This document shows positions 1 through 64,000 of a stretch of DNA of 64,000 nucleotides, in pieces; position 1 is the first letter of the stretch, and the number at the start of each line of letters is the position of its first letter. The translations under genes were made by a program, and so were the position numbers. Location of the stretch: assembly GCF_000152785.1 (NCBI RefSeq), contig NZ_CH672414.1, positions 895,472-959,471 on the forward strand. The letters run 5' to 3'. Origin of the DNA: Yoonia vestfoldensis SKA53 (GTDB lineage Bacteria; Pseudomonadota; Alphaproteobacteria; Rhodobacterales; Rhodobacteraceae). Below the pieces are notes generated by a model that was not told the DNA's origin, did not search any database, and saw nothing but the letters and a program-made list of their open reading frames with translations.

Positions 1-4
1 AAAA

Positions 5-862
5 ATGGAATTTTTATTAGCTACTGCGCTCCTTGCAAGTATAGTCGCTCTATTAAAAGTAAGAAGAAATTTAGCAAATGCTATCTTTCAAAATTCGAAC
101 TTAGAGCGCGTAGCAAATCAAGCACGTGCAGCAGACAATGCACTACTTATTTCGGTGCTGTCGCGTGAAATTGCAAATGAGTTGATGGAAAGAGATACAG
201 ACAAGTACAAGAGAAATTTTGAACGGCTTTATGATAAATGGAACGAGATAAAGGCGAAGGATGTAAAATCGCAGCGAGCATATTCTGAAATAATTACATC
301 AAAATATAGAAGTTTTCTGGATTTTGATGAAATTGGGACAAAAGCACATGTTCTTTATGCTGACGCTTTTAGTTGGAAGAGTGATGAGGAATTATGGGAG
401 CTATACGAAAGTATCAGGCTCTACGATGCGCTTAGCTGCGAACTGGATGATGAGTGGCGCTTGCATGGCACTGGCATTTATAAAAATGAATTAGAGCATC
501 TACACACGTACTGTAAAAAGCTCAGCGACACAAAGTTGATAGCGCACTTGTACAAAGCTCGGGAGCAGTTCGACTTATTGAGAAAATTTAATGTTGAGGA
601 AAACAATGAAGGTGAGTGGAGGTATCAAACGCAGGATTATAAGTTTAAAAGAGTTGCTGATTTTACTGAAAGTAGATGGGGCGTGTACGTTAAAAATATG
701 GATAGATATGGAATGTGGGGCTTGTTTGTTGATGAACAACGCGCTTATACAAGCTTTTATGCGGCCGATAAGGATTTTAACGAAGGATATTTGGATTGTT
801 TGCATATGAGGATTTACGTAGATGCACGCGAGTACAGGGGTGTTGAAAAAGAAACGTTCTAA
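5..862 (+). CDS. hypothetical membrane-anchored protein of the AT-rich island
   Basis: I do not recognise this 285-residue protein. Residues 2-17 are hydrophobic and could form one N-terminal membrane anchor. The rest is soluble-looking, charged and rich in Trp, Tyr and Glu, with no motif I can name. Base composition is AT-rich, like the following 4 kb and unlike the backbone after 4969, so it probably belongs to the same integrated element. It faces the minus-strand integrase block and ends 42 bases before the end of the small membrane-protein gene at 905. The ATG sits at the window edge, so an upstream start cannot be excluded. Confidence 0.6.
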   Translation: MEFLLATALLASIVALLKVRRNLANAIFQNSNLERVANQARAADNALLISVLSREIANELMERDTDKYKRNFERLYDKWNEIKAKDVKSQRAYSEIITSKYRSFLDFDEIGTKAHVLYADAFSWKSDEELWELYESIRLYDALSCELDDEWRLHGTGIYKNELEHLHTYCKKLSDTKLIAHLYKAREQFDLLRKFNVEENNEGEWRYQTQDYKFKRVADFTESRWGVYVKNMDRYGMWGLFVDEQRAYTSFYAADKDFNEGYLDCLHMRIYVDAREYRGVEKETF

Positions 863-904
863 TATGTAGGCGGAAGTTGATAAAGATTTTGAGGAGTGCT
901 AAAT

Positions 905-1099
905 TTAGCTTATTGTATTTTTGCCATCTTTGTTAGCGCCATGCATAAAAATAGCAATTATTAAGAATGCACCTGGCAAAAACAATGCGATTGGAAGCCA
1001 AGCCCACCAACGTCTGCCTTTGTAATGAATGATAATAGATGGCGCGATTAGCCAAATAAAAGCCATAAAAAAAAGCGCAAAAATTTCGTCAATGTTCAT
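905..1099 (-). CDS. small two-helix membrane protein downstream of the integrase
   Basis: This 64-residue protein has two hydrophobic stretches, about residues 5-22 and 34-52, separated by a basic Lys-Gly-Arg-Arg turn. The charged tail follows the second helix. I chose the ATG at 1097-1099 because a GGAG Shine-Dalgarno sequence lies six bases upstream. Longer in-frame starts run into the integrase stop region. It follows the recombinase on the same strand and may share its transcript. Small two-helix proteins next to phage-type genes are often holins or exclusion proteins, but nothing here decides between these. Function unknown. Confidence 0.5.
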   Translation of the reverse strand: MNIDEIFALFFMAFIWLIAPSIIIHYKGRRWWAWLPIALFLPGAFLIIAIFMHGANKDGKNTIS

Positions 1100-1127
1100 G
1101 TTCTGCTCCGCAGCGTAATAATTCAAC

Positions 1128-1694
1128 TTACACCAACTCAACAGCGTTTGCCAACTGTTCTGCATTTACGTCAATATATCGCTGTGTTGTTGAAATGCTG
1201 CTGTGCCCAGCAAGTTCTGCAAGCACACGCACCCCAACGCCTTTGTTTGCCAAGCGTGTAATAAACGTGCGCCTGCCGCTGTGCGAACTTGCATCTTTCA
1301 AACTGCACGTTTTATAGATGTTGAGCAGCAGTTGGCACATTGTGTTGGCGCTGAAGAAATTGCCTTTTTGGCTGTAGAACAGTGCTGCTGATGGCGCTGT
1401 GTTGCGTAGGGCAGTGCGATACTGTGCAAGTTGTCTTTGCAGCGTCTTGTTCAAATATACTGTGCGTGTGCATCTGCCCTTTGTCTGTTCAGCAGCAAGC
1501 ACAAAACTGTTTCGCACAGCACCTTGTTCGTCATACACGTCGCCAACACGAAGTGCAGCAAGTTCCTTTGCTCGTAAGCCAGCGTTTATACTGAATACGA
1601 CGATGGTGGTATCACGCGCGTTGTGCTGACGTGTTGCGCAGTAAGCCAACACACGCTTAATCTCTGCGTCTTTCAACGTCTGTGCTTGTCGCAT
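1128..1694 (-). CDS. tyrosine recombinase / integrase, catalytic domain only
   Basis: Site-specific recombinase of the phage integrase (XerC/D-like) family, expected to integrate or excise this element. All catalytic residues are visible: Arg in GLRAKEL, a Lys in EQTKG, HxxR in HSGRR, then GHSS and the Tyr nucleophile in TTQRYI. The chosen ATG (1692-1694) has AGGA seven bases upstream. An in-frame ATG at 1745 would add 17 residues but has no clear ribosome site. Either way the protein is about 190-205 residues, well short of the usual 300 or more, and lacks the N-terminal core-binding domain. The active site is intact, so this may be a naturally minimal enzyme rather than a broken one. Confidence 0.9.
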   Translation of the reverse strand: MRQAQTLKDAEIKRVLAYCATRQHNARDTTIVVFSINAGLRAKELAALRVGDVYDEQGAVRNSFVLAAEQTKGRCTRTVYLNKTLQRQLAQYRTALRNTAPSAALFYSQKGNFFSANTMCQLLLNIYKTCSLKDASSHSGRRTFITRLANKGVGVRVLAELAGHSSISTTQRYIDVNAEQLANAVELV

Positions 1695-1798
1695 TGTTTG
1701 TCCTAAATATGTTGTTTTCCGTGTGTTTATTATATTTTCTGACATTGTGTTTGGACAACGATTGATTTGAAAAAATTGAATTGTTCGATTTCAATTGG

Positions 1799-2002
1799 TT
1801 AAAGCAGAATATCATATAATACTAATAGTATGACATTCTCGTTTATTTGCAGTGTGTTGTGTCTAAACAGTGTGTTTGAACCTACTGTTTTGTTTGAGTG
1901 TGTTTGAAATACTGTGTTGTAAGCAATACGAAACACTACGCCGTCCCCAAGCAAACGGCGTGTGCTGTCGTCTAAACTGTCTCTGCTAACTTCAGTCTGC
2001 AT
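1799..2002 (-). CDS. small hypothetical protein overlapping the rep gene end
   Basis: A possible 67-residue protein whose ATG overlaps the last codons and stop of the Rep-like gene by 11 bases, the arrangement expected for translational coupling. The C-terminus is hydrophobic. No family is recognised. Its coding sequence holds two copies of the 12-mer AGTGTGTTTGAA (1869-1880 and 1897-1908, plus strand), so part of the stretch may be a repeat or binding region rather than a gene. Support rests on position and overlap only. Confidence 0.35.
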   Translation of the reverse strand: MQTEVSRDSLDDSTRRLLGDGVVFRIAYNTVFQTHSNKTVGSNTLFRHNTLQINENVILLVLYDILL

Positions 2003-2543
2003 AAACAGCAGCGTGGGGAATAAATGTGTTGTCTATGTCCCAAGTGCTTATGTCGCCTACAATCTTCTGCTTGTCATAATGTGCCTCTTTTAGAACGTAG
2101 AAGTTTAAGCCTTTGCTGCTGCCTGTTATTGCTTGTGTCTGCACGTCTTCGCTTTGCCTACAGTTTGTCCAAGTATTCCTAAATATGCCGTCAATCGTTT
2201 CTGCTTGCCTAAAGTGCTTGGGGATATTGCCTAATATGATGTTGAAATGTGTTGTGAGTGCTGCTGCTTGCGCTGTGTTGACGGCTTCGATGGTTGTAAG
2301 TGCGAGTGGGCGATAGAGATGCGGCTTGCGGCGCACACAGTTTGGTTGGTTTGGATGCAGCGTTGTAGCAAGCACATTGAGTGTGTGCCGTAAGTCTTGC
2401 TTTGCAGTTTGCACACGTGTGTGCAGCGTTTGGGCTGACAAACGTGCTGGGCAAATGTTTGTGTGCGCAACGATATAGAACTGCGCCAAGTGTGCGTGTG
2501 CATCGAAAAACGTCTGTATGTCGTTCGCGTTGTAATTTCTCAT
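1992..2543 (-). CDS. putative HUH-type replication initiator (Rep-like)
   Basis: This 183-residue protein has features of a single-tyrosine HUH endonuclease, the class that nicks and joins single-stranded DNA in rolling-circle replication. There is a beta-strand followed by H-F-N at residues 99-101, a variant of the metal-binding HxH motif, then YVLK at 149-152, matching the YxxK nucleophile motif. The stretch HFNIILGNIPK and the C-terminal W-D-x-x-N-T-x-I-P recall Rep-like proteins of small integrated elements, from memory only. The second histidine of the HUH pair is Asn, so metal binding may be weakened. It lies first in a minus-strand run with the small coupled gene and the integrase, and is divergent from the gene at 2620. 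Confidence 0.55.
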   Translation of the reverse strand: MRNYNANDIQTFFDAHAHLAQFYIVAHTNICPARLSAQTLHTRVQTAKQDLRHTLNVLATTLHPNQPNCVRRKPHLYRPLALTTIEAVNTAQAAALTTHFNIILGNIPKHFRQAETIDGIFRNTWTNCRQSEDVQTQAITGSSKGLNFYVLKEAHYDKQKIVGDISTWDIDNTFIPHAAVYAD

Positions 2544-2619
2544 CCATCAATTCCACTAAATACTCGTGTGCAAACACCAACACAGTGCTGCTGTGTATTT
2601 ATGCGCAGAGGAGAATTTG

Positions 2620-2949
2620 ATGACGAAAACGGTTTTGGATGAGATTAAAAATGCATTGATGGCTACAAATGCAGTGCAAGGCGAACAAGAGTTTTGCGTG
2701 GCGTGGTTGGGCAAGAACGCAAGTTATATGCGTGTTCTGCGCTTCCAGCAGTTGCAGCCAAGTGCAGATGCGTTGGCAGTGTGTGCAAGTAAATTGAATT
2801 ACTACACACAGAGATTGGAACGCAGCAGTGACAGCAAGCACAAGCAGTGGGCACAGCGCTTTGCAGTGCTGCACAGCAAATGCACAACGGCACTAAACGA
2901 ACAAGCACGGACAAAGTGGCAAGCAGCAGAACGAATGGGCGCTGTGTGA
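2620..2949 (+). CDS. small DUF6626-like protein, possible element regulator
   Basis: A 109-residue protein resembling, from memory, the DUF6626 family found on phage-like elements. The recognisable block is F-C-x-x-W-L-G-K-x-x-S-Y at residues 24-35, then P-S-A-D-A-L and a long helical C-terminal half. The W-L-G-K/P-S-A-D-A-L region could form a helix-turn-helix, which would fit a regulator divergent from rep, but this is inference. The ATG is preceded by AGAGGAG at a good distance. The 76 bases between it and the rep start probably hold divergent promoters. AT-rich like its neighbours. Confidence 0.55.
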   Translation: MTKTVLDEIKNALMATNAVQGEQEFCVAWLGKNASYMRVLRFQQLQPSADALAVCASKLNYYTQRLERSSDSKHKQWAQRFAVLHSKCTTALNEQARTKWQAAERMGAV

Positions 2950-3045
2950 AATGGGTTTTACACGTAGAAAAAACGTGCTGCGGTTTTTGGTAGGGAACTA
3001 CTTACAGTTTTGGGGTGGCAGTTTGGCACATATGGGGGTGTCACA

Positions 3046-3357
3046 GTGACTGCTTTGGCTGATGTGCAACGTGCGTTAAATGCAATACGCAGCATAACAA
3101 GTGAGGAGCAAGCAGCAGTGCGTTTGGAGGTGCTGCGTTTGATGGCGACAATGATTGCAGACGAGGCACGAGACATTGAGGGCGTGAAGGTGAAAGCAGC
3201 AAAGCGTAGCAAGCCGTTGCCAACAGTGCCTATGCCCAAGTCTACCAATGCACCCAAGCCAACCCAAGCAGTGCCAACACAGCAAGCGTCAGCACCGCAA
3301 GTATCTCAGCAAGACTTCGAACCCATACAAGCCACCAAGCCCATAGCACCCAAGTAG
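3046..3357 (+). CDS. hypothetical gene X with Pro/Gln-rich tail, parent of a duplication
   Basis: About 103 residues if it starts at the GTG at 3046, which has GGGGG nine bases upstream. A TTG at 3010 would add 12. The N-terminal half is helical and acidic. The C-terminal half is low-complexity, rich in Lys, Pro, Thr and Gln, and ends P-I-A-P-K. No family is recognised. The stop codon lies two bases before a perfect 9-bp hairpin at 3360-3382. The segment from codon 31 through the hairpin is duplicated at 3900-4123, which places this gene at the start of a modular array of cargo genes. Confidence 0.5.
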   Translation: MTALADVQRALNAIRSITSEEQAAVRLEVLRLMATMIADEARDIEGVKVKAAKRSKPLPTVPMPKSTNAPKPTQAVPTQQASAPQVSQQDFEPIQATKPIAPK

Positions 3358-3382
3358 TGCTTACATCGGAAAACGATGTAAG
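3138..3382 (+). repeat. direct repeat copy 1: 3' half of gene X plus hairpin
   Basis: This segment matches 3900-4123. The first 58 bases differ at only three positions; the low-complexity middle has diverged by small insertions and deletions; the end, including the stop codon and hairpin, is again nearly identical. The hairpin is CTTACATCG (3360-3368), loop GAAAA, CGATGTAAG (3374-3382), a perfect 9-bp stem with no following T-run, so it does not look like an ordinary terminator. Confidence 0.9.
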
Positions 3383-3523
3383 AAGACGTTGCAGTAGTGG
3401 CGTATAGTACGTGTGTGCTTGCTGTATGGCGAGAGTTTGAGGGTAGGGTGCGTTAAGTGCTACACAGCAATAGAGGGCTGTGTGTGCGATTTTTTCTGGA
3501 AAACTGCAGATTTATTGTGTTTG

Positions 3524-3543
3524 AATAGGTTAAACGCTGCTTT
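3524..3543 (+). repeat. conserved 20-mer before cargo gene 1
   Basis: AATAGGTTAAACGCTGCTTT lies 28 bases before the first secreted-protein gene. It recurs with one change at 4316-4335, ahead of the second. The spacers before it share only short blocks, such as GACGTTGC after the hairpin, TGCTACAC and TGTGTGCG. It may be a promoter element or a recombination boundary; the sequence does not decide. Confidence 0.75.
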
Positions 3544-3571
3544 GGATGAGTGGCATAGCGAGATTTGGAAA

Positions 3572-3898
3572 ATGCTAAAAGTCACAAACATTTGCCCATT
3601 CGTGTTTTCAATAATGATTTATGCGACAGCAACAAGCGCTGATGTCGGAGTTATTGCCGCAGAAGATATGCCAGGCTGTGATTACTTCGTCGTTGAGACA
3701 ATTAATGGCTATAGTCTGTTAGAATGGTACGGGGGAACTTGGGCTATTTGGGTTGGTGACAAAGTATACGGCGATTTAAGTTCTTATGGATTTACAGATA
3801 TCGAAGTTGATGGAAGAGGCTTAATGAGGGTTTGGGTTGACGACTTTTGGATGAGTCGAAGTAGCGCTGCTGAACATTTTTTTGAAAAATGTGATTAA
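3572..3898 (+). CDS. cargo gene 1: small secreted protein
   Basis: A 108-residue protein starting at the ATG at 3572. Residues 1-23 form a plausible signal peptide ending A-T-A-T-S-A, so the mature form is about 85 residues. It contains two cysteines, a Trp/Tyr-rich core with N-G-Y-S-L-L-E-W-Y-G-G and an acidic C-terminus. The NGY-LLEWYGG motif recalls small periplasmic proteins of alphaproteobacteria, but I know no function. The stop codon is followed after one base by the second repeat copy, so the gene sits as an insert between two copies of the X-hairpin segment. A longer reading frame from 3413 has no signal peptide and crosses the spacer. Confidence 0.6.
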   Translation: MLKVTNICPFVFSIMIYATATSADVGVIAAEDMPGCDYFVVETINGYSLLEWYGGTWAIWVGDKVYGDLSSYGFTDIEVDGRGLMRVWVDDFWMSRSSAAEHFFEKCD

Positions 3899-3899
3899 T

Positions 3900-4123
3900 T
3901 TTGATGGCGACAATGATTGCAGACGAGGCACGTGACATTGATGGTGTGAAGGTGAAAACCGTACAGCCAAAGCGTGCCAAGCAGTTGCCAACGTTGCCTA
4001 TACTCAATTCTGCCAACACCCCCAAGCCAACCCAAACAGCGCCAACACAGCAAGACTTCGAACCTATACAAGCCATCAAGCCCATAGCGCCCAAGTAGTG
4101 CTTACATCGGAAAACGATGTAAG
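3900..4123 (+). repeat. direct repeat copy 2: 3' half of gene X plus hairpin
   Basis: Second copy of the 3138-3382 segment, 21 bases shorter because of indels in the low-complexity part. The match starts one base after the stop codon of cargo gene 1, a sharp junction. The hairpin is CTTACATCG (4101-4109), GAAAA, CGATGTAAG (4115-4123), identical to the first copy. Downstream comes a 253-base stretch without a gene, related in patches to the spacer after copy 1. Confidence 0.9.
3904..4098 (+). pseudogene. truncated duplicate of gene X (3' part only)
   Basis: The open frame from the ATG at 3904 encodes 64 residues matching the C-terminal part of gene X: M-A-T-M-I-A-D-E-A-R-D-I then the Pro/Gln tail ending P-I-A-P-K. 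The first 31 codons of X are missing and no ribosome site precedes the ATG. It probably remains only as part of the repeat that links the cargo genes. The frame is still open with conservative changes, so a short product cannot be excluded. Confidence 0.6.
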
Positions 4124-4315
4124 GATGACGTTGCGGTGGTGGCGCACAGCGTGTGTAGCAAGCGTACAGTGGGGGTGAGGGCAGTGTGGTTGCTGTTGGC
4201 TGCTACACGCGAGTAGGGCACTATGTGTGCGTTTTTGGCGTGATATGTGGCGATTTGTATGGTAGCGAAGCCTTAGTTGCACAAGGGGCTCACTGGCATA
4301 GTGATGCTTGTAAGA

Positions 4316-4335
4316 AATAGGTTAAACGCCGCTTT
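4316..4335 (+). repeat. conserved 20-mer before cargo gene 2
   Basis: AATAGGTTAAACGCCGCTTT, 19 of 20 bases identical to 3524-3543, lies 41 bases ahead of the second secreted-protein gene. The flanking sequence on both sides differs between the two modules, so conservation is local. Confidence 0.75.
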
Positions 4336-4376
4336 TTATAAATTGCGCAGTCAGGCTGAAGTAAAAAGGAGGAATC

Positions 4377-4682
4377 ATGAGATTTATCTTATTGGCTGCA
4401 ATTGCTTTTAGTTGCATGGGCTTTTCGGCGTATGCTGACACAACGAGAGATTTTTTTCGCTTGTCGAATATCAAAGACGCGTTGGTTGATGGGGATTGTC
4501 AGCGTTATGGCGGATACAAATATCGCGGTGATGTAGCAAAGTTGGCTGTAGAGACAAGCAACAATGGGACAAAGATTGGCAATTATCGGAATGTGGTAAG
4601 ATATGATGGAGGAATTTACGTGCTATGGAGTTATCGTTCTGGCTTAATTACGCGCACAATGGAGTGGTGTATATTTAAATAG
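4377..4682 (+). CDS. cargo gene 2: small secreted protein
   Basis: A 101-residue protein with a classical signal peptide: residues 1-20, basic start, hydrophobic core, ending S-A-Y-A. The mature 81 residues contain two cysteines that could form a disulphide, and many Tyr, Arg and Gly residues. It shares no sequence with cargo gene 1. A strong AAGGAGG ribosome site precedes the ATG. It is the last gene before the backbone. A weak hairpin (GACTA/TAGTC) followed by T7 lies 20-50 bases downstream and could end the transcript. Small secreted proteins on phage-like elements can act in exclusion or as toxins, but no function is visible here. Confidence 0.65.
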   Translation: MRFILLAAIAFSCMGFSAYADTTRDFFRLSNIKDALVDGDCQRYGGYKYRGDVAKLAVETSNNGTKIGNYRNVVRYDGGIYVLWSYRSGLITRTMEWCIFK

Positions 4683-4820
4683 CGATGCACCTGAAACGGA
4701 CTACAGTTCAAATAGTCGCATTTTTTTAGCATACTATGTGAGAGCACTCTAAATATATGTTATTGTTGTCTTTTTTGAAATACCGAATAGCCAAGCGTTA
4801 AGCTGCTCACATTTCGAAAA

Positions 4821-4846
4821 AGGCCTGCATCTTGCAGGCCTTTTTT
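4821..4846. terminator. bidirectional Rho-independent terminator
   Basis: AGGCCTGCA, loop TCT, TGCAGGCCT, flanked by A-run on the left and T6 on the right, so it can work in both directions. It marks the change from AT-rich island to GC-rich backbone and shields the transporter genes from island transcription. It may originally have ended the gene upstream of potB before the element inserted. Confidence 0.85.
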
Positions 4847-4968
4847 GGTTTCGGACCCTTGGACAATATTGGCTAAAAATGCAGCAAATGGTAAAATTTC
4901 CGTCGCTGATATCTCTGTTAACGCGAGTTTCATGTTGATCTTTCCCGCATGACAATGAAGATCGGCCC

Positions 4969-5841
4969 ATGTTCAACAAACTGACATCATCCGAGGGCGG
5001 GCGTGGGCTGTTACTGATCAGCCCGCCGTTTTTCTATGCGCTGCTGTTGATGGCCTTCCCGCTGGGGGCGATCATCTTGTTCAGTTTCTGGACCCAGGAT
5101 TTCATGGATGTCGATACGACATTCACGCTGAACAATTATCGCCAGATCATCGAACAGCCGATCTATGGCGCGCTGCTGCAACGCTCGCTGTTTGTGTCGG
5201 CGGTGGTGACAATGGTCACGGTGCTTTTGGCCTTTCCGATTGCCTATTTCGTGTCGTTCCATGTGCGCCCCGACCGCAAATCGCTATGGCTGTTCCTGAT
5301 CACGATCCCGTTCTGGACCTCTTATCTGATCCGCGTGTTTTTGTGGAAGGTGATCCTGGGGTATAACGGCGTGATCAACACTGGCTTATTGAATATCGGT
5401 CTGATTGATGAACCGCTGACGTTCATCTTGTACAATATCAACGCGGTGATCATCACCCTTGCCCATGCCTTTGCGCCCTTTGCGATCCTGCCGATTTTCG
5501 TAGCTTTGGAAAAGATCGACCGGTCCCTGCTCGAAGCTTCGCGCGATCTGGGGGAAAACAAGGTGATGACGTTTTTCCGCGTGACCTTGCCCTTGGCGAT
5601 GCCGGGCGTGGTGGCGGCGGTGCTGATCGTGTTTATCCCGACCATTGGCGATTATGTCACCCCTGAATTGATGGGCGGGGCCGGTGGCAAGCTGATTGCC
5701 AACATGATCCAAACCCAATTTCTGGCGCTGAATAATGCGCCGTTGGGCGCGGCACTGGCGGTGGTGGCGATGCTGTCGGTCACGGCGATCAGCCTTGTGT
5801 TCATCTTGCTCAACCGGCGCTGGCTGCGGGGCCGGTCATGA
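4969..5841 (+). CDS. potB: polyamine-type ABC transporter permease (PotB family)
   Basis: Inner-membrane subunit of a spermidine/putrescine-type importer, 290 residues with about six helices. The EAA loop that docks onto the ATPase is clear at residues 189-213 (LEASRDLGENKVMTFFRVTLPLAMPG region). The ATG is preceded only by a weak GAAG. Its stop overlaps the start of the second permease by four bases (ATGA), and that gene in turn overlaps the ATPase gene. No binding protein gene is visible upstream, where the AT-rich island begins. Polyamine specificity is inferred from family resemblance; related systems take up other cationic or small solutes. Confidence 0.9.
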   Translation: MFNKLTSSEGGRGLLLISPPFFYALLLMAFPLGAIILFSFWTQDFMDVDTTFTLNNYRQIIEQPIYGALLQRSLFVSAVVTMVTVLLAFPIAYFVSFHVRPDRKSLWLFLITIPFWTSYLIRVFLWKVILGYNGVINTGLLNIGLIDEPLTFILYNINAVIITLAHAFAPFAILPIFVALEKIDRSLLEASRDLGENKVMTFFRVTLPLAMPGVVAAVLIVFIPTIGDYVTPELMGGAGGKLIANMIQTQFLALNNAPLGAALAVVAMLSVTAISLVFILLNRRWLRGRS

Positions 5842-6638
5842 GCCTGCGTATTTATGCCATTGCCTATTTGGTGTTTCTTTATGCGCCGATCGTGCTGTTG
5901 CCGATCTTTGCCTTCAATGACGCGACGATCATAGCCTTTCCGCTGTCGGGTTTCACCACCGATTGGTTTGGCGAGTTGATGACCAACCGGTCGCTGCACA
6001 CGGCGGTCAAGAATTCGCTGTTCATCGCGGTGATGACGGCGGTCCTGTCCACCTTGCTGGGAATCTGTGCCGCAAGGGCAGGGGCGATGTACCACTTTCC
6101 GGTCAAGGCGGGGATCATGGGGTTCATCATGCTGCCCTTGGTTTTGCCTGAAATCATCGTCGCTGTGTCCTTGCTGGTGGTGGTGGTGCAGATTTTCGAT
6201 ATGGGCCTGTCGAACTGGACGATCATCGCGGCCCATGTGCTGATCTGCACACCTTTCTGCATCGCCATCCTGAACGGCGCATTCCAGAACCTCGACCCCA
6301 GCCTGGAAGAAGCTGCAATGGATCTGGGCGAAAGCCGGTTTTCGGCCTTTCGTCTGGTCACGCTGCCCTTGGTGATGCCGGGGATCATTTCCAGCATGCT
6401 GATCGCCTTTACCATTTCGCTGGATGAATTCATCATCGCGTTCTTTTTGTCCGGCACCAGCCAGACGATGCCGGTCTATATCTGGGGCTTGATGCGGTTT
6501 CCGGCGTCACTGCCCGTTGTCATGGCGCTTGGCACCATTATGGTTGCGCTGTCGATCATCTTGTTGACCATTGCAGAGCTTTTGCGCCGCCGCGGCATGG
6601 CCCGCGCCGGTGTAAAAGACAAAGGGGGCTTTCTTTGA
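5838..6638 (+). CDS. potC: polyamine-type ABC transporter permease (PotC family)
   Basis: Second membrane subunit of the importer, 266 residues. Six hydrophobic helices are visible, the first at about residues 5-26. The EAA loop is at residues 158-182 (LEEAAMDLGESRFSAFRLVTLPLVMPG region). It begins inside the potB stop (ATGA) and ends four bases into the ATPase gene, so the three genes are translationally coupled. It ends in a basic tail, R-R-R-G-M-A-R. With potB it forms the heterodimeric channel. Confidence 0.92.
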   Translation: MSLRIYAIAYLVFLYAPIVLLPIFAFNDATIIAFPLSGFTTDWFGELMTNRSLHTAVKNSLFIAVMTAVLSTLLGICAARAGAMYHFPVKAGIMGFIMLPLVLPEIIVAVSLLVVVVQIFDMGLSNWTIIAAHVLICTPFCIAILNGAFQNLDPSLEEAAMDLGESRFSAFRLVTLPLVMPGIISSMLIAFTISLDEFIIAFFLSGTSQTMPVYIWGLMRFPASLPVVMALGTIMVALSIILLTIAELLRRRGMARAGVKDKGGFL

Positions 6639-7720
6639 CAGCTTTGATCACGCTCAAGGGCGTCAATAAATATTACGGCGATTATCATGCTTTGCGTGAC
6701 ATCGACCTGACGATCAATACGGGCGAGTTTTTCTCGCTTCTGGGGCCGTCGGGCTGTGGCAAGACCACATTGCTGCGCACCATCGCGGGCCTCGAGGATG
6801 TGTCCGACGGGGTCGTGATGATCGGCGGCAAGGATATGCGCGGCGTCTCCGCCAATTTGCGCCCGACCAATATGGTGTTTCAATCTTATGCGATCTTTCC
6901 GCATCTGAGCGTGGCGGAGAATGTGGCCTTTGGCCTGCGCAAGCGCACTGATCTGAACAAGGACGACAAGGCCAAGATGGTCGAAGATGCCTTGGCCATG
7001 GTTGGCTTGTCCGGCTATGGCAAGCGCGCCTCGCATGCCCTGTCGGGGGGGCAGCGTCAGCGGGTCGCCCTGGCGCGCGCGCTGATCCTGAAACCCAAGG
7101 TTTTGTTGCTGGATGAGCCTTTGTCCGCGCTGGACAAAAAGATGCGCGAACAGATGCAGGTCGAACTGATCCGCCTGCAACGCCATGTCGGCATTACCTT
7201 TATTCTGGTCACCCATGATCAGGAAGAAGCCTTGGTCATGTCCGACCGGATCGCCGTGATGTTCGAAGGCGAGATCGGGCAATTGGCTGATCCCGAAACG
7301 CTCTACCGTCGCCCCAATTCGCGGCGGGTTGCAGAATTCATCGGCAAGATGAACTTTTTGCGCGCTGATGTGCTGCAGGTCGGTGACACGATCGATGTCG
7401 ATGTTGCCGGTCTTGGGCGTGTGTCGGTGAATGCCGAACAGGCGCCCATGGCGCTGCACAAAGGGGCCGCCGTGGCTGGTGTGCGCCCCGAGACACTGGC
7501 CATCTTGTTTGCGGGTGAAACAACCGAGCGCAAGCTGATCGACGGCGTGGTGGACGAGGTCGTCTATTACGGTGACATGACCTATTACGACGTGCGCATT
7601 GCAGGCGTGGACCAGCCGCTGAATATCGCGATGAAAAACCTGATCGGCAGGCCGGTGCTGGATGTCGGCACCAGGACCAAGGTGGTTTGGGACGAACGGT
7701 CGCTGGTTATTCTGGCGTAG
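6635..7720 (+). CDS. potA: polyamine-type ABC transporter ATPase (PotA family)
   Basis: ATP-hydrolysing subunit on the cytoplasmic face, 361 residues. Walker A is GPSGCGKTT at 37-45, the signature LSGGQRQ at 136-142, Walker B VLLLDE at 156-161, with H-D in the switch loop. The C-terminal third is the TOBE domain of the PotA/MalK type. The start is a TTG: AAAGGGGG lies seven bases upstream and no closer ATG fits. It overlaps potC by four bases. Hairpins and a copy of a dispersed repeat follow the gene (about 7721-7790). Confidence 0.93.
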   Translation: MTALITLKGVNKYYGDYHALRDIDLTINTGEFFSLLGPSGCGKTTLLRTIAGLEDVSDGVVMIGGKDMRGVSANLRPTNMVFQSYAIFPHLSVAENVAFGLRKRTDLNKDDKAKMVEDALAMVGLSGYGKRASHALSGGQRQRVALARALILKPKVLLLDEPLSALDKKMREQMQVELIRLQRHVGITFILVTHDQEEALVMSDRIAVMFEGEIGQLADPETLYRRPNSRRVAEFIGKMNFLRADVLQVGDTIDVDVAGLGRVSVNAEQAPMALHKGAAVAGVRPETLAILFAGETTERKLIDGVVDEVVYYGDMTYYDVRIAGVDQPLNIAMKNLIGRPVLDVGTRTKVVWDERSLVILA

Positions 7721-7765
7721 GGTGGCGTGAAGTCCACCTTACCTGTCCGGCTGCGCCGGCGCTCC

Positions 7766-7792
7766 GCGGGGGATATTTAGGCTCGGAAGATC
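7766..7792 (+). repeat. dispersed 3'-end repeat, diverged copy a
   Basis: GCGGGGGATATTTAGGCTCGG resembles the better conserved copies at 13157, 23378 (minus) and 43890. As in those, it lies downstream of a gene (potA) in the gene's own orientation and behind a GC hairpin (CCGGC-TGC-GCCGG). It is the weakest copy. Confidence 0.5.
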
Positions 7793-7795
7793 GGG

Positions 7796-8311
7796 TCAGT
7801 CGAGCACCATGGCAAAGCGCAGCCCCAGCGTTTCCAGCCCCGGATTGAGATCCTTCAGATCGCCATTGGACCGGTGATCCGCCAGCACGCTCAGCGTTGC
7901 GCCATTGTCAAAGCTATAGCCGACACCCAGCGCGCTGCGGAATTCCAAGGGCAGCCCAAGGTCCGGCCCATCGCCCTGCGCGTAAAGCCCCGGCATGAAA
8001 GACGCCTCGACAAAAAATGGCCCGTCGATCACCTTTTGTGTCGTCCATTTTGCACCAGCCCCGACCCACAGGCTGCCGTCACTGGTCGCACTGGCCCCGA
8101 TCACCGGCTGGAACACGCCGTACCGGCGCGCCAGATCATAGGTGACATAGATTTCCTCGCTGATGCTGTCGTCCTGAAAGACCACGTCGCTGATCTGCAA
8201 AGCCGCACGCGCGGGCGCCTCTTGCAGCTGGTAGCAGCCGGTTGGACATTCATTCAGATAGGTATCGGTCAGACCGGTGATGAAAAAGATGATCGCGAAA
8301 GTTCCGTCCAT
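7796..8311 (-). CDS. pagL: lipid A 3-O-deacylase (PagL-like) family outer-membrane protein
   Basis: Outer-membrane beta-barrel hydrolase predicted to remove an acyl chain from lipid A. The catalytic triad fits PagL exactly in spacing: His146, Ser148 and Glu160 in ADHRSNG...NPGLET, the same H-x-S and +14 Glu as described for Pseudomonas PagL. The alternating hydrophobic pattern and the final aromatic-containing strand fit a barrel. The N-terminus is short for a signal peptide; the ATG at 8311 has AGGATC seven bases upstream, overlapping the stop of the TetR gene. It is probably the last gene of a minus-strand run that starts at the ATPase at 12643. Confidence 0.75.
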   Translation of the reverse strand: MDGTFAIIFFITGLTDTYLNECPTGCYQLQEAPARAALQISDVVFQDDSISEEIYVTYDLARRYGVFQPVIGASATSDGSLWVGAGAKWTTQKVIDGPFFVEASFMPGLYAQGDGPDLGLPLEFRSALGVGYSFDNGATLSVLADHRSNGDLKDLNPGLETLGLRFAMVLD

Positions 8312-8320
8312 GATGTGATC

Positions 8321-8938
8321 CTATGTATCGGGGTCAAGCAGGCCAAGCCCGCGCAGATAGATGCCAATGCCGGTTTCCAGCAGGTCATCGGGGGGAAAGG
8401 GACTTGTCCGGCCCGGATTGCCGCGCGCGAACAATTCCACCACCCCATGCGACATCGCCCAGACATGGGCGCTGAACATCTGCGCAGGCGGGCGTTTGTC
8501 GGCGGGGATATGTTGGCTGAGCGCGGCTGCCGCCTTTTCGAGCACGCCCATCGCGCGGGTCGCCACGGCATGTAATTCCGGCGAATGGTTGATCGACACG
8601 CCCGATTCGAACATTGCGATGTAATGCCCCGGATAGCGCCGCGCAAAGGCCAGATAGGCCCGCCCCGTCGCCCCGAACGCCGCCAGCGCCGACGGTTGCC
8701 CATCCGCAAAAGCATGGTCCATCAGATCGGCGAAAATGGCATAGCCTTCTTGGGCGGCAGCGGCGATCAAGTCTTCACGCCCGGCGAAATGCCGATAGAC
8801 CGCCGCGGGGGTGACACCTGCCTCGCGCGCGGCTTCGGATAGGGTGAACCCTGTTGGCCCGCGTATTTCGATCAGCCGCAGACAGCCGTCGATCAATGCG
8901 GCGCGCAGATTGCCGTGATGATAGCCCCGCTTAGTCAT
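8321..8938 (-). CDS. TetR-family transcriptional regulator
   Basis: A 205-residue regulator. The N-terminal helix-turn-helix (about residues 9-55) contains the typical T-L-S-E-A-A-R-E-A-G-V-T-P-A-A-V-Y-R-H-F block, and the C-terminal half resembles the TetR_C_33/WHG type ligand domain. The chosen ATG overlaps the stop of ppk2 (ATGACTAA), and its own stop overlaps the ribosome site of pagL, so all three are likely coupled. It may control the lipid A deacylase or the whole run. No operator could be located with confidence. Confidence 0.88.
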   Translation of the reverse strand: MTKRGYHHGNLRAALIDGCLRLIEIRGPTGFTLSEAAREAGVTPAAVYRHFAGREDLIAAAAQEGYAIFADLMDHAFADGQPSALAAFGATGRAYLAFARRYPGHYIAMFESGVSINHSPELHAVATRAMGVLEKAAAALSQHIPADKRPPAQMFSAHVWAMSHGVVELFARGNPGRTSPFPPDDLLETGIGIYLRGLGLLDPDT

Positions 8939-9800
8939 GCCACAGATCGGGGCCACCGGCGATTTTGGGGTCCATAACACCCAAAGCATCGACATCTTTG
9001 CGTTTGTAATCAAGCTGATGCAGGATCGACCTGATCACATTTATCCGCGCGCGCAGCTTGTCATCGCCCCGCACGACGGTCCAGGGTGCAAATGTCAGAT
9101 GGGTCCGGTCCAGCGTTTCGCGGATCGCGTCAGAATACGCATCCCACAGCGCCAAACCGTCAACATCAATCCGGCTGAGTTTCCATTGCTTGAGAGGGTC
9201 TTGCTCGCGGTCCAGAAACCGCTGCAATTGCGTCGCCCGCCCGATATTGAGCCAGATCTTGAACAGGATGATCCCTTCATTGGCCAGCATATGCTCGAAT
9301 TGAGGAAGCTGCGCAAACCAGCAGGCGCGCTGTTCCGGCGTGCAGAACCCGAACACATGTTCGACAACGCCGCGATTGTACCAGCTGCGGTCGAACAGGG
9401 TGATTTCGCCCTTGGCGGGCAGATGCGCGACATAGCGTTGGAAATACCATTGGGCCGCCTCGTGATCGCTGGGCTTGGGCAGGGCAACAAGGCGCGCGCC
9501 GCGCGGGTTGAGGTTTTCGCGGAACCGTTTGATCGTGCCCCCTTTGCCTGAGGCGTCGCGTCCCTCAAAAACCACCACAACGCGTTGGCCGGTGTCGCGG
9601 ACCCAGGCCTGCATCCTGACCAATTCGACCTGAAGCCGGTTCATCGCATCGGTGTAATCATCCTTGTCGTACCGACTGTCATAGGGAAAGTGCGGGTTGA
9701 GGATGCCATCCTTGGCCCTACCCTTGATCAGGTCACGGATGGCCTGCGGCGCGTCTTGGTTAAAATAGCGGCTGATCGCGCCGTCGAATGGCCGTTCCAT
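8931..9800 (-). CDS. ppk2: polyphosphate kinase 2 family protein
   Basis: Uses polyphosphate to phosphorylate nucleotides (PPK2 family). 289 residues with the P-loop GRDASGKGG at 80-88, the lid-forming basic helix after it, and the Walker B region FDRSWYNR at 136-143, followed by the diagnostic V-V-E-H-V-F-G-F. I chose the ATG at 9798-9800 as it gives the normal family N-terminus; a longer reading frame adds Pro/Arg-rich sequence. It lies between the hydrolase and tetR genes on the same strand. Whether GDP or ADP is preferred cannot be told. Confidence 0.9.
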   Translation of the reverse strand: MERPFDGAISRYFNQDAPQAIRDLIKGRAKDGILNPHFPYDSRYDKDDYTDAMNRLQVELVRMQAWVRDTGQRVVVVFEGRDASGKGGTIKRFRENLNPRGARLVALPKPSDHEAAQWYFQRYVAHLPAKGEITLFDRSWYNRGVVEHVFGFCTPEQRACWFAQLPQFEHMLANEGIILFKIWLNIGRATQLQRFLDREQDPLKQWKLSRIDVDGLALWDAYSDAIRETLDRTHLTFAPWTVVRGDDKLRARINVIRSILHQLDYKRKDVDALGVMDPKIAGGPDLWHD

Positions 9801-9846
9801 GAAATTCTTTCGCGGTTTGTCGCACCAGTATGGGGGTGCGCGCCGC

Positions 9847-10836
9847 CTAGCGCAATCCGGCGCGGGCTGCGGCGCGGTCGATGGCGGCAATCGCCTCAGG
9901 CTGGCGGGAATGATGAGGCTGGTGGCCGATGCCCTCCAGCCGGACCAGATTGGCGGTGGGCGCGATCTTGATCAGCTCTTCGGCATGCACATGGATCGGC
10001 ACGACCGTATCGGCGGTGCCATGGATGATTTCAATCGGGATCGTGATCTGCGGGTAAAGCTCCGCCATCTCTACGACAAAGGGGCGCAGGGTATTGACCT
10101 GCCGCACATTGGCGCGAAACGCGCCGGGGCGTAGAGCCAGCTCGCCCCCCAGATGGGCGATATAGCCCGCGGGCGGCGCTTGGGGCGCAAAGGTGGTGGC
10201 GACAACATCATCCACCTTGCTTTTGGGAGTAAAGGCGCTGATCAGCGGGATCACCACACCGCCCAGCGCGCTGCCGTTGACCATGTAATAAGACCCAAGG
10301 TCGCCGGGCCAGGGCATGGCAACACCGCCGTAAGATACCACCGCGCTGGCATTGGTCGGATCAACGCGGTCCAGACCGGTCGTGGCCCATGCCAGGGCAA
10401 CAATGCCACCGAAACTATGCCCGACGACGATTGGTGCGGTGATGCCCAAAGCGCCTGCCGCCTCGCGCAGCATGGCAACCTGTGCTGCGGGGCTGTCGCC
10501 TTCAGTGACAAAAGCGCCTGTCGCGATCCCCGGCACCCGGTCGGTATAGCCCATGCCGGGGCGGTCAAAGGCGGTCACGCGGTAGCGGTCGGTCAGGTGA
10601 TCCATCAGCGAAAAGGTGAAATCGCGCAGATTGCCGCCCGCGCCATGCAACAAGATTACATCCGGCCCTTGCCCCGCCTGCACATAATGAACGCGCCCGC
10701 CTGTCACCTCGACAAAGTTGCCCACCGGCGGAAAGGCCGCTGTGATCCTGTCAGCGCGCAGCGCGGCAATGCCAGTGGTCAGCACCGCCCCAAGGCCCAG
10801 CGCGAACGCGCCAAGGGTGATCGCCTTAAGTGCCAA
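9847..10836 (-). CDS. alpha/beta hydrolase
   Basis: Predicted serine hydrolase with the alpha/beta fold. The oxyanion motif H-G-A-G-G-N, the nucleophile elbow G-H-S-F-G-G, an Asp in H-G-T-A-D-T-V-V-P and the final His in G-I-G-H-Q-P-H-H are all present. An N-terminal hydrophobic segment (about 15 residues) may anchor it in the membrane or act as a signal. The start is uncertain: the frame is open far into metA, and I chose a TTG at 10834-10836, with GGA upstream, which overlaps the metA end by 11 bases. Substrate unknown. Confidence 0.8.
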
Positions 10837-11743
10837 TTTTATCCAGATCGAAATAGGTGGTCTGATAGATTTCGTTGATCCAATTGCCATAAAGAAGATG
10901 CGCATGGCTGCGCCAGCGGTTCTGTGGTGCCTGCAACGGGTCGTCACCCGGATAGTAATTGACCGGCACATTGATCGGCGTGCCATTGGCGATATCGCGG
11001 TCATATTCCTGTTTGAGCGTGGTCGTATCATATTCGAAATGGTTAAAGATATAGAGCGCGCGATGTGCTGCATCCTCGACCAGCGCCGGCCCGGCCTCGG
11101 CGCTGGTGATCAGGGTTTTCAGCCCCGCCACGGCGTCGATCTCATCCTGACGCATTTCGGTCCAGCGACTGACGGGGATCACGCAATCATCCGAAAAGCC
11201 GCGCAGATAGGGGGAACCGGCGGCAGTGGTGTGATGGTGCAAGCAGCCGAACAGTTTTTGGTCCAGCAGGTGTTTTTCGACCCCGTGGAAATAATTGATC
11301 ATCGCCATCCCGCCCCAGCAGACGCCAAAGGTGGAATGCACATGGGTCTGGGTCCAGTCAAAGACCTGCGTCAGCTCGTCCCAATAGGTGACATCGTGAA
11401 ACGGCAGATGTTCGATCGGCGCGCCGGTGATGATCAGCCCGTCGAATTTTTCGTCGCGTACATCGGAAAAGGGTTTGTAAAACTCTTCCATATGTTCGGC
11501 GGCGGTGTTGCGGGTCTGGTGTTCGCTCATCCGGATCAGTGAAAACTCGATCTGCAAAGGTGTCGCCCCGATCAGGCGGGCGAACTGGTTTTCGGTCTGG
11601 ATTTTCTTGGGCATCAGGTTCAGCAATGCGATCCGCAAGGGGCGGATATCTTGGCGCGCGGCAGTCACCTCGTCCAGCACCATGACGCCTTCTTTGGACA
11701 GGACATCATAGGCGGGCAGGGCGGATGGCAATTTAATTGGCAT
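10826..11743 (-). CDS. metAA: homoserine O-acetyltransferase (MetA family)
   Basis: First committed step of methionine synthesis, acylating homoserine. 305 residues, normal length. Catalytic Cys142 (G-V-C-W-G-G), His235 and Glu237 occupy the canonical positions. The residue that decides acyl specificity, position 111, is Glu (G-A-P-I-E-H-L), which in characterised MetA enzymes goes with acetyl-CoA, whereas Gly goes with succinyl-CoA. I therefore call it an acetyltransferase. It lies 36 bases behind the ATPase gene and overlaps the hydrolase gene. Confidence 0.92.
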
Positions 11744-11779
11744 GAACGTTATCCTTGCAGAACGGTGCAGATAAGCCCG

Positions 11780-12643
11780 TCACCCACGCTTCTCAAGGGC
11801 CTGAGCGATCATGTCGATAAAACCCGCGGCATCCTTGACCTGTGCCACATCATCCTGCGCGACGGTGATCCCCCAGCGATCCGCCATCGCCTTGTAACGC
11901 GGCTGACGATGCGCCAAAGCCTTGGCAAAGGCCCAGCGGATAAAATCATCAGGGTCCACATCATCTGGGGCTGCGTTGAATTCCGCCAGATAGGCGGTCC
12001 ATGTCGCCAGCAAGAACACCGGATCATAGGACATCGGTTTGGGTTCGCGGTCAAACCGGCGGATCAATTCGGCAGTATGGGCGTCTGTGCCTTCGATCCA
12101 GACCATCAGCGTCTTGGACGCCAAATCCGTCATGATCGGATCATTCGGATCGGTGACATCGACCCATTCGCAGATCGACCCGCCGGTATCGCAGACGAAA
12201 TGCGGATATTGGTAAAGATCATGCGAGCGTGTGATGAAATGGCCGGTGTCATGCAGCGCCGCCACTTCGGCGCGCTGGAACTGGTCCTGACGGCGGGTGT
12301 ATTCATCCCAAGGCAGCCCGCCCTTGGCCGGATCGCCCGGTTTGCCCAGATAGGACGACATCGGCCGCAGGTCGTTGAACGAAATGTTCGACCCGATATA
12401 GATGCTGTCGCTGCGCAAAAGGTCGCGCAGGAACGGCACTTTCATCGCCTCGCGTTTGGCATTGTCGGCGATATATTCGCCCATATACCGCGTGCCGATC
12501 CGGTAATCGATGGAATAATGGAACCAGTCGCCGGTCTGGCGCAGCATGCTGGACAGATAGGTCTTGCCCAGCCCCGACATTGCGAAGAACAGGACCCGTT
12601 TTTGCGGCGCGGCGCGCCAGTCAGAGGCGGATGTATAAATCAT
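11780..12643 (-). CDS. conserved roseobacter ATPase-like protein
   Basis: A 287-residue protein with a P-loop-like motif near the N-terminus, F-F-A-M-S-G-L-G-K-T (about residues 19-28), followed by S-S-M-L-R. The rest is acidic, with many Asp and Trp residues and no further motif I can name. I recall it as a widely conserved hypothetical ATPase in Rhodobacterales. Being the first gene of the minus-strand run into metA, it may be co-transcribed with it. It is divergent from the rhodanese gene at 12768. Function unknown. Confidence 0.75.
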   Translation of the reverse strand: MIYTSASDWRAAPQKRVLFFAMSGLGKTYLSSMLRQTGDWFHYSIDYRIGTRYMGEYIADNAKREAMKVPFLRDLLRSDSIYIGSNISFNDLRPMSSYLGKPGDPAKGGLPWDEYTRRQDQFQRAEVAALHDTGHFITRSHDLYQYPHFVCDTGGSICEWVDVTDPNDPIMTDLASKTLMVWIEGTDAHTAELIRRFDREPKPMSYDPVFLLATWTAYLAEFNAAPDDVDPDDFIRWAFAKALAHRQPRYKAMADRWGITVAQDDVAQVKDAAGFIDMIAQALEKRG

Positions 12644-12767
12644 GGCCCTTGGGTAATGCTGGCGGCGCTAATCTGCCAGCGATTTTTGCGCGATTGGTGA
12701 TAATGTCACCGATCCGATACGGCTGTGGCGGCTATGCCTGCTGCAAGGTTCAAAAGGATGACAGCAA

Positions 12768-13115
12768 ATGCAATATACCAGCAAGTTTCAGGCAATGGCT
12801 GATGCCGCACGCGCGCAGACCGACGAAGTCCCCGCCAGCGCGGTTGACAGCCTAATCGCAGCGGGAGCGGTGGCGCTGGATATCCGCGACAAGGAAGAAC
12901 ATGACGTGGATCACATCGCGGGGTCGGTGCATGTCAGCCGTGGCAAGCTGGAGATGAATATCGAAACTGTGCTGCCCGATCTTGAAACGACGATCTTGTG
13001 CTATTGCAATGCCAACAACCGTGGCGCGCTGTCGGCGGCCAGCCTCAAAGCGATGGGGTATAAAAACGCCAAATTCATCGCGGGCGGGTTGAAAGCCTAT
13101 CGCGGGGCACGCTAG
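12768..13115 (+). CDS. rhodanese-like sulfurtransferase domain protein
   Basis: Single rhodanese domain, 115 residues. The active loop is C80-N-A-N-N-R85, with the sulfur-carrying cysteine and the closing arginine, and the CH2-type motif G-G-L-K-A-Y-R-G ends the protein. Such domains bind or transfer persulfide sulfur, but the donor and acceptor are unknown. The ATG at 12768 follows A-G-G-A-T at a usable distance. A dispersed repeat copy and a CCGGAC/GTCCGG hairpin lie just downstream. It is convergent with mnmA, itself a sulfur-transfer enzyme, though no link is shown. Confidence 0.88.
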   Translation: MQYTSKFQAMADAARAQTDEVPASAVDSLIAAGAVALDIRDKEEHDVDHIAGSVHVSRGKLEMNIETVLPDLETTILCYCNANNRGALSAASLKAMGYKNAKFIAGGLKAYRGAR

Positions 13116-13132
13116 GCCGCGCTGCCTCTTTT

Positions 13133-13178
13133 CCCGGACAACGTCCGGGACAAGATGAGTATTTTTGGAAATAAGAAG
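13133..13178 (+). repeat. dispersed 3'-end repeat copy b with hairpin
   Basis: TCCCGGAC-AAC-GTCCGGGA hairpin (about 13133-13151), then a tail GAGTATTTTTGGAAATAAGAAG at 13157-13178. The tail matches the copies at 23378-23398 and 43890-43910 apart from two bases in the G-run. It is located 3' of the rhodanese gene in sense orientation. Confidence 0.75.
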
Positions 13179-13206
13179 TCAGGGGCGGGGCCAGCGGGCG
13201 CGGGGT

Positions 13207-14346
13207 TTATTGTCCGCGCCAGATCCAGCCGCCGCCCAGCACACGGGTGCTGTCGGTGTCGTAAAACACGCAGGCCTGCCCGGGCGAGACGCCTTGTTCG
13301 GCAACCAGCAATTCGACCTCTGCCTCGGTGTCCGAGATCGGGCGCAGGATCGCGTCCGTCGGAGGGCGGGTGGAGCGCACGCGCACCGCGATCTGGCGTT
13401 CTGCGATATCGGTCAGCTTGCCCCCGCCGATCCAGTTGATTTCGCGCAACGGCACGCGGCGGGTGGCCAGCATGTCCTTTGGCCCGACGATGACCTGTTT
13501 TTTGTCCACATCCAGCCGTACCACATAAAGCGGATCGGCCAGACCGCCGATGCCAAGCCCGCGCCGCTGGCCCACGGTGTAATGGATCACGCCGTTGTGC
13601 TGGCCCAGCACCTGCCCGTTGATATCCACGATCGTGCCGGGGCTTGCTGCACCGGGGCGCAGTTTTTCGATCACGGCGGCGTAATCGCCGTTGGGGACAA
13701 AGCAGATATCCTGACTGTCGGGTTTATCTGCCACGCTGAGCCCGTATTTGGCGGCCAAAGCACGGGTTTCATCCTTGCTTTTGTGATGGCCCAACGGAAA
13801 GCGCAGGTAATCAAGCTGGTCTTGCGTCGTTGAGAACAAAAAATAGCTTTGATCCTTGGCCGCATCGGCAGCGCTGTGCAATTCGGCACCCTGCACGCCC
13901 ATCTTGCGCTGGATGTAATGGCCGGTCGCCATGCAATCGGCGTCCAGATCGCGGGCGGTTTGCAGCAGGTCCTTGAATTTCACCCGTTCATTGCAGCGGA
14001 TGCAGGGCACAGGGGTTGCACCACCCAGATAGCTGTCGGCGAATTCATCCATCACCGCTTCGCGGAAGGTGTTTTCATAATCCAGCACATAATGCGGAAA
14101 TCCCATTTCTTCGGCCACGCGGCGCGCATCATGGATATCGCGGCCCGCGCAGCACGCGCCTTTTTTCGCCAGCGCCGCCCCGTGGTCGTAAAGTTGCAAG
14201 GTCACGCCGACGACATCATAGCCTTCTTCGGCCAGTTTGGCGGCGACGACGGATGAATCCACGCCGCCCGACATCGCCACGACGACGCGGGTATCGGCAG
14301 GGGCCTTGGCAAAACCAAGCGAGTTGATCGGGGATTCAAGGGGCAT
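13207..14346 (-). CDS. mnmA: tRNA-specific 2-thiouridylase MnmA
   Basis: Thiolates U34 of tRNA-Lys, -Glu and -Gln in an ATP-dependent reaction. 379 residues. The PP-loop S-G-G-V-D-S-S is at 26-32; the paired cysteines are C118 (I-R-C-N-E-R-V-K-F) and C215 (S-Q-D-I-C-F-V), in the expected contexts. Between the two C-terminal barrel regions lies the family motif V-G-Q-R-R-G-L-G-I. The gene is convergent with the rhodanese gene. The 129 bases upstream separate it from the divergent sciP gene. Confidence 0.96.
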
Positions 14347-14475
14347 GGCAGGTCCGTCGGTTCAAGAACAGGTCGAAATATAGGAAAATGCTATGCATTC
14401 TCAAGGTGCGGCTACACCTCTCATTAAGTTGCGCTCGGCATATCATCTGCGGGAGTTTCCTGAAAGGGGTGCCAC

Positions 14476-14754
14476 ATGTATTTGCGAAAGATCGAAGGGC
14501 GGCGTGCCGTCACCCTGCCAGACGGGTCAACGATGACACGCGCCGACCTGCCGGACAAGACGACCAGCCGCTGGGTCGCATCGCGCAAGGCCGCTGTTGT
14601 GCGGGCGGTGATGCATGGGCTGATCACGCGCACCGAAGCCTTGGAAACCTATGACCTGTCCGAAGAGGAAATGGCCGCCTGGGAGGCTGCTGTCACCGCG
14701 CATGGCGAGGTTGCCCTAAAAGCAACAGCATTACAGCGGTATAGACAGCCATAG
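14476..14754 (+). CDS. sciP: CtrA inhibitor SciP (DUF1153 family)
   Basis: A 92-residue helix-turn-helix protein of the DUF1153 family. In Caulobacter its homologue SciP binds CtrA-controlled promoters and blocks transcription. The conserved core R-W-V-x-x-R-K-A-A-V-V-x-A-V-x-x-G-L-I, then E-A-L-x-x-Y-x-L-S-x-E-E, is intact. AAGGGG precedes the ATG at a suitable distance. It lies 87 bases ahead of ctrA on the same strand, placing a regulator and its inhibitor together, an arrangement I recall from other Rhodobacterales. Confidence 0.9.
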   Translation: MYLRKIEGRRAVTLPDGSTMTRADLPDKTTSRWVASRKAAVVRAVMHGLITRTEALETYDLSEEEMAAWEAAVTAHGEVALKATALQRYRQP

Positions 14755-14841
14755 GGTGCGTCCGTAGAATTCTGCGTTGGTAACACGTGGTTAACCTTTT
14801 TCGACAAAGGTGAGACGTAATTGTAAGAGTGGAGAATCCCT

Positions 14842-15555
14842 ATGCGCGTGCTGCTGGTTGAAGATGACCCTACAACGGCGAAAAGTATCGAATTGATGCT
14901 GACCCATGCCAATTTAAATGTGTATACCACCGATCTTGGCGAAGAAGGCATCGATTTGGCCAAGCTTTACGATTACGACCTGATCCTGCTGGACCTGAAC
15001 CTGCCGGACATTAACGGACATGAGGTTTTGCGCCAGCTACGGCTAAGCAGGATCGACACGCCGATCCTGATCCTCACCGGTGATGATGGCACTGAAAGCA
15101 AGCTGAAAAGCTTCGGGTTTGGCGCGGATGATTACCTGACAAAACCGTTCCACCGCGAAGAGCTTGTCGCGCGGATTCATGCAATTATCCGCCGGTCCAA
15201 AGGGCATGCGCAATCCATTATCCGCACCGGGCAGATCGCCGTGAACCTGGATGCCAAGACGGTCGAAGTGGCCGGAAATACCGTGCATCTGACCGGCAAG
15301 GAATACCAGATGCTGGAATTGTTATCGCTGCGCAAGGGCACGACGCTGACCAAGGAAATGTTCCTGAACCACCTTTATGGCGGTATGGATGAACCTGAAT
15401 TGAAGATCATCGATGTCTTCATCTGCAAGCTGCGCAAGAAATTATCCGAAGCGGCAGATGGTGAAAACAATATCGAAACCGTCTGGGGGCGCGGCTATGT
15501 CCTGCGCGATCCGGAATCTGTGAAACCTGCCGCAAAACTGGCCATCGGGGCATAA
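14842..15555 (+). CDS. ctrA: cell-cycle/motility response regulator CtrA
   Basis: OmpR-type response regulator, 237 residues: receiver domain 1-120 with E7-D8-D9, phospho-acceptor Asp51 and Lys101 region (T-K-P-F), then a winged-helix DNA-binding domain ending W-G-R-G-Y-V-L-R. The [19 protein letters not shown] block is diagnostic of CtrA. In Rhodobacterales it is not essential and mainly drives motility, gene transfer and related traits. The ribosome site GGAG overlaps a GAATC (GANTC, CcrM methylation) site at 14834-14838, immediately before the start codon. Confidence 0.97.
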
Positions 15556-15572
15556 ACCCAGCATCCGCCGTT

Positions 15573-15609
15573 GCCGCCGGGTCCAGTTTGTCGGCTGGAC
15601 CTTGGCGGC
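15573..15609 (+). terminator. strong hairpin 3' of ctrA
   Basis: Two-part stem: GCCGCC pairs with GGCGGC (outer) and GGTCCAG with CTGGACC (inner), around an eight-base loop. There is no T-run after it, so it may work with Rho or simply protect the ctrA transcript end. Confidence 0.55.
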
Positions 15610-15621
15610 TGGCCTGCGTAA

Positions 15622-19895
<4,274 letters not shown>

Positions 19896-19923
19896 CGCCC
19901 CACGTACCGATCTTGCGCAGAAT

Positions 19924-19938
19924 GTTCTTAAAATGTTC
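19924..19938 (+). promoter_or_regulatory. LexA (SOS) box GTTC-N7-GTTC
   Basis: GTTC-TTAAAAT-GTTC is an exact match to the direct-repeat LexA operator of alphaproteobacteria. A second, inverted element, GTTC-AATATGA-GAAC (19961-19975), follows 22 bases later. Both lie between recG and the start of a 40-codon gene at 20009, so that gene is the obvious target. Confidence 0.8.
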
Positions 19939-20008
19939 TTAAAAAGTCTTTACAGCCACGGTTCAATATGAGAACAAAGTAGCAACAGAACATTAAGGGA
20001 ACACTGAC

Positions 20009-20131
20009 ATGGCGAAAGAAATCACAACCATTCTGATCCGTTCGCGTCACACGCTGATCGGGGATGCCCTGGGCATTGTCGCCTTGATGGTGCTGTTGTT
20101 TGTCGGATTGGCCTTGCCCGGGCCGATCTGA
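20009..20131 (+). CDS. 40-residue membrane peptide, probably SOS-induced
   Basis: A short gene: ATG at 20009, AAGGGA eight bases upstream, 40 codons. Residues 1-18 are polar and basic; residues 19-37 (D-A-L-G-I-V-A-L-M-V-L-L-F-V-G-L-A-L-P) form one transmembrane helix. I recall similar tiny proteins with R-H-x-L-I-G-D-A-L in other roseobacters. A LexA box 71 bases upstream predicts induction by DNA damage. In Caulobacter the SOS-induced single-helix peptide SidA blocks division, so a similar role is possible, but there is no sequence proof. A terminator follows at 20251. Confidence 0.7.
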   Translation: MAKEITTILIRSRHTLIGDALGIVALMVLLFVGLALPGPI

Positions 20132-20250
20132 CCTGCTGCGCGGCTTTCTGGCCCTGACCATTGCCTGTCCCACCTTGCAATGACACCACCCCGCCTGACA
20201 TCCGGATTTGCCTTTGCCTGATGCCTTTGGACCAGATACCGCAAAACCTG

Positions 20251-20287
20251 CCGCCGCCATCCTGCCCCGGATGCGCGGCGGTTTTTT
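20251..20287 (+). terminator. Rho-independent terminator
   Basis: CCGCCGC/GCGGCGG outer stem with ATCC/GGAT inner stem, followed by T6 (20282-20287). It is oriented to end a plus-strand transcript starting at the LexA-controlled peptide. On the other strand it touches the stop of the NifU-like gene. Confidence 0.8.
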
Positions 20288-20732
20288 ATGTGCGGGCCTT
20301 GGCAGTTTGCAGCGCGTCCAGCGTGGCGTCAAACGCCAGCATGATGGATGCATGACGGTTCTTGTAATCGCGCGCGGGTTCCAACACCTCCAGCCCGTCA
20401 AACGGGGCAGGCGGCACCGGCCCGCCCGATGTCAGCATCGCCTGCAACGCATCGCGCCCGGCCTGCACCTGCTGTTCGGTCAGCCCAACGATCGCGCCGC
20501 CCACGACAGCCGCCGCCGCCTGCCCAAGCGCGCAAGCTTTTACATCCTGCCCGAAATCGGTGATCACGCCGTCCTGCAGCACGATATCCACCGTTACATT
20601 CGATCCGCACAAAGGTGCGCGCTTTTTCGCGCTGGCTGTGGGGGCAGACAGGCGCGCATTGCGCGGCATATCGGCCGCCAGCGCAAGGATACGCGCGGAA
20701 TATAGCTTGATCATGTCGGTTTCGGCTGACAT
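20286..20732 (-). CDS. NifU/IscU-like iron-sulfur scaffold protein, third Cys missing
   Basis: A 148-residue member of the IscU/NifU N-terminal scaffold family. Two of the three ligand cysteines are visible, C42 (L-C-G-S-N) and C67 (A-C-A-L-G-Q-A). The third, expected in the R-x-x-C-x-x-L region, is replaced: the local sequence is Y-K-N-R-H-A-S-I-M. True scaffolds need all three, so cluster assembly on this protein is doubtful; it may bind metal differently or act as an accessory. Divergent from hisI, with 67 bases between them. Confidence 0.8.
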   Translation of the reverse strand: MSAETDMIKLYSARILALAADMPRNARLSAPTASAKKRAPLCGSNVTVDIVLQDGVITDFGQDVKACALGQAAAAVVGGAIVGLTEQQVQAGRDALQAMLTSGGPVPPAPFDGLEVLEPARDYKNRHASIMLAFDATLDALQTAKART

Positions 20733-20799
20733 CGCATTTGCCCTTTTGTGCTGTCATCTCTAGTTAGGGCGCTGGACGCTGCTTGCAAAGGGAAACCCG

Positions 20800-21177
20800 A
20801 TGCCATTCGACCTGACCACGCTGAAATATAACGATGCAGGGCTGATCCCCGCAATCGCCCAAGATGCCGCATCGGGCGAGGTGCTGATGATGGCATGGAT
20901 GAACGCCGAATCCGTGGCCCGCACGCTGGACACAGGCCGCGTCACCTATTGGTCGCGCTCGCGTCAGGCCTTCTGGGTCAAGGGCGATACCAGCGGCCAT
21001 GTGCAGGAATTGGTCGATTTCCGCGTTGATTGCGACTGCGATTGCGTGCTGGTGACAGTCAACCAGACCGGTCCCGCCTGCCACACCGGGCGGCGCAGCT
21101 GTTTTTACACGGCTGTGCGCGCGGGCGACGCGGTCGAATTGATGCAGCCTATGGGATCAACCCCACCATCCGCCTGA
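20800..21177 (+). CDS. hisI: phosphoribosyl-AMP cyclohydrolase
   Basis: Third step of histidine synthesis, opening the adenine ring of PR-AMP. A stand-alone 125-residue enzyme without the HisE domain. The zinc and magnesium ligands are present: D-C-D-C-D-C near residue 75, then G-P-A-C-H-T-G-R-R-S-C-F-Y. AAAGGGAAA precedes the ATG at about eight bases. Its 3' end overlaps the convergent gluQ gene by 29 bases. Confidence 0.95.
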   Translation: MPFDLTTLKYNDAGLIPAIAQDAASGEVLMMAWMNAESVARTLDTGRVTYWSRSRQAFWVKGDTSGHVQELVDFRVDCDCDCVLVTVNQTGPACHTGRRSCFYTAVRAGDAVELMQPMGSTPPSA

Positions 21178-22006
21178 TATCCGCAGGGCTGGCCCCTTCG
21201 GCGCGGAATGTCGCTATCGCCTTGGCATCATCCCGCTTGGCCAACCGTTTGCCAGCTGCGTCGCGGATCAGATCATGATGGTGATAGCGCGGTGTCGGCA
21301 GGCCCAAAAGCGCCTGCAAGGCGGCATGGATCTGCGTCGCTTCGGCCAGATCCGCGCCGCGCACCACGTCCGTGACACCTTGTACGGCATCGTCGATCAC
21401 AACGCTGAGGTGATAAGATGTCCCGCTCTCCTTGCGCCCGATCACAAAATCACCGACATCACGTTGAAGGTCTTGGCGTGTCACTTCAACATTTAAACCG
21501 TTGTTTTCAAACATAATGAGGTCACTACTTAAAGTGTCCAAATCAAACCGCAACACCGCATCGCGCGCGGGCATCCCGCTTTCGCTTTGTTGCCAATACT
21601 CCCGCCGGAGGCGGCGCTGCGCCTTGCATGTGCCGGGATAGATCAGCCCGTCAGGACCGACATTGCAGCCTTCCTGCGGCGCGCTCAGCGCCGCTTGAAT
21701 ATCGCGCCGCGTACAGGTGCAGACATACAAATGCCCCCGCTGCCACAGACCGTCGATCACATTGTCATAAACACCCATCCGGTCCGACTGGCGCAAAACC
21801 GGCCCGTCCCATGTCAGGCCAAGCCAGGCCAGATCGTCGTAAATCTGCACCTCCCATGCGGGCCTTGCGCGGGTCTGGTCGATATCCTCGATCCGCAGCA
21901 GGAAGGTGCCGCCCACGGCGCGCGCCATATCATGCGCAAGAATGGCGGAATAGGCATGGCCCAGATGCAACGGCCCCGTCGGGGACGGCGCAAAGCGCGT
22001 GATCAT
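21149..22006 (-). CDS. gluQ: glutamyl-Q tRNA(Asp) synthetase
   Basis: Attaches glutamate to the queuosine base of tRNA-Asp. 285 residues, a catalytic core of glutamyl-tRNA synthetase without the anticodon-binding domain. [13 protein letters not shown] is the HIGH-type motif, with R-I-E-D-I-D after it; the KMSKS counterpart is K-R-L-A-K-R. Zinc ligands C-T-C-T and Y-x-G-T-C are seen in the middle. I chose the ATG at 22004-22006, overlapping the trmFO stop (ATGA), and rejected a longer frame. Confidence 0.93.
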
Positions 22007-23358
22007 TCCGCGGCAAGCGCCTGCGGCACCAGCCAGTCCTGCCAATCCGCCTTGGCGCGGTCGGTATAGGCTTTGTACCGGTCCTTGCGCCCGCGCCGTC
22101 CGCCTTTGACACCGTCAAGCGGCGGGAACAGCCCGAAATTCACGTTCATCGGCTGGAATGTTTTGGCCTCGGCCCCGCCGGTGATATGGCTTACCAGCGC
22201 GCCCATCGCGGTGGTGACAGGCACTGGCGAAAGGCTGCGCCCCTGCAATTCCGCCGCCGCCATCCGACCTGCCAGCAATCCCATCGCGGCACTTTCAACG
22301 TAACCTTCGACACCAGTGATCTGGCCTGCAAAGCGGATATTGGGGCGCGAACGCAGGCGCATCTGGTCATCCAGCAAGCTGGGCGAATTGATGAACGTGT
22401 TGCGATGGATGCCGCCAAGGCGCGCGAATTCAGCAGTCTCCAATCCCGGAATCATTGCAAAAACAGTCTTTTGCGCACCGTATTTCATCTTGGTCTGGAA
22501 ACCGACGATGTTATACAATGTCCCCAACGCATTATCGCGGCGCAGCTGGACCACAGCATAGGGCTTGTTGCCCGGATCATGCGCATTGGTCAGGCCGACG
22601 GGCTTCATCGGACCAAACCGCAGGGTTTCGCGCCCGCGTTCTGCCATCACCTCGATCGGCAAGCAGCCGTCGAAATAACCGGCGGTTTCGCCTTCCTTGA
22701 ATTCGGTCTTGTCGGCGGCCAGCAGCGCGTCGATGAAATCCTCGTATTGCGCCTTTGTCATCGGGCAGTTGAGATAGGCGGTCTGTTCTTCCACCGTCTC
22801 GCCCTTGTCATAACGCGACTGCATCCAGGCCACATCCATGTTGACCGTCTCGTGGTACACGATAGGGGCGATGGCGTCGAAAAACGCCAGCGCCTCGGTA
22901 CCAGTCTCGGCGGCAATCGCTGCGGCCAAGGCCCCCGATGTCAGCGGGCCGGTCGCGATAATCCAATGGCCATCCTTTGGCAGGGTGGTAATTTCATCGT
23001 AACTGACGCTGATATTGGGATGCGCGGTCAGCGCGGCTGTCACGCTTTCGGCAAAAGGGTCGCGGTCCACGGCCAGCGCGCCACCGGCAGGCAAACGGTG
23101 CTTTTCAGCCATATCCATGATCAGCCCGCCCGCGGCGCGCATTTCCCAATGCAATAGGCCGACGGCATTCTGTTCATGATCATCCGACCGGAAAGAATTG
23201 GAACAGACCATTTCCCCCAGATTGCCGGTACGATGGGCAAAGGTGCCGACCTTGGGGCGCATTTCGTGGATAACCACCTTGATGCCCGCATTGGCCGCCT
23301 GCCATGCTGCCTCGGACCCAGCCATCCCGCCGCCAATAATATGCAAATGCTGTTCCAT
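22003..23358 (-). CDS. trmFO: tRNA m5U54 methyltransferase, folate/FAD-dependent
   Basis: Methylates U54 in the T-loop of tRNA with methylene-tetrahydrofolate and FAD. 451 residues. FAD-binding [10 protein letters not shown] near residue 8; family blocks C-S-N-S-F-R-S and H-R-N-T-F-I-N-S-P are present. The ATG at 23358 is preceded by AGAGGA at six bases; another ATG six bases earlier sits too close to it. It follows gyrA on the same strand, separated by a hairpin and a dispersed repeat copy. It overlaps gluQ, giving two neighbouring tRNA-modification genes. Confidence 0.95.
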
Positions 23359-23377
23359 CGCCATCCTCTCGTCGCGG

Positions 23378-23434
23378 CTTCTTATTTCCCCAAATACTCC
23401 GGGGTGAGCCCCGGACCCTGTCCGGGGCGAGGGG
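23378..23434 (-). repeat. dispersed 3'-end repeat copy c with hairpin
   Basis: Read on the minus strand: a hairpin CCCCGGAC-AGG-GTCCGGGG (about 23411-23429), then a 21-base tail at 23378-23398 identical to the tail of copy d at 43890-43910. It is located 3' of gyrA in gyrA's orientation and ends just before the trmFO ribosome site. The hairpin probably reduces read-through from gyrA. Confidence 0.85.
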
Positions 23435-23443
23435 CAGCGCCCC

Positions 23444-26170
23444 TTAAGCGTCGTCCTCGTCGTCGCCCTGATCGGCGATCCAAGCCACGCTGACCACGGT
23501 TTCACCCTTGCCAGTGTCGAACACCTTAACCCCGCCTGCGCTGCGCGACCGGAACGAAATCCCTTCGACCGGCACGCGGATCGACTGGCCGGTCGATGTG
23601 ACCAGCATGATCTGGTCGGACATTTCGACAGGGAAAGATGTGACAAGCGGGCCACCCCGCATCGCCTTGTCCATCGCGGCAACACCCATGCCGCCACGCC
23701 CGCGCACGGGATAATCATGGCTGGACGACAATTTGCCCGACCCTTTGGCGCTGATCGTCAGGATCAGGTTTTCCGCCGCAGACATCGCGGCATAGCGCTC
23801 TGGGCTGATCTGGCCGGGGGCAGCTTCTTCGTCTTCCACTTCGGCATCGTCGGCCAAGCCCGCCATCGCGCGGCGCATTTTCAGATAGGCGGCACGTTCC
23901 TCGGCCTCGGCCTCGAAATGGCGGATGATGCTCATCGACACGACCTTATCATCGCCCTGCAACCTGATCCCGCGCACACCGGTGCTGTCGCGGCCTTTGA
24001 AGACGCGCACATCGGTGGTGGGAAAGCGGATCGCGCGGCCGGAATCGGTGATCAGCATCACGTCATCATCGGGCGAACAGATCCGCGCATTCACCAAAAG
24101 CGTATGTTCATCAGGTAGTTTCATGGCGATCTTGCCATTCGACTTGACGTTGGTGAAATCCGACAAAGCATTGCGGCGTACATCACCCGCCGATGTGGCG
24201 AACACGATCTGCAAATCATCCCATTCCGCCTCTGGCCGGTCCACCGGCATGATCGCGGCAACCGACACGCCCTGCGGGATCGGCAGGATGTTGACGATCG
24301 CCTTGCCCTTGGCGGTGCGGCTGCCCAGCGGCAGACGCCATGTCTTCAGCTTGTAGGCCATGCCATCGGTGGTGAAGAACAACAATTGCGTATGGGTATT
24401 GGCCACGAAGAGGGTGGTCACGACATCCTCTTCTTTCGTCGCCATCGAGGACAGACCCTTGCCACCACGGCGCTGCGCGCGGAAATCGGCCAAGGCGGTG
24501 CGTTTGATATAGCCACCCGAGGTCACGGTCACGACCATGTCTTCCTGTTCGATCAGGTCCTCGTCATCCATATCACCAGACCAATCGACGATCTGTGTGC
24601 GGCGCGGCACGGCGAATTGGTCGCGCACTTCGGTCAGCTCGTCACGGATGATTTGCAAAATACGGTCGCGGCTGCCCAGAATTTCCAGATATTCGCGGAT
24701 CTTGCCCGCCAATTCCTGCAATTCGTCCGTCACTTCCTTGACGCCGATCTGGGTCAGGCGTTGCAGGCGCAATTCAAGGATGGCGCGTGCCTGTGCCTCT
24801 GACAGGTTATAGGTGCCATCGTCATTGGCGGTATGGGTCGGATCGTCGATCAGCTTGATATATTCAAGGATCGCCGCAGCAGGCCAGCGCCGCGTCATTA
24901 GTGTATGGCGCGCATCTGCGGCATCGGCGGACCCACGGATCGTGGCGACGACTTCGTCGATATTGGTCACTGCAACGGCCAGACCGCACAGGATATGCGC
25001 CCTCTCGCGCGCTTTGCGCAGCTCGAACGCGGTACGCCGCGCAATCACCTCTTCACGGAAATCGACAAAGGCAACAAGGAAGGCCCGCAGCGTCAGCTGT
25101 TCGGGCTTGCCGCCGTTCAGCGCCAGCATGTTACAGCCAAAATAGGTCTGCATCGGGGTGAAACGGAACAGCTGGTTCAGCACCACCTCGGCGGTGGCGT
25201 CACGTTTGAGTTCGACGACGACACGCACGCCGTTACGGTCAGATTCGTCCTGCACATGGGCGATGCCTTCGATGCGCTTGTCGCGCGCGGCTTCGGCGAT
25301 GCGGTCGATCATCACCGATTTGTTCACCTGATAGGGAATCTCATTTATCACAATGGCATAGCGGTCTTTCCTGATCTCTTCGACCACGGTTTTCGCCCGC
25401 ACGATCACCGATCCGCGCCCTTCAAGGTACGCCTTGCGCGCGCCGGATCGACCAAGGATCAACCCGCCTGTGGGGAAATCAGGGGCCGGGATAAACTCGA
25501 TCATTTCCTCAGAGGTCAGGTCGGGGTTGTCGATTAGCGCCAGCGTCGCGTCGATCACCTCGCCCAGATTGTGCGGCGGGATATTAGTGGCCATGCCAAC
25601 AGCAATGCCGCCCGCGCCATTGACCAGCATATTGGGAAAACGGGCGGGCAGGACGGTGGGTTCACGGTCTTTGCCATCATAATTGTCTTGGAAATCAACG
25701 GTATCTTTGTCGATATCCATCAACATATAGGCGGCGGGTTTGTCCATCCGCACTTCGGTATAGCGCATCGCGGCGGCACGATCGCCGTCCATCGACCCGA
25801 AATTGCCCTGACCATCCAGCAAGGGCAGCGACATGGAAAAATCCTGCGCCATCCGCACCAGCGCGTCATAGATCGCGCTATCGCCGTGGGGGTGGTATTT
25901 GCCCATCACATCCCCGACGGACCGCGCGGACTTGCGATAGCTTTTGTCGTGGGTGTTTCCGGCCTCGTACATGCCGTATAAAATGCGGCGATGCACCGGT
26001 TTGAGACCGTCGCGCAGGTCGGGGATCGCACGCGAAACGATCACGCTCATCGCGTAATCCAGATAGCTGGTTTTCAATTCATGTTCGATGGTGACGCTCG
26101 GCCCCGCGTGGGCCATCCGCGTCACTGGCAAATCATCATCGTTTTCAGGGGTTTCTGGGGTATCGTTCAC
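23444..26170 (-). CDS. gyrA: DNA gyrase subunit A
   Basis: Cleavage-rejoining subunit of gyrase, 908 residues, about the normal length. Catalytic Tyr137 lies in [10 protein letters not shown]. The quinolone-resistance region reads H-P-H-G-D-S98-A-I-Y-D102, the sensitive (wild-type) residues at both key positions. The gyrA box Q-R-R-G-G-K-G opens the C-terminal DNA-wrapping domain, which ends in an acidic tail. A promoter is proposed at 26212-26241. It is not followed by gyrB. Confidence 0.97.
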
Positions 26171-26211
26171 AAAGTCCGCCTGTCTGCTATCTGCTATATT
26201 TGGGTCTAGTG

Positions 26212-26241
26212 ACTATAGCAGACACCTGATCTTGGGTGCAA
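26212..26241 (-). promoter_or_regulatory. probable sigma-70-type promoter for gyrA
   Basis: On the minus strand: -35 TTGCAC (26236-26241), 18-base spacer, -10 TATAGT (26212-26217), about 40 bases before the gyrA ATG. Both hexamers match the consensus at four or more positions. Direct short repeats (AGCAGA) lie between it and the gene. Confidence 0.55.
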
Positions 26242-26272
26242 TGGCGCAATCCAAAACTGCCCAGAAACTGAC

Positions 26273-27316
26273 CTAACGCGCCCGTTTCAGCATCCCGAAC
26301 AGATCACGCGGATCATCGGGGTCGGCGATCAGGTCCAGATCGACGTAATAGGGCGTGTCCTTGATCCGGTCATGGACATAGCGCAGCGCGCTGAAATCCT
26401 CGATGGCAAAGCCCACACCGTCGAACAGGGTGACTTCGGCCGCGGATTTGCGCCCCTGCGTCTGGCCGGTGATGACCTGCCAAAGCTCTGTCACCGGATG
26501 GTCGGCGGGCATCTGCTGGATTTCGCCTTCGATGCGGGTCTGGGGCGGATATTCGACGAAAATGCTGGACCGCGCCACGATATCGCGGTGCAATTCGGTC
26601 TTGCCGGGGCAATCGCCGCCAATCGCGTTAATATGCACGCCCGCGCCCACCATGTTGTCGGTCAGGATCGTCTGCATATCCTTGTCCGCCGTCGCCGTGG
26701 TGATGACCTGCGCGCCCTCAATGGCCTCTTCAGGCGTCGTGCATTGTGTCACCTGCAAGCCCAATCCTTCCAGATTGCGCGCGCATTTGGCGGTGGCTGC
26801 TGGGTCCAAATCATAAAGCCGGACATGGCTGATCCCGCAGACGGCCTTGACGGCAAGACATTGGAATTCCGATTGCGCACCATTGCCGATCATCGCCATC
26901 GTGCTGGCCCCGGGCGCGGCCAGATGTTTGGTCGCCACCGCCGTCATCGCCGCCGTACGCAGCGCCGTCAGCAGGGTCATTTCGGTCAACAGGCGCGGAT
27001 AGCCTGAATAGACATCCGACAGCACACCAAAAGCTGTGACAGTCTGCAACCCTTCGCCCATGTTCTTGGGGTGACCGTTGACGTATTTGAACCCGTAAAG
27101 CACCCCGTCGGATGTGGGCATCAATTCGATCACGCCAACATCCGAATGCGACCCCACGCGCGGGGTTTTGTCGAACTGGTCCCATTTGGCGAAATCTTCG
27201 GTGATGTTGCGGGCAAGGTCCGCGATGAAGGTCTCAACCCCGATGTGATGGACAAGGCGCATCATGTTATCGACGCTGACGAAAGGCACCAGCGCGCGAG
27301 AGGAAGCTTTGAGCAT
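26273..27316 (-). CDS. ocd: ornithine cyclodeaminase
   Basis: Converts ornithine to proline and ammonia, NAD-dependent. 347 residues of the OCD/mu-crystallin family. The Rossmann motif is I-G-N-G-A-Q-S-E-F; E-M-T-L-L-T-A-L-R-T-A and G-G-D-C-P-G-K-T-E-L are family blocks, the last carrying the catalytic Asp. Its ATG overlaps the arginase stop by one base (TAATG), so the two enzymes are coupled: arginine to ornithine to proline. Confidence 0.93.
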   Translation of the reverse strand: MLKASSRALVPFVSVDNMMRLVHHIGVETFIADLARNITEDFAKWDQFDKTPRVGSHSDVGVIELMPTSDGVLYGFKYVNGHPKNMGEGLQTVTAFGVLSDVYSGYPRLLTEMTLLTALRTAAMTAVATKHLAAPGASTMAMIGNGAQSEFQCLAVKAVCGISHVRLYDLDPAATAKCARNLEGLGLQVTQCTTPEEAIEGAQVITTATADKDMQTILTDNMVGAGVHINAIGGDCPGKTELHRDIVARSSIFVEYPPQTRIEGEIQQMPADHPVTELWQVITGQTQGRKSAAEVTLFDGVGFAIEDFSALRYVHDRIKDTPYYVDLDLIADPDDPRDLFGMLKRAR

Positions 27317-28245
27317 TACTTGTAACTCCGCGTAGGGCGGTCGAACACGCGACGGCCCAGCAAGGATGCGGTCAGATCGACCATCAGGTTGGCGGTCTTG
27401 CCGCGATCATCCAGAAACGGGTTCAGCTCTACCAGATCGAGAGAGGTGACAAGGCCGGAATCGGACAGCATTTCCATGACCAGATGGCCTTCGCGCACGG
27501 TGGCCCCGCCGGGCACGGTGGTGCCGACGGCAGGAGCGACCGAAGGGTCAAGGAAATCGACATCAAGCGACACATGCAGCATCCCGTCCACCGCCGCCAC
27601 GCGGTCAAGGAACGCCTGCAACGGTGCGCTGATCCCTTCCTCGTCAATCCGGCGCATATCGACAAGTTCGACATCACCGCGCGCAAGGATTTCATGTTCT
27701 GCCGTATCGACCGAACGCAGGCCGATCATGCAGATATTGGCCGGTTCCACGCGCACGGGCAGGGGGGGAAAGGCATCAAACCCGCGCCGCCCCGTGACGT
27801 AACCCACGGGGGTGCCGTGCAGATTGCCGCTGTCGGTGGTGTCGGGCGTGTGGATATCGCTATGCGCATCCAGCCAGAGCGCAAAAAACGGCCGCCCCGC
27901 GGCCTGCGCATGGGCTGCCATGCCCGCCACGGTGCCAGCGGCCAGCGCGTGATCGCCGCCCATGAAAATGGGGAAACCCTGTGGTGCCGCCTTTTGCGCG
28001 GCTTCCATCAAGGTCTGGGTCCAGCCCACGTTTTCCGCCAGTTTCCAGACCAGCGGATTGCGCGCCTCAGCCACCTCGACCTGCGCGGGGGCAAGGTTGC
28101 CCCAATCGTGCACGCTATGGCCAAGGGCGGTGATCGCCTCGGCCAGCCCTGCGGTGCGATAGGCATCCGGCCCCATCAAACAGCCCCGGCGGCGTTTGCC
28201 GCAATCCACCGGCGCGCCGATCAAAATACAATGTTTCTGTGTCAT
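27316..28245 (-). CDS. rocF: arginase
   Basis: Hydrolyses arginine to ornithine and urea. 309 residues with all manganese motifs: G-G-D-H at 96-99, D-A-H-S-D at 126-130 and S-L-D-V-D-F-L-D-P around 226-234. The final G-A-T/E-x-x-E-x-N-P region reads D-L-V-E-L-N-P. It heads the arginase-ocd operon. The 85-base gap to the divergent Lrp-type regulator holds the direct repeat GTGCAAA-TT-GTGCAAA (28282-28297), a possible operator. Confidence 0.95.
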   Translation of the reverse strand: MTQKHCILIGAPVDCGKRRRGCLMGPDAYRTAGLAEAITALGHSVHDWGNLAPAQVEVAEARNPLVWKLAENVGWTQTLMEAAQKAAPQGFPIFMGGDHALAAGTVAGMAAHAQAAGRPFFALWLDAHSDIHTPDTTDSGNLHGTPVGYVTGRRGFDAFPPLPVRVEPANICMIGLRSVDTAEHEILARGDVELVDMRRIDEEGISAPLQAFLDRVAAVDGMLHVSLDVDFLDPSVAPAVGTTVPGGATVREGHLVMEMLSDSGLVTSLDLVELNPFLDDRGKTANLMVDLTASLLGRRVFDRPTRSYK

Positions 28246-28330
28246 GGCGGCAGATTAGCCAAAATGCCGCTTGGCGGAACCGTGCAAATTGTGCAAAACG
28301 GGCATGAATTAATCAAATTGAGCAGTCATT

Positions 28331-28750
28331 ATGGACGAAACGGACAGCGCCATCATCCGCGCCCTACGGCAGAACGGGCGGGCCTCGCTGTCGGAGCTTG
28401 CGTCCATCGTCGGCGTGACCCGCACGACGCTGCGCACCCGGCTTGACCGGCTGATCGCGGGTGGCGAAATCGCGGGGTTCACCGTGCTGACCCGGTCCGA
28501 CGTGCGCCCTGATGCGGTGCGCGGATTGATGATGCTGGAAATTGCAGGGCGCGCAGGTGAAAAGGTGATGAAACGCCTGACCGCCATGTCCGAGGTGATC
28601 GTGGTCCATTCCACCAATGGCACATGGGATCTGATCGCCGAAATCGGCACCAAAAGCCTTGAAGATTTCGATCAGGCGCTGTTTGCCATCCGCCGGATGG
28701 ACGGCGTCACGCGGTCCGAGACGAGCCTTTTGCTATCATCACGGCGCTGA
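28331..28750 (+). CDS. Lrp/AsnC-family regulator, likely of arginine catabolism
   Basis: 139 residues: N-terminal helix-turn-helix (D-x-x-I-I-R-A-L-R-x-N-G-R-A-S-L-S-E-L-A, about residues 5-50) and a C-terminal RAM ligand/oligomer domain. It is divergent from arginase-ocd; this position and the family suggest it responds to arginine or ornithine and controls that operon. Its last 44 bases overlap the convergent dsbB gene. The ribosome site is weak. Confidence 0.9.
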   Translation: MDETDSAIIRALRQNGRASLSELASIVGVTRTTLRTRLDRLIAGGEIAGFTVLTRSDVRPDAVRGLMMLEIAGRAGEKVMKRLTAMSEVIVVHSTNGTWDLIAEIGTKSLEDFDQALFAIRRMDGVTRSETSLLLSSRR

Positions 28751-29183
28751 TCCAGATGGCCATCAGGCCAAAGGACAGCACGGCATTCCAGCTTGCCATC
28801 GACAGCGACAGCAATTCCCATGTCACCTGATCGCACATGACCACGCGCGGCCCGTCGATGGTCAAAAGGTCAGCGCCTGAAAGACCTTCCAGGCTGCTAA
28901 CGCCGGTACAAGATGTCGGCCCTTCCCACCAGTCGCGTTCGACACCCGTGTGAAATACGCCAATCGCACCAGTCGTGCCTGCGGCCAAAGCCCCCAGCAG
29001 CGGCAAGCCGCGCCCGCCGAACCGCAGCGCCAATACCCCAATCGCAATTGCGGCGAAATGCGGCCAGCGCTGCCATAGGCACATCGCACAGGGCGGGTAG
29101 CCCAAGGCCTGAAACAGATACGCCCCCGCAAGCAGGGCAAAAGACCCAGATCCGGCGAGAAAAACGAATAAATTGCGTGTCAC
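28707..29183 (-). CDS. dsbB: disulfide bond formation protein DsbB
   Basis: Inner-membrane quinone-linked oxidase that recharges DsbA. 158 residues, four helices. The first cysteine pair is P-P-C32-A-M-C35; the second pair, C92 and C117, lies in the second periplasmic loop. W-Q-R-W-P-H follows the first pair as in the family. It overlaps the DedA-like gene start by four bases and the Lrp gene end. A FrnE-like DsbA protein is encoded far away, at 42502, but a link is not implied. Confidence 0.93.
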   Translation of the reverse strand: MTRNLFVFLAGSGSFALLAGAYLFQALGYPPCAMCLWQRWPHFAAIAIGVLALRFGGRGLPLLGALAAGTTGAIGVFHTGVERDWWEGPTSCTGVSSLEGLSGADLLTIDGPRVVMCDQVTWELLSLSMASWNAVLSFGLMAIWISAVMIAKGSSRTA

Positions 29184-29758
29184 ATGACCCCCAAAACGGC
29201 GAAACCGCCAATCAACAGACCGCAGAACAAGGCGAACATCAACCCCAGCCGCCGTTCAATGAAATCACGGATTGGTGCGCCATATTTCCACAACAGCGCC
29301 GCCATCAGAAAAAACCGCAACGCGCGCGCTACGATCGAGGCGGCAATAAACATCGGCAACGACAATTGCGTGACACCCGATGCGATGGTGATCACCTTGT
29401 AGGGAAACGGCGTTACCCCCGCGACCAGCACGGCCCAAGCGCCATAGCTGTTATAGGTCACTGCGAATTCGGTGAAATAGGCTTCTTTGCTATAAAATTG
29501 CAGGATCTGGACGCCAATCGTCTCGTATAACGCGAACCCGATGTAATAGCCGAACAGCCCGCCCAACACCGAGCAAAGCGTCGCCACCGCCGCAATCACA
29601 AAAGCCCGCGAGGGGCGCGCGATAATCATGGGGATCATCAGGACATCGGGGGGAATCGGGAAGAACGACGATTCGACAAATGCCACCAGCCCCAGCGCCC
29701 AAAGCGCGTAGCGCGTCCGCGCCAAGGCGACCGTTCCGTCATATAATCCGCGCAGCAT
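29180..29758 (-). CDS. YqaA/DedA-like (SNARE-associated family) membrane protein
   Basis: A 192-residue inner-membrane protein of the VTT/DedA type. Characteristic features are E-S-S-F-F-P-I-P-P-D-V-L near residue 30, G-G-x-x-G-Y-Y-I-G, and F-x-P-x-P-Y-K-V-x-T-I-x-S-G. Relatives act as lipid scramblases or affect the proton-motive force. I chose the ATG at 29756-29758, with AAGGG upstream; a longer open frame runs antisense through the tRNA gene and is spurious. It overlaps dsbB by four bases. Confidence 0.88.
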   Translation of the reverse strand: MLRGLYDGTVALARTRYALWALGLVAFVESSFFPIPPDVLMIPMIIARPSRAFVIAAVATLCSVLGGLFGYYIGFALYETIGVQILQFYSKEAYFTEFAVTYNSYGAWAVLVAGVTPFPYKVITIASGVTQLSLPMFIAASIVARALRFFLMAALLWKYGAPIRDFIERRLGLMFALFCGLLIGGFAVLGVM

Positions 29759-29828
29759 TGCAAAGCCCTTGTTGGATTGGCCGCTTAGGCCATGTGCGCG
29801 CTGTCCCGTCAAGACTGTGCAAATCCGA

Positions 29829-29856
29829 TTGACGCCGCCCGACCGCCGGATTAGGA
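29829..29856 (+). promoter_or_regulatory. possible promoter of tRNA-Leu
   Basis: TTGACG (29829-29834), a 16-base spacer, and TTAGGA (29851-29856), ten bases before the tRNA. The -35 box is good, the -10 box weak, typical of stable RNA promoters in this group. Confidence 0.45.
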
Positions 29857-29866
29857 ACCGTTCTGT

Positions 29867-29952
29867 GCCGATGTGGCGGAATGGTAGACGCAGGGGATTC
29901 AAAATCCCCCGGTGGTAACATCGTGTGGGTTCGAGTCCCTCCATCGGCACCA
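29867..29952 (+). tRNA. tRNA-Leu, anticodon CAA
   Basis: Full cloverleaf, 86 bases including an encoded CCA. Acceptor stem GCCGATG/CATCGGC; anticodon stem GGGGA/TCCCC around the loop TTCAAAA, giving CAA (reads UUG); a long variable arm as expected for leucine; T-loop GTTCGAGTC. A CGCGTC-TTT-GACGCG hairpin at 29955-29969 directly follows and probably ends transcription. No integrase or repeat lies next to it. Confidence 0.96.
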
Positions 29953-30098
29953 ATCGCGTCTTTGACGCGGCCTTTCCCAAGGACCTACGCTAAGACAAGG
30001 TTGCCCGATACGGGCCATTTTGATGCCATGTTTGATCTCTAGGACAACAGGCAGTCCCGCGATGGGTCCAGATAAGTTAACCCGCGGTTAGCCTCGGT

Positions 30099-30923
30099 AT
30101 GGTGTTGTGTAATCAGGCGCATGTCGCGCCACATGGTAAAGAACGTGAAATTGTGGCTGGGTTTTTGACTGTACCTTCCGAACATGCCAACCGCTATGGC
30201 CGGTGCGATCTATTGAACCTGACAGGGCCGCAGGTCAAAAAGATCGCCTTTAAACCCAAAAATCCCGATGCCAGCCGCGTGACCTATGGTTGCGGCACCA
30301 CCCTGACCTATGCCCAGATCGCGCAGGTCATTCCCTGTTTCACCCCCGGCACCAGGATCGCCACACCCAAAGGCGAAAAACTGGTCGAAAATTTGAAAAT
30401 CGGCGACAGGGTCGTGACCCGCGACAATGGCATCCGCCACATCACTTGGGCCGGTCAAAAGACGATGCAGATGCAGGATCTGCAGATCAGCGCCACGATG
30501 CGTCCCGTGCTGATCCGTGCGGGCGCGTTGGGGCAGGGCCTGCCGGAACGCGATATGATCGTGTCGCCCAATCACCGTGTCTTGGTGGTTTCGGACATGG
30601 CAAAGCGTCATTTCGCCGAATCAGAGGTGCTGATCGCGGCCAAACATCTGACGCAGATGAAAGGCATCACACCGATCGATCTGCCAAAGGCGACCTATAT
30701 CCATTTCATGTGCGAAACCCATGAAATCGTTTTGTCAGACGGGGCCTGGACCGAAAGTTTCCAGCCCGGCGATGACACGCTGCAAGGCATCGACGCCGAT
30801 CAACGCGAAGAATTGTTCCTGCTCTTCCCCGAACTGGCCACCAAAGAAGGCCTGCGCCGCTACCGTGCCGCGCGCAAGACGCTGCAACAGACCGAGGCCG
30901 GGTTGATCACCGCCACCGGCTAA
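30099..30923 (+). CDS. Hint (hedgehog/intein) domain protein
   Basis: 274 residues. The Hint domain starts at about residue 79 with C-F-T-P-G-T-R-I-A-T-P-K-G, placing a cysteine at the position used for self-cleavage, followed by the family block V-E-N-L-K-I-G-D-R-V-V-T-R-D-N-G. The C-terminal part has H-E-I-V-L-S-D-G-A-x-x-E-S. Roseobacters carry many such stand-alone Hint_2 proteins, of unknown purpose; some are attached to secreted RTX-like proteins. The N-terminal 78 residues match nothing I know. A CtrA-like motif ends only eight bases before the ATG, so the start may lie further in, for instance at the GTG at 30153. Confidence 0.7.
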   Translation: MVLCNQAHVAPHGKEREIVAGFLTVPSEHANRYGRCDLLNLTGPQVKKIAFKPKNPDASRVTYGCGTTLTYAQIAQVIPCFTPGTRIATPKGEKLVENLKIGDRVVTRDNGIRHITWAGQKTMQMQDLQISATMRPVLIRAGALGQGLPERDMIVSPNHRVLVVSDMAKRHFAESEVLIAAKHLTQMKGITPIDLPKATYIHFMCETHEIVLSDGAWTESFQPGDDTLQGIDADQREELFLLFPELATKEGLRRYRAARKTLQQTEAGLITATG

Positions 30924-31510
30924 AGCGCGCTGCGCCGCCATGCATCCCATTGTTCGGGTGTGTCCAGATCAAGCCTTGCGCGCTGGTCGGGCAGCGGGAC
31001 CATGCATGTCTGACCCTGATGCGCCTGCACGATTGTTTCGGCACCCCCATCCCCCGCCAAATCCGCGAATTGACCGCGCAACCGCGCGTCAAAGATCACC
31101 GGATGACCGGGCTTGCCATCCGCGGTCGCACCCCGCCAGATCAGATAATCAGGATGCAGCTGCCGCGCGGTCAGAACCTGCTGCAGATCAGCTGTGCTCA
31201 AGGCCACCAGATCGCCGAGCAAGATCATGAAAGCCGCGCAATCGGGCAATTGCGCGACCGCGTCACGCATGCTGGCAGACATGCCCTGTGCCGCATTTTG
31301 CGCGACCAGCAGGGGTGCATCCAAATCATTGATGACCGCTGCGCGCGGATGATCCGCAGCAGGCAGCACCACGCAAACCGGATGGCCGGTCGCTTGCGCC
31401 ATCACCACCTGCCGGCGTAACAGCGGCATGCCATCCACGACCTGCAACAGCTTGTCCTGCCCGCGCATCCGGCGCGACGCGCCTGCCGCAAGGATCAGGA
31501 TCGGGATCAT
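30920..31510 (-). CDS. MocA-like molybdenum cofactor nucleotidyltransferase
   Basis: 196-residue MobA/MocA-family enzyme. L-I-L-A-A-G-A-S-R-R-M-x-G-x-D-K-L-L at the N-terminus is the nucleotide-binding signature, and L-L-G-D-L-V holds the metal-binding Asp (usually G-D-M/Q-P). Close relatives transfer CMP to the molybdenum cofactor for xanthine-dehydrogenase-type enzymes. The neighbour, overlapping by four bases, is a flavoprotein, not a molybdoenzyme, so the pathway is not confirmed by context. Its 3' end meets the Hint gene end, overlapping by four bases. Confidence 0.85.
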   Translation of the reverse strand: MIPILILAAGASRRMRGQDKLLQVVDGMPLLRRQVVMAQATGHPVCVVLPAADHPRAAVINDLDAPLLVAQNAAQGMSASMRDAVAQLPDCAAFMILLGDLVALSTADLQQVLTARQLHPDYLIWRGATADGKPGHPVIFDARLRGQFADLAGDGGAETIVQAHQGQTCMVPLPDQRARLDLDTPEQWDAWRRSAL

Positions 31511-33915
31511 CCGCGCATGACCTGACCGTCCGGGTCGAACAGGGGTGTCGTGATCCGGCGGGCAGGGCGGCGCTGGCCCATGATCTCGATCTCGACCACC
31601 GTGTCGTCGGTCGCCGCGGCGCGCGGGACCAACGCAAAAGCGATGGATGTGCCTGTATGATGCGCATAGCCGCCAGAGGTACAGAACCCCTGCACCTGCC
31701 CTGCGATAAACACCGGTTCATAGGCGACGACATCGGCATCATCCGCATCGACCACAAAGGTCACTAGCATCCGGTCAGGCGGCGTGGCGCGTTCCGCCTC
31801 GGCCAGCGCGCGGCCAATGAAATCACTGGTCTTTTTGAAGCTGATGAAGCGGTCCATCCCTGTTTCGGCGGCGGTGTAATCAGGTGAAAACTCGCGCCCC
31901 CATGAGCCGAAAAACCGGTCGAGCCGCAGCGACATCATCGCGCGCATCCCGAACGGGGCGATGCCGTAAGGCTGGCCCGCCTGCCAAAGCGTCCACCACA
32001 ATTGCCGCTGGTCCGTGGGGTCGCAGTAAATCTCATAGCCCAGATCGCCGGTATAGCTGACACGCTGCACGATACAGGCGACCTGACCTACCGTGATGCG
32101 GCGCACATCCATGAACCTGATCCCCGCCACATCATCGCGCGTGCAGGCGGCCAGCACATCGCGCGCCTTCGGCCCTGCAATCTGGAACCCCGTGCGCGTG
32201 TCCGAGATATTCTCGACCCGCGCATCCGGGCTTTCGTTCTGCATAAACCAGCGGTGGTGGATGTCCTGCGCGCCATAGCTGGCGGTCAGCTGGAAGTCAT
32301 CCTCGGCCAGACAGGAGACAGTGAAATCACCCCAAAGCCGCCCCTTGGGTGACAGCATCGGCGTCAATGACATGCGCCCCGGTTGCGGGATGCGTCCCGC
32401 CATGATCCGGTCGAGCCATGCGCGCGCGCCGCTGCCTGTGACGCTGAACTTGCCGAAATTCTGCAATTCATTGATGCCGACACCGCCGCGCACCGCCGCC
32501 ACCTCGCGCGCGGTGGCGGCAAAGGCATCAGACCGGCGAAAGGTCGGGGTCTCATAGGGCGGGTCACCTGCGCGGGCAAAGTAATTGGCAACCTCCAGCC
32601 CGAATTGATGGCCCCAGACCGCGCCCAGATCGGTGAAAATGTCGTACATCGGCGTGGTGCGATGCGGGCGGGCGGCGGGCAATTCCTGATTGGGATAGCT
32701 GACGGAAAACCGGTTCTGGTAATTTTCCACCACCTTGGGGCGGGTATAGCCGGGCGTGATCCAGCGGCCATAGCGCGCGATATCCAAGGCACTGACATCG
32801 CGTTCGCATTCGCCCGTGATCATCCATTGCGCCAGCATCAGGCCCACACCGCCACCCTGACTGAACCCCGCCATGACACCGCAGGCCGACCAGTAATTGC
32901 GCAGGCCGGGCACCGGGCCGACCAGCGGATTGCCATCAGGGGCAAAGGTAAAGGGGCCGTGGATCACCGATTTGACGCCCGCGCGTTCCAGCACCGGAAA
33001 GCGGCTGTAGGCAAAGGCGATGGACTCCTCGATCTTGTCCAGATTGTCGGGCAGCAATTCATGGCCAAAATCCCACGGCGTGCCATCCACCGCCCAAGGT
33101 TTGCAGGGCTGTTCATAAAACCCGATGCACAGGCCCCGCCCTTCCTGGCGCAGATAGCTTTCGCCGGCGGGGTCCATGACATGGGGGTGTTCGCTGTCAC
33201 GCTCGTAAATCTCGGGCAGGTCGTCGGTGACGATATATTGGTGTTCCATCGGGTGTAGCGGGACATAAGACCCCGCCATCGCCGCCACTTCGCGCGCCCA
33301 AAGACCCGCGGCATTGACCACATGTTCGGCATGGATCGTGCCTTTGTCGGTCACCACGTCCCATGTGCCGTCAGGGCGGGGGGTCGTTGCAATCACCTTG
33401 CAATGCAATTCGATCGTCGCACCGCCCATCTTGGCGGCACGCGCATAGGCATGGGTTGTGCCGGACGGGTCAAGATGCCCGTCCAACGGGTCGTAAAGCC
33501 CGCCAATGATGCCATCAAGATTGGTGATCGGCGCGATTTTCGCAATCTCTGCGGGGCCGATGATTTCGGTGTCCAGACCCATGTACCGGTGCTTGGCGCG
33601 TTCGGCGACCAGCATGTCGAACCGGTCCTGATTATCCGCAAGCGTCACACCGCCAACATGGTGCAGCCCGCAGGACATGCCCGTGATCGCCTCCAGCTCG
33701 CGGTACAGGCGGATGGTATAGCCTTGCAGCGCGGCCATATTCGTGTCGCCATTCAGCGTGTGAAATCCGCCCGCCGCATGCCAGGTGGACCCCGATGTCA
33801 GCTCGGAGCGTTCCAACAGCATGACATCCGACCAGCCCAGCTTGGTCAGATGATAAAGCACCGAACACCCGACAACGCCGCCTCCGATGATCACGGCACG
33901 GGTGGTGGTTTTCAT
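31507..33915 (-). CDS. dimethylglycine/sarcosine dehydrogenase-like FAD + GcvT protein
   Basis: 802 residues, two parts. The N-terminal half is an FAD-dependent amino-acid oxidase (DAO) domain, I-I-G-G-G-V-V-G-C at about 9-17, with S-G-S-T-W-H-A-A-G-G, the flavin-contact motif of the DMGDH/sarcosine dehydrogenase group. The C-terminal half (from about 430) is a GcvT-like aminomethyltransferase domain that passes the released methyl group to tetrahydrofolate. Expected to demethylate an N-methyl glycine derivative, fitting glycine-betaine use by marine bacteria. The exact substrate is not readable. Overlaps the MocA-like gene by four bases. Confidence 0.88.
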   Translation of the reverse strand: MKTTTRAVIIGGGVVGCSVLYHLTKLGWSDVMLLERSELTSGSTWHAAGGFHTLNGDTNMAALQGYTIRLYRELEAITGMSCGLHHVGGVTLADNQDRFDMLVAERAKHRYMGLDTEIIGPAEIAKIAPITNLDGIIGGLYDPLDGHLDPSGTTHAYARAAKMGGATIELHCKVIATTPRPDGTWDVVTDKGTIHAEHVVNAAGLWAREVAAMAGSYVPLHPMEHQYIVTDDLPEIYERDSEHPHVMDPAGESYLRQEGRGLCIGFYEQPCKPWAVDGTPWDFGHELLPDNLDKIEESIAFAYSRFPVLERAGVKSVIHGPFTFAPDGNPLVGPVPGLRNYWSACGVMAGFSQGGGVGLMLAQWMITGECERDVSALDIARYGRWITPGYTRPKVVENYQNRFSVSYPNQELPAARPHRTTPMYDIFTDLGAVWGHQFGLEVANYFARAGDPPYETPTFRRSDAFAATAREVAAVRGGVGINELQNFGKFSVTGSGARAWLDRIMAGRIPQPGRMSLTPMLSPKGRLWGDFTVSCLAEDDFQLTASYGAQDIHHRWFMQNESPDARVENISDTRTGFQIAGPKARDVLAACTRDDVAGIRFMDVRRITVGQVACIVQRVSYTGDLGYEIYCDPTDQRQLWWTLWQAGQPYGIAPFGMRAMMSLRLDRFFGSWGREFSPDYTAAETGMDRFISFKKTSDFIGRALAEAERATPPDRMLVTFVVDADDADVVAYEPVFIAGQVQGFCTSGGYAHHTGTSIAFALVPRAAATDDTVVEIEIMGQRRPARRITTPLFDPDGQVMRG

Positions 33916-33999
33916 GGCACTGCTCCTGCTGTTTGCCGCAGTATGGCAGGGGCGGTCAGGTCCGGCGTTCCGTTTGCGACATCTCGTGTCGCGGTGGCG

Positions 34000-34557
34000 T
34001 TACGGGATGATCCGCGTGTATTTGCTGCCTTCGAGCGTCGCACCGACCCGCAGACCGGTCTGGCCGAACACGACCGCGATCACCGGCGACAGCGATGTCG
34101 TGGTTTCTGCGCGTAACATGTCGCTTTGGTTGCTGAAGGCATAATCAATACTGGCACCCGCGGCCCAACCGGGCGCTTGGCGGAATTCCAACAGCGCATC
34201 AGGCGTCATGAAGAACAGCACAGAGCTGAATTGCTGCGCCCCGATCTGCAGACCGGCACTGCCTGTGGTGGCGGAATAATAATCCACCGTCGATTGCCCG
34301 ACGCGCAACGCGCCGCGCCCGAATGACCCGCCAAAACCGAACCCCGCATTGGTCACCAAGGGCATCACCAACAGGCCCGATGCGCGCGACGCAAGATCGC
34401 GGGTACCGGGAAATTCGGTATACATCTGTTCCAATGTTGCATCGACGCGCGCATCGATGGTCGCGCCCGCACTACTGCCGATGCCGTTGTTACAAGCGGC
34501 AAGGCTGCCCGCCGCCATCAGGCCAAGCGCGAAACCACGCCGAGAAAATCTGCTCAT
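34000..34557 (-). CDS. Ysc84/SYLF-domain lipoprotein
   Basis: 185 residues with a twin-arginine-like basic start, a hydrophobic stretch and a lipobox S-L-A-A-C at about 18-22, so it is a predicted lipoprotein. The mature part is the Ysc84 (SYLF, formerly DUF500) domain, which includes G-x-G-x-G-G-S-F-G-R-G-A-L and a long beta-rich C-terminus. SYLF proteins bind lipids in eukaryotes; the bacterial role is unknown. It stands alone between the flavoprotein and the broken chemoreceptor. Confidence 0.85.
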   Translation of the reverse strand: MSRFSRRGFALGLMAAGSLAACNNGIGSSAGATIDARVDATLEQMYTEFPGTRDLASRASGLLVMPLVTNAGFGFGGSFGRGALRVGQSTVDYYSATTGSAGLQIGAQQFSSVLFFMTPDALLEFRQAPGWAAGASIDYAFSNQSDMLRAETTTSLSPVIAVVFGQTGLRVGATLEGSKYTRIIP

Positions 34558-34704
34558 ATCAATCTGCCCTTTGCCAATTCGGGACGTTAGCCGCCCTTCG
34601 TCGCGCGATGATAGGCGATAGTGACGAAAGTGTCACGCGTTTGGTGTCGCTGCGCGGATATTTCCCACCAGTCAGTACGCGGGCTTGCGCCCTGCGCCAA
34701 CATG

Positions 34705-36030
34705 TCATCCCGCGCGCCGCATCGGCGTCTTGTCGCTTTCGCTGGCATTCAGCTGCGACATCTGGTCGATCAGCGCGCCCACATTGCCCACCAGCGACGT
34801 GTTGGATTGCGCAAGCTGGTCCACCATTCCGGCGTTTTGCTGGGTGACAACATCAAGATGGCCAACACCAACGTTCAGTTCAGCCAGCGCATTGGATTGC
34901 TGGCGCGCGCTTTCGCTGATCGCGCCCATCGTTTCGCTGATCGTGCCAATGCTTTTGACGATGTTCTTCAGCTCGTCACCGGTATTGTTGACGAGATCGA
35001 CCCCGTTTGTCACCTGCGTCGCGCTGCGGCTGATCAAAGATTTGATCTCCCCTGCCGCGTCCTGCGCACGATGCGCAAGGCCGCGCACCTCTGATGCGAC
35101 AACGGCAAAGCCGCGGCCTGCATCGCCCGCGCGCGCGGCTTCGACACCGGCATTCAGCGCCAGCAGATTGGTCTGAAAGGCGATATCGTCGATCACGGCG
35201 ATGATCTTTGAAATCTCGCTAGACGAATTGGCAATCTGCGACATCGCATCTATCGCGCGCTGGACAACAGCATCGCTTTTGCGCGCACCGGCGGCGGTCT
35301 GGGTGGCCAGGTCTTCGGCATCCGTCAGGCGTTTGGTGGATGACCGCACGGTCGTGGTCAATTCTTCCAGCGCGGCGGCCGTCTGTTCCAGCGTCGCCGC
35401 CTGCGCGGTTGTGCGCGACGATAATTCCGAGGATGCATGTTCCAGATCACCGGTGATCGTGCGGACCTGTTGCGCGATCTGTGACACATTGCGCAAGATA
35501 TCGGCCAGACGGATGCTGGCCTTGTTAAAGGCGGTGCCAATATCATCAACATCGGACAGCCCGAAATGCGGCAACCGGTAGGTCAGATCACCGCCGCTCA
35601 GCGCATCAAGACCCTTGGCGATTTCGATAAAGGCGTCATTGCGCTGGGTCACGTCGGTGGACACCTTGATCACGATTGCAACCGCGCCGGTCGCATCGCG
35701 CACACCGGCATAGGTCGCCTAGATCCAGATCATCCGCCCGCTTTTGCAGCGGCGCTGAAACCGGTCGGTAAATGGTTCGCCCCGCCCCAGCCGGTCCCAG
35801 AAATCGCGGTATTCGGCGGACTTGGCATAGCTGGGATCGACGAACATCCGGTGGTGTTTGCCCTGAATTTCAGCCAGCGGATATTCCAGCGTCTTGCAGA
35901 AATTTTCGTTCGCCGAGATGATGGTCCCATCGAGACCAAAGCGGATGACGGCCTGCGTCTGGTCAATCATCGTCAAAAGAGGATCGGGCGACGGCACGTC
36001 TTTTTTGTGAAATAATAATGGCACTTGCAA
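34705..36030 (-). pseudogene. PAS-containing methyl-accepting chemotaxis protein, amber-interrupted
   Basis: Two open segments in one frame, 36030-35722 and 35718-34705, are split by one TAG at 35719-35721. The upstream part is a PAS domain ending R-M-I-W-I, the downstream part continues [11 protein letters not shown], the expected continuation after a Gln codon, so a single CAG-to-TAG change explains the break. The rest has a HAMP-like region and the MCP signalling tip ([11 protein letters not shown][17 protein letters not shown]). No membrane helix is visible, so this was a soluble receptor of about 440 residues. A re-start could yield the signalling half alone. Confidence 0.85.
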
Positions 36031-36091
36031 ATCTTTCTAGCGTTAACGTGATGCCGAAAGACTTACATGAGCAGATTACCAAATGGTTTAT

Positions 36092-37090
<999 letters not shown>

Positions 37091-37209
37091 GGGGCGGCCT
37101 TTGCGATGAATATGCCCTTTGGTCGCATGGATTTTGCGGCATCACAAGTCTGGGCAATCGCACGACGGCCCGCTATCGTCTGCGCTGACACAGATTACCG
37201 GACCATAGC

Positions 37210-37731
37210 TTGACCCTGATCGACATCATCACAAGCCTGATTGATTTCAGGACCTTTTCCAGCATCTGGTATTGGCTGGCGGTCTTGGTGACCTGGGCCG
37301 TTGCCACCCATTGGGTGATCGGCGTGCCGTTCGACATGGTCGTGCGCGCACGCAGGCAGGGCGGGCAGGCGGCGCAGGATCTCGAAATAATGGTGGCGAT
37401 CAACCTGCGCCGGTTGATGACGATTTCGGGCACACCGGCTGTCATTCTGGTTGGTATGGGGGCGTTTGTCGTCACGGCAGCGGCGATGCTGGGTTTTGTT
37501 TACGGGCTGGAACTGGCGCAGGGGCTGTTCTGTCTGGCCTTTCCGCTGGTCTTTGTCGGGCTGCTGACGCAGCGCAGCTGCCTGCAATTCGCGCAGGACC
37601 AACCGACCGGACCCGCCTTGATCCTGGCCATGGTGCGGCTGCGGTTCTGGATTCAGCTGATCGCGATTACAGCGCTGTTCTGCACTGCACTTTTGGGGAT
37701 CTATGTCCTGCTGAGCCAACGCTTCGGGTGA
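37210..37731 (+). CDS. conserved roseobacter membrane protein
   Basis: 173 residues, four predicted helices (about 19-40, 76-98, 100-118 and 141-165), separated by a basic loop. I recall homologues in Rhodobacterales labelled component of SufBCD complex, but see nothing in the sequence to support that. The start is a TTG at 37210; no better ATG fits. It ends 41 bases before mfd on the same strand and may share its transcript. Confidence 0.65.
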   Translation: MTLIDIITSLIDFRTFSSIWYWLAVLVTWAVATHWVIGVPFDMVVRARRQGGQAAQDLEIMVAINLRRLMTISGTPAVILVGMGAFVVTAAAMLGFVYGLELAQGLFCLAFPLVFVGLLTQRSCLQFAQDQPTGPALILAMVRLRFWIQLIAITALFCTALLGIYVLLSQRFG

Positions 37732-37772
37732 TGAGCAGTTGACACGGCCCCGGCGCAGGATATCTCGGCGCA

Positions 37773-40700
37773 ATGTCTGATCATACCCATATCACCGTCA
37801 GCGGCGCGCCCGAAGGGTTTGACGCCAAACTGATCCTTGCCGAATTGGCCAAGGGCCAGCCCGTTTGCCATATCGCGCGCGATGACAAAAGGCTGGCGGC
37901 CATGCAATCGGCGCTGGCGTTCTTTGCGCCCGGCGTGCCGGTGTTCGTTTTCCCCGCGTGGGATTGCCTGCCCTATGACCGGGTATCGCCCAACACAGAT
38001 ATTTCCGCCGCGCGCATGGCCACATTGGCAGCCCTTGTCCACGGGATGCCCGGCCAGTTCATCCTGCTGACCACACTATCGGCGGCGACCCAGCGCGTGC
38101 CAGCGCGCAACACATTGCGCGAGGCGGCATTTACCGCGACCGTGGGCAAACGGCTGGATGAAGGGGCATTGCGCGCCTTTCTGGTACGGATGGGGTTCAC
38201 GCAAAGCCCCAATGTGATGGAACCAGGCGATTATGCCGTGCGCGGCGGGATTATCGACATCTTTCCACCGGGCCAATCCGGCCCTGTGCGGCTGGATCTG
38301 TTCGGCGATGTGCTGGATGCCGCGCGCCGGTTTGACCCCGCCACCCAGCGCACGGTTGAAAAACTGACCGAAGTGGAACTGGCGCCGGTGTCCGAAGTGA
38401 TCTTGGACGAGGCCGCAATCACCCGGTTCCGGCAGAATTACCGGATCGAATTTGGTGCCGCCGGCACCGATGACCCGCTTTACGAGGCGGTCAGCGCGGG
38501 GCGCAAGCATGCGGGCGTCGAACATTGGCTGGGGTTCTTTCAGGACGATCTGGAAACCCTGTTCGATTACCTGCCCAAGGCGACCATCACGCTCGACGAC
38601 CAGATCGGCCCGCAACGCGTGGCGCGGTGGGAATCCATCGCCGACCAATACGGCACGCGGATGCATGCGCTGACGCAAAAGGGGCGGATGGATTCGGTCT
38701 ATAAACCGGCCCCACCGCAATTATTGTATCTGGACGATGCCGCGTGGGCGCGCGCCGTGGCCGAGCGCCGCGTGTTGCAGTTTTCACCGCACAAACAGGC
38801 CACCGGCCCCGGCGTCATCGACGCGGGCGGGCGCATGGGGCGCAGTTTCGCCCCTGAACGCCAACAAGAGAACCTGAGCCTGTTCGGGGCCTTGGCCGCG
38901 CATATCAAGGCGCGCAGCGCCAAAGGCCCGGTCATTGTCGCCTCTTATTCCGATGGCGCGCGCGAACGGCTCGAAGGCTTGATCGAGGATGAAGGTGTTG
39001 GCGAGACGATTGCCATCAGTGATTTTTCGCGCATCGGCAAAACCGGCGTCTATCTGGCGGTCTGGCCTTTGGATCAGGGGTTTGAATCCCCCGGCCTGAC
39101 GGTGATTTCCGAACAGGACGTGCTGGGCGACCGGCTGATCCGCCAGACCAAGCGCAAACGGCGTGCCGAAAATTTCCTCTCCGAGGCCAACAGCCTTGCC
39201 CCCGGCGATCTGGTGGTCCACGTCGATCACGGTGTCGGCCGGTTCGAGGGGATGGAGGTTGTCACAGCACTTGGTGCCGCGCATGAATGCCTGCTGATCG
39301 CCTATGCCGAGGAAACCAAGCTTTACCTGCCGGTCGAGAATATCGAGCTTTTGTCAAAATACGGCCATGAGGCCGGATTGCTGGACAAACTGGGCGGCGG
39401 TGCATGGCAGGCGAAAAAAGCACGGCTCAAGGAACGCATCCGCCAGATTGCCGAACGGCTGATCCGTGTCGCCGCCGAACGTGCGCTGCGCAAAGCCCCC
39501 GTACTGGAACCGGAATCAGGGTTGTGGGATCAATTCCTTGCGCGCTTTCCCTATGCCGAAACCGATGACCAGTTGTCCGCCATTGACGATGTGCTCAGTG
39601 ATCTGGGATCAGGTCAGCCGATGGACCGGCTGATCTGCGGCGATGTGGGCTTTGGCAAGACCGAAGTGGCCATTCGCGCCGCTTTCGTTGCGGCAATGGC
39701 GGGTGTGCAGGTGGCGATTGTGGCGCCCACAACCTTGCTCGCGCGCCAGCATTACCAAAGCTTTGCCGAAAGGTTCCGTGGCTTTCCGGTCAATGTGCGG
39801 CCTTTGTCGCGGTTCGTGTCACCGCGCGATGCGGCATTGACCCGTGACGGGATCGCGAAAGGTACGGTTGATATCGTGATCGGCACCCATGCGCTGCTGG
39901 CAAAGGCGGTGAATTTCAAGAACCTTGGCTTGTTGATCATCGACGAGGAACAGAAATTCGGCGTGCAGCACAAGGAAAGGCTGAAACAATTGCGCACCGA
40001 CGTGCATGTGCTGACCCTGACCGCCACGCCGATCCCGCGGACCTTGCAATTGTCGCTGTCGGGCGTGCGCGATCTGTCGGTCATCGGCACACCGCCGATC
40101 GACCGTCTGGCGATCCGCACCTATGTGTCCGAATTCGACACGATCACCGTGCGCGAGGCGCTCTTGCGCGAACATTATCGTGGCGGGCAGAGTTTCATCG
40201 TCGTCCCCCGCATCACCGATATGGACGAGATGGAAGCGTTTTTGCGCGAAGAAGTCCCCGAAGTGACATTCATCAGCGCCACGGGCCAGATGGCGGCGGG
40301 CGAATTGGACGACCGGATGAACGCCTTTTACGACGGCAAATATGATGTGCTGCTGGCGACAACGATTGTGGAATCCGGCCTCGATATTCCAACCGCCAAT
40401 ACGATGATCGTCTGGCGGGCGGATATGTTCGGGCTGTCGCAATTGTATCAGATCAGAGGCAGGGTGGGCCGGTCCAAGACCCGCGCCTATGCCTATCTGA
40501 CGACAAAACCGCGCCAGAAACTGACCACTACCGCGCAGAAACGTCTGCGCGTGCTGGGGTCCATCGACAGTCTGGGGGCAGGGTTTACGCTCGCGTCCCA
40601 AGACCTCGACATCCGTGGTGCGGGCAATTTGCTGGGCGAGGAACAATCCGGCCAGATGCGCGAAGTGGGCTATGAGCTTTACCAGCAGATGCTGGAAGAC

Positions 40701-41219
40701 CAGATCAATGCGATCCGGTCAGGCGCTGCCGAAGGCATCATCGACGACGGCCAATGGGCGCCGCAGATCAACCTGGGTGTGCCGGTTCTGATCCCCGAAG
40801 ATTATGTCCCCGACCTTGACGTGCGTCTGGGGCTGTACCGCCGCCTGTCGAACCTGACCACCAAGGTCGAGTTGGAAGGTTTCGCCGCCGAACTGATCGA
40901 CCGTTTCGGCCCGCTGCCGCGCGAGGTGAACACGCTGCTGCTGGTCGTGCGGATCAAGGCGATGTGCAAAAAGGCGGGCATCAGCCAGCTGGATGCAGGG
41001 CCAAAGGGTGCAACGATCCGGTTCCATAATGACAAATTCGCCTCGCCTGCGGGGCTGGTGGATTTTATCAACGACCAGCGCGGACAGGCCAAGGTCAAGG
41101 ATAACAAGATCGTCGTGCTGCGCGATTGGGACAAGGAACGCGACAAGATACAAGGAGCGTTCAACATCGCGCGCGATCTGGCGGCAAAACTTGCGGAGGA
41201 AACGAAAAAAGCAGGGTAG
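37773..41219 (+). CDS. mfd: transcription-repair coupling factor Mfd
   Basis: Displaces RNA polymerase stalled at DNA damage and recruits UvrA. 1148 residues, full length: UvrB-homology region near the N-terminus (G-D-Y-A-V-R-G-G-I-I-D-I-F-P), CarD-like polymerase-binding domain (G-D-L-V-V-H-V-D-H-G-V-G-R-F), then a RecG-like translocase with Walker A G-D-V-G-F-G-K-T near 623-630, a D-E-E-Q box near 723, and the C-terminal D7 domain. Its stop codon lies in the loop of its own terminator. Confidence 0.97.
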   Translation: MSDHTHITVSGAPEGFDAKLILAELAKGQPVCHIARDDKRLAAMQSALAFFAPGVPVFVFPAWDCLPYDRVSPNTDISAARMATLAALVHGMPGQFILLTTLSAATQRVPARNTLREAAFTATVGKRLDEGALRAFLVRMGFTQSPNVMEPGDYAVRGGIIDIFPPGQSGPVRLDLFGDVLDAARRFDPATQRTVEKLTEVELAPVSEVILDEAAITRFRQNYRIEFGAAGTDDPLYEAVSAGRKHAGVEHWLGFFQDDLETLFDYLPKATITLDDQIGPQRVARWESIADQYGTRMHALTQKGRMDSVYKPAPPQLLYLDDAAWARAVAERRVLQFSPHKQATGPGVIDAGGRMGRSFAPERQQENLSLFGALAAHIKARSAKGPVIVASYSDGARERLEGLIEDEGVGETIAISDFSRIGKTGVYLAVWPLDQGFESPGLTVISEQDVLGDRLIRQTKRKRRAENFLSEANSLAPGDLVVHVDHGVGRFEGMEVVTALGAAHECLLIAYAEETKLYLPVENIELLSKYGHEAGLLDKLGGGAWQAKKARLKERIRQIAERLIRVAAERALRKAPVLEPESGLWDQFLARFPYAETDDQLSAIDDVLSDLGSGQPMDRLICGDVGFGKTEVAIRAAFVAAMAGVQVAIVAPTTLLARQHYQSFAERFRGFPVNVRPLSRFVSPRDAALTRDGIAKGTVDIVIGTHALLAKAVNFKNLGLLIIDEEQKFGVQHKERLKQLRTDVHVLTLTATPIPRTLQLSLSGVRDLSVIGTPPIDRLAIRTYVSEFDTITVREALLREHYRGGQSFIVVPRITDMDEMEAFLREEVPEVTFISATGQMAAGELDDRMNAFYDGKYDVLLATTIVESGLDIPTANTMIVWRADMFGLSQLYQIRGRVGRSKTRAYAYLTTKPRQKLTTTAQKRLRVLGSIDSLGAGFTLASQDLDIRGAGNLLGEEQSGQMREVGYELYQQMLEDQINAIRSGAAEGIIDDGQWAPQINLGVPVLIPEDYVPDLDVRLGLYRRLSNLTTKVELEGFAAELIDRFGPLPREVNTLLLVVRIKAMCKKAGISQLDAGPKGATIRFHNDKFASPAGLVDFINDQRGQAKVKDNKIVVLRDWDKERDKIQGAFNIARDLAAKLAEETKKAG

Positions 41220-41232
41220 AACCCTGCTTTTT
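41206..41232 (+). terminator. terminator overlapping the mfd stop codon
   Basis: AAAAA-GCAGGG (41211-41216), loop TAGAA, CCCTGC (41222-41227), TTTTT. The loop begins with the mfd stop codon TAG, so the last codons form one arm of the terminator. The A-run on the left makes it usable in both directions. Confidence 0.9.
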
Positions 41233-41296
41233 CCGGTCTCCGACGGGGATCGCTTCAAATTGCGCTATGCGCGAATTGGCGGGCTCGGAAGTTGGG

Positions 41297-42505
41297 TTAT
41301 GCGTCGCCCGGCCGCGTGATCTTGGTTGTCAGCCAGAGCGCAATGCTGGCCGCCACCAAAGCCCCCACCGCCATCGGCAGCGGCGTGCCGTCAAACATCA
41401 GCGCGATGGGGGCGGCGATCATGACCGCGCCAATCGTCGAAATCGCCGCGATGATCGAGGCAGCAAGACCCGCCATATGGCCCATGTCTTCCATCGCCAG
41501 CGCGTTCAAATTGCCGATTGTCAGCCCCGCCTGAAAGAAATTGCCGGTGACCCAGATCACATAGGTGCCAAAGGCCAGCCAATAGGGGCCATCCACCGCC
41601 GTGATCGCAATCATTGCCAGCGTGATGCCGATTTGAACAATCAGCATCGCCTTGATGATCGCGCGCATCCCCAGCCGCATCACTAGCCGCGCATTCAGCA
41701 GGCTAGCGCTGGCGGCCAGAATGGCGATGCCGCCGAACCAGTAATGAAAATACGCGCCTTGGCCAAAGGTGACATCGAACACCTGCTGGGTCGAGGACAG
41801 CACGATGAACAGGATGCCAAAAACCAGCGTCTGCACCGCGATCGACAGCCGCGCCGTGCGATGCGCGAACATCTCGACTGTGGCGGTGTAAAGGGCCCTA
41901 ATGCTCAGCGCGCGGCGGTTTTCAGGCATCAGCGTCTCGGGCTGCCGGATCAACAGCCACAGCAACGTGATCACTGAAAACAACATGAACGCGGCAAAGA
42001 TCGCCCGCCAGCCAAAGCCCAGAATGATGAAATGCCCCAAGGTCGGAGCCAAGGCAGGCACCAGCGCAAAGACCGCCATCACGAAGGACATGATCCGCGC
42101 CATATCACGCCCCTGATAGATGTCGCGCACCAGTGCCATGGCGACAACCCGCGGCCCAGAGGCCCCCAGCCCCATCAGCACCCGTGCAGCCAGCATCAGT
42201 TCGAGCGATTGCGCAGCCCAAGCCAGCCCGCAGCCGACAACATAGACCACCGCGCCCGCGATCATCACCGGCTTGCGCCCGTAAGCATCCGACAAAGGCC
42301 CGGTGAACAAGGTACCGATCCCCATGCCCAGCACGAAACTTGTGATGATCAGCTGCGCATTGTTCAGATTGTCAGGGCTGAGCGCAGCCCCGATTTGCGG
42401 CAAGGCGGGCAGCATCGCGTCAATCGAAAACGCGACCGTCGCCACCACCATCGCCATCAGCGCGATAAATTCGGTTTGGCCCAACCGCTGGCGTGGGCTG
42501 ATCAT
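41297..42505 (-). CDS. MFS multidrug efflux transporter, Bcr/CflA type
   Basis: 402 residues with twelve predicted helices and the Bcr/CflA signatures: L-P-x-I-G-A-A-L near the first helix, G-P-L-S-D-A-Y-G-R-K-P after helix 2, and R-V-L-M-G-L-G-A-S-G-P-R in helix 4. Predicted proton-driven exporter of drugs or small metabolites. It overlaps the DsbA-like gene by four bases, so both are probably expressed together. Confidence 0.9.
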   Translation of the reverse strand: MISPRQRLGQTEFIALMAMVVATVAFSIDAMLPALPQIGAALSPDNLNNAQLIITSFVLGMGIGTLFTGPLSDAYGRKPVMIAGAVVYVVGCGLAWAAQSLELMLAARVLMGLGASGPRVVAMALVRDIYQGRDMARIMSFVMAVFALVPALAPTLGHFIILGFGWRAIFAAFMLFSVITLLWLLIRQPETLMPENRRALSIRALYTATVEMFAHRTARLSIAVQTLVFGILFIVLSSTQQVFDVTFGQGAYFHYWFGGIAILAASASLLNARLVMRLGMRAIIKAMLIVQIGITLAMIAITAVDGPYWLAFGTYVIWVTGNFFQAGLTIGNLNALAMEDMGHMAGLAASIIAAISTIGAVMIAAPIALMFDGTPLPMAVGALVAASIALWLTTKITRPGDA

Positions 42506-43146
42506 GCCTCGTCGCCAATTTGGGCAATGATATCACTGATAATTTTGACCCAAAGATCGGTCGGCTGCGCGCCCGGCACCGCATGTTGATTGGCCACCAC
42601 AAAAGTCGGCACCGCGCTGATGCCCATATCGCGGCTATGCGCATCACGCGCACGGATATCGGCGGTATCGGCGTCAGAGGCCAGCAGCCGGGTGATGAGG
42701 GCGGCATCCATTTCCGCCATATCGGCAATATCGGCGAGCACTTCGTGGCTGCCGATGTCGCGGCCTTCGACAAAGTAAGCCTTGAACAAAAGGTCCACAA
42801 CCAGCAGCTGGCGCGCCTCGATTCCGGCCCAATGGATCAGGCGATGCGCGTCGATTGTATTAGGGGTGACCTGCATTGCTTCGAAATTGATGGTCAGACC
42901 TGCCTTTTCGGCATGCGCGACGACGGGCGCATAGGCTTTCGCCGCCGCGGCCTTGCCGCCGAATTTGGTTTCGAGATAGGTTTTGCGGTCCATCCCGCCT
43001 GCAGGCATATCGGGGTTCAGCTGGAACGGATGCCATTCGATCGTGAACGGATGATCGACAAATTGCGCCAATGCCGCGTCCAGATTGGCCTTGCCAATAT
43101 AGCACCAAGGGCAGATCGGGTCGGAAATGATATCGAGTTTGACCAT
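42502..43146 (-). CDS. DsbA-family (FrnE-like) oxidoreductase
   Basis: 214-residue cytoplasmic thioredoxin-fold protein, close to the FrnE subgroup. The redox motif is C12-P-W-C15 right after the first strand (D-I-I-S-D-P-I). A helical insert follows, and the cis-proline loop is G-I-S-A-V-P-T-F-V. No signal peptide. FrnE relatives act in redox or polyketide-related isomerisation; here the role is unknown. It precedes the MFS gene, overlapping by four bases. Confidence 0.9.
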   Translation of the reverse strand: MVKLDIISDPICPWCYIGKANLDAALAQFVDHPFTIEWHPFQLNPDMPAGGMDRKTYLETKFGGKAAAAKAYAPVVAHAEKAGLTINFEAMQVTPNTIDAHRLIHWAGIEARQLLVVDLLFKAYFVEGRDIGSHEVLADIADMAEMDAALITRLLASDADTADIRARDAHSRDMGISAVPTFVVANQHAVPGAQPTDLWVKIISDIIAQIGDEA

Positions 43147-43242
43147 GCTGGCCCCCTGAGACTGTGGGATGAAAATATGTCACAGGGGTATCGGCACCCT
43201 GGGTCAGTTGCAAGATCAGCTGCGCCTGCGTAAAGAATTGCC

Positions 43243-43866
43243 ATGACCGAGATCGACCCCAGAAACTTGATCCGCATCGCGCATGAAAACGGGTCCGCCA
43301 GCGTGGCGCAGCCGTTGGATCTGGGCGCGCGGGTGCGTGAATTGCGCAAGGCGCGTGACTGGACACTGGAACAGGCCGCACGGCAGGCGGGGCTGGCGCG
43401 GTCCACCCTGTCCAAGATCGAGAACGGCCAGATGTCGCCGACCTATGATGCGCTCAAAAAGCTGGCGGTGGGGCTGGATATTTCGGTGCCGCAATTATTC
43501 ACGCCGCCGGCCAAAGGGCAGGTCAACGGGCGCATGGCCGTGACCCGCGGCGGACAGGAAGCGGTGCAGATCACCACGACCTATGAACATGCGTTGCTGG
43601 CTGAAAGCCTGAGTACGAAAAAGATGCTGCCTTACCGCGCCCGGGTGCGCGCGCGGTCGATGGAGGAATTCGATGGCTGGGTGCGCCATGACGGCGAGGA
43701 ATTTCTGTATGTGCTGACCGGACAGGTGCGGCTTTATACCGAATTTTACGAGCCAATCGCGCTGAAACGCGGCGACAGCGCCTATTACGATGCCGCGATG
43801 GGCCACAATGTTGTGTCCATCAGCGCCGAGGATGCGACGATCCTGTGGGTGACATCGCTGTCCTAG
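43243..43866 (+). CDS. XRE-family regulator with cupin domain
   Basis: 207 residues: an XRE helix-turn-helix at about 27-82 (V-R-E-L-R-K-A-R-D-W-T-L-E-Q-A-A-x-x-A-G-L-A-R-S-T-L-S-K-I-E-N-G) and a C-terminal cupin with H-D-G-E-E-F-L-Y-V-L-x-G and G-H-N-V-V-S. Such regulators usually sense a small metabolite in the cupin and control nearby catabolic or transport genes. Divergent from the DsbA-like/MFS pair with 96 bases between, so they are the best candidate targets. Confidence 0.9.
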   Translation: MTEIDPRNLIRIAHENGSASVAQPLDLGARVRELRKARDWTLEQAARQAGLARSTLSKIENGQMSPTYDALKKLAVGLDISVPQLFTPPAKGQVNGRMAVTRGGQEAVQITTTYEHALLAESLSTKKMLPYRARVRARSMEEFDGWVRHDGEEFLYVLTGQVRLYTEFYEPIALKRGDSAYYDAAMGHNVVSISAEDATILWVTSLS

Positions 43867-43889
43867 ACTTTGATGCGCTCCGCGCGGGG

Positions 43890-43910
43890 AGTATTTGGGG
43901 AAATAAGAAG
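43890..43910 (+). repeat. dispersed 3'-end repeat copy d
   Basis: GTATTTGGGGAAATAAGAAG preceded by A, identical over 21 bases to copy c (23378-23398, minus). It lies 3' of the XRE-cupin gene in sense orientation, preceded by a short CTCC/GGAG stem and followed by a terminator. Confidence 0.85.
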
Positions 43911-43914
43911 GTGA

Positions 43915-43947
43915 AAAGGCCCGGGGCGATCCGGGCCTTTGTGTTTT
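43915..43947. terminator. bidirectional terminator between convergent genes
   Basis: AAAGGCCCGG, loop GGCGAT, CCGGGCCTTT, then GTGTTTT. It is placed between the end of the XRE-cupin gene and the end of the binding-protein gene and can serve both. Confidence 0.85.
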
Positions 43948-45778
43948 AATCCTCGTACCACCAGACATCGGGCTGCCAGCCGGGCCAATCGCCGAAGATC
44001 GGCAGGTTTTCGGGGTAGCGCAATTCGCGGGCATGGGCGATGCGGCTGATGTTCCACTGATAGATCGGGATCACATAGCGCCCGGCGGTCAGGATGCGGT
44101 CGAGCGCTTGGACGGCTGCGACGAAATCATCCTGGCTTTGCGAGGTCAGCAGGCGGTTGATCATCGCATCCACGGCGGGGGATTTCAGTCCCATCACGTT
44201 GCGCCCGCCGGGCTGGTCGGCCGCGGCTGCGCCGAAATAGTTGAACTGTTCGTTGCCAGGCGAGAGCGACAGGCCGACACGGTAATAGGTCATGTCGAAA
44301 TCATAGGCATCGACGCGTTCCTTGTATTGCGCGCCATCAGCCAGCGACACGCGCGGGGAGATCCCGATCCGCCCCAGCGACTGGACATACATGTCGACGA
44401 TCGACTGGTTTTCCGACCCGCCCTGTTGGAGCAGGATTTCAAAGGTGAACGGGGTTCCGGCTGCGTTGCGCAGCACGCCGTCCTGCACGGTCCAGCCTGC
44501 CTGCGCCATCAGATCAAGCGCGGCGGCGGTGCCTGCGCGGTTGCGTTCGGTGCCGTCACCTATGGGTAAATTGTAGCCTTCGAGCGTGCCCGGTATCAGA
44601 TCGGCGGCGAAGGGGGCGAGGAATTCTGCCACGCGCCCGGTGGCGGGGCCATGGTGCATGCCCAGCGGCGAGTTGGACCAGTAGGAGGTGATGCGCGGCT
44701 GTGCGCCGCCGGTCATCGCGTCATTGATGAATTCGAAATTGAATGCATGGATCAGCGCATCCCGTACCCGCCAATCGGCGAATTGCGCGCGTCGGGTGTT
44801 CATCACGAACCCCGTCATGCCGGAGGGTCGTTCATGGCCCAACACCGACAGGGTGACATCGCCGCTCTGCACGGCGGGAAAATCATATTGCCCGTCCCAA
44901 CGCGCGACGTTGAATTCGCGGTTGGTGGTCACTTCGAGCGTCTTGAACGCCTCGAAAGCGGCGGTTTCATCACCGAAGAATTCGATCCGCACCTCGTCGA
45001 AATTATGCAGGCCGCGCTGGAACGGCACATTCACACCCCAATAATCGGGGTTGCGCCGTAGCGAGATGAAGCGTCCGGCCTCGAAATCGTCGATCACATA
45101 GGGGGCAGAGGTGATCGGCACCACGTCAAGCGTGCTTTGCGCGAAATCCACACCCTCCCATTGCGCCTTTTTCAGGATCGGGCGCAGGCCCGCGAGCAGC
45201 GCCAGTTCACGGTCGGCCACGTTGAAGGTCAGCCGGACCGACCGGTCGCCGGTCTGTGCGATGCTGGCCACACGGGTCCAGAACCCCAGATAACGGGGAT
45301 GGCCAATGGTGCCCAAGGTTTCAAATGACCAGATCACGTCTGCGACTGTGACGGGGCTGCCGTCAGAGAATCGCGCCTCGGGCCGCAGGGTAAATTCGAC
45401 CCAATCGCGGTCGGGGCTGGTTTGCACCGATTCGGCCAGCAGGCCGTAAAGCGTGAACGGTTCGTCCAGCGACCGCGCCATCAGGCTTTCGCCGACGAAA
45501 TAGCGCAATTGCCATGACACCGACCCTTTCAGGATGAAAGGGTTGAGGCTGTCAAAGCCGCCAACCTCTGAGGTGACGATGCGCCCGCCCTTGGGGGCAT
45601 CAGGGTTCGCATAGGGCAGGGACACAAAATCAGGTGGCAGCGCGGGGTCACCATACATAGCTATGCCATGTTGCGGTTCGGCAAAAGCTATGCCCGCCAT
45701 CGCGATCATCGCCGCGCCCATGCGCCATGCCGCGATCAAGCGGCCAAAATGAAATGCCATTTTCGTGATGTTCCCCAT
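43946..45778 (-). CDS. family 5 extracellular solute-binding protein (YejA-like), orphan
   Basis: About 610 residues, periplasmic peptide-type binding protein. From the ATG at 45776-45778 (AAGG eight bases upstream), a signal peptide ends A-G-I-A-F-A. The mature start, H-G-I-A-M-Y-G-D-P-A-L-P-P-D-F ... Y-x-N-P-D-A-P-K-G-G, is typical of YejA, the binding protein of a peptide/microcin C importer. No yejB, yejE or yejF gene is next to it: the neighbours are an opposite-strand regulator and a putative small RNA. It may use another transporter's permease. Confidence 0.88.
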   Translation of the reverse strand: MGNITKMAFHFGRLIAAWRMGAAMIAMAGIAFAEPQHGIAMYGDPALPPDFVSLPYANPDAPKGGRIVTSEVGGFDSLNPFILKGSVSWQLRYFVGESLMARSLDEPFTLYGLLAESVQTSPDRDWVEFTLRPEARFSDGSPVTVADVIWSFETLGTIGHPRYLGFWTRVASIAQTGDRSVRLTFNVADRELALLAGLRPILKKAQWEGVDFAQSTLDVVPITSAPYVIDDFEAGRFISLRRNPDYWGVNVPFQRGLHNFDEVRIEFFGDETAAFEAFKTLEVTTNREFNVARWDGQYDFPAVQSGDVTLSVLGHERPSGMTGFVMNTRRAQFADWRVRDALIHAFNFEFINDAMTGGAQPRITSYWSNSPLGMHHGPATGRVAEFLAPFAADLIPGTLEGYNLPIGDGTERNRAGTAAALDLMAQAGWTVQDGVLRNAAGTPFTFEILLQQGGSENQSIVDMYVQSLGRIGISPRVSLADGAQYKERVDAYDFDMTYYRVGLSLSPGNEQFNYFGAAAADQPGGRNVMGLKSPAVDAMINRLLTSQSQDDFVAAVQALDRILTAGRYVIPIYQWNISRIAHARELRYPENLPIFGDWPGWQPDVWWYED

Positions 45779-45838
45779 GGATGATACCTTGCTTGGTGGC
45801 ACCGTAATGACGGTTCTAGGCATTTTCAAACTTTTAGC

Positions 45839-45867
45839 TTGGAGCCACGCGGGGAATTGCTTATATA
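45839..45867 (+). promoter_or_regulatory. promoter of the candidate small RNA
   Basis: TTGGAG (45839-45844), a 17-base spacer, TATATA (45862-45867). It points to the plus strand, where no protein gene lies before the terminator at 45923. Confidence 0.55.
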
Positions 45868-45873
45868 GAGGGC

Positions 45874-45948
45874 ACTGCTCGATAGGTTTCTTGCCTGTAT
45901 GAAACCTGCCTCAATAACTTAGCGCCCGCCTTGTGCGGGCGTTTTTTT
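45874..45948 (+). ncRNA. candidate small RNA, about 75 bases
   Basis: Between the start of the YejA-like gene (minus) and bdhA (plus) lies a complete transcription unit without a reading frame. A promoter at 45839-45867 is followed by a 5' stem-loop AGGTTTC/GAAACCT (45884-45890 and 45901-45907, ten-base loop), a short single-stranded stretch (CCTCAATAACTTAG) and a terminator CGCCCGC/GCGGGCG with T7. The architecture is that of a trans-acting sRNA. I cannot match it to a known family. The 5' end is an estimate from the -10 box. Confidence 0.55.
45923..45948 (+). terminator. Rho-independent terminator of the candidate small RNA
   Basis: CGCCCGC (45923-45929), loop CTTGT, GCGGGCG (45935-45941), T7. 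The T-run is on one side only, so it serves the plus strand. It lies 82 bases before bdhA. Confidence 0.88.
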
Positions 45949-46030
45949 ATGGGCTTTGCCGGACCGCAGGTGACCTTTGCAGATGCAGCATGTACAGTGA
46001 GTCGCAATCGCAACATCCGGAGACCACGCC

Positions 46031-46804
46031 ATGAACCTGCAAGGAAAAACCGCCATCATCACCGGGTCCACATCGGGGATCGGGCTGGGTATCGCGCGCG
46101 CCTTGGCACAGGCGGGGGTCGATGTGGTGCTGAATTCGTTCACCGACACCGAAGATGACCATGCCTGCGCCGCTGATATCGCATCCAGCACCGGGGTCAC
46201 GGCGCGGTATATCCAGGCCGATATGTCCAAGGGTGCAGAGTGTCGCCGTCTGATCGCGGATGCGGGCGGCTGCGATATTCTGGTCAACAATGCCGGCATC
46301 CAGCATGTCGCCCCGATCCAGGATTTCGACCCAGCCAAATGGGATGCGATCATCGCGATCAACCTGTCATCGGCCTTTCATACCACCGCTGCGGCGGTGA
46401 CCGGCATGCGCGACCGTGGCTGGGGCCGGATCATCAACGTGGCCTCGGCGCATGGGTTGACGGCCTCGCCCTATAAATCCGCCTATGTTGCGGCCAAGCA
46501 CGGCATCATCGGCCTGACCAAGACCGTGGGGCTGGAAACTGCGCGCGATCCGATCACCTGTAATGCAATCTGTCCCGGCTATGTCCTGACACCGCTGGTC
46601 GAGGCGCAGATCCCCGCCACGATGAAAGAATACGGCATGTCGCGCGACGAGGTGATCGAGAAGGTCATGCTCGCACGCCAACCGTCCAAGCAATTCGCCA
46701 CGGTCGAGGAATTGGGCGGCACGGCGGTATTTCTGTGTTCGGACACCGCAGCCCAGATCACCGGCACAGCGATCAGCGTCGATGGAGGCTGGACCGCGCA
46801 ATGA
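46031..46804 (+). CDS. bdhA: 3-hydroxybutyrate dehydrogenase
   Basis: NAD-dependent short-chain dehydrogenase, 257 residues. Cofactor motif T-G-S-T-S-G-I-G at 11-18, N-N-A-G at 86-89, catalytic Ser139, Tyr152 and Lys156 (Y-V-A-A-K). Family-specific Q-H-V-A-P-I-Q-D-F is present. It oxidises 3-hydroxybutyrate released from the storage polymer PHB. The stop overlaps the patatin start (ATGA), linking it to a lipase-like partner. Confidence 0.95.
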   Translation: MNLQGKTAIITGSTSGIGLGIARALAQAGVDVVLNSFTDTEDDHACAADIASSTGVTARYIQADMSKGAECRRLIADAGGCDILVNNAGIQHVAPIQDFDPAKWDAIIAINLSSAFHTTAAAVTGMRDRGWGRIINVASAHGLTASPYKSAYVAAKHGIIGLTKTVGLETARDPITCNAICPGYVLTPLVEAQIPATMKEYGMSRDEVIEKVMLARQPSKQFATVEELGGTAVFLCSDTAAQITGTAISVDGGWTAQ

Positions 46805-47832
46805 AGCGGATCAACCTTGCCCTGCAAGGCGGCGGCGCGCATGGCGCCTTTACCTGGGGTGTGCTGGACCGGCTGTTGCAGGACGACGGCATCGAGATTG
46901 CCGCGATTTCCGCCACATCGGCGGGGGCGCTGAATGCGGCGGCGCTGAAATCGGGCTGGGTGCGCGATGGACGCGGGGGCGCGCGTGAAAACCTTGACTG
47001 GCTTTGGGGGCAGGTGGGGGCGGTCACCGACGCGCGGTTGACAGATTGGGTATCGTCCATGGCCCCCGCCGCGCATGTGGTGGCGCAGGCGATGAAATAT
47101 TCGCCCGCCTATGCCGCGCTCGATATGACATCGCGGATGATGTCGCCCTATGTCACCGGCCCTTTGATGCGCAATCCGCTGGAAAAGATCGTCAAACAAT
47201 TCCGCTATGATGCGGTCTGCGGCCAGGTTGGTCCTGCGCTGCATATCTGCACGACCAATGTGCGCAGCGGCAAGATCCGCGTTTTCAGCGGCGACGAAAT
47301 TTCAAGCGATGTCATCATGGCCTCGGCCTGTTTGCCGACGCTGTTTCAGGCGGTGGAATTTACTGATCCGCGCACCGGCAAGTCAGAGGCGTTCTGGGAT
47401 GGCGGCTATAGCGGGAATCCTGCGCTATTTCCATTGTTTGCCAAGGACTTGCCAGACGATATTCTGGTGGTCAATATCAACCCGCTTTACCGTGCGGAAC
47501 TGCCGACAGATGTGCAGGCGATCCAGAACCGGATCAACGAGATCAGTTTCAATTCGTCGCTGTTGCGTGAATTGCGCGCCATTGCCTTTGTCAAACGCCT
47601 GTTGGCCGATGGGTCGATGACGCATGGCACGATGAAGGATGTGATCGTGCATATGATCGCCGATGACGCGCTGATGAATGAATTGAACGTGGCAACCAAG
47701 ACGATCCCGCAGCCTGTCATCCTTGCGCGGCTGAAAGAGGCGGGGCAGGCGGCGGCGGATGCGTTCTTGAAAAACCACAAATCCGATCTGAACGTCAAAA
47801 GCACCGTCGATGTGGACATGATGTTCAACTGA
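46801..47832 (+). CDS. patatin-like phospholipase
   Basis: 343 residues. Oxyanion motif G-G-G-A-H-G at 10-15, nucleophile Ser40 in S-A-T-S-A-G (the first Gly of the usual G-x-S-x-G is Ala, as I recall for this subgroup), and the catalytic Asp in W-D-G-G-Y-S-G-N-P. Coupled to bdhA by ATGA. The pairing suggests a role near PHB granules or membrane lipid turnover, but this is inference. Its 3' end overlaps the convergent LysE gene by eight bases. Confidence 0.92.
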   Translation: MKRINLALQGGGAHGAFTWGVLDRLLQDDGIEIAAISATSAGALNAAALKSGWVRDGRGGARENLDWLWGQVGAVTDARLTDWVSSMAPAAHVVAQAMKYSPAYAALDMTSRMMSPYVTGPLMRNPLEKIVKQFRYDAVCGQVGPALHICTTNVRSGKIRVFSGDEISSDVIMASACLPTLFQAVEFTDPRTGKSEAFWDGGYSGNPALFPLFAKDLPDDILVVNINPLYRAELPTDVQAIQNRINEISFNSSLLRELRAIAFVKRLLADGSMTHGTMKDVIVHMIADDALMNELNVATKTIPQPVILARLKEAGQAAADAFLKNHKSDLNVKSTVDVDMMFN

Positions 47833-48427
47833 CCAGCTTGACCGCCAGCGCCCACATGACCAGCCCGATCAGCAGATCAAGCCGCCGCCAGGCCCGGGCC
47901 GATTGCATGACAGGGGCCAACAGCCGCGCGCCATAGCCCAGAGTGAAAAAGAACGTATAGGACGCCAGCACAGCGCCTGCGCCAAAAGCAGCCTTCAACG
48001 CGGTCTCGGTGAATTGTGTCGATACCGCGCCCACCAGCCCCAGCGTGTCCAGATAGACATGCGGGTTCAGCCATGTGAAGGCCGCCCCCGTCGCCAAAAC
48101 CCGCCACAGGCTGGCCGATACACCTGCAACCTGCATCGCGTAATCGCCCTGATAGGCCGCAAGCAACCGCAACGCGCCGTAAACGGCAAGAAAGGCCGCA
48201 CCACCCCAGGCCATGATCTGCGGAAACGCCGGATAAAGCGTGACCAGATAGCCAAAGCCCATCACGCCCGCCGTGATCAGCACAGCATCCGACGTGGCGC
48301 ATAGCAGGCACAGCCAGAACACATGCTGCCGCGCCAGACCCTGCCGCAGCACAAAGGCATTTTGCGCCCCGATCGCAAGGATCAGCGCGAAACCGGTCGC
48401 AAAGCCGGTGACGCCCGCAGCTAGCAC
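47825..48427 (-). CDS. LysE/ArgO-type amino-acid exporter
   Basis: About 200 residues and six helices. G-F-x-T-G-F-A-L-I-L-A-I-G-A-Q-N-A-F-V-L-R-Q-G-L is the N-terminal signature of the LysE/ArgO exporters; L-N-P-H-V-Y-L-D-T is typical of the arginine/lysine branch. I prefer a GTG at 48427, immediately after the DUF502 stop; a longer frame gives an odd leader that overlaps that gene. Export of basic amino acids is likely, but the exact substrate is unknown. Confidence 0.9.
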   Translation of the reverse strand: MLAAGVTGFATGFALILAIGAQNAFVLRQGLARQHVFWLCLLCATSDAVLITAGVMGFGYLVTLYPAFPQIMAWGGAAFLAVYGALRLLAAYQGDYAMQVAGVSASLWRVLATGAAFTWLNPHVYLDTLGLVGAVSTQFTETALKAAFGAGAVLASYTFFFTLGYGARLLAPVMQSARAWRRLDLLIGLVMWALAVKLVS

Positions 48428-48431
48428 GCTG

Positions 48432-49160
48432 TCATTCCGCAGCGTCGGGCAAATCGGCCACGGCTTTGTTGTTGGGATAGACAAGCCCTGCCGAAATCAC
48501 CAGCTTGGCTGCATCTTCGACGCTCATCTCCAGTTCGATGATGTCGCGCCGTGGCAGGAACAACAAAAATCCCGATGTCGGGTTCGGCGTTGTCGGCAGG
48601 AAGACGGTGACGATCACCTCGCCATGCACCAGCTTGGCGTTGATTTCACCCTTTGCATCGGTCGAGATAAAGGCGATGGCCCAGATCCCCTTGCGCGGGT
48701 ATTCGACCAGACAGGCCTTGTCGAAAGACGTCTCGCGCTGGGAAAACACGGTTTCGGCGATTTGTTTGGCGGCATTGTAGATCGACCGCACCACGGGCAT
48801 CCGGTCCACGAACCGTTCGCCGATCCCGATGAATGACCGCCCGATCAGCCCCTTGCCCAGCCAGCCTACGATGATGGTGAAAATCAGGAAGATCACGACA
48901 CCGACGCCGCGCACATTCACCATAATTTGGTTCTCTACCCCGCGCCCCAGCAGGCGGTTGATCATCGGTTCGGGGTGATAATAGTTTGGCACAAACGGCC
49001 AGACCCAACTGTCAACCCAGCCGACAACCGTCCAGATCAGCCAGAGCGTCAGCCCGATTGGAGCGATGATGATCAGCCCCGCCAAAAAGTTCCCACGCAA
49101 CCGCGCGATCACCCCGCGCGAGGCGCGGCGTTTGGGGTCGAGGTTCAAAGGATCGGCCAT
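48432..49160 (-). CDS. DUF502 family membrane protein
   Basis: 242 residues. Two N-terminal helices (about 20-48 and 80-100) flank a short outer loop, followed by a soluble C-terminal domain with V-R-S-I-Y-N-A-A-K-Q, the family signature. Function unknown in bacteria; a distant plant relative is in vesicle trafficking. It precedes the LysE gene on the same strand with a four-base gap. Confidence 0.9.
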   Translation of the reverse strand: MADPLNLDPKRRASRGVIARLRGNFLAGLIIIAPIGLTLWLIWTVVGWVDSWVWPFVPNYYHPEPMINRLLGRGVENQIMVNVRGVGVVIFLIFTIIVGWLGKGLIGRSFIGIGERFVDRMPVVRSIYNAAKQIAETVFSQRETSFDKACLVEYPRKGIWAIAFISTDAKGEINAKLVHGEVIVTVFLPTTPNPTSGFLLFLPRRDIIELEMSVEDAAKLVISAGLVYPNNKAVADLPDAAE

Positions 49161-49242
49161 GGCATTATCCGGCGCAAGTTATGGCGACATACCTAAGGAC
49201 AGCAGCGCCAAGCGGCAAGCCACCGCACTGGCCTGCCACGTT

Positions 49243-50151
49243 TTATTTCAGCAGCGCCAGTGCGATTTCGGCGGCCAGTCGCGCATTATTGCGCACCAGC
49301 GCGATATTGGCGGACAGCGACCGGCCATCGGTCAGCGCAAAAATCTGGTCCAGCAGGAAAGGTGTCACTGCCTTGGCGCTGATCTTTTGCGCATCCGCCT
49401 GCGCCAATGCCTGCGCGATGATCGGGGCCAATGTGGCAGCGGGGATTTCATCGCCCGCAGGGATCGGGTTGGTCACCAATTGCCCGCCGGCAAGCCCCAT
49501 CGCGGCGCGCATCTTGTGGCTGGCAGCAATCTGGGCGGCATCATCCATCCGCAATGGTGCGGCCATATCGGATGTGGCCGACCAGAAAGCGGGGATGCTG
49601 TCTTGGCCATAGACAATCACCGGCACGCCCAAAGTTTCCAGCACTTCGAATGTCTTGGGCAGATCAAGGATCGCCTTGGCCCCTGCGGCCACCACCGTCA
49701 CCGGCGTCAGCGCCAGTTCCTGCAGATCGGCGGAAATGTCGAAACTGGTTTCCGCCCCGCGATGCACGCCGCCGATACCGCCCGTGGCGAACACCTGGAT
49801 ACCTGCCAGATGCGCCGCGATCATCGTGGCCGCCACTGTCGTCGCCCCCGTGCCGCCTGTGGCGATACAGGCCGCCAGATCAGCGCGCGACAGTTTGGCG
49901 ACATGCTGCGCCTGACCGAGCGCGTCGAGCTCCGAAGCCTCCAGCCCGATATGGAGCCGCCCCTCCATCACCGCGATCGTCGCAGGCACGGCGCCTGCGT
50001 CGCGCACATCCTGTTCGACCAGCCGCGCTGTTTGCACGTTTTGCGGAAACGGCATGCCATGGGTGATAATCGTGCTTTCAAGGGCAACGATGGCACGGCC
50101 ATCGGCCAATGCTGCGGCCACTTCGGCGCAATAGGTCATGGGGAAGGTCAT
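49243..50151 (-). CDS. psuG: pseudouridine-5'-phosphate glycosidase
   Basis: Splits pseudouridine 5'-phosphate to uracil and ribose 5-phosphate (or runs in reverse). 302 residues, full length. Family blocks are A-L-E-S-T-I-I-T-H-G-M-P-x-P-x-N, G-G-T-G-A-T-T-V, F-A-T-G-G-I-G-G-V-H-R-G and L-G-V-P-V-I-V-Y. The start overlaps the kinase stop by four bases, giving a two-gene pseudouridine breakdown operon. Confidence 0.95.
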   Translation of the reverse strand: MTFPMTYCAEVAAALADGRAIVALESTIITHGMPFPQNVQTARLVEQDVRDAGAVPATIAVMEGRLHIGLEASELDALGQAQHVAKLSRADLAACIATGGTGATTVAATMIAAHLAGIQVFATGGIGGVHRGAETSFDISADLQELALTPVTVVAAGAKAILDLPKTFEVLETLGVPVIVYGQDSIPAFWSATSDMAAPLRMDDAAQIAASHKMRAAMGLAGGQLVTNPIPAGDEIPAATLAPIIAQALAQADAQKISAKAVTPFLLDQIFALTDGRSLSANIALVRNNARLAAEIALALLK

Positions 50152-51038
50152 GCAATCTCTCCTGAAACATAAGTAGCGGCGGCCTGGCAGGCGCGGTCAA
50201 GGGCTGCGTCGCGCGCCATGCCCTGTGCCTCTGACGCGATATGCGCGGCCATGAATGTGTCGCCCGCGCCGGTCACGCGCGTGACCATGACGGCAGGGGG
50301 CACGCGGGTGATGATGTCGTTGCCTGTCGCCTCTGACGCGGATTGGCCGCCATCGGTGACCAGCACCCGCCGCGCGCCACGCGCGATCAGCCCTGCCGCT
50401 GCATCAGCCGAGGATGCGAATGTGGTCTGGCACAACAACCCCGCCTCTTCGAGATTGACGTATAATGTGGCCGAAGGGTGGCCCAGCAGCGCCAGCAGCC
50501 GTTCCGCCTTGCCCGGAGATGCAGGCGCGACCCGCAGATCGGCGTTGCGAAACAGCGGCGAGGTGGCGATGTCGCGCAGCAGATCAACCGTCAGGTTGCC
50601 ATCCAGCGCCACAGGCCCCGCCCAGGGTGCCGTCACCGACCCCAGCGCGCCATTGGCAAGCGGGCGCAAGATCTTGTCGCCAGCCGCCTCGAGCGAATGG
50701 GCATCGGCGATGGCGGCGATCAGCCCGTTCGCGCCTTCGATGGCCATATAGATATCGGTGGGCAGGTCATCAGAGCGGTAGACATGGTCGCAGATCAGCC
50801 CCATGCGCTGTGCGGCACCGATCAGGTCGTCGCCTTCGGTATCGCGGCCCACATTGCTCAGCAATGCAGGCACCATGGCGAACCGGCGCAGGGTCATGGC
50901 GATATTCATCGCCACACCGCCCGGCAGGCGGGTGATCCGCCCCGGCACGTCCGACCCCAGCCGCATCGGGTTGGGCGCGCGCCCGATCACGTCCCACAGG
51001 ACCGATCCGATACAAAGAATATCAGGTTGCTGCATCAT
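50148..51038 (-). CDS. psuK: PfkB-family kinase, likely pseudouridine kinase
   Basis: 296 residues, ribokinase family. N-terminal substrate motif P-G-G-V-A-M-N-I-A, C-terminal signature V-T-G-A-G-D-T-F-M-A with the catalytic Asp. Gene order kinase-glycosidase with overlapping stop and start is the evidence for pseudouridine as substrate. Two consecutive ATG codons (51036-51038 and 51033-51035) begin the gene; a longer frame is rejected because it enters the DUF4198 region. Confidence 0.88.
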   Translation of the reverse strand: MMQQPDILCIGSVLWDVIGRAPNPMRLGSDVPGRITRLPGGVAMNIAMTLRRFAMVPALLSNVGRDTEGDDLIGAAQRMGLICDHVYRSDDLPTDIYMAIEGANGLIAAIADAHSLEAAGDKILRPLANGALGSVTAPWAGPVALDGNLTVDLLRDIATSPLFRNADLRVAPASPGKAERLLALLGHPSATLYVNLEEAGLLCQTTFASSADAAAGLIARGARRVLVTDGGQSASEATGNDIITRVPPAVMVTRVTGAGDTFMAAHIASEAQGMARDAALDRACQAAATYVSGEIA

Positions 51039-51076
51039 GCGCGGCTTGTGCCGCGACAGCGTGCAAAGGGCAAGCG

Positions 51077-51877
51077 TTACTGCGGCACCGCAAAGGTCAG
51101 ATTGGCCCAAAGCGTTTGCCAAACGGCCCCTGTCGCGTCTTGCAATACAGCGCTTGGTTCGCGGATCAGCACGGCATCCAGCATATATTCATGCGCGGGC
51201 AGCACCGCGACACGGGCGATGCCGTCCGCATCGGTGCGGATATAGCTGGTCGTGACCTCGCCTTCGGGGGATCTGGCAAAAACCTCGATCTGGGCATCGG
51301 CGCGCGGGTCGTTGCGATAAAATAGCTGGACAGCAATGCCATCGGCCAGATTGGCGGTATAGGGGTTGGTCAGGGCAACAAGCTCGGTTTCCAGCCCGAC
51401 GCGCCGGTCCGCACCCGCGCCAGACCCTACGCTGACCAAGGATTTGGAAAACCGCATGTAGGTTTCGGTAAATCCCGCATCTGGCAGGCCGCGCGCATCA
51501 TGCATTGCACGCAGATTACCAAGATCCTTGTGATCGACAAATGCCTGAAACTTTTCCCAATTGGCATATTCAATGCTGGCGGGGGCCGATTGATAGCCCA
51601 ATATTGCCAGACCATCGCCGATCGGGTCCATTTGCAGAGCGGGCGTATCACCCGGCCTGCCGGTGATTGCCGCTGTCTGGTCGCCCGAAAACTGCAGCGC
51701 ATTCAAGATGCCACGCGGCAGGAAAGGGATGGTCACGCCAGCAAAGCCTTCGCCATTGACAAGGTTGGCCTGCAACTTACTGTCCGGCGACACCTGATAG
51801 TCCAGCGGTGCTATCCAGAATTCATGGGCGGTCGCAGGCACCGCCAATAGACAGAAAATGACAGAAAGTGCGCGCAT
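51077..51877 (-). CDS. periplasmic DUF4198 protein
   Basis: 266 residues with a signal peptide ending P-A-T-A, mature start H-E-F-W-I, the hallmark of the DUF4198 family, linked in other bacteria to nickel or cobalt uptake. The histidine at the new N-terminus could bind metal. The ATG at 51877 has AAGGA seven bases upstream. It is divergent from the HupE-like gene, also a suspected nickel or cobalt protein, which supports a metal role. Family function is not established. Confidence 0.82.
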   Translation of the reverse strand: MRALSVIFCLLAVPATAHEFWIAPLDYQVSPDSKLQANLVNGEGFAGVTIPFLPRGILNALQFSGDQTAAITGRPGDTPALQMDPIGDGLAILGYQSAPASIEYANWEKFQAFVDHKDLGNLRAMHDARGLPDAGFTETYMRFSKSLVSVGSGAGADRRVGLETELVALTNPYTANLADGIAVQLFYRNDPRADAQIEVFARSPEGEVTTSYIRTDADGIARVAVLPAHEYMLDAVLIREPSAVLQDATGAVWQTLWANLTFAVPQ

Positions 51878-53216
51878 GATTGGTTCCTTATTCGTTTCCT
51901 CTAGGGTGTCGCGCCTGCGCGCATTGTCAAGCGCGCTGCTGGTCACGTTGCTGAGCATGAGTGCCGCCAGCGCGCATGAGGTGATCCCGACCATCGCCGA
52001 TATGCGGGTGGATGGCGACCGGATCGTGTTCGATCTGCGCGCCAATCTGGAAAGTTTCGTGGCCGGTGTGGACCTGTCGGAAACCACCGATACCGACCTG
52101 TCGGCCGAAGCTGCGAGCTATGACAGCCTGCGCGCGCTGGACCCTGACGCGCTGGCCGCGCAATTTGGCGCGTTCTGGCCGCAGATGGCCGCAGCGATCA
52201 CATTGCGCGCGGGTGATGTGGTGCTGGTGCCGGAACTGGACAGCGTCACGGTACCGCCCATCGGCAACCCCGAACTTTTGCGCACATCCGACATCCGCTT
52301 TAGCGCCGCGCTGCCAGCGGGGGCGACATCAATCGAGTTTGGCTGGACGGGGGCGCTGGGGGCCATCGTGCTGCGCCAGATGGATGTGCCTGAACCTTTT
52401 GACGGCTATCTCGACAACGGGGCAACATCCGGCCCTGTCGCGCTGACCGGCGGTGACCGGGCGACCGGTTGGCAAACATTCGCCAATTATATTCCCGTGG
52501 GTTTCGACCATATCCTGCCCAAGGGGCTGGATCATATCCTGTTCGTGCTGGGGCTGTTCTTTCTGGCAGCACAGGTTGGCCCGCTGGTGTTGCAAATATC
52601 GCTGTTCACGCTGGCGCATACGATCACGCTGGCTTTGGCGGCACTTGGCTATGTCAGCATCCCGGGCGAAATCGTCGAGCCGCTGATCGCGGCATCAATC
52701 GTCTTTGTCGCGGTCGAGAATATCTATACACGGCAGGTCAGCCGCTGGCGGCCCTATGTGATCTTTGGCTTCGGGTTGCTGCACGGGTTGGGCTTTGCCT
52801 CGGTGCTGGGTGAATTCGGCCTGCCGCAGGAGACTTTCGTCGCCGCCCTGATCGGGTTCAACGTGGGCGTCGAGGTCGGCCAGCTTGCGGTGATCGCGGT
52901 CATGTTCCTATGTGTCTGGCAGGCCATCCGCATCGACCGTGGCGCCAATGAGGTCGCACAGGGTTTTGCGCTTTATGGCGTGCTGTTTGCGGCCGCCTTG
53001 GCGCTGATCGCGCTGAACCCGCCGATGCTGGTGGAATTGATGGAAAACCCTGTCTGGGTCTTTGCCGCACCCTTGGCCGCGATCTTTGCGCTGTCGGGGC
53101 TGTCGATTGCGCTGCGCGACCAGATTGATGCCTACCGGCGGATCGTGACGATCCCCGCCTCGGCGGCGATTGCGGCGGTGGGGGCTTTTTGGGTCGTGGA
53201 ACGGGTGTTTTTGTGA
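51858..53216 (+). CDS. HupE/UreJ-type membrane protein
   Basis: 452 residues. After a signal peptide ending A-S-A-H-E comes a periplasmic domain of about 180 residues, then the HupE/UreJ membrane domain (about 218-452) with G-x-D-H-I-L-F-V-L-G-L-F-F, F-T-x-A-H-T-I-T-L-A, and F-G-L-L-H-G-L-G-F-A. The conserved His/Asp residues suggest nickel or cobalt transport. The start is uncertain: ATG codons at 51858 and 51876 overlap the divergent gene, and a GTG at 51906 would avoid this. Confidence 0.85.
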   Translation: MTESARMIGSLFVSSRVSRLRALSSALLVTLLSMSAASAHEVIPTIADMRVDGDRIVFDLRANLESFVAGVDLSETTDTDLSAEAASYDSLRALDPDALAAQFGAFWPQMAAAITLRAGDVVLVPELDSVTVPPIGNPELLRTSDIRFSAALPAGATSIEFGWTGALGAIVLRQMDVPEPFDGYLDNGATSGPVALTGGDRATGWQTFANYIPVGFDHILPKGLDHILFVLGLFFLAAQVGPLVLQISLFTLAHTITLALAALGYVSIPGEIVEPLIAASIVFVAVENIYTRQVSRWRPYVIFGFGLLHGLGFASVLGEFGLPQETFVAALIGFNVGVEVGQLAVIAVMFLCVWQAIRIDRGANEVAQGFALYGVLFAAALALIALNPPMLVELMENPVWVFAAPLAAIFALSGLSIALRDQIDAYRRIVTIPASAAIAAVGAFWVVERVFL

Positions 53217-53265
53217 AAAATACCTGCCTGCGGCCAAAAACGCGGGCGCCAAGGGTTGCAGGCTC

Positions 53266-53294
53266 TTGCACAGGGCAGGGGGTGCCGCTATAGC
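53266..53294 (+). promoter_or_regulatory. promoter of rpsB-tsf
   Basis: TTGCAC (53266-53271), 17-base spacer, TATAGC (53289-53294). The inferred start leaves a leader of about 110 bases ahead of rpsB. Confidence 0.6.
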
Positions 53295-53305
53295 CGCGGC
53301 ACTTA

Positions 53306-53411
53306 ATCCCGCAAGCGGGGGCGGGTGTCTTGGGGAGAAATCCCAAGCCATCCACCGGTTGGGCAAATGCCTGATCCCCTGCTGAGGCTGAAACCGGAAA
53401 AGGAAACGACC
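53306..53411 (+). promoter_or_regulatory. structured rpsB leader, possible S2 autoregulation site
   Basis: The leader contains a small stem CCGC-AA-GCGG (about 53309-53318), then a long hairpin: GGGTG (53323-53327), one mismatch, CTTGGG (53329-53334), loop, CCCAAG (53342-53347), one mismatch, CATCC (53349-53353). No T-run follows, so it is not a terminator. In other bacteria ribosomal protein S2 represses its own operon through a leader structure. The sequence does not let me assign it to a known motif. Confidence 0.5.
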
Positions 53412-54197
53412 ATGGCTCTTCCAGAGTTCTCCATGCGTCAGCTGCTCGAAGCTGGCGTTCACTTTGGCCACCAGACCGCGCGCTGGAACCCCAAGATGGG
53501 TCAATACATCTACGGGTCGCGCAACGGCATCCATATCATGGACCTGACACAGACCGTTCCCATGCTGGACCGCGCGCTGCAGGTCATCCGTGACACTGTC
53601 GCCAAGGGCGGCCGCGTGCTGTTCGTCGGCACCAAGCGTCAGGCGCAGACACCTGTCATGGAAGCGGCGGAAAAATCCGCGCAATTCTTTATGAACCACC
53701 GCTGGCTGGGCGGCACGCTGACCAACTGGCAGACCGTGTCGCAGTCGATCAGCCGCCTCAAGGCGATTGACGAAGCCTCGGCCAACGGTTTCGCCGGCCT
53801 GACCAAGAAAGAGCGTCTTGGCATGGAACGCGAGCAGGGCAAATTGCAGGCGTCCTTGGGCGGTATCCGCGAAATGGGCGGCGTACCTGACCTGTTGTTC
53901 GTCATCGACGTCAACAAAGAAGCGCTGGCCATCGCCGAAGCCAACAAGCTGGGCATCCCCGTTGTGGCCGTTGTGGACACCAATTGTTCGCCCGCTGGCA
54001 TTGATTATGTCATCCCAGGCAATGACGACGCGGCGCGTGCCATCGCGCTTTACACCGATCTGGCGGCCCGTGCGGCGCTGGACGGCATGACCGCCCAATT
54101 GGGTGCGGCCGGTGTCGATATGGGTGCGATGGAAAACTACGCCGAGGAAACGCTGGCACAAGAAGCGGCAGACGCCGCCGAAGCCGCCAACGCCTGA
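53412..54197 (+). CDS. rpsB: 30S ribosomal protein S2
   Basis: 261 residues, including a C-terminal Ala/Glu-rich extension. The N-terminal [17 protein letters not shown]-x-R-W-N-P-K-M is invariant in S2. The ATG at 53412 has AAGGA upstream; an earlier in-frame ATG lies in the leader. It is followed by tsf, the universal partner. Confidence 0.98.
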
Positions 54198-54267
54198 TCG
54201 CGTCACAAAACTTTAGGGCAGGGGCGTTATGCCCCGCCCGACACATTCCCTTTCAAGGAGAAGTAAC

Positions 54268-55140
54268 ATGGCAATCACCGCTGCAATGGTGAAAGAGCTG
54301 CGCGACAGCACAGGCGCAGGCATGATGGACGCCAAGAAGGCGCTGACCGAAACCGATGGCAACATGGAAGCCGCCGTTGACTGGCTGCGCACCAAGGGCC
54401 TGGCCAAAGCTGCCAAAAAGGCTGGCCGTACCGCTGCCGAAGGTCTGGTGGCCGTCGCTGTCGAAGGTGGCAAGGGCATCGCCGTCGAAGTGAACTCTGA
54501 AACAGATTTCGTCGCCAAAAACAGCGATTTCCAGAAAATGGTCCAGGGCATCGCCGATGTCGCCTTGACCGTGGATGACGTGGACGCGCTGAAAGCGGCT
54601 GACATGGGTGGCAAAACAGTCGAACAGACTGTCACAGACACCGTCGCCGTGATTGGCGAAAACATGTCCGTGCGCCGTATGGCGGTGCTGACTGGTGGTC
54701 AGGTTGTGACCTATGTCCACAATGCGGCCGCCCCCGGCATGGGCAATATCGGCGTTCTGGTCGCAATGACCGGCGACAACGAAGCGTTTGGCCGTCAGGT
54801 CGCAATGCATATCGCCGCGGCCAATCCGTCTGCGCTGTCCGAGGCTGATCTTGACCCCGCGATGGTCGAGAAAGAAAAGCAGGTCCAGATCGACATCGCC
54901 CGCGAATCCGGCAAGCCCGATGCGGTGATCGAAAAGATGATCGTTGGCCGTATGCAGAAATACATGGCCGAAGTCACCTTGCTGAGCCAGCAATTCGTGG
55001 TGAACCCCGACCTGACCGTCGCTGCTGCCGCCACCGAGGCTGGTGTCACGATCACCGGTTACGTGCGTCTTGAAGTTGGCGATGGCATCGAAGTCGAAAA
55101 AGAAGATTTCGCCGCCGAAGTGGCCAAGCTGAACAGCTAA
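54268..55140 (+). CDS. tsf: elongation factor Ts
   Basis: Nucleotide exchange factor for EF-Tu, 290 residues. N-terminal UBA-like domain (V-K-E-L-R[14 protein letters not shown]), then the EF-Tu contact T-D-F-V-A-K-N near residue 82. AAGGAG precedes the ATG at 54268; an earlier frame extension is rejected. A terminator closes the operon at 55160. Confidence 0.98.
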
Positions 55141-55159
55141 GCCGCTGGTTATAAACGAC

Positions 55160-55186
55160 AAAGGCCCGCAGCGATGCGGGCCTTTT
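55160..55186 (+). terminator. terminator of rpsB-tsf
   Basis: AAAGGCCCGCA (55160-55170), loop GCGA, TGCGGGCCTTTT (55175-55186). A long perfect stem with A-run and T-run. Confidence 0.92.
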
Positions 55187-55233
55187 GCGTTTGGGGCAGG
55201 GGTCACGCGCTGCGTGGTCCTATTAATCGGACA

Positions 55234-55680
55234 TTACCCATGCGTCCCAAGATAGCCGGTCAAAGCCTCCATCGCCAAAGGATAGCCCGCAGCGCCAAAG
55301 CCGCAGATCTGCCCGATGGCGACCGGCGCGATATAGGATTGATGGCGAAACGCCTCGCGGGCATGAATATTCGACAGGTGCAATTCGACCACCGGCAGCA
55401 TGATCGACGAGACCGCATCCATCAGCGCGATTGACGTATGCGTATAGGCGCCAGCATTCAGGATGATCCCGTCAAACACCCCGCGCGCGGCATGCAGCCG
55501 GTCGATCAGCACGCCTTCGTGGTTGGACTGGACGAATTCAACCGTCACGCCCAGCGATATGGCCTTGGCGGCGCAGATCGCTTCGATGTCTTGCAGGGTC
55601 GTGGGGCCGTAAACCTCTGGCTGGCGGGTGCCGAGCAGGTTCAGGTTAGGGCCATTCAGGATCAGGATCGCATGTTGCAT
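55234..55680 (-). CDS. aroQ: 3-dehydroquinate dehydratase, type II
   Basis: Third step of the shikimate pathway. 148 residues, typical of the dodecameric type II enzyme. L-N-G-P-N-L-N-L-L-G-x-R-x-P-x-x-Y holds the active-site Arg and Tyr; N-A-G-A-Y-T-H-T-S follows, and E-L-H-L-S-N-I-H-A-R-E carries the catalytic His. Single gene, convergent with the rpsB-tsf operon. Confidence 0.95.
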   Translation of the reverse strand: MQHAILILNGPNLNLLGTRQPEVYGPTTLQDIEAICAAKAISLGVTVEFVQSNHEGVLIDRLHAARGVFDGIILNAGAYTHTSIALMDAVSSIMLPVVELHLSNIHAREAFRHQSYIAPVAIGQICGFGAAGYPLAMEALTGYLGTHG

Positions 55681-55861
55681 GACAGGTCTGTAGCATCATT
55701 GCGCGACGGGTCAAAAGAGAAATGCAGCCCCCGGCACGACCACCCAATCTAAAGCCGTTAACCAATCTTAAGCATTCGCGCCATACGGGTACTGGATCGC
55801 TGCCGCGTGATGGTTTAGACCGCGATGGGCGACCACTTGCTGACAGGAAAGACCCCCGATT

Positions 55862-56920
55862 GTGACGCATGCGAAAGTCATCATCACCACGATGAAGAAC
55901 GAGGCGCCCTATATTCTTGAATGGGTCGCGCATCATCTGGTCATCGGCTTTGACCATATCGTGGTGCTGACCAATGATTGCACAGATACCACCAATGCCA
56001 TTCTGACGCGGCTGGACGCACTGGGATATGTGACGTTCCAGCCCAACAAAAAAGGGCCGGGCGGGGTGCATCGCACGGCGATCCGGCGTGCGCAGCGGCT
56101 GGATGTGGTGCGCAAGGCGGAATGGCTCTATGTCACCGATGCCGATGAATTCCTCAATATCCATTGCGGCGACCATTCGGTTGATGCGCTGATCGCGGCC
56201 AGCGGCGGCGACGGTGTCGATGTGATTTCAGTGCCATGGCGGATCTTTTCGTACAACAAGCGTGTCATTCTGCGCGACAGCCCCGTAACTGTGCAATTCA
56301 CCGATGCCGAGCCTGCCTATGCCGATGGCGGGGCGGGACGGCGTTTCGTGAAATCTTTGTTTCGCAACAAGGATGTGTATCACCGGATCGGCCTGCATAA
56401 TCCGCATGTGCGCGCCGAACATGGCACAGATCTGACATGGGCGCTGCCCGGCGGGCTGCAAGCCTCGCGCCTGCAGGCAGGTAACCACGCCCAGCCCCCC
56501 TTTGGCGAAGAATTCGCGCAGATCAACCATTATGCCGTGCGCTCTGCACAGGCCTATCTGCTCAAACGCTATCGTGGGCGGGCCAATCACCAAAGCCATG
56601 TGCTCGATACCGGGTATTGGGACCGCTGGAACCGTGGCGGCTGCGAGGATACAACGATCCACCGCTATGCAGCACTGACGCAGGCCCTGCTGGATATGTT
56701 CAAGGCCGATCCCGTGCTGGCGCGGATGCATCGCAAGGGGTTTCGCTGGCACAAGGCGAAACTGGCCGAACTGCTGCAGGACGACGCCTATGCCGATCTC
56801 TACGCCAAGATTTCGGCGTCCGATCCGGTGTCTGTGGTCAAAAAGGATCGTGACATCCGCGAATCGCGCGACAGCGTTTCTGAACAACAGGATCATATCG
56901 ATGATACGCCCTGCGCTTAA
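55862..56920 (+). CDS. family 2-like glycosyltransferase
   Basis: 352 residues from a GTG at 55862. The fold is the GT2-like type (Glyco_tranf_2_4): T-T-M-K-N-E-A-P-Y-I-L-E-W-V-A-H-H at the start, D-A-D-E at 93-96 as the nucleotide-sugar metal motif, and N-H-Y-A-V-R-S near 220. A paralogue is the N-terminal half of the protein at 58518 (same T-M-K-x-E opening, same D-A-D-E). It is the first gene of a four-gene surface-glycan cluster. A CtrA-like motif lies 100 bases upstream. Confidence 0.88.
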   Translation: MTHAKVIITTMKNEAPYILEWVAHHLVIGFDHIVVLTNDCTDTTNAILTRLDALGYVTFQPNKKGPGGVHRTAIRRAQRLDVVRKAEWLYVTDADEFLNIHCGDHSVDALIAASGGDGVDVISVPWRIFSYNKRVILRDSPVTVQFTDAEPAYADGGAGRRFVKSLFRNKDVYHRIGLHNPHVRAEHGTDLTWALPGGLQASRLQAGNHAQPPFGEEFAQINHYAVRSAQAYLLKRYRGRANHQSHVLDTGYWDRWNRGGCEDTTIHRYAALTQALLDMFKADPVLARMHRKGFRWHKAKLAELLQDDAYADLYAKISASDPVSVVKKDRDIRESRDSVSEQQDHIDDTPCA

Positions 56921-57749
56921 AGGTATCGGCACGTTGTGGATCGGTGGCCCGCTCAGTTTTCTTGAACAGATGTGCCTGTTGTCCTTTGTGGCCCAAGGCC
57001 ACAAGGTCACGCTGTTCCATTACGGCGAGATTGCGCATGTCCCCCAGGATATCGAGGTGATCGACGCGCGCGAAATCCATGATCCCGCCATGATCATCTA
57101 TAACAAACAATTCGGCACACCCGTGGTGCAATCGGATATTTTCCGGCTGCACATGCTGCGTCAGACCAATCTGATCTTGGCTGATTCCGATGTCTTGTGC
57201 CTCAGGCCCTTTGATCTGCCTACCGATCATGTGTTCGGCTATTTCCGGCGGCGCGAACTTTGCAATGCGATCATCGGCTTGCCGCAGGACAGTCCGGGGC
57301 TGAATGCCTATCTGGATTATGTGCAGGACGAATACCCGATCCCGCCGAACCTGCCCCCCGAAGACCACGACAGAATGCTCGCTCTCAAGGCTGCGGGGCA
57401 GATCAAACATGCGTCCGAACAGGCGCATAGTGTCTATGGGCCAGGGGTTTTCACGACTTTCATGGAACAAAGCGGCGAAATCAGCCATGCGACGCCGCCA
57501 TCGGTGTTTTATCCGCTGCCGTTCCGACAGGCCGGACAGATCAGCGATATCCATGTGCGTGAATTTCGCGCGGCCTATATCAAGGATGACACGCTGGGCG
57601 TTCATCTATGGGGGCGGCGGATTCGCTGGTGGGTGCACGGGCGCGGCATCGCGCGCTATAGCTTGATGGACCGCACCCTGCGCCACCTAGGCATCGACCC
57701 CAAGGCAGCCCCGATCCAATTGCCATCACGCATCCCGACATCGGCATGA
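56901..57749 (+). CDS. DXD-type glycosyltransferase
   Basis: 282 residues. V-V-Q-S-D-I-F-R-x-x-M-L near 75-86 and the metal-binding D-S-D at 95-97 (I-L-A-D-S-D-V-L-C-L) are those of GT32-like sugar-binding enzymes. It starts at an ATG within the last 20 bases of the previous gene with AGGA upstream, so the two are coupled. Substrate unknown, presumably an exopolysaccharide or LPS side chain. Confidence 0.85.
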   Translation: MIRPALKGIGTLWIGGPLSFLEQMCLLSFVAQGHKVTLFHYGEIAHVPQDIEVIDAREIHDPAMIIYNKQFGTPVVQSDIFRLHMLRQTNLILADSDVLCLRPFDLPTDHVFGYFRRRELCNAIIGLPQDSPGLNAYLDYVQDEYPIPPNLPPEDHDRMLALKAAGQIKHASEQAHSVYGPGVFTTFMEQSGEISHATPPSVFYPLPFRQAGQISDIHVREFRAAYIKDDTLGVHLWGRRIRWWVHGRGIARYSLMDRTLRHLGIDPKAAPIQLPSRIPTSA

Positions 57750-57833
57750 TCGCGCAAGGCTGCTTCCCTCTGACCCCGAAAAGATGCTACCAACCCTGTG
57801 TAGTGTTGCACCAGTTTCGCAGGATAAGTTGTT

Positions 57834-58481
57834 ATGACCAGTAAAGTGATCGGCGTTTTGCCCGGCATCTCCACCGAAGAACAGCCCAAAAAGGCGCGCC
57901 GGATGTCCAAGGATTCCGTCAGGCGCAAATTCCTCGAAAAGCTGCCCAAAGGTGGGATTGCCGTTGAAATCGGCGTCTGGCAGGGCGAATTTTCCCCCAC
58001 GATCATCGAATTGATCGCCCCCGAAAAACTGGTACTGATCGACCCTTGGGCGCATATCGAGGATGACAGCCATGCCGAGGCTTTCGTCGGCCGCACCGGC
58101 AAGACCAAGATGGACCGGATCTTTGACGGCGTGGTCAAGAAATTCGAGACCGAAATCGCGGCGGGGCAGGTGGCGCTGATACGTGATTTTTCGGTGCCAG
58201 CGCTGGCGCAATTCACCGATCAGTCAATTTCCTTTGCCTATGTCGATGGCGATCATTCCTATGAAGGCGTCAGCGCCGATCTGGCGTCTTTGTTCCCCAA
58301 GATGAAGCGCGGCGGCATCATGGCCTTTGACGACTATCATCGGCGCGGCTGGTGGGGCGACGGCGTGATCCGTGCAATCAACGAATTTCTGGGCGCGCAT
58401 CCACGCGATCTGCGCATCCGCGCGGTTGTCGGCGCACAGATCGCGATCGAAGTTCTTGATCCGTCCGACCAGACAGCGTGA
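57834..58481 (+). CDS. class I SAM-dependent methyltransferase
   Basis: 215 residues of the Methyltransf_24 type. SAM motif A-V-E-I-G-V-W-Q-G-E-F at 43-53, V-L-I-D-P-W at 67-72, V-D-G-D-H-S-Y-E-G at 137-145 and G-G-I-M-A-F-D-D-Y after it. Its place among glycosyltransferases points to sugar O-methylation. The C-terminal part of the next protein looks like a degenerate relative of it. Confidence 0.9.
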   Translation: MTSKVIGVLPGISTEEQPKKARRMSKDSVRRKFLEKLPKGGIAVEIGVWQGEFSPTIIELIAPEKLVLIDPWAHIEDDSHAEAFVGRTGKTKMDRIFDGVVKKFETEIAAGQVALIRDFSVPALAQFTDQSISFAYVDGDHSYEGVSADLASLFPKMKRGGIMAFDDYHRRGWWGDGVIRAINEFLGAHPRDLRIRAVVGAQIAIEVLDPSDQTA

Positions 58482-58517
58482 TCTTGCCATCATGAAACCA
58501 TCCATGACGGGTGCCGC

Positions 58518-60404
58518 ATGCGTCTGATCGTGTCCACCATGAAGGACGAAGGCCCGTTCATCCTTGAATGGATCGCGCATTACCTTGCGCTGGGGTTCGA
58601 CCATTTCATCATCAACAGCAATGATTGTTCCGATGGCACCGATCTGATCCTGCAACGCCTGCAGGATATGGGGATCGTGACGCATATCGCCAACCAGGGG
58701 CCATGGGAGGGCGGGCCACAGCGCGCCGCCTACGACAATGCGATGGCCCATCCCAAATACGCCGAAGCCGAATGGGTGCTTGTCTGCGATGCCGATGAAT
58801 TTCTCGACATCAAGGTCGGCGACGGGACGCTGGATGCCTTGTTTGCCGCCGCACCTAAGGCGACAGCCTTTACCTTTATCTGGCAATTGTTCGGCCACAA
58901 CAATATCGTCACATTCCACGACCGCCTGATCACCACACAATTCACCCGTTGTGCTGCACCACAACAGATCCATCCGATGCAATCGCGTGCAATCAAGACA
59001 TTGTTTTGCAACAACGGCCAGTATCGCCTGATTTCAACCCATCGGCCCAAAGGCATCCTGCCAAGACGCGTGAAACATGCCTATTGGGTCGATGGGAATG
59101 GTGACCGGCTGACAGGTTTCGAACATCAGGGCTGGGCCTTTCTGGGCACCGGCCACGGCTATGGTGACCGGCTGGCGCGGATGAACCATTACGCTGTGCG
59201 CAGCTTGGAATCCTATATGATGAAACGGCTGCGCGGTGACGTGAACACCACGTCCTTTCACGGCAAAATGGAAGAAAGCGGCGAAACATACTGGCGCTTG
59301 CACTGCTGGAATACGGTTGAAAATCAAAGCCTTGCACAGCGAAGCGCCGCTATTTCGGCGGGCATGGACCGGTTGAAATCAGATGCTTTGCTGCACAAGT
59401 TGCACCAACAATCTGTCAATTATCACCAAAATCGTATCGCCAGCCTGCGATCAACGCCGCAATTCACCGCTTTTGTTGAAAAATACAGCGATTTTATGGG
59501 CGATCGCCCGCATCTGTTAAAAGACAACGTGCTGACCGACCTGAACAAAGCCTATGATACGCAGACATTTGATGTGACCACGCTTTTGTCGGATTTCCAG
59601 ATCACGCGGTACAAGGAAATGCGCACGCGGCGTGTTGTGCGCAAATGGCCGTGGTTCGCGGGTATGGATGCGCTGGAAACATCAACAGACCCCGAAATAT
59701 TCAACCGGATTGGCACTAGCGGACCAATGCCGCGCATGACCGCCGGCGCGCTACCCGCCTTGCCAGAGGCCCTGACGCAGGGCATCACCGCCGCCGTTTC
59801 TGCCCACCACGCCAAAGCACCGCACCAGCCGGTCACCGCGCGGTTTCTGGCGCAGGCAAGCGCGCTCAAATGCAAAAGCTGGCTTTTGATCGGGGGCAGG
59901 GATCGGGCATTGATCGACGATATCCTGACCCGCAATGAGGTTGAATCGTTGATCGTCATCGACCCTTGGGGCCTGCGCGACTCGCATCTGGCACCCGGCA
60001 GTGTCGTACCAGATGCCGACCGGCTTGCGCTTGATCATGCATTTTTCCAGACAATCGTGATCTATGCCGATGCGATCAAATCCGGTCGCTTGCGTTTCGT
60101 GCGGTCGACACCGGCTTCGGCCTTGAAACTGATCGAGGACCGATCGCTTGATGTCGTGATGATCGCCGGCACAAAACCTGCAGACCGCGCCTTACGCTTG
60201 ATGGAACGCGCCGCGCATAAGTTGCGCAAGAACGGCCGGTTGTTGTTCAACGGCTACCGTGTACGCACCAAGAAAGGCCGCGAAATGATTGGTGCTATTC
60301 ACAAATTCGTCGCAGCATCACCCGGACGGCGGCGTTTTTTGGCGGCGCACGGCCATCATGTGGCGGTGGAATTGCTGCCGGTACTGCGCAAGCGTGATTA
60401 CTGA
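58518..60404 (+). CDS. glycosyltransferase fused to a degenerate methyltransferase domain
   Basis: 628 residues. Residues 1 to about 300 form a GT2-like enzyme (S-T-M-K-D-E-G-P-F-I-L-E-W, D-A-D-E at 91-94, N-H-Y-A-V-R-S), a paralogue of the gene at 55862. Residues about 450-628 resemble the methyltransferase at 57834: S-L-I-V-I-D-P-W-G corresponds to V-L-I-D-P-W-A, and L-L-F-N-G-Y to the F-D-D-Y end. The SAM loop (L-L-I-G-G-R-D-R) and the D-G-D-H-S position (I-A-G-T-K-P) have lost key residues, so catalysis by this half is unlikely. Confidence 0.85.
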   Translation: MRLIVSTMKDEGPFILEWIAHYLALGFDHFIINSNDCSDGTDLILQRLQDMGIVTHIANQGPWEGGPQRAAYDNAMAHPKYAEAEWVLVCDADEFLDIKVGDGTLDALFAAAPKATAFTFIWQLFGHNNIVTFHDRLITTQFTRCAAPQQIHPMQSRAIKTLFCNNGQYRLISTHRPKGILPRRVKHAYWVDGNGDRLTGFEHQGWAFLGTGHGYGDRLARMNHYAVRSLESYMMKRLRGDVNTTSFHGKMEESGETYWRLHCWNTVENQSLAQRSAAISAGMDRLKSDALLHKLHQQSVNYHQNRIASLRSTPQFTAFVEKYSDFMGDRPHLLKDNVLTDLNKAYDTQTFDVTTLLSDFQITRYKEMRTRRVVRKWPWFAGMDALETSTDPEIFNRIGTSGPMPRMTAGALPALPEALTQGITAAVSAHHAKAPHQPVTARFLAQASALKCKSWLLIGGRDRALIDDILTRNEVESLIVIDPWGLRDSHLAPGSVVPDADRLALDHAFFQTIVIYADAIKSGRLRFVRSTPASALKLIEDRSLDVVMIAGTKPADRALRLMERAAHKLRKNGRLLFNGYRVRTKKGREMIGAIHKFVAASPGRRRFLAAHGHHVAVELLPVLRKRDY

Positions 60405-60447
60405 TTTAACATAATACTGATTATGCGCCTTAAAGATCATCCAAACA

Positions 60448-60466
60448 GGCCGCGCAATCCGCGGCC
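60448..60466. terminator. hairpin between convergent genes
   Basis: GGCCGCG-CAATC-CGCGGCC, a perfect seven-base stem without T-run, in the 62 bases between the glycosyltransferase and phoU stops. It probably ends one or both transcripts. Confidence 0.5.
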
Positions 60467-61174
60467 CTATCGCGCGTCTGACACATAGGATGTGCGGTCA
60501 CCCTTGGGCCGCGCTTCTTCGGGCATGACGCCGGTGACCAGATAGATCACCTGCTCGGCCATATTGGTGGTCAGATCGCCCATCCGTTCGATATTCTTGG
60601 CCATGAAATGCAAATGCATGCAGGCCGTGATGTTGCGCGGGTCTTCCATCATGAAGGTCAGGAATTCGCGGAACAGCGCGTTGTACATCTGGTCCACTTC
60701 CTGATCGCGCTGGCGGACTTCCTCGGCCAGTTGCGCATCGCCGCGGACATAGGCATCAAGCGTGTCTTTCAACATACTTTCAACCTCGCGGGCCATGCGG
60801 CGCAAAGCGGCGTCAGACCCGCTGACCGGCGCCATTTCAACCAGCACGCTGGTGCGTTTGGCGATATTCTTGGCGTAATCCCCGATCCGTTCCAGCGATG
60901 CAGCCAGCCGCAGCACGGTTAGGATGGCGCGCAGATCCTTGGACACAGGCGCGCGCAGCGCGATGGTGCGCGCGGCCTCTTCGTTGATCTGTTCTTCCAG
61001 CGCGTCGATCACCTTGTCAGCCTTGCGCACGACTTCGGCCAGTTCGACATCGCGGTCGCCCAGCGACCGCGCCGCATTCGTGATCGCATCCTCGACCAGC
61101 CCGCCCATCTTGACGATCAGCGTTGTGATCACTTCAAGATCTCGGTCATAGGCGGACGAGATATGGTCGTTCAT
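60467..61174 (-). CDS. phoU: phosphate signalling protein PhoU
   Basis: 235 residues, all helical, two PhoU repeats. Each carries an acidic metal-binding E/D-x-x-x-D signature (V-R-K-A-D-K-V-I-D-A-L-E and V-R-Q-R-D-Q-E-V-D). It links the Pst transporter to PhoR. The ATG at 61174 has AGGAG six bases upstream. It follows phoR directly; the pst transporter genes that normally lie between them are absent here. Confidence 0.95.
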   Translation of the reverse strand: MNDHISSAYDRDLEVITTLIVKMGGLVEDAITNAARSLGDRDVELAEVVRKADKVIDALEEQINEEAARTIALRAPVSKDLRAILTVLRLAASLERIGDYAKNIAKRTSVLVEMAPVSGSDAALRRMAREVESMLKDTLDAYVRGDAQLAEEVRQRDQEVDQMYNALFREFLTFMMEDPRNITACMHLHFMAKNIERMGDLTTNMAEQVIYLVTGVMPEEARPKGDRTSYVSDAR

Positions 61175-61248
61175 TTCAGGCTCCTGTCGACAAGGCTTCG
61201 TGGTTAACACGGCGGATTGATCGCTTTTGTGTCAATTGTGTAAATGTT

Positions 61249-62298
61249 TTATGACAAAGACTCCACCGGCAAAAAGATCGACACCCGCGTGCCCTGTCCC
61301 AGCTCGCTTTCGATCAGCAGATGGCCACGGTGGCGGTTGACGATATGCTTGACAATGGCAAGGCCCAGCCCGGTGCCGCCAACCTCGCGCGACCGATGCG
61401 TATCAACACGGTAGAACCGTTCGGTCAGCCGCGCGATATGATGCGAAGCGATCCCGTCGCCCTTGTCGGTAACGCTGATCTGCACCCCCTGCCCGCGCAG
61501 CCGCAGATGATTGGTTGGCTCATGCAGCGTGACGACCAGTTCCTTGCCGGACCCGCCATATTTGATGCCATTCTCGATCAGGTTGGCAAAGACCTGCGTC
61601 AATTGCCCCGCATCGCTTGGCACGCGCATCACATCGCGCGCAAGGTCCAGCCGGACTGTGACATCGGCGGCGGCGGCCTGTGGTTCCAGCCCCTTGATCA
61701 CCGAGGCCAGCAATCCGCACAGATCGACCAATTCGCGCGGGCGGACACGTTCGTCTTCTTCCACGCGGCTGAGCGACAACAAATCATCAACCAGCCGCGT
61801 CATCCGTTCAGCCTCATGCGCCATGATCCCCAGAAACCGCGCCCGCGCGGTGGCGTCATCACGCGCCGCCCCGCCCAGCGTTTCGATGAACCCCAGCAAG
61901 GCCGTCAGCGGCGTGCGCAATTCATGGCTGACATTGGCCACGAAATCGCGCCGCATCTTGCCGACATCCTCGGCTGCGCTCTGATCCTCGAAACACAGCA
62001 CGATATCTTGGCCGGCAGCAGTGATATGCACCAGATAGGGCGTGTCCTTGTCGCGGTCACGGAACACGAACCGCACAGAGGCCGCCCTGCCAGAGCCGCG
62101 CACCCGCGCGATCGCGTCGATCACGCCGGGTTGGCGCAGCGCGGTGATATGGTGCTTGCCGGTCAGGTCACGGCCCAGGATCAGGTCGAGCGCGGGGTTG
62201 GTGGCACGAATGCGCTCATCCTGGCCAATCACCAGCACAGGCATCGGGATGGCGGCGATCAGCGACAGGGTGGTTTCGGTCAAGACAGGCCCTTTCAT
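61249..62298 (-). CDS. phoR: phosphate regulon sensor histidine kinase PhoR-like
   Basis: 349 residues: a PAS-like N-terminal domain (V-I-G-Q-D-E-R-I-R-A-T-N-P), a dimerisation helix with phospho-accepting His125 (N-V-S-H-E-L-R-T-P), and an ATPase domain with D-K-G-D-G-I and G-G-T-G-L-G-L-A-I-V-K-H-I. No clear membrane helix remains with this start, unlike the classical PhoR. It is adjacent to phoU, which is why I call it PhoR; phoB is not in the window. Confidence 0.88.
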   Translation of the reverse strand: MKGPVLTETTLSLIAAIPMPVLVIGQDERIRATNPALDLILGRDLTGKHHITALRQPGVIDAIARVRGSGRAASVRFVFRDRDKDTPYLVHITAAGQDIVLCFEDQSAAEDVGKMRRDFVANVSHELRTPLTALLGFIETLGGAARDDATARARFLGIMAHEAERMTRLVDDLLSLSRVEEDERVRPRELVDLCGLLASVIKGLEPQAAAADVTVRLDLARDVMRVPSDAGQLTQVFANLIENGIKYGGSGKELVVTLHEPTNHLRLRGQGVQISVTDKGDGIASHHIARLTERFYRVDTHRSREVGGTGLGLAIVKHIVNRHRGHLLIESELGQGTRVSIFLPVESLS

Positions 62299-62461
62299 GT
62301 GTTTGACGGCTGTAGTGCGATCTTGATACCACACAGGCAAGAACAAATCTTGCCGGTGCAGTCTGCGCTACATGCTGCGGGGGAATATGCTAGTTTTGAA
62401 ACAATGTTGTTAGATGGTTCAGAAAGCGCGGTGGTTTTCACGCGTTTTCTAGGTGGTGGTG

Positions 62462-62833
62462 ATGATGATGATGAAAGTCGCGGATGCGGCCTGCGTTCAA
62501 GGCATAACGATACTGGTGATTGGTGATCTGGACCAGTGGCAGGCAAGCGGGCGGTTACGCGGGGTTCCGGCGGGATGTGTCTATCTGGGTATCGACCAGT
62601 TAAACCCTTTCACGCTGCGCCGCCACGCGCCCGACCTGATCCTGTCGCCGCTGTTATCGGATGGTTTTGATGCCGTCGATGTGGCCGAAAAGCTCAATGC
62701 CACGCAGTTCCGCGGCATGTACCGTGTGGTTGCCGACAACCTGCCCGATCCAGAGATCATCCGCGGGGATATCCGCGCCGCCGCACCCGATCTTGATTTC
62801 GACCTGCTGGTGCTGCCGCGCGAGACCCCCTAG
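62462..62833 (+). CDS. conserved hypothetical roseobacter protein
   Basis: About 123 residues. It starts in a run of four ATG codons (62462-62473) behind AGGTGG. The sequence alternates hydrophobic strands (I-T-I-L-V-I-G-D-L, L-I-L-S-P-L-L, L-L-V-L-P-R) and helices in a small alpha/beta fold resembling a receiver or Rossmann-like domain, with no catalytic motif. I recall homologues in Rhodobacterales without known function. It is divergent from phoR, and its stop overlaps the carbonic-anhydrase-like gene end by four bases. Confidence 0.65.
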   Translation: MMMMKVADAACVQGITILVIGDLDQWQASGRLRGVPAGCVYLGIDQLNPFTLRRHAPDLILSPLLSDGFDAVDVAEKLNATQFRGMYRVVADNLPDPEIIRGDIRAAAPDLDFDLLVLPRETP

Positions 62834-63351
62834 ATCGCGCGCAAATCCTGGCGGAACCGCGCCGCGTTTTTCTGGTACTGCAGCGCCGAGGCTTGCAGCC
62901 GTGCAATCGCCGCCGCATCCAGCGCGCGCACGACCTTGCCGGGCGCGCCCATGACCAGTGACCCATCTGGGATCACCTTGCCTTCGGTCACCAGCGCCCC
63001 TGCCCCGATCAGGCAATTGTCCCCGATCACCGCCCCGTTCAGCACGGTCGCGCCCATGCCAATCAGGCTGTTGGCGCCGATGGTGCAGCCATGCAGCATT
63101 GCCTTGTGGCCCACGGTGCAGCCCGCGCCGATCACCAAAGGATGGCCCATATCAGTGTGCAAAACACAGTTTTCCTGAATATTGGTGCCTGCGCCGATAT
63201 GGATCGTCTCATTATCGCCGCGCAGGGTGCTACCAAACCAGACAGAGGATCCCGCGGCCAGTTCCACCCGCCCGATCACGAAACACCCCGGCGCGACCCA
63301 GGCATCATCCGCGACCACCGGTGCCAGATCGCCAAGCGCGTAAAGGCTCAT
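62830..63351 (-). CDS. gamma-carbonic anhydrase family protein
   Basis: 173 residues, left-handed beta-helix of hexapeptide repeats. Zinc ligands His65 (V-L-H-T-D), His82 (V-G-H) and His87 (M-L-H-G) are all in place. Arg44 and Asp46 of S-T-L-R-G-D-N are the conserved structural pair. Relatives include PaaY thioesterase and YrdA, so carbonic anhydrase activity is not assured. It begins within the gmk stop codon region (four-base overlap). Confidence 0.92.
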
Positions 63352-63986
63352 GTCAATTCTCCAAATTGGGTTTGCAGGCTGCGGACATGGTCAACCAGTT
63401 GCGGTTGCTGGCTGCGGCGCAACCGTTCGGCGCTGATGATGGTTTTCAGCGCCTGTTCTGTCGCGTCGATATCGTCGTTCACCAGCACATAATCATAGCC
63501 ATCCCAATGGCTGATTTCATCCCAGCTTTTCTGCATCCGCTTTTCGATCACCTCTGGGCTATCCTGCCCGCGTGTCACCAGACGCCGGTGCAATTCGGGG
63601 ATCGAGGGTGGCAGGATGAAGATCGACAGCACATGCGGGCTGAGGCTGGAATTGCTGATCTGCTGCGCGCCCTGCCAGTCGATGTCGAACAACACATCGC
63701 GCCCGTCCTCGATGGCGGTCTGCACAGGGGCCTTGGGCGAGCCATAGTAATTGCCGAACACCAACGCATGTTCCAGCATGTCACCCGCCGCGACCTGCGC
63801 CTGAAACGCATCCTTGGTGACAAAAAAATATTCGCGCCCGTCCAATTCGCCCGCGCGCGCGGGCCGCGTGGTGGCCGATACCGAAAACCGCAGGCTGCCG
63901 TCCCACTGGCGCAGACGCCCTGCAAGCGTGGATTTCCCAGCGCCAGAGGGCGAGGAAAGTATAATCAAAAGGCCGCGCCGTTGCAT
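63348..63986 (-). CDS. gmk: guanylate kinase
   Basis: Phosphorylates GMP to GDP. 212 residues, complete. P-loop [10 protein letters not shown] at 11-20, GMP-binding S-x-T-T-R-x-x-R-x-G-E and Y-F-V, D-I-D-W-Q-G-A, and R-L-x-x-R-G-Q-D-S. It overlaps the gamma-carbonic anhydrase gene by four bases. Only 14 bases of upstream sequence are in the window. Confidence 0.96.
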
Positions 63987-64000
63987 CGTCTACTCCATCG

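Follow-up and report, generated by a model that had tools for sequence, protein, structure and literature searches.

A short palindrome as a possible boundary of exchangeable gene cassettes in small integrative elements, mainly of marine Rhodobacteraceae

The hairpin that occurs twice in a 64,000-nucleotide stretch of the Yoonia vestfoldensis SKA53 genome (the window) may be a palindromic recombination site of 21-23 bp, situated at the edges of exchangeable cargo cassettes in small integrative elements, here mainly of marine Rhodobacteraceae; judging from sequence comparison, we put the probability of this reading at slightly better than one half (about 0.57). The two hairpins of the window probably mark the edges of such swappable gene cassettes, and the strongest evidence comes from outside the window: in one element (L125) seven copies of the hairpin separate blocks of genes, and this element shares with a second one (L069) a piece that loses similarity at its outer palindromes, which together suggest that the hairpin is a recombination site. 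The preliminary description of this DNA had proposed hairpin-linked cargo cassettes with hairpins that serve as single-strand recognition sites of a Rep protein; its cassette interpretation is sustained by the variation of the cargo and by the palindromes that delimit blocks in the two other elements, but the Rep-read single-strand hairpin is not.

The repeats are part of an element of ~6.5 kb, whose right end lies inside the window and which is inserted at the 3' end of rpsI. The window corresponds to G000:C1:895472-959471. The rpsI gene (named from its frame, by eye) is located upstream of it in locus L003, followed by a 495-aa integrase, and attL is found in the same locus. The core CCAAGCG[CT]TAA is present at attL, at attR and at an empty site in G678 (L110), which identifies an island integrated at rpsI, and the empty site places the integration at the last rpsI codons. 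At E 1e-100 the 495-aa integrase is found in 2 of 56 genomes of the genus, the second copy containing internal stops, while smallInt, Rep, DUF6626 and X are common to the window element and its relatives. Within the window the element comprises:

1128..1745, minus strand: small tyrosine recombinase "smallInt", 205 aa, catalytic domain only (PF00589, 1.4e-28)
1808..1837, no strand assigned: candidate 12-6-12 core site of smallInt (AATATCATATAA-TACTAA-TAGTATGACATT), an inverted repeat upstream of smallInt
1992..2543, minus strand: Rep-like protein, 183 aa, 84-90% identical in L054-L056
2620..2949, plus strand: DUF6626 protein (PF20331, 3.1e-38)
2951..3049, plus strand: small ORF "W" (32 aa), a frame overlapping the start of X, with a similar ...YL.FWGG... 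peptide in several relatives
3046..3357, plus strand: gene X, full copy, for which a GTG start was chosen
3360..3382, plus strand: palindrome 1, proposed cassette boundary (CTTACATCG-GAAAA-CGATGTAAG)
3383..3571, plus strand: A-type spacer with small ORF "Y" ending ...DEWHSE, assigned by similarity to L054-L056
3572..3898, plus strand: cargo 1, 108 aa, secreted by eye
3900..4098, plus strand: partial gene X (3' part), A-like
4101..4123, plus strand: palindrome 2
4124..4376, plus strand: B-type spacer with small ORF "Y" ending ...HWHSDACKK, assigned by similarity to B types
4377..4682, plus strand: cargo 2, 101 aa, secreted by eye
4791..4801, plus strand: attR core CCAAGCGTTAA at the 3' end of rpsI, with an empty site in the same-genus genome G678 (L110)

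The duplication of the 3' part of X together with the hairpin, on which the preliminary description was built, is real: 3138-3205 matches 3900-3967 (90%), 3200-3286 matches 3968-4054 (84%) and 3307-3382 matches 4048-4123 (96%). Both copies of X share the stop codon, which is followed by an identical 23-base palindrome (3360-3382 and 4101-4123) that forms a perfect 9-bp hairpin around a GAAAA loop, and the two palindromes are direct repeats. Because the 23-base hairpin, treated as RNA, folds with a z-score of -8.9 and because the exact pattern is confined to these elements, a chance origin is unlikely. Other parts of the unit as first drawn held up less well. The two 20-mers (3524 and 4316) share 19 of 20 positions, but they are not a clean part of the unit, since their placement relative to a GGCATAG motif differs (before it in copy 1, after it in copy 2) and the 20-mer itself varies among A-type relatives. 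Similarly, copy 2 begins at 3900, a single base (3899) after the stop codon of cargo 1, but there is no palindrome at this junction; the edge that we propose for the cassette is the hairpin and not the start of the X repeat. Database searches with cargo 1 and cargo 2 gave no match below E 0.1, and Rfam, applied to positions 1-5000 of the window and to seven loci, gave no match for the hairpin or the spacer. The GGCATAGTGA motif was considered as a promoter and dropped, its spacing being unsuitable by eye; it is kept as the end of a small ORF. In many of the DUF6626 elements examined, X lies between two conserved small frames, W (...YLQFWGGSLA...) and Y (...WHS[DE]A...), found in the window at 2951-3049, and at 3413-3571 and 4186-4320, respectively.

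The window element is a mosaic, in which smallInt and spacer 2 are B-like and Rep, DUF6626 and spacer 1 are A-like; L062, of B type, has the same Rep type as the window. Spacer 1 (3421-3521) is 85-93% identical to the A types L054-L056 versus at most 74% to B types, and the spacer 2 region (4121-4221) is 82-100% identical to B types versus 66-84% to A types. Within copy 2, 30 of the 32 diagnostic bases between 3900 and 4062 are of type A, the exceptions at 3965 and 3967 being B; between 4124 and 4320, type B accounts for 47 of 50, with A at 4129 and 4290 and one base of neither type. The last A-diagnostic base is at 4060 and is followed by B-diagnostic bases at 4065 and from 4124 onwards, the switch falling in ~60 bp of near-identity between the types; given the B base at 4065, the switch after 4060 may be located just upstream of the hairpin or in a stretch that includes it. 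A cassette might travel as a circle, or an equivalent form, with one palindrome, which would recombine with the one in a resident element. For the window this would mean that a cassette made up of A spacer, cargo 1, 3' part of X and hairpin entered an element with the order X, hairpin, B spacer, cargo 2 at its hairpin. Such an insertion fits copy 2, whose A-like sequence extends to 4060 and whose sequence beyond the hairpin is B-like. Neither an excised circle nor an alternative junction was encountered. The main rival to the cassette model is unequal recombination between tandem elements, which yields the same order in the window. Ordinary homologous or illegitimate recombination between co-resident A and B elements, for example tandem integration at rpsI followed by deletion, could have made the duplication, the hairpin being a conserved passenger with another task, and we regard this as rather unlikely though deserving of weight. 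It is favoured by the location of the copy-2 switch within near-identical sequence with a B base already at 4065, and by further type switches at places without a palindrome, at about -550 (in the integrase, from L062-like to A-like), 1250 and 1850, which indicate that recombination was not confined to the hairpin and that ordinary mosaicism occurs too. Also in its favour is L037, where a second integrase (7500-9100) directly follows an rpsI-type att core, suggestive of tandem accretion of elements.

The DUF6626 family occurs in 23 of 394 genomes of the bacterial family (above the cut-off in 20), and when a species-level collection of genomes was scanned with a DUF6626 alignment, 43 loci were obtained. 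The platform of X, hairpin and spacer is present in eight relatives, several of which are MAGs, comprising three A types (L054-L056) and five B types (L057-L060, L062); L037 is the L059 element and L039 the L060 element, each counted once. L061 is close in DUF6626, but it has no matching X or hairpin. In agreement with the initial expectation of exchangeable cargo, what follows the conserved hairpin differs: six of the eight relatives carry a frame there, none of them matched by the cargo proteins of the window, and in the other two none was found. Homologous elements with the same two cargo genes in the same order, which would speak against exchange, were looked for and not encountered. Between spacer and attR, the relatives contain:

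L054: two ORFs
L055: a protein secreted by eye
L056: a lipoprotein by eye
L058: a possible P-loop protein, below the Pfam cut-off
L059: a GNAT acetyltransferase, above the Pfam cut-off
L062: a 76-aa frame
L057: no frame of 30 aa on that strand
L060: no frame of 60 aa seen

The two cargo proteins of the window have no homologue among the 43 loci at E 1e-3, and the cargo proteins compared are mutually unrelated, with a best E of 0.25 among the nine compared (nine of ten, L058 being excluded; L062 was left out, and two proteins, from window 5-862 and the L039 GNAT, belong to the other cargo slot). Two hairpins 41 bp apart are present in two of the eight relatives. Divergent sequence behind the platform is also seen in palindrome-free elements (L076/L092, L044/L045), a further point on the side of ordinary recombination.

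The exact 21-bp palindrome, TTACATCG-N5-CGATGTAA, is found in 3 of the 394 family genomes, at four sites that are all inside such elements, and in 1 of 390 genomes of the order (a set overlapping with the family set), which is the window's own genome; the reversed pattern, used as a control on the family genomes, occurs among the matches listed in one genome (G239). One further copy with two mismatches is located elsewhere in the window's own genome. With at most one mismatch, the palindrome is present in 8 of 10 genomes of relatives, and among 35 further genomes chosen for a DUF6626 match it is present in 4 and absent from 31; three of these four were already known, and the copy in G689 (one mismatch) may be due to chance. 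The copies found have the 8-5-8 layout, and their placement varies: before X in L082 (one mismatch), after X in the A and B types, after Y in L086 and at three places in L069. Palindromes in four viral contigs were taken as chance, no element protein being matched there. Searches for DUF6626 relatives gave 12 candidate stretches in viral contigs, none of which was confirmed, and none in phages and plasmids, and the hairpin region had no match in plasmids and phages.

An array of palindromes was found in the Yoonia MAG G684, reached through L062, which has 10 sites at one mismatch or less, seven of them within 8.1 kb of one contig. In the L125 array, the seven copies lie between 10127 and 18207 (two with one mismatch), with centres in both orientations, and they separate blocks of genes in the manner of a site-separated cassette array. 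Some intervals contain one small gene each; others contain a block of three genes (275, 422 and 572 aa), a W-X-Y block, and a block that combines a second small recombinase (Int2) with a protein secreted by eye. This Int2 block is repeated up to the contig end, and it ends in a W gene that is only partial, followed by X, Y and a palindrome. The longest frame of gene b begins upstream of its own site and Y runs into the palindrome; the other named genes are located between sites. Since the array is at the end of a MAG contig, an assembly error is possible. L069 (IMCC1909) contains three sites, some of them inverted, and a three-gene block and an X-Y block in the same order as in L125. The two-block piece common to both elements measures 4.3 kb with 75% nucleotide identity, and the three proteins are 78-81% identical. 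At one outer edge of this piece, flank similarity has a z-score of 1.2 outside the palindrome versus 6.4 inside, and at the other of 2.5 outside (thus not nil; BLAST extends 18 bp beyond the palindrome) versus 9.1 inside, whereas the flanks of the inner palindrome are similar on either side (z 7.1 and 5.8). The centres of the outer sites are in opposite orientation in L069 and L125, as would be expected of hybrids of partner sites, and that of the inner site is not. Ordinary recombination leaves unexplained both the seven palindromes between the blocks of L125 and the drop in similarity of the 4.3-kb shared piece at palindromes. The three-gene cargo block is located at 12380-16189 in L125 and 8949-12767 in L069. 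Its 421/422-aa protein has a DSGGFQ motif, which is suggestive of tRNA-guanine transglycosylases; the L069 copy has no match in Pfam, PADLOC or PHROGs. A tRNA-Cys end seen by eye beside the array was confirmed neither by ARAGORN nor by Rfam, both of which find only an SRP RNA upstream.

If the palindrome is a recombination site, smallInt is one candidate for the enzyme that reads it. A homologue is present in 36 of the 43 loci and in 13 of 20 loci of another set, and the family is represented in 11 of 11 palindrome-bearing elements with a readable flank (L059 and L086 are cut by a contig end). However, this role is weakened because smallInt has a different core site of its own, of 12-6-12 layout, which resembles the resolution sites of TnpI or dif systems. 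In 22 of 25 loci (all but L056, L067 and L070) the best inverted repeat falls at the aligned position, and its arms covary between loci; taken locus by locus, 13 of 25 cores reach the level of at most 3 in 100 shuffles, and that of the window is not significant (15 of 100 as good). The spacer is even in smallInt's own core and odd in the palindrome. Co-clustering of the palindrome with a smallInt lineage was sought and not seen, L069 sitting apart. Int2 is found in three other genomes of the family at ~70% identity, and these contain no exact palindrome and, beside Int2, no repeated palindrome of that kind.

The mechanism suggested in the preliminary description, in which the HUH-like Rep would nick and join the hairpin as a single-stranded site, we now consider improbable. 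The window encodes Rep, many relatives have a homologue of one of two Rep types, and the hairpin folds stably, all of which would suit this mechanism; the HUH-like character is presumed from a motif read by eye, and the protein has no Pfam match above the cut-off (its alignment left out the rows of L081 and L085, which have an internal stop). Against it, L069 has three sites and no Rep homologue within 16.3 kb (two Rep queries, E 1e-3), the arms of the palindrome differ by single mismatches only, with no compensatory changes, and the small recombinase has another core. Moreover, HUH/REP palindromes have a conserved tetranucleotide 5' of the hairpin, and the GTAG found there in the window is absent at the second copy of L058 and in L069, L082 and L086, so that no rule of the REP/RAYT kind applies. 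In other loci, the place of Rep is occupied by a conserved, apparently non-coding stretch (CAAACCCGTTCTGATGTGAGACGG...), located at about 7280-7760 in L069, between smallInt and DUF6626 in L063/L041 and L067, and at about 9740-9830 in L139; Rfam gave no match for it in L069, L063 and L067. A perfect palindrome with conserved half-sites would also suit a dimeric regulator, for example DUF6626, which is HTH-like by eye, and the palindrome would then be its operator. We consider this very improbable: in an alignment with the rows of several loci trimmed at the ends, the DUF6626 proteins of L069, L082 and L086 are only 39, 37 and 36% identical to that of the window while the palindrome is nearly unchanged, and an operator is not expected at the edges of unrelated gene blocks.

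Returning to palindrome-bounded cassettes, the available excerpts of the literature on rpsI elements, invertible switches and cassette-like systems contain no description of this site, and a literature search found no paper on DUF6626. The arrangement resembles integron attC cassettes in its arrays of small genes, each beside a palindromic recombination site, and in the variation of cargo behind a platform; it differs in that there is a single short perfect palindrome, without the two box pairs (R and L), with centres in both orientations. SmallInt scores 40 bits on the integron integrase model TIGR02249 versus a cut-off of 265, with 149-195 as its best and only stretch, and the 495-aa integrase, the only other recombinase scanned, has no match to it. 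The core consensus of attC is GTTRRRY, and the GTTAAAC of the window's 20-mer is GCTAAAT in L055 and GGTAAAT in L056, so that such a core is not retained. FimB and FimE are catalytic-only tyrosine recombinases of a length similar to smallInt, and the sites of L069 are inverted as in their switches, whereas those of the window are direct repeats; on the DNA-invertase models smallInt stays far below the cut-offs (PRK09870, 48 bits versus 221; PRK09871, 29 versus 222). XerC/XerD sites are ~28 bp long, with an 11-6-11 layout and a 6-bp spacer. The dif modules of Acinetobacter (pdif, XerC/XerD), as far as described in the excerpts available, are similar in that discrete genes lie between short recombination sites, but the site found here is of 8-5-8 layout with near-perfect arms, and the elements are integrated and are not Rep_3 plasmids. 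According to the same excerpts, dif modules undergo inversion and deletion and are exchanged among small replicons (PMC13141974). Integration at rpsI is shared with small integrative elements such as IMESag-rpsI, which in the accessible parts of their descriptions differ from the elements analyzed here, with their DUF6626/X/Y platform and palindrome-bounded cargo in Alphaproteobacteria.

We propose, tentatively and at somewhat less than even odds, a cassette system of small integrative elements in marine Rhodobacteraceae that is separate from integrons and dif modules, in which a 21-bp perfect palindrome in either orientation would bound the cargo, a recombinase dedicated to it (a tyrosine recombinase reduced to the catalytic domain, or another enzyme) would act on it, and a partial platform gene may be located just upstream of the palindrome. 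To our knowledge, few routes are known by which bacteria gather single genes as cassettes, and arrays of a new palindromic site in such tiny elements would provide a second model of how cassettes are born. If this is true, partial platform genes just upstream of the palindrome would record how cassettes arose, and the origin of cassettes becomes testable through the partial genes at their ends, which are X in the window and W in L125. The window's own genome harbours a second DUF6626 element (G000:C1:1530365; L028, L043), which is without the palindrome. In L055 (HTCC2083), a likely insertion sequence, recognized by eye at 8443-9660, interrupts X near its start.
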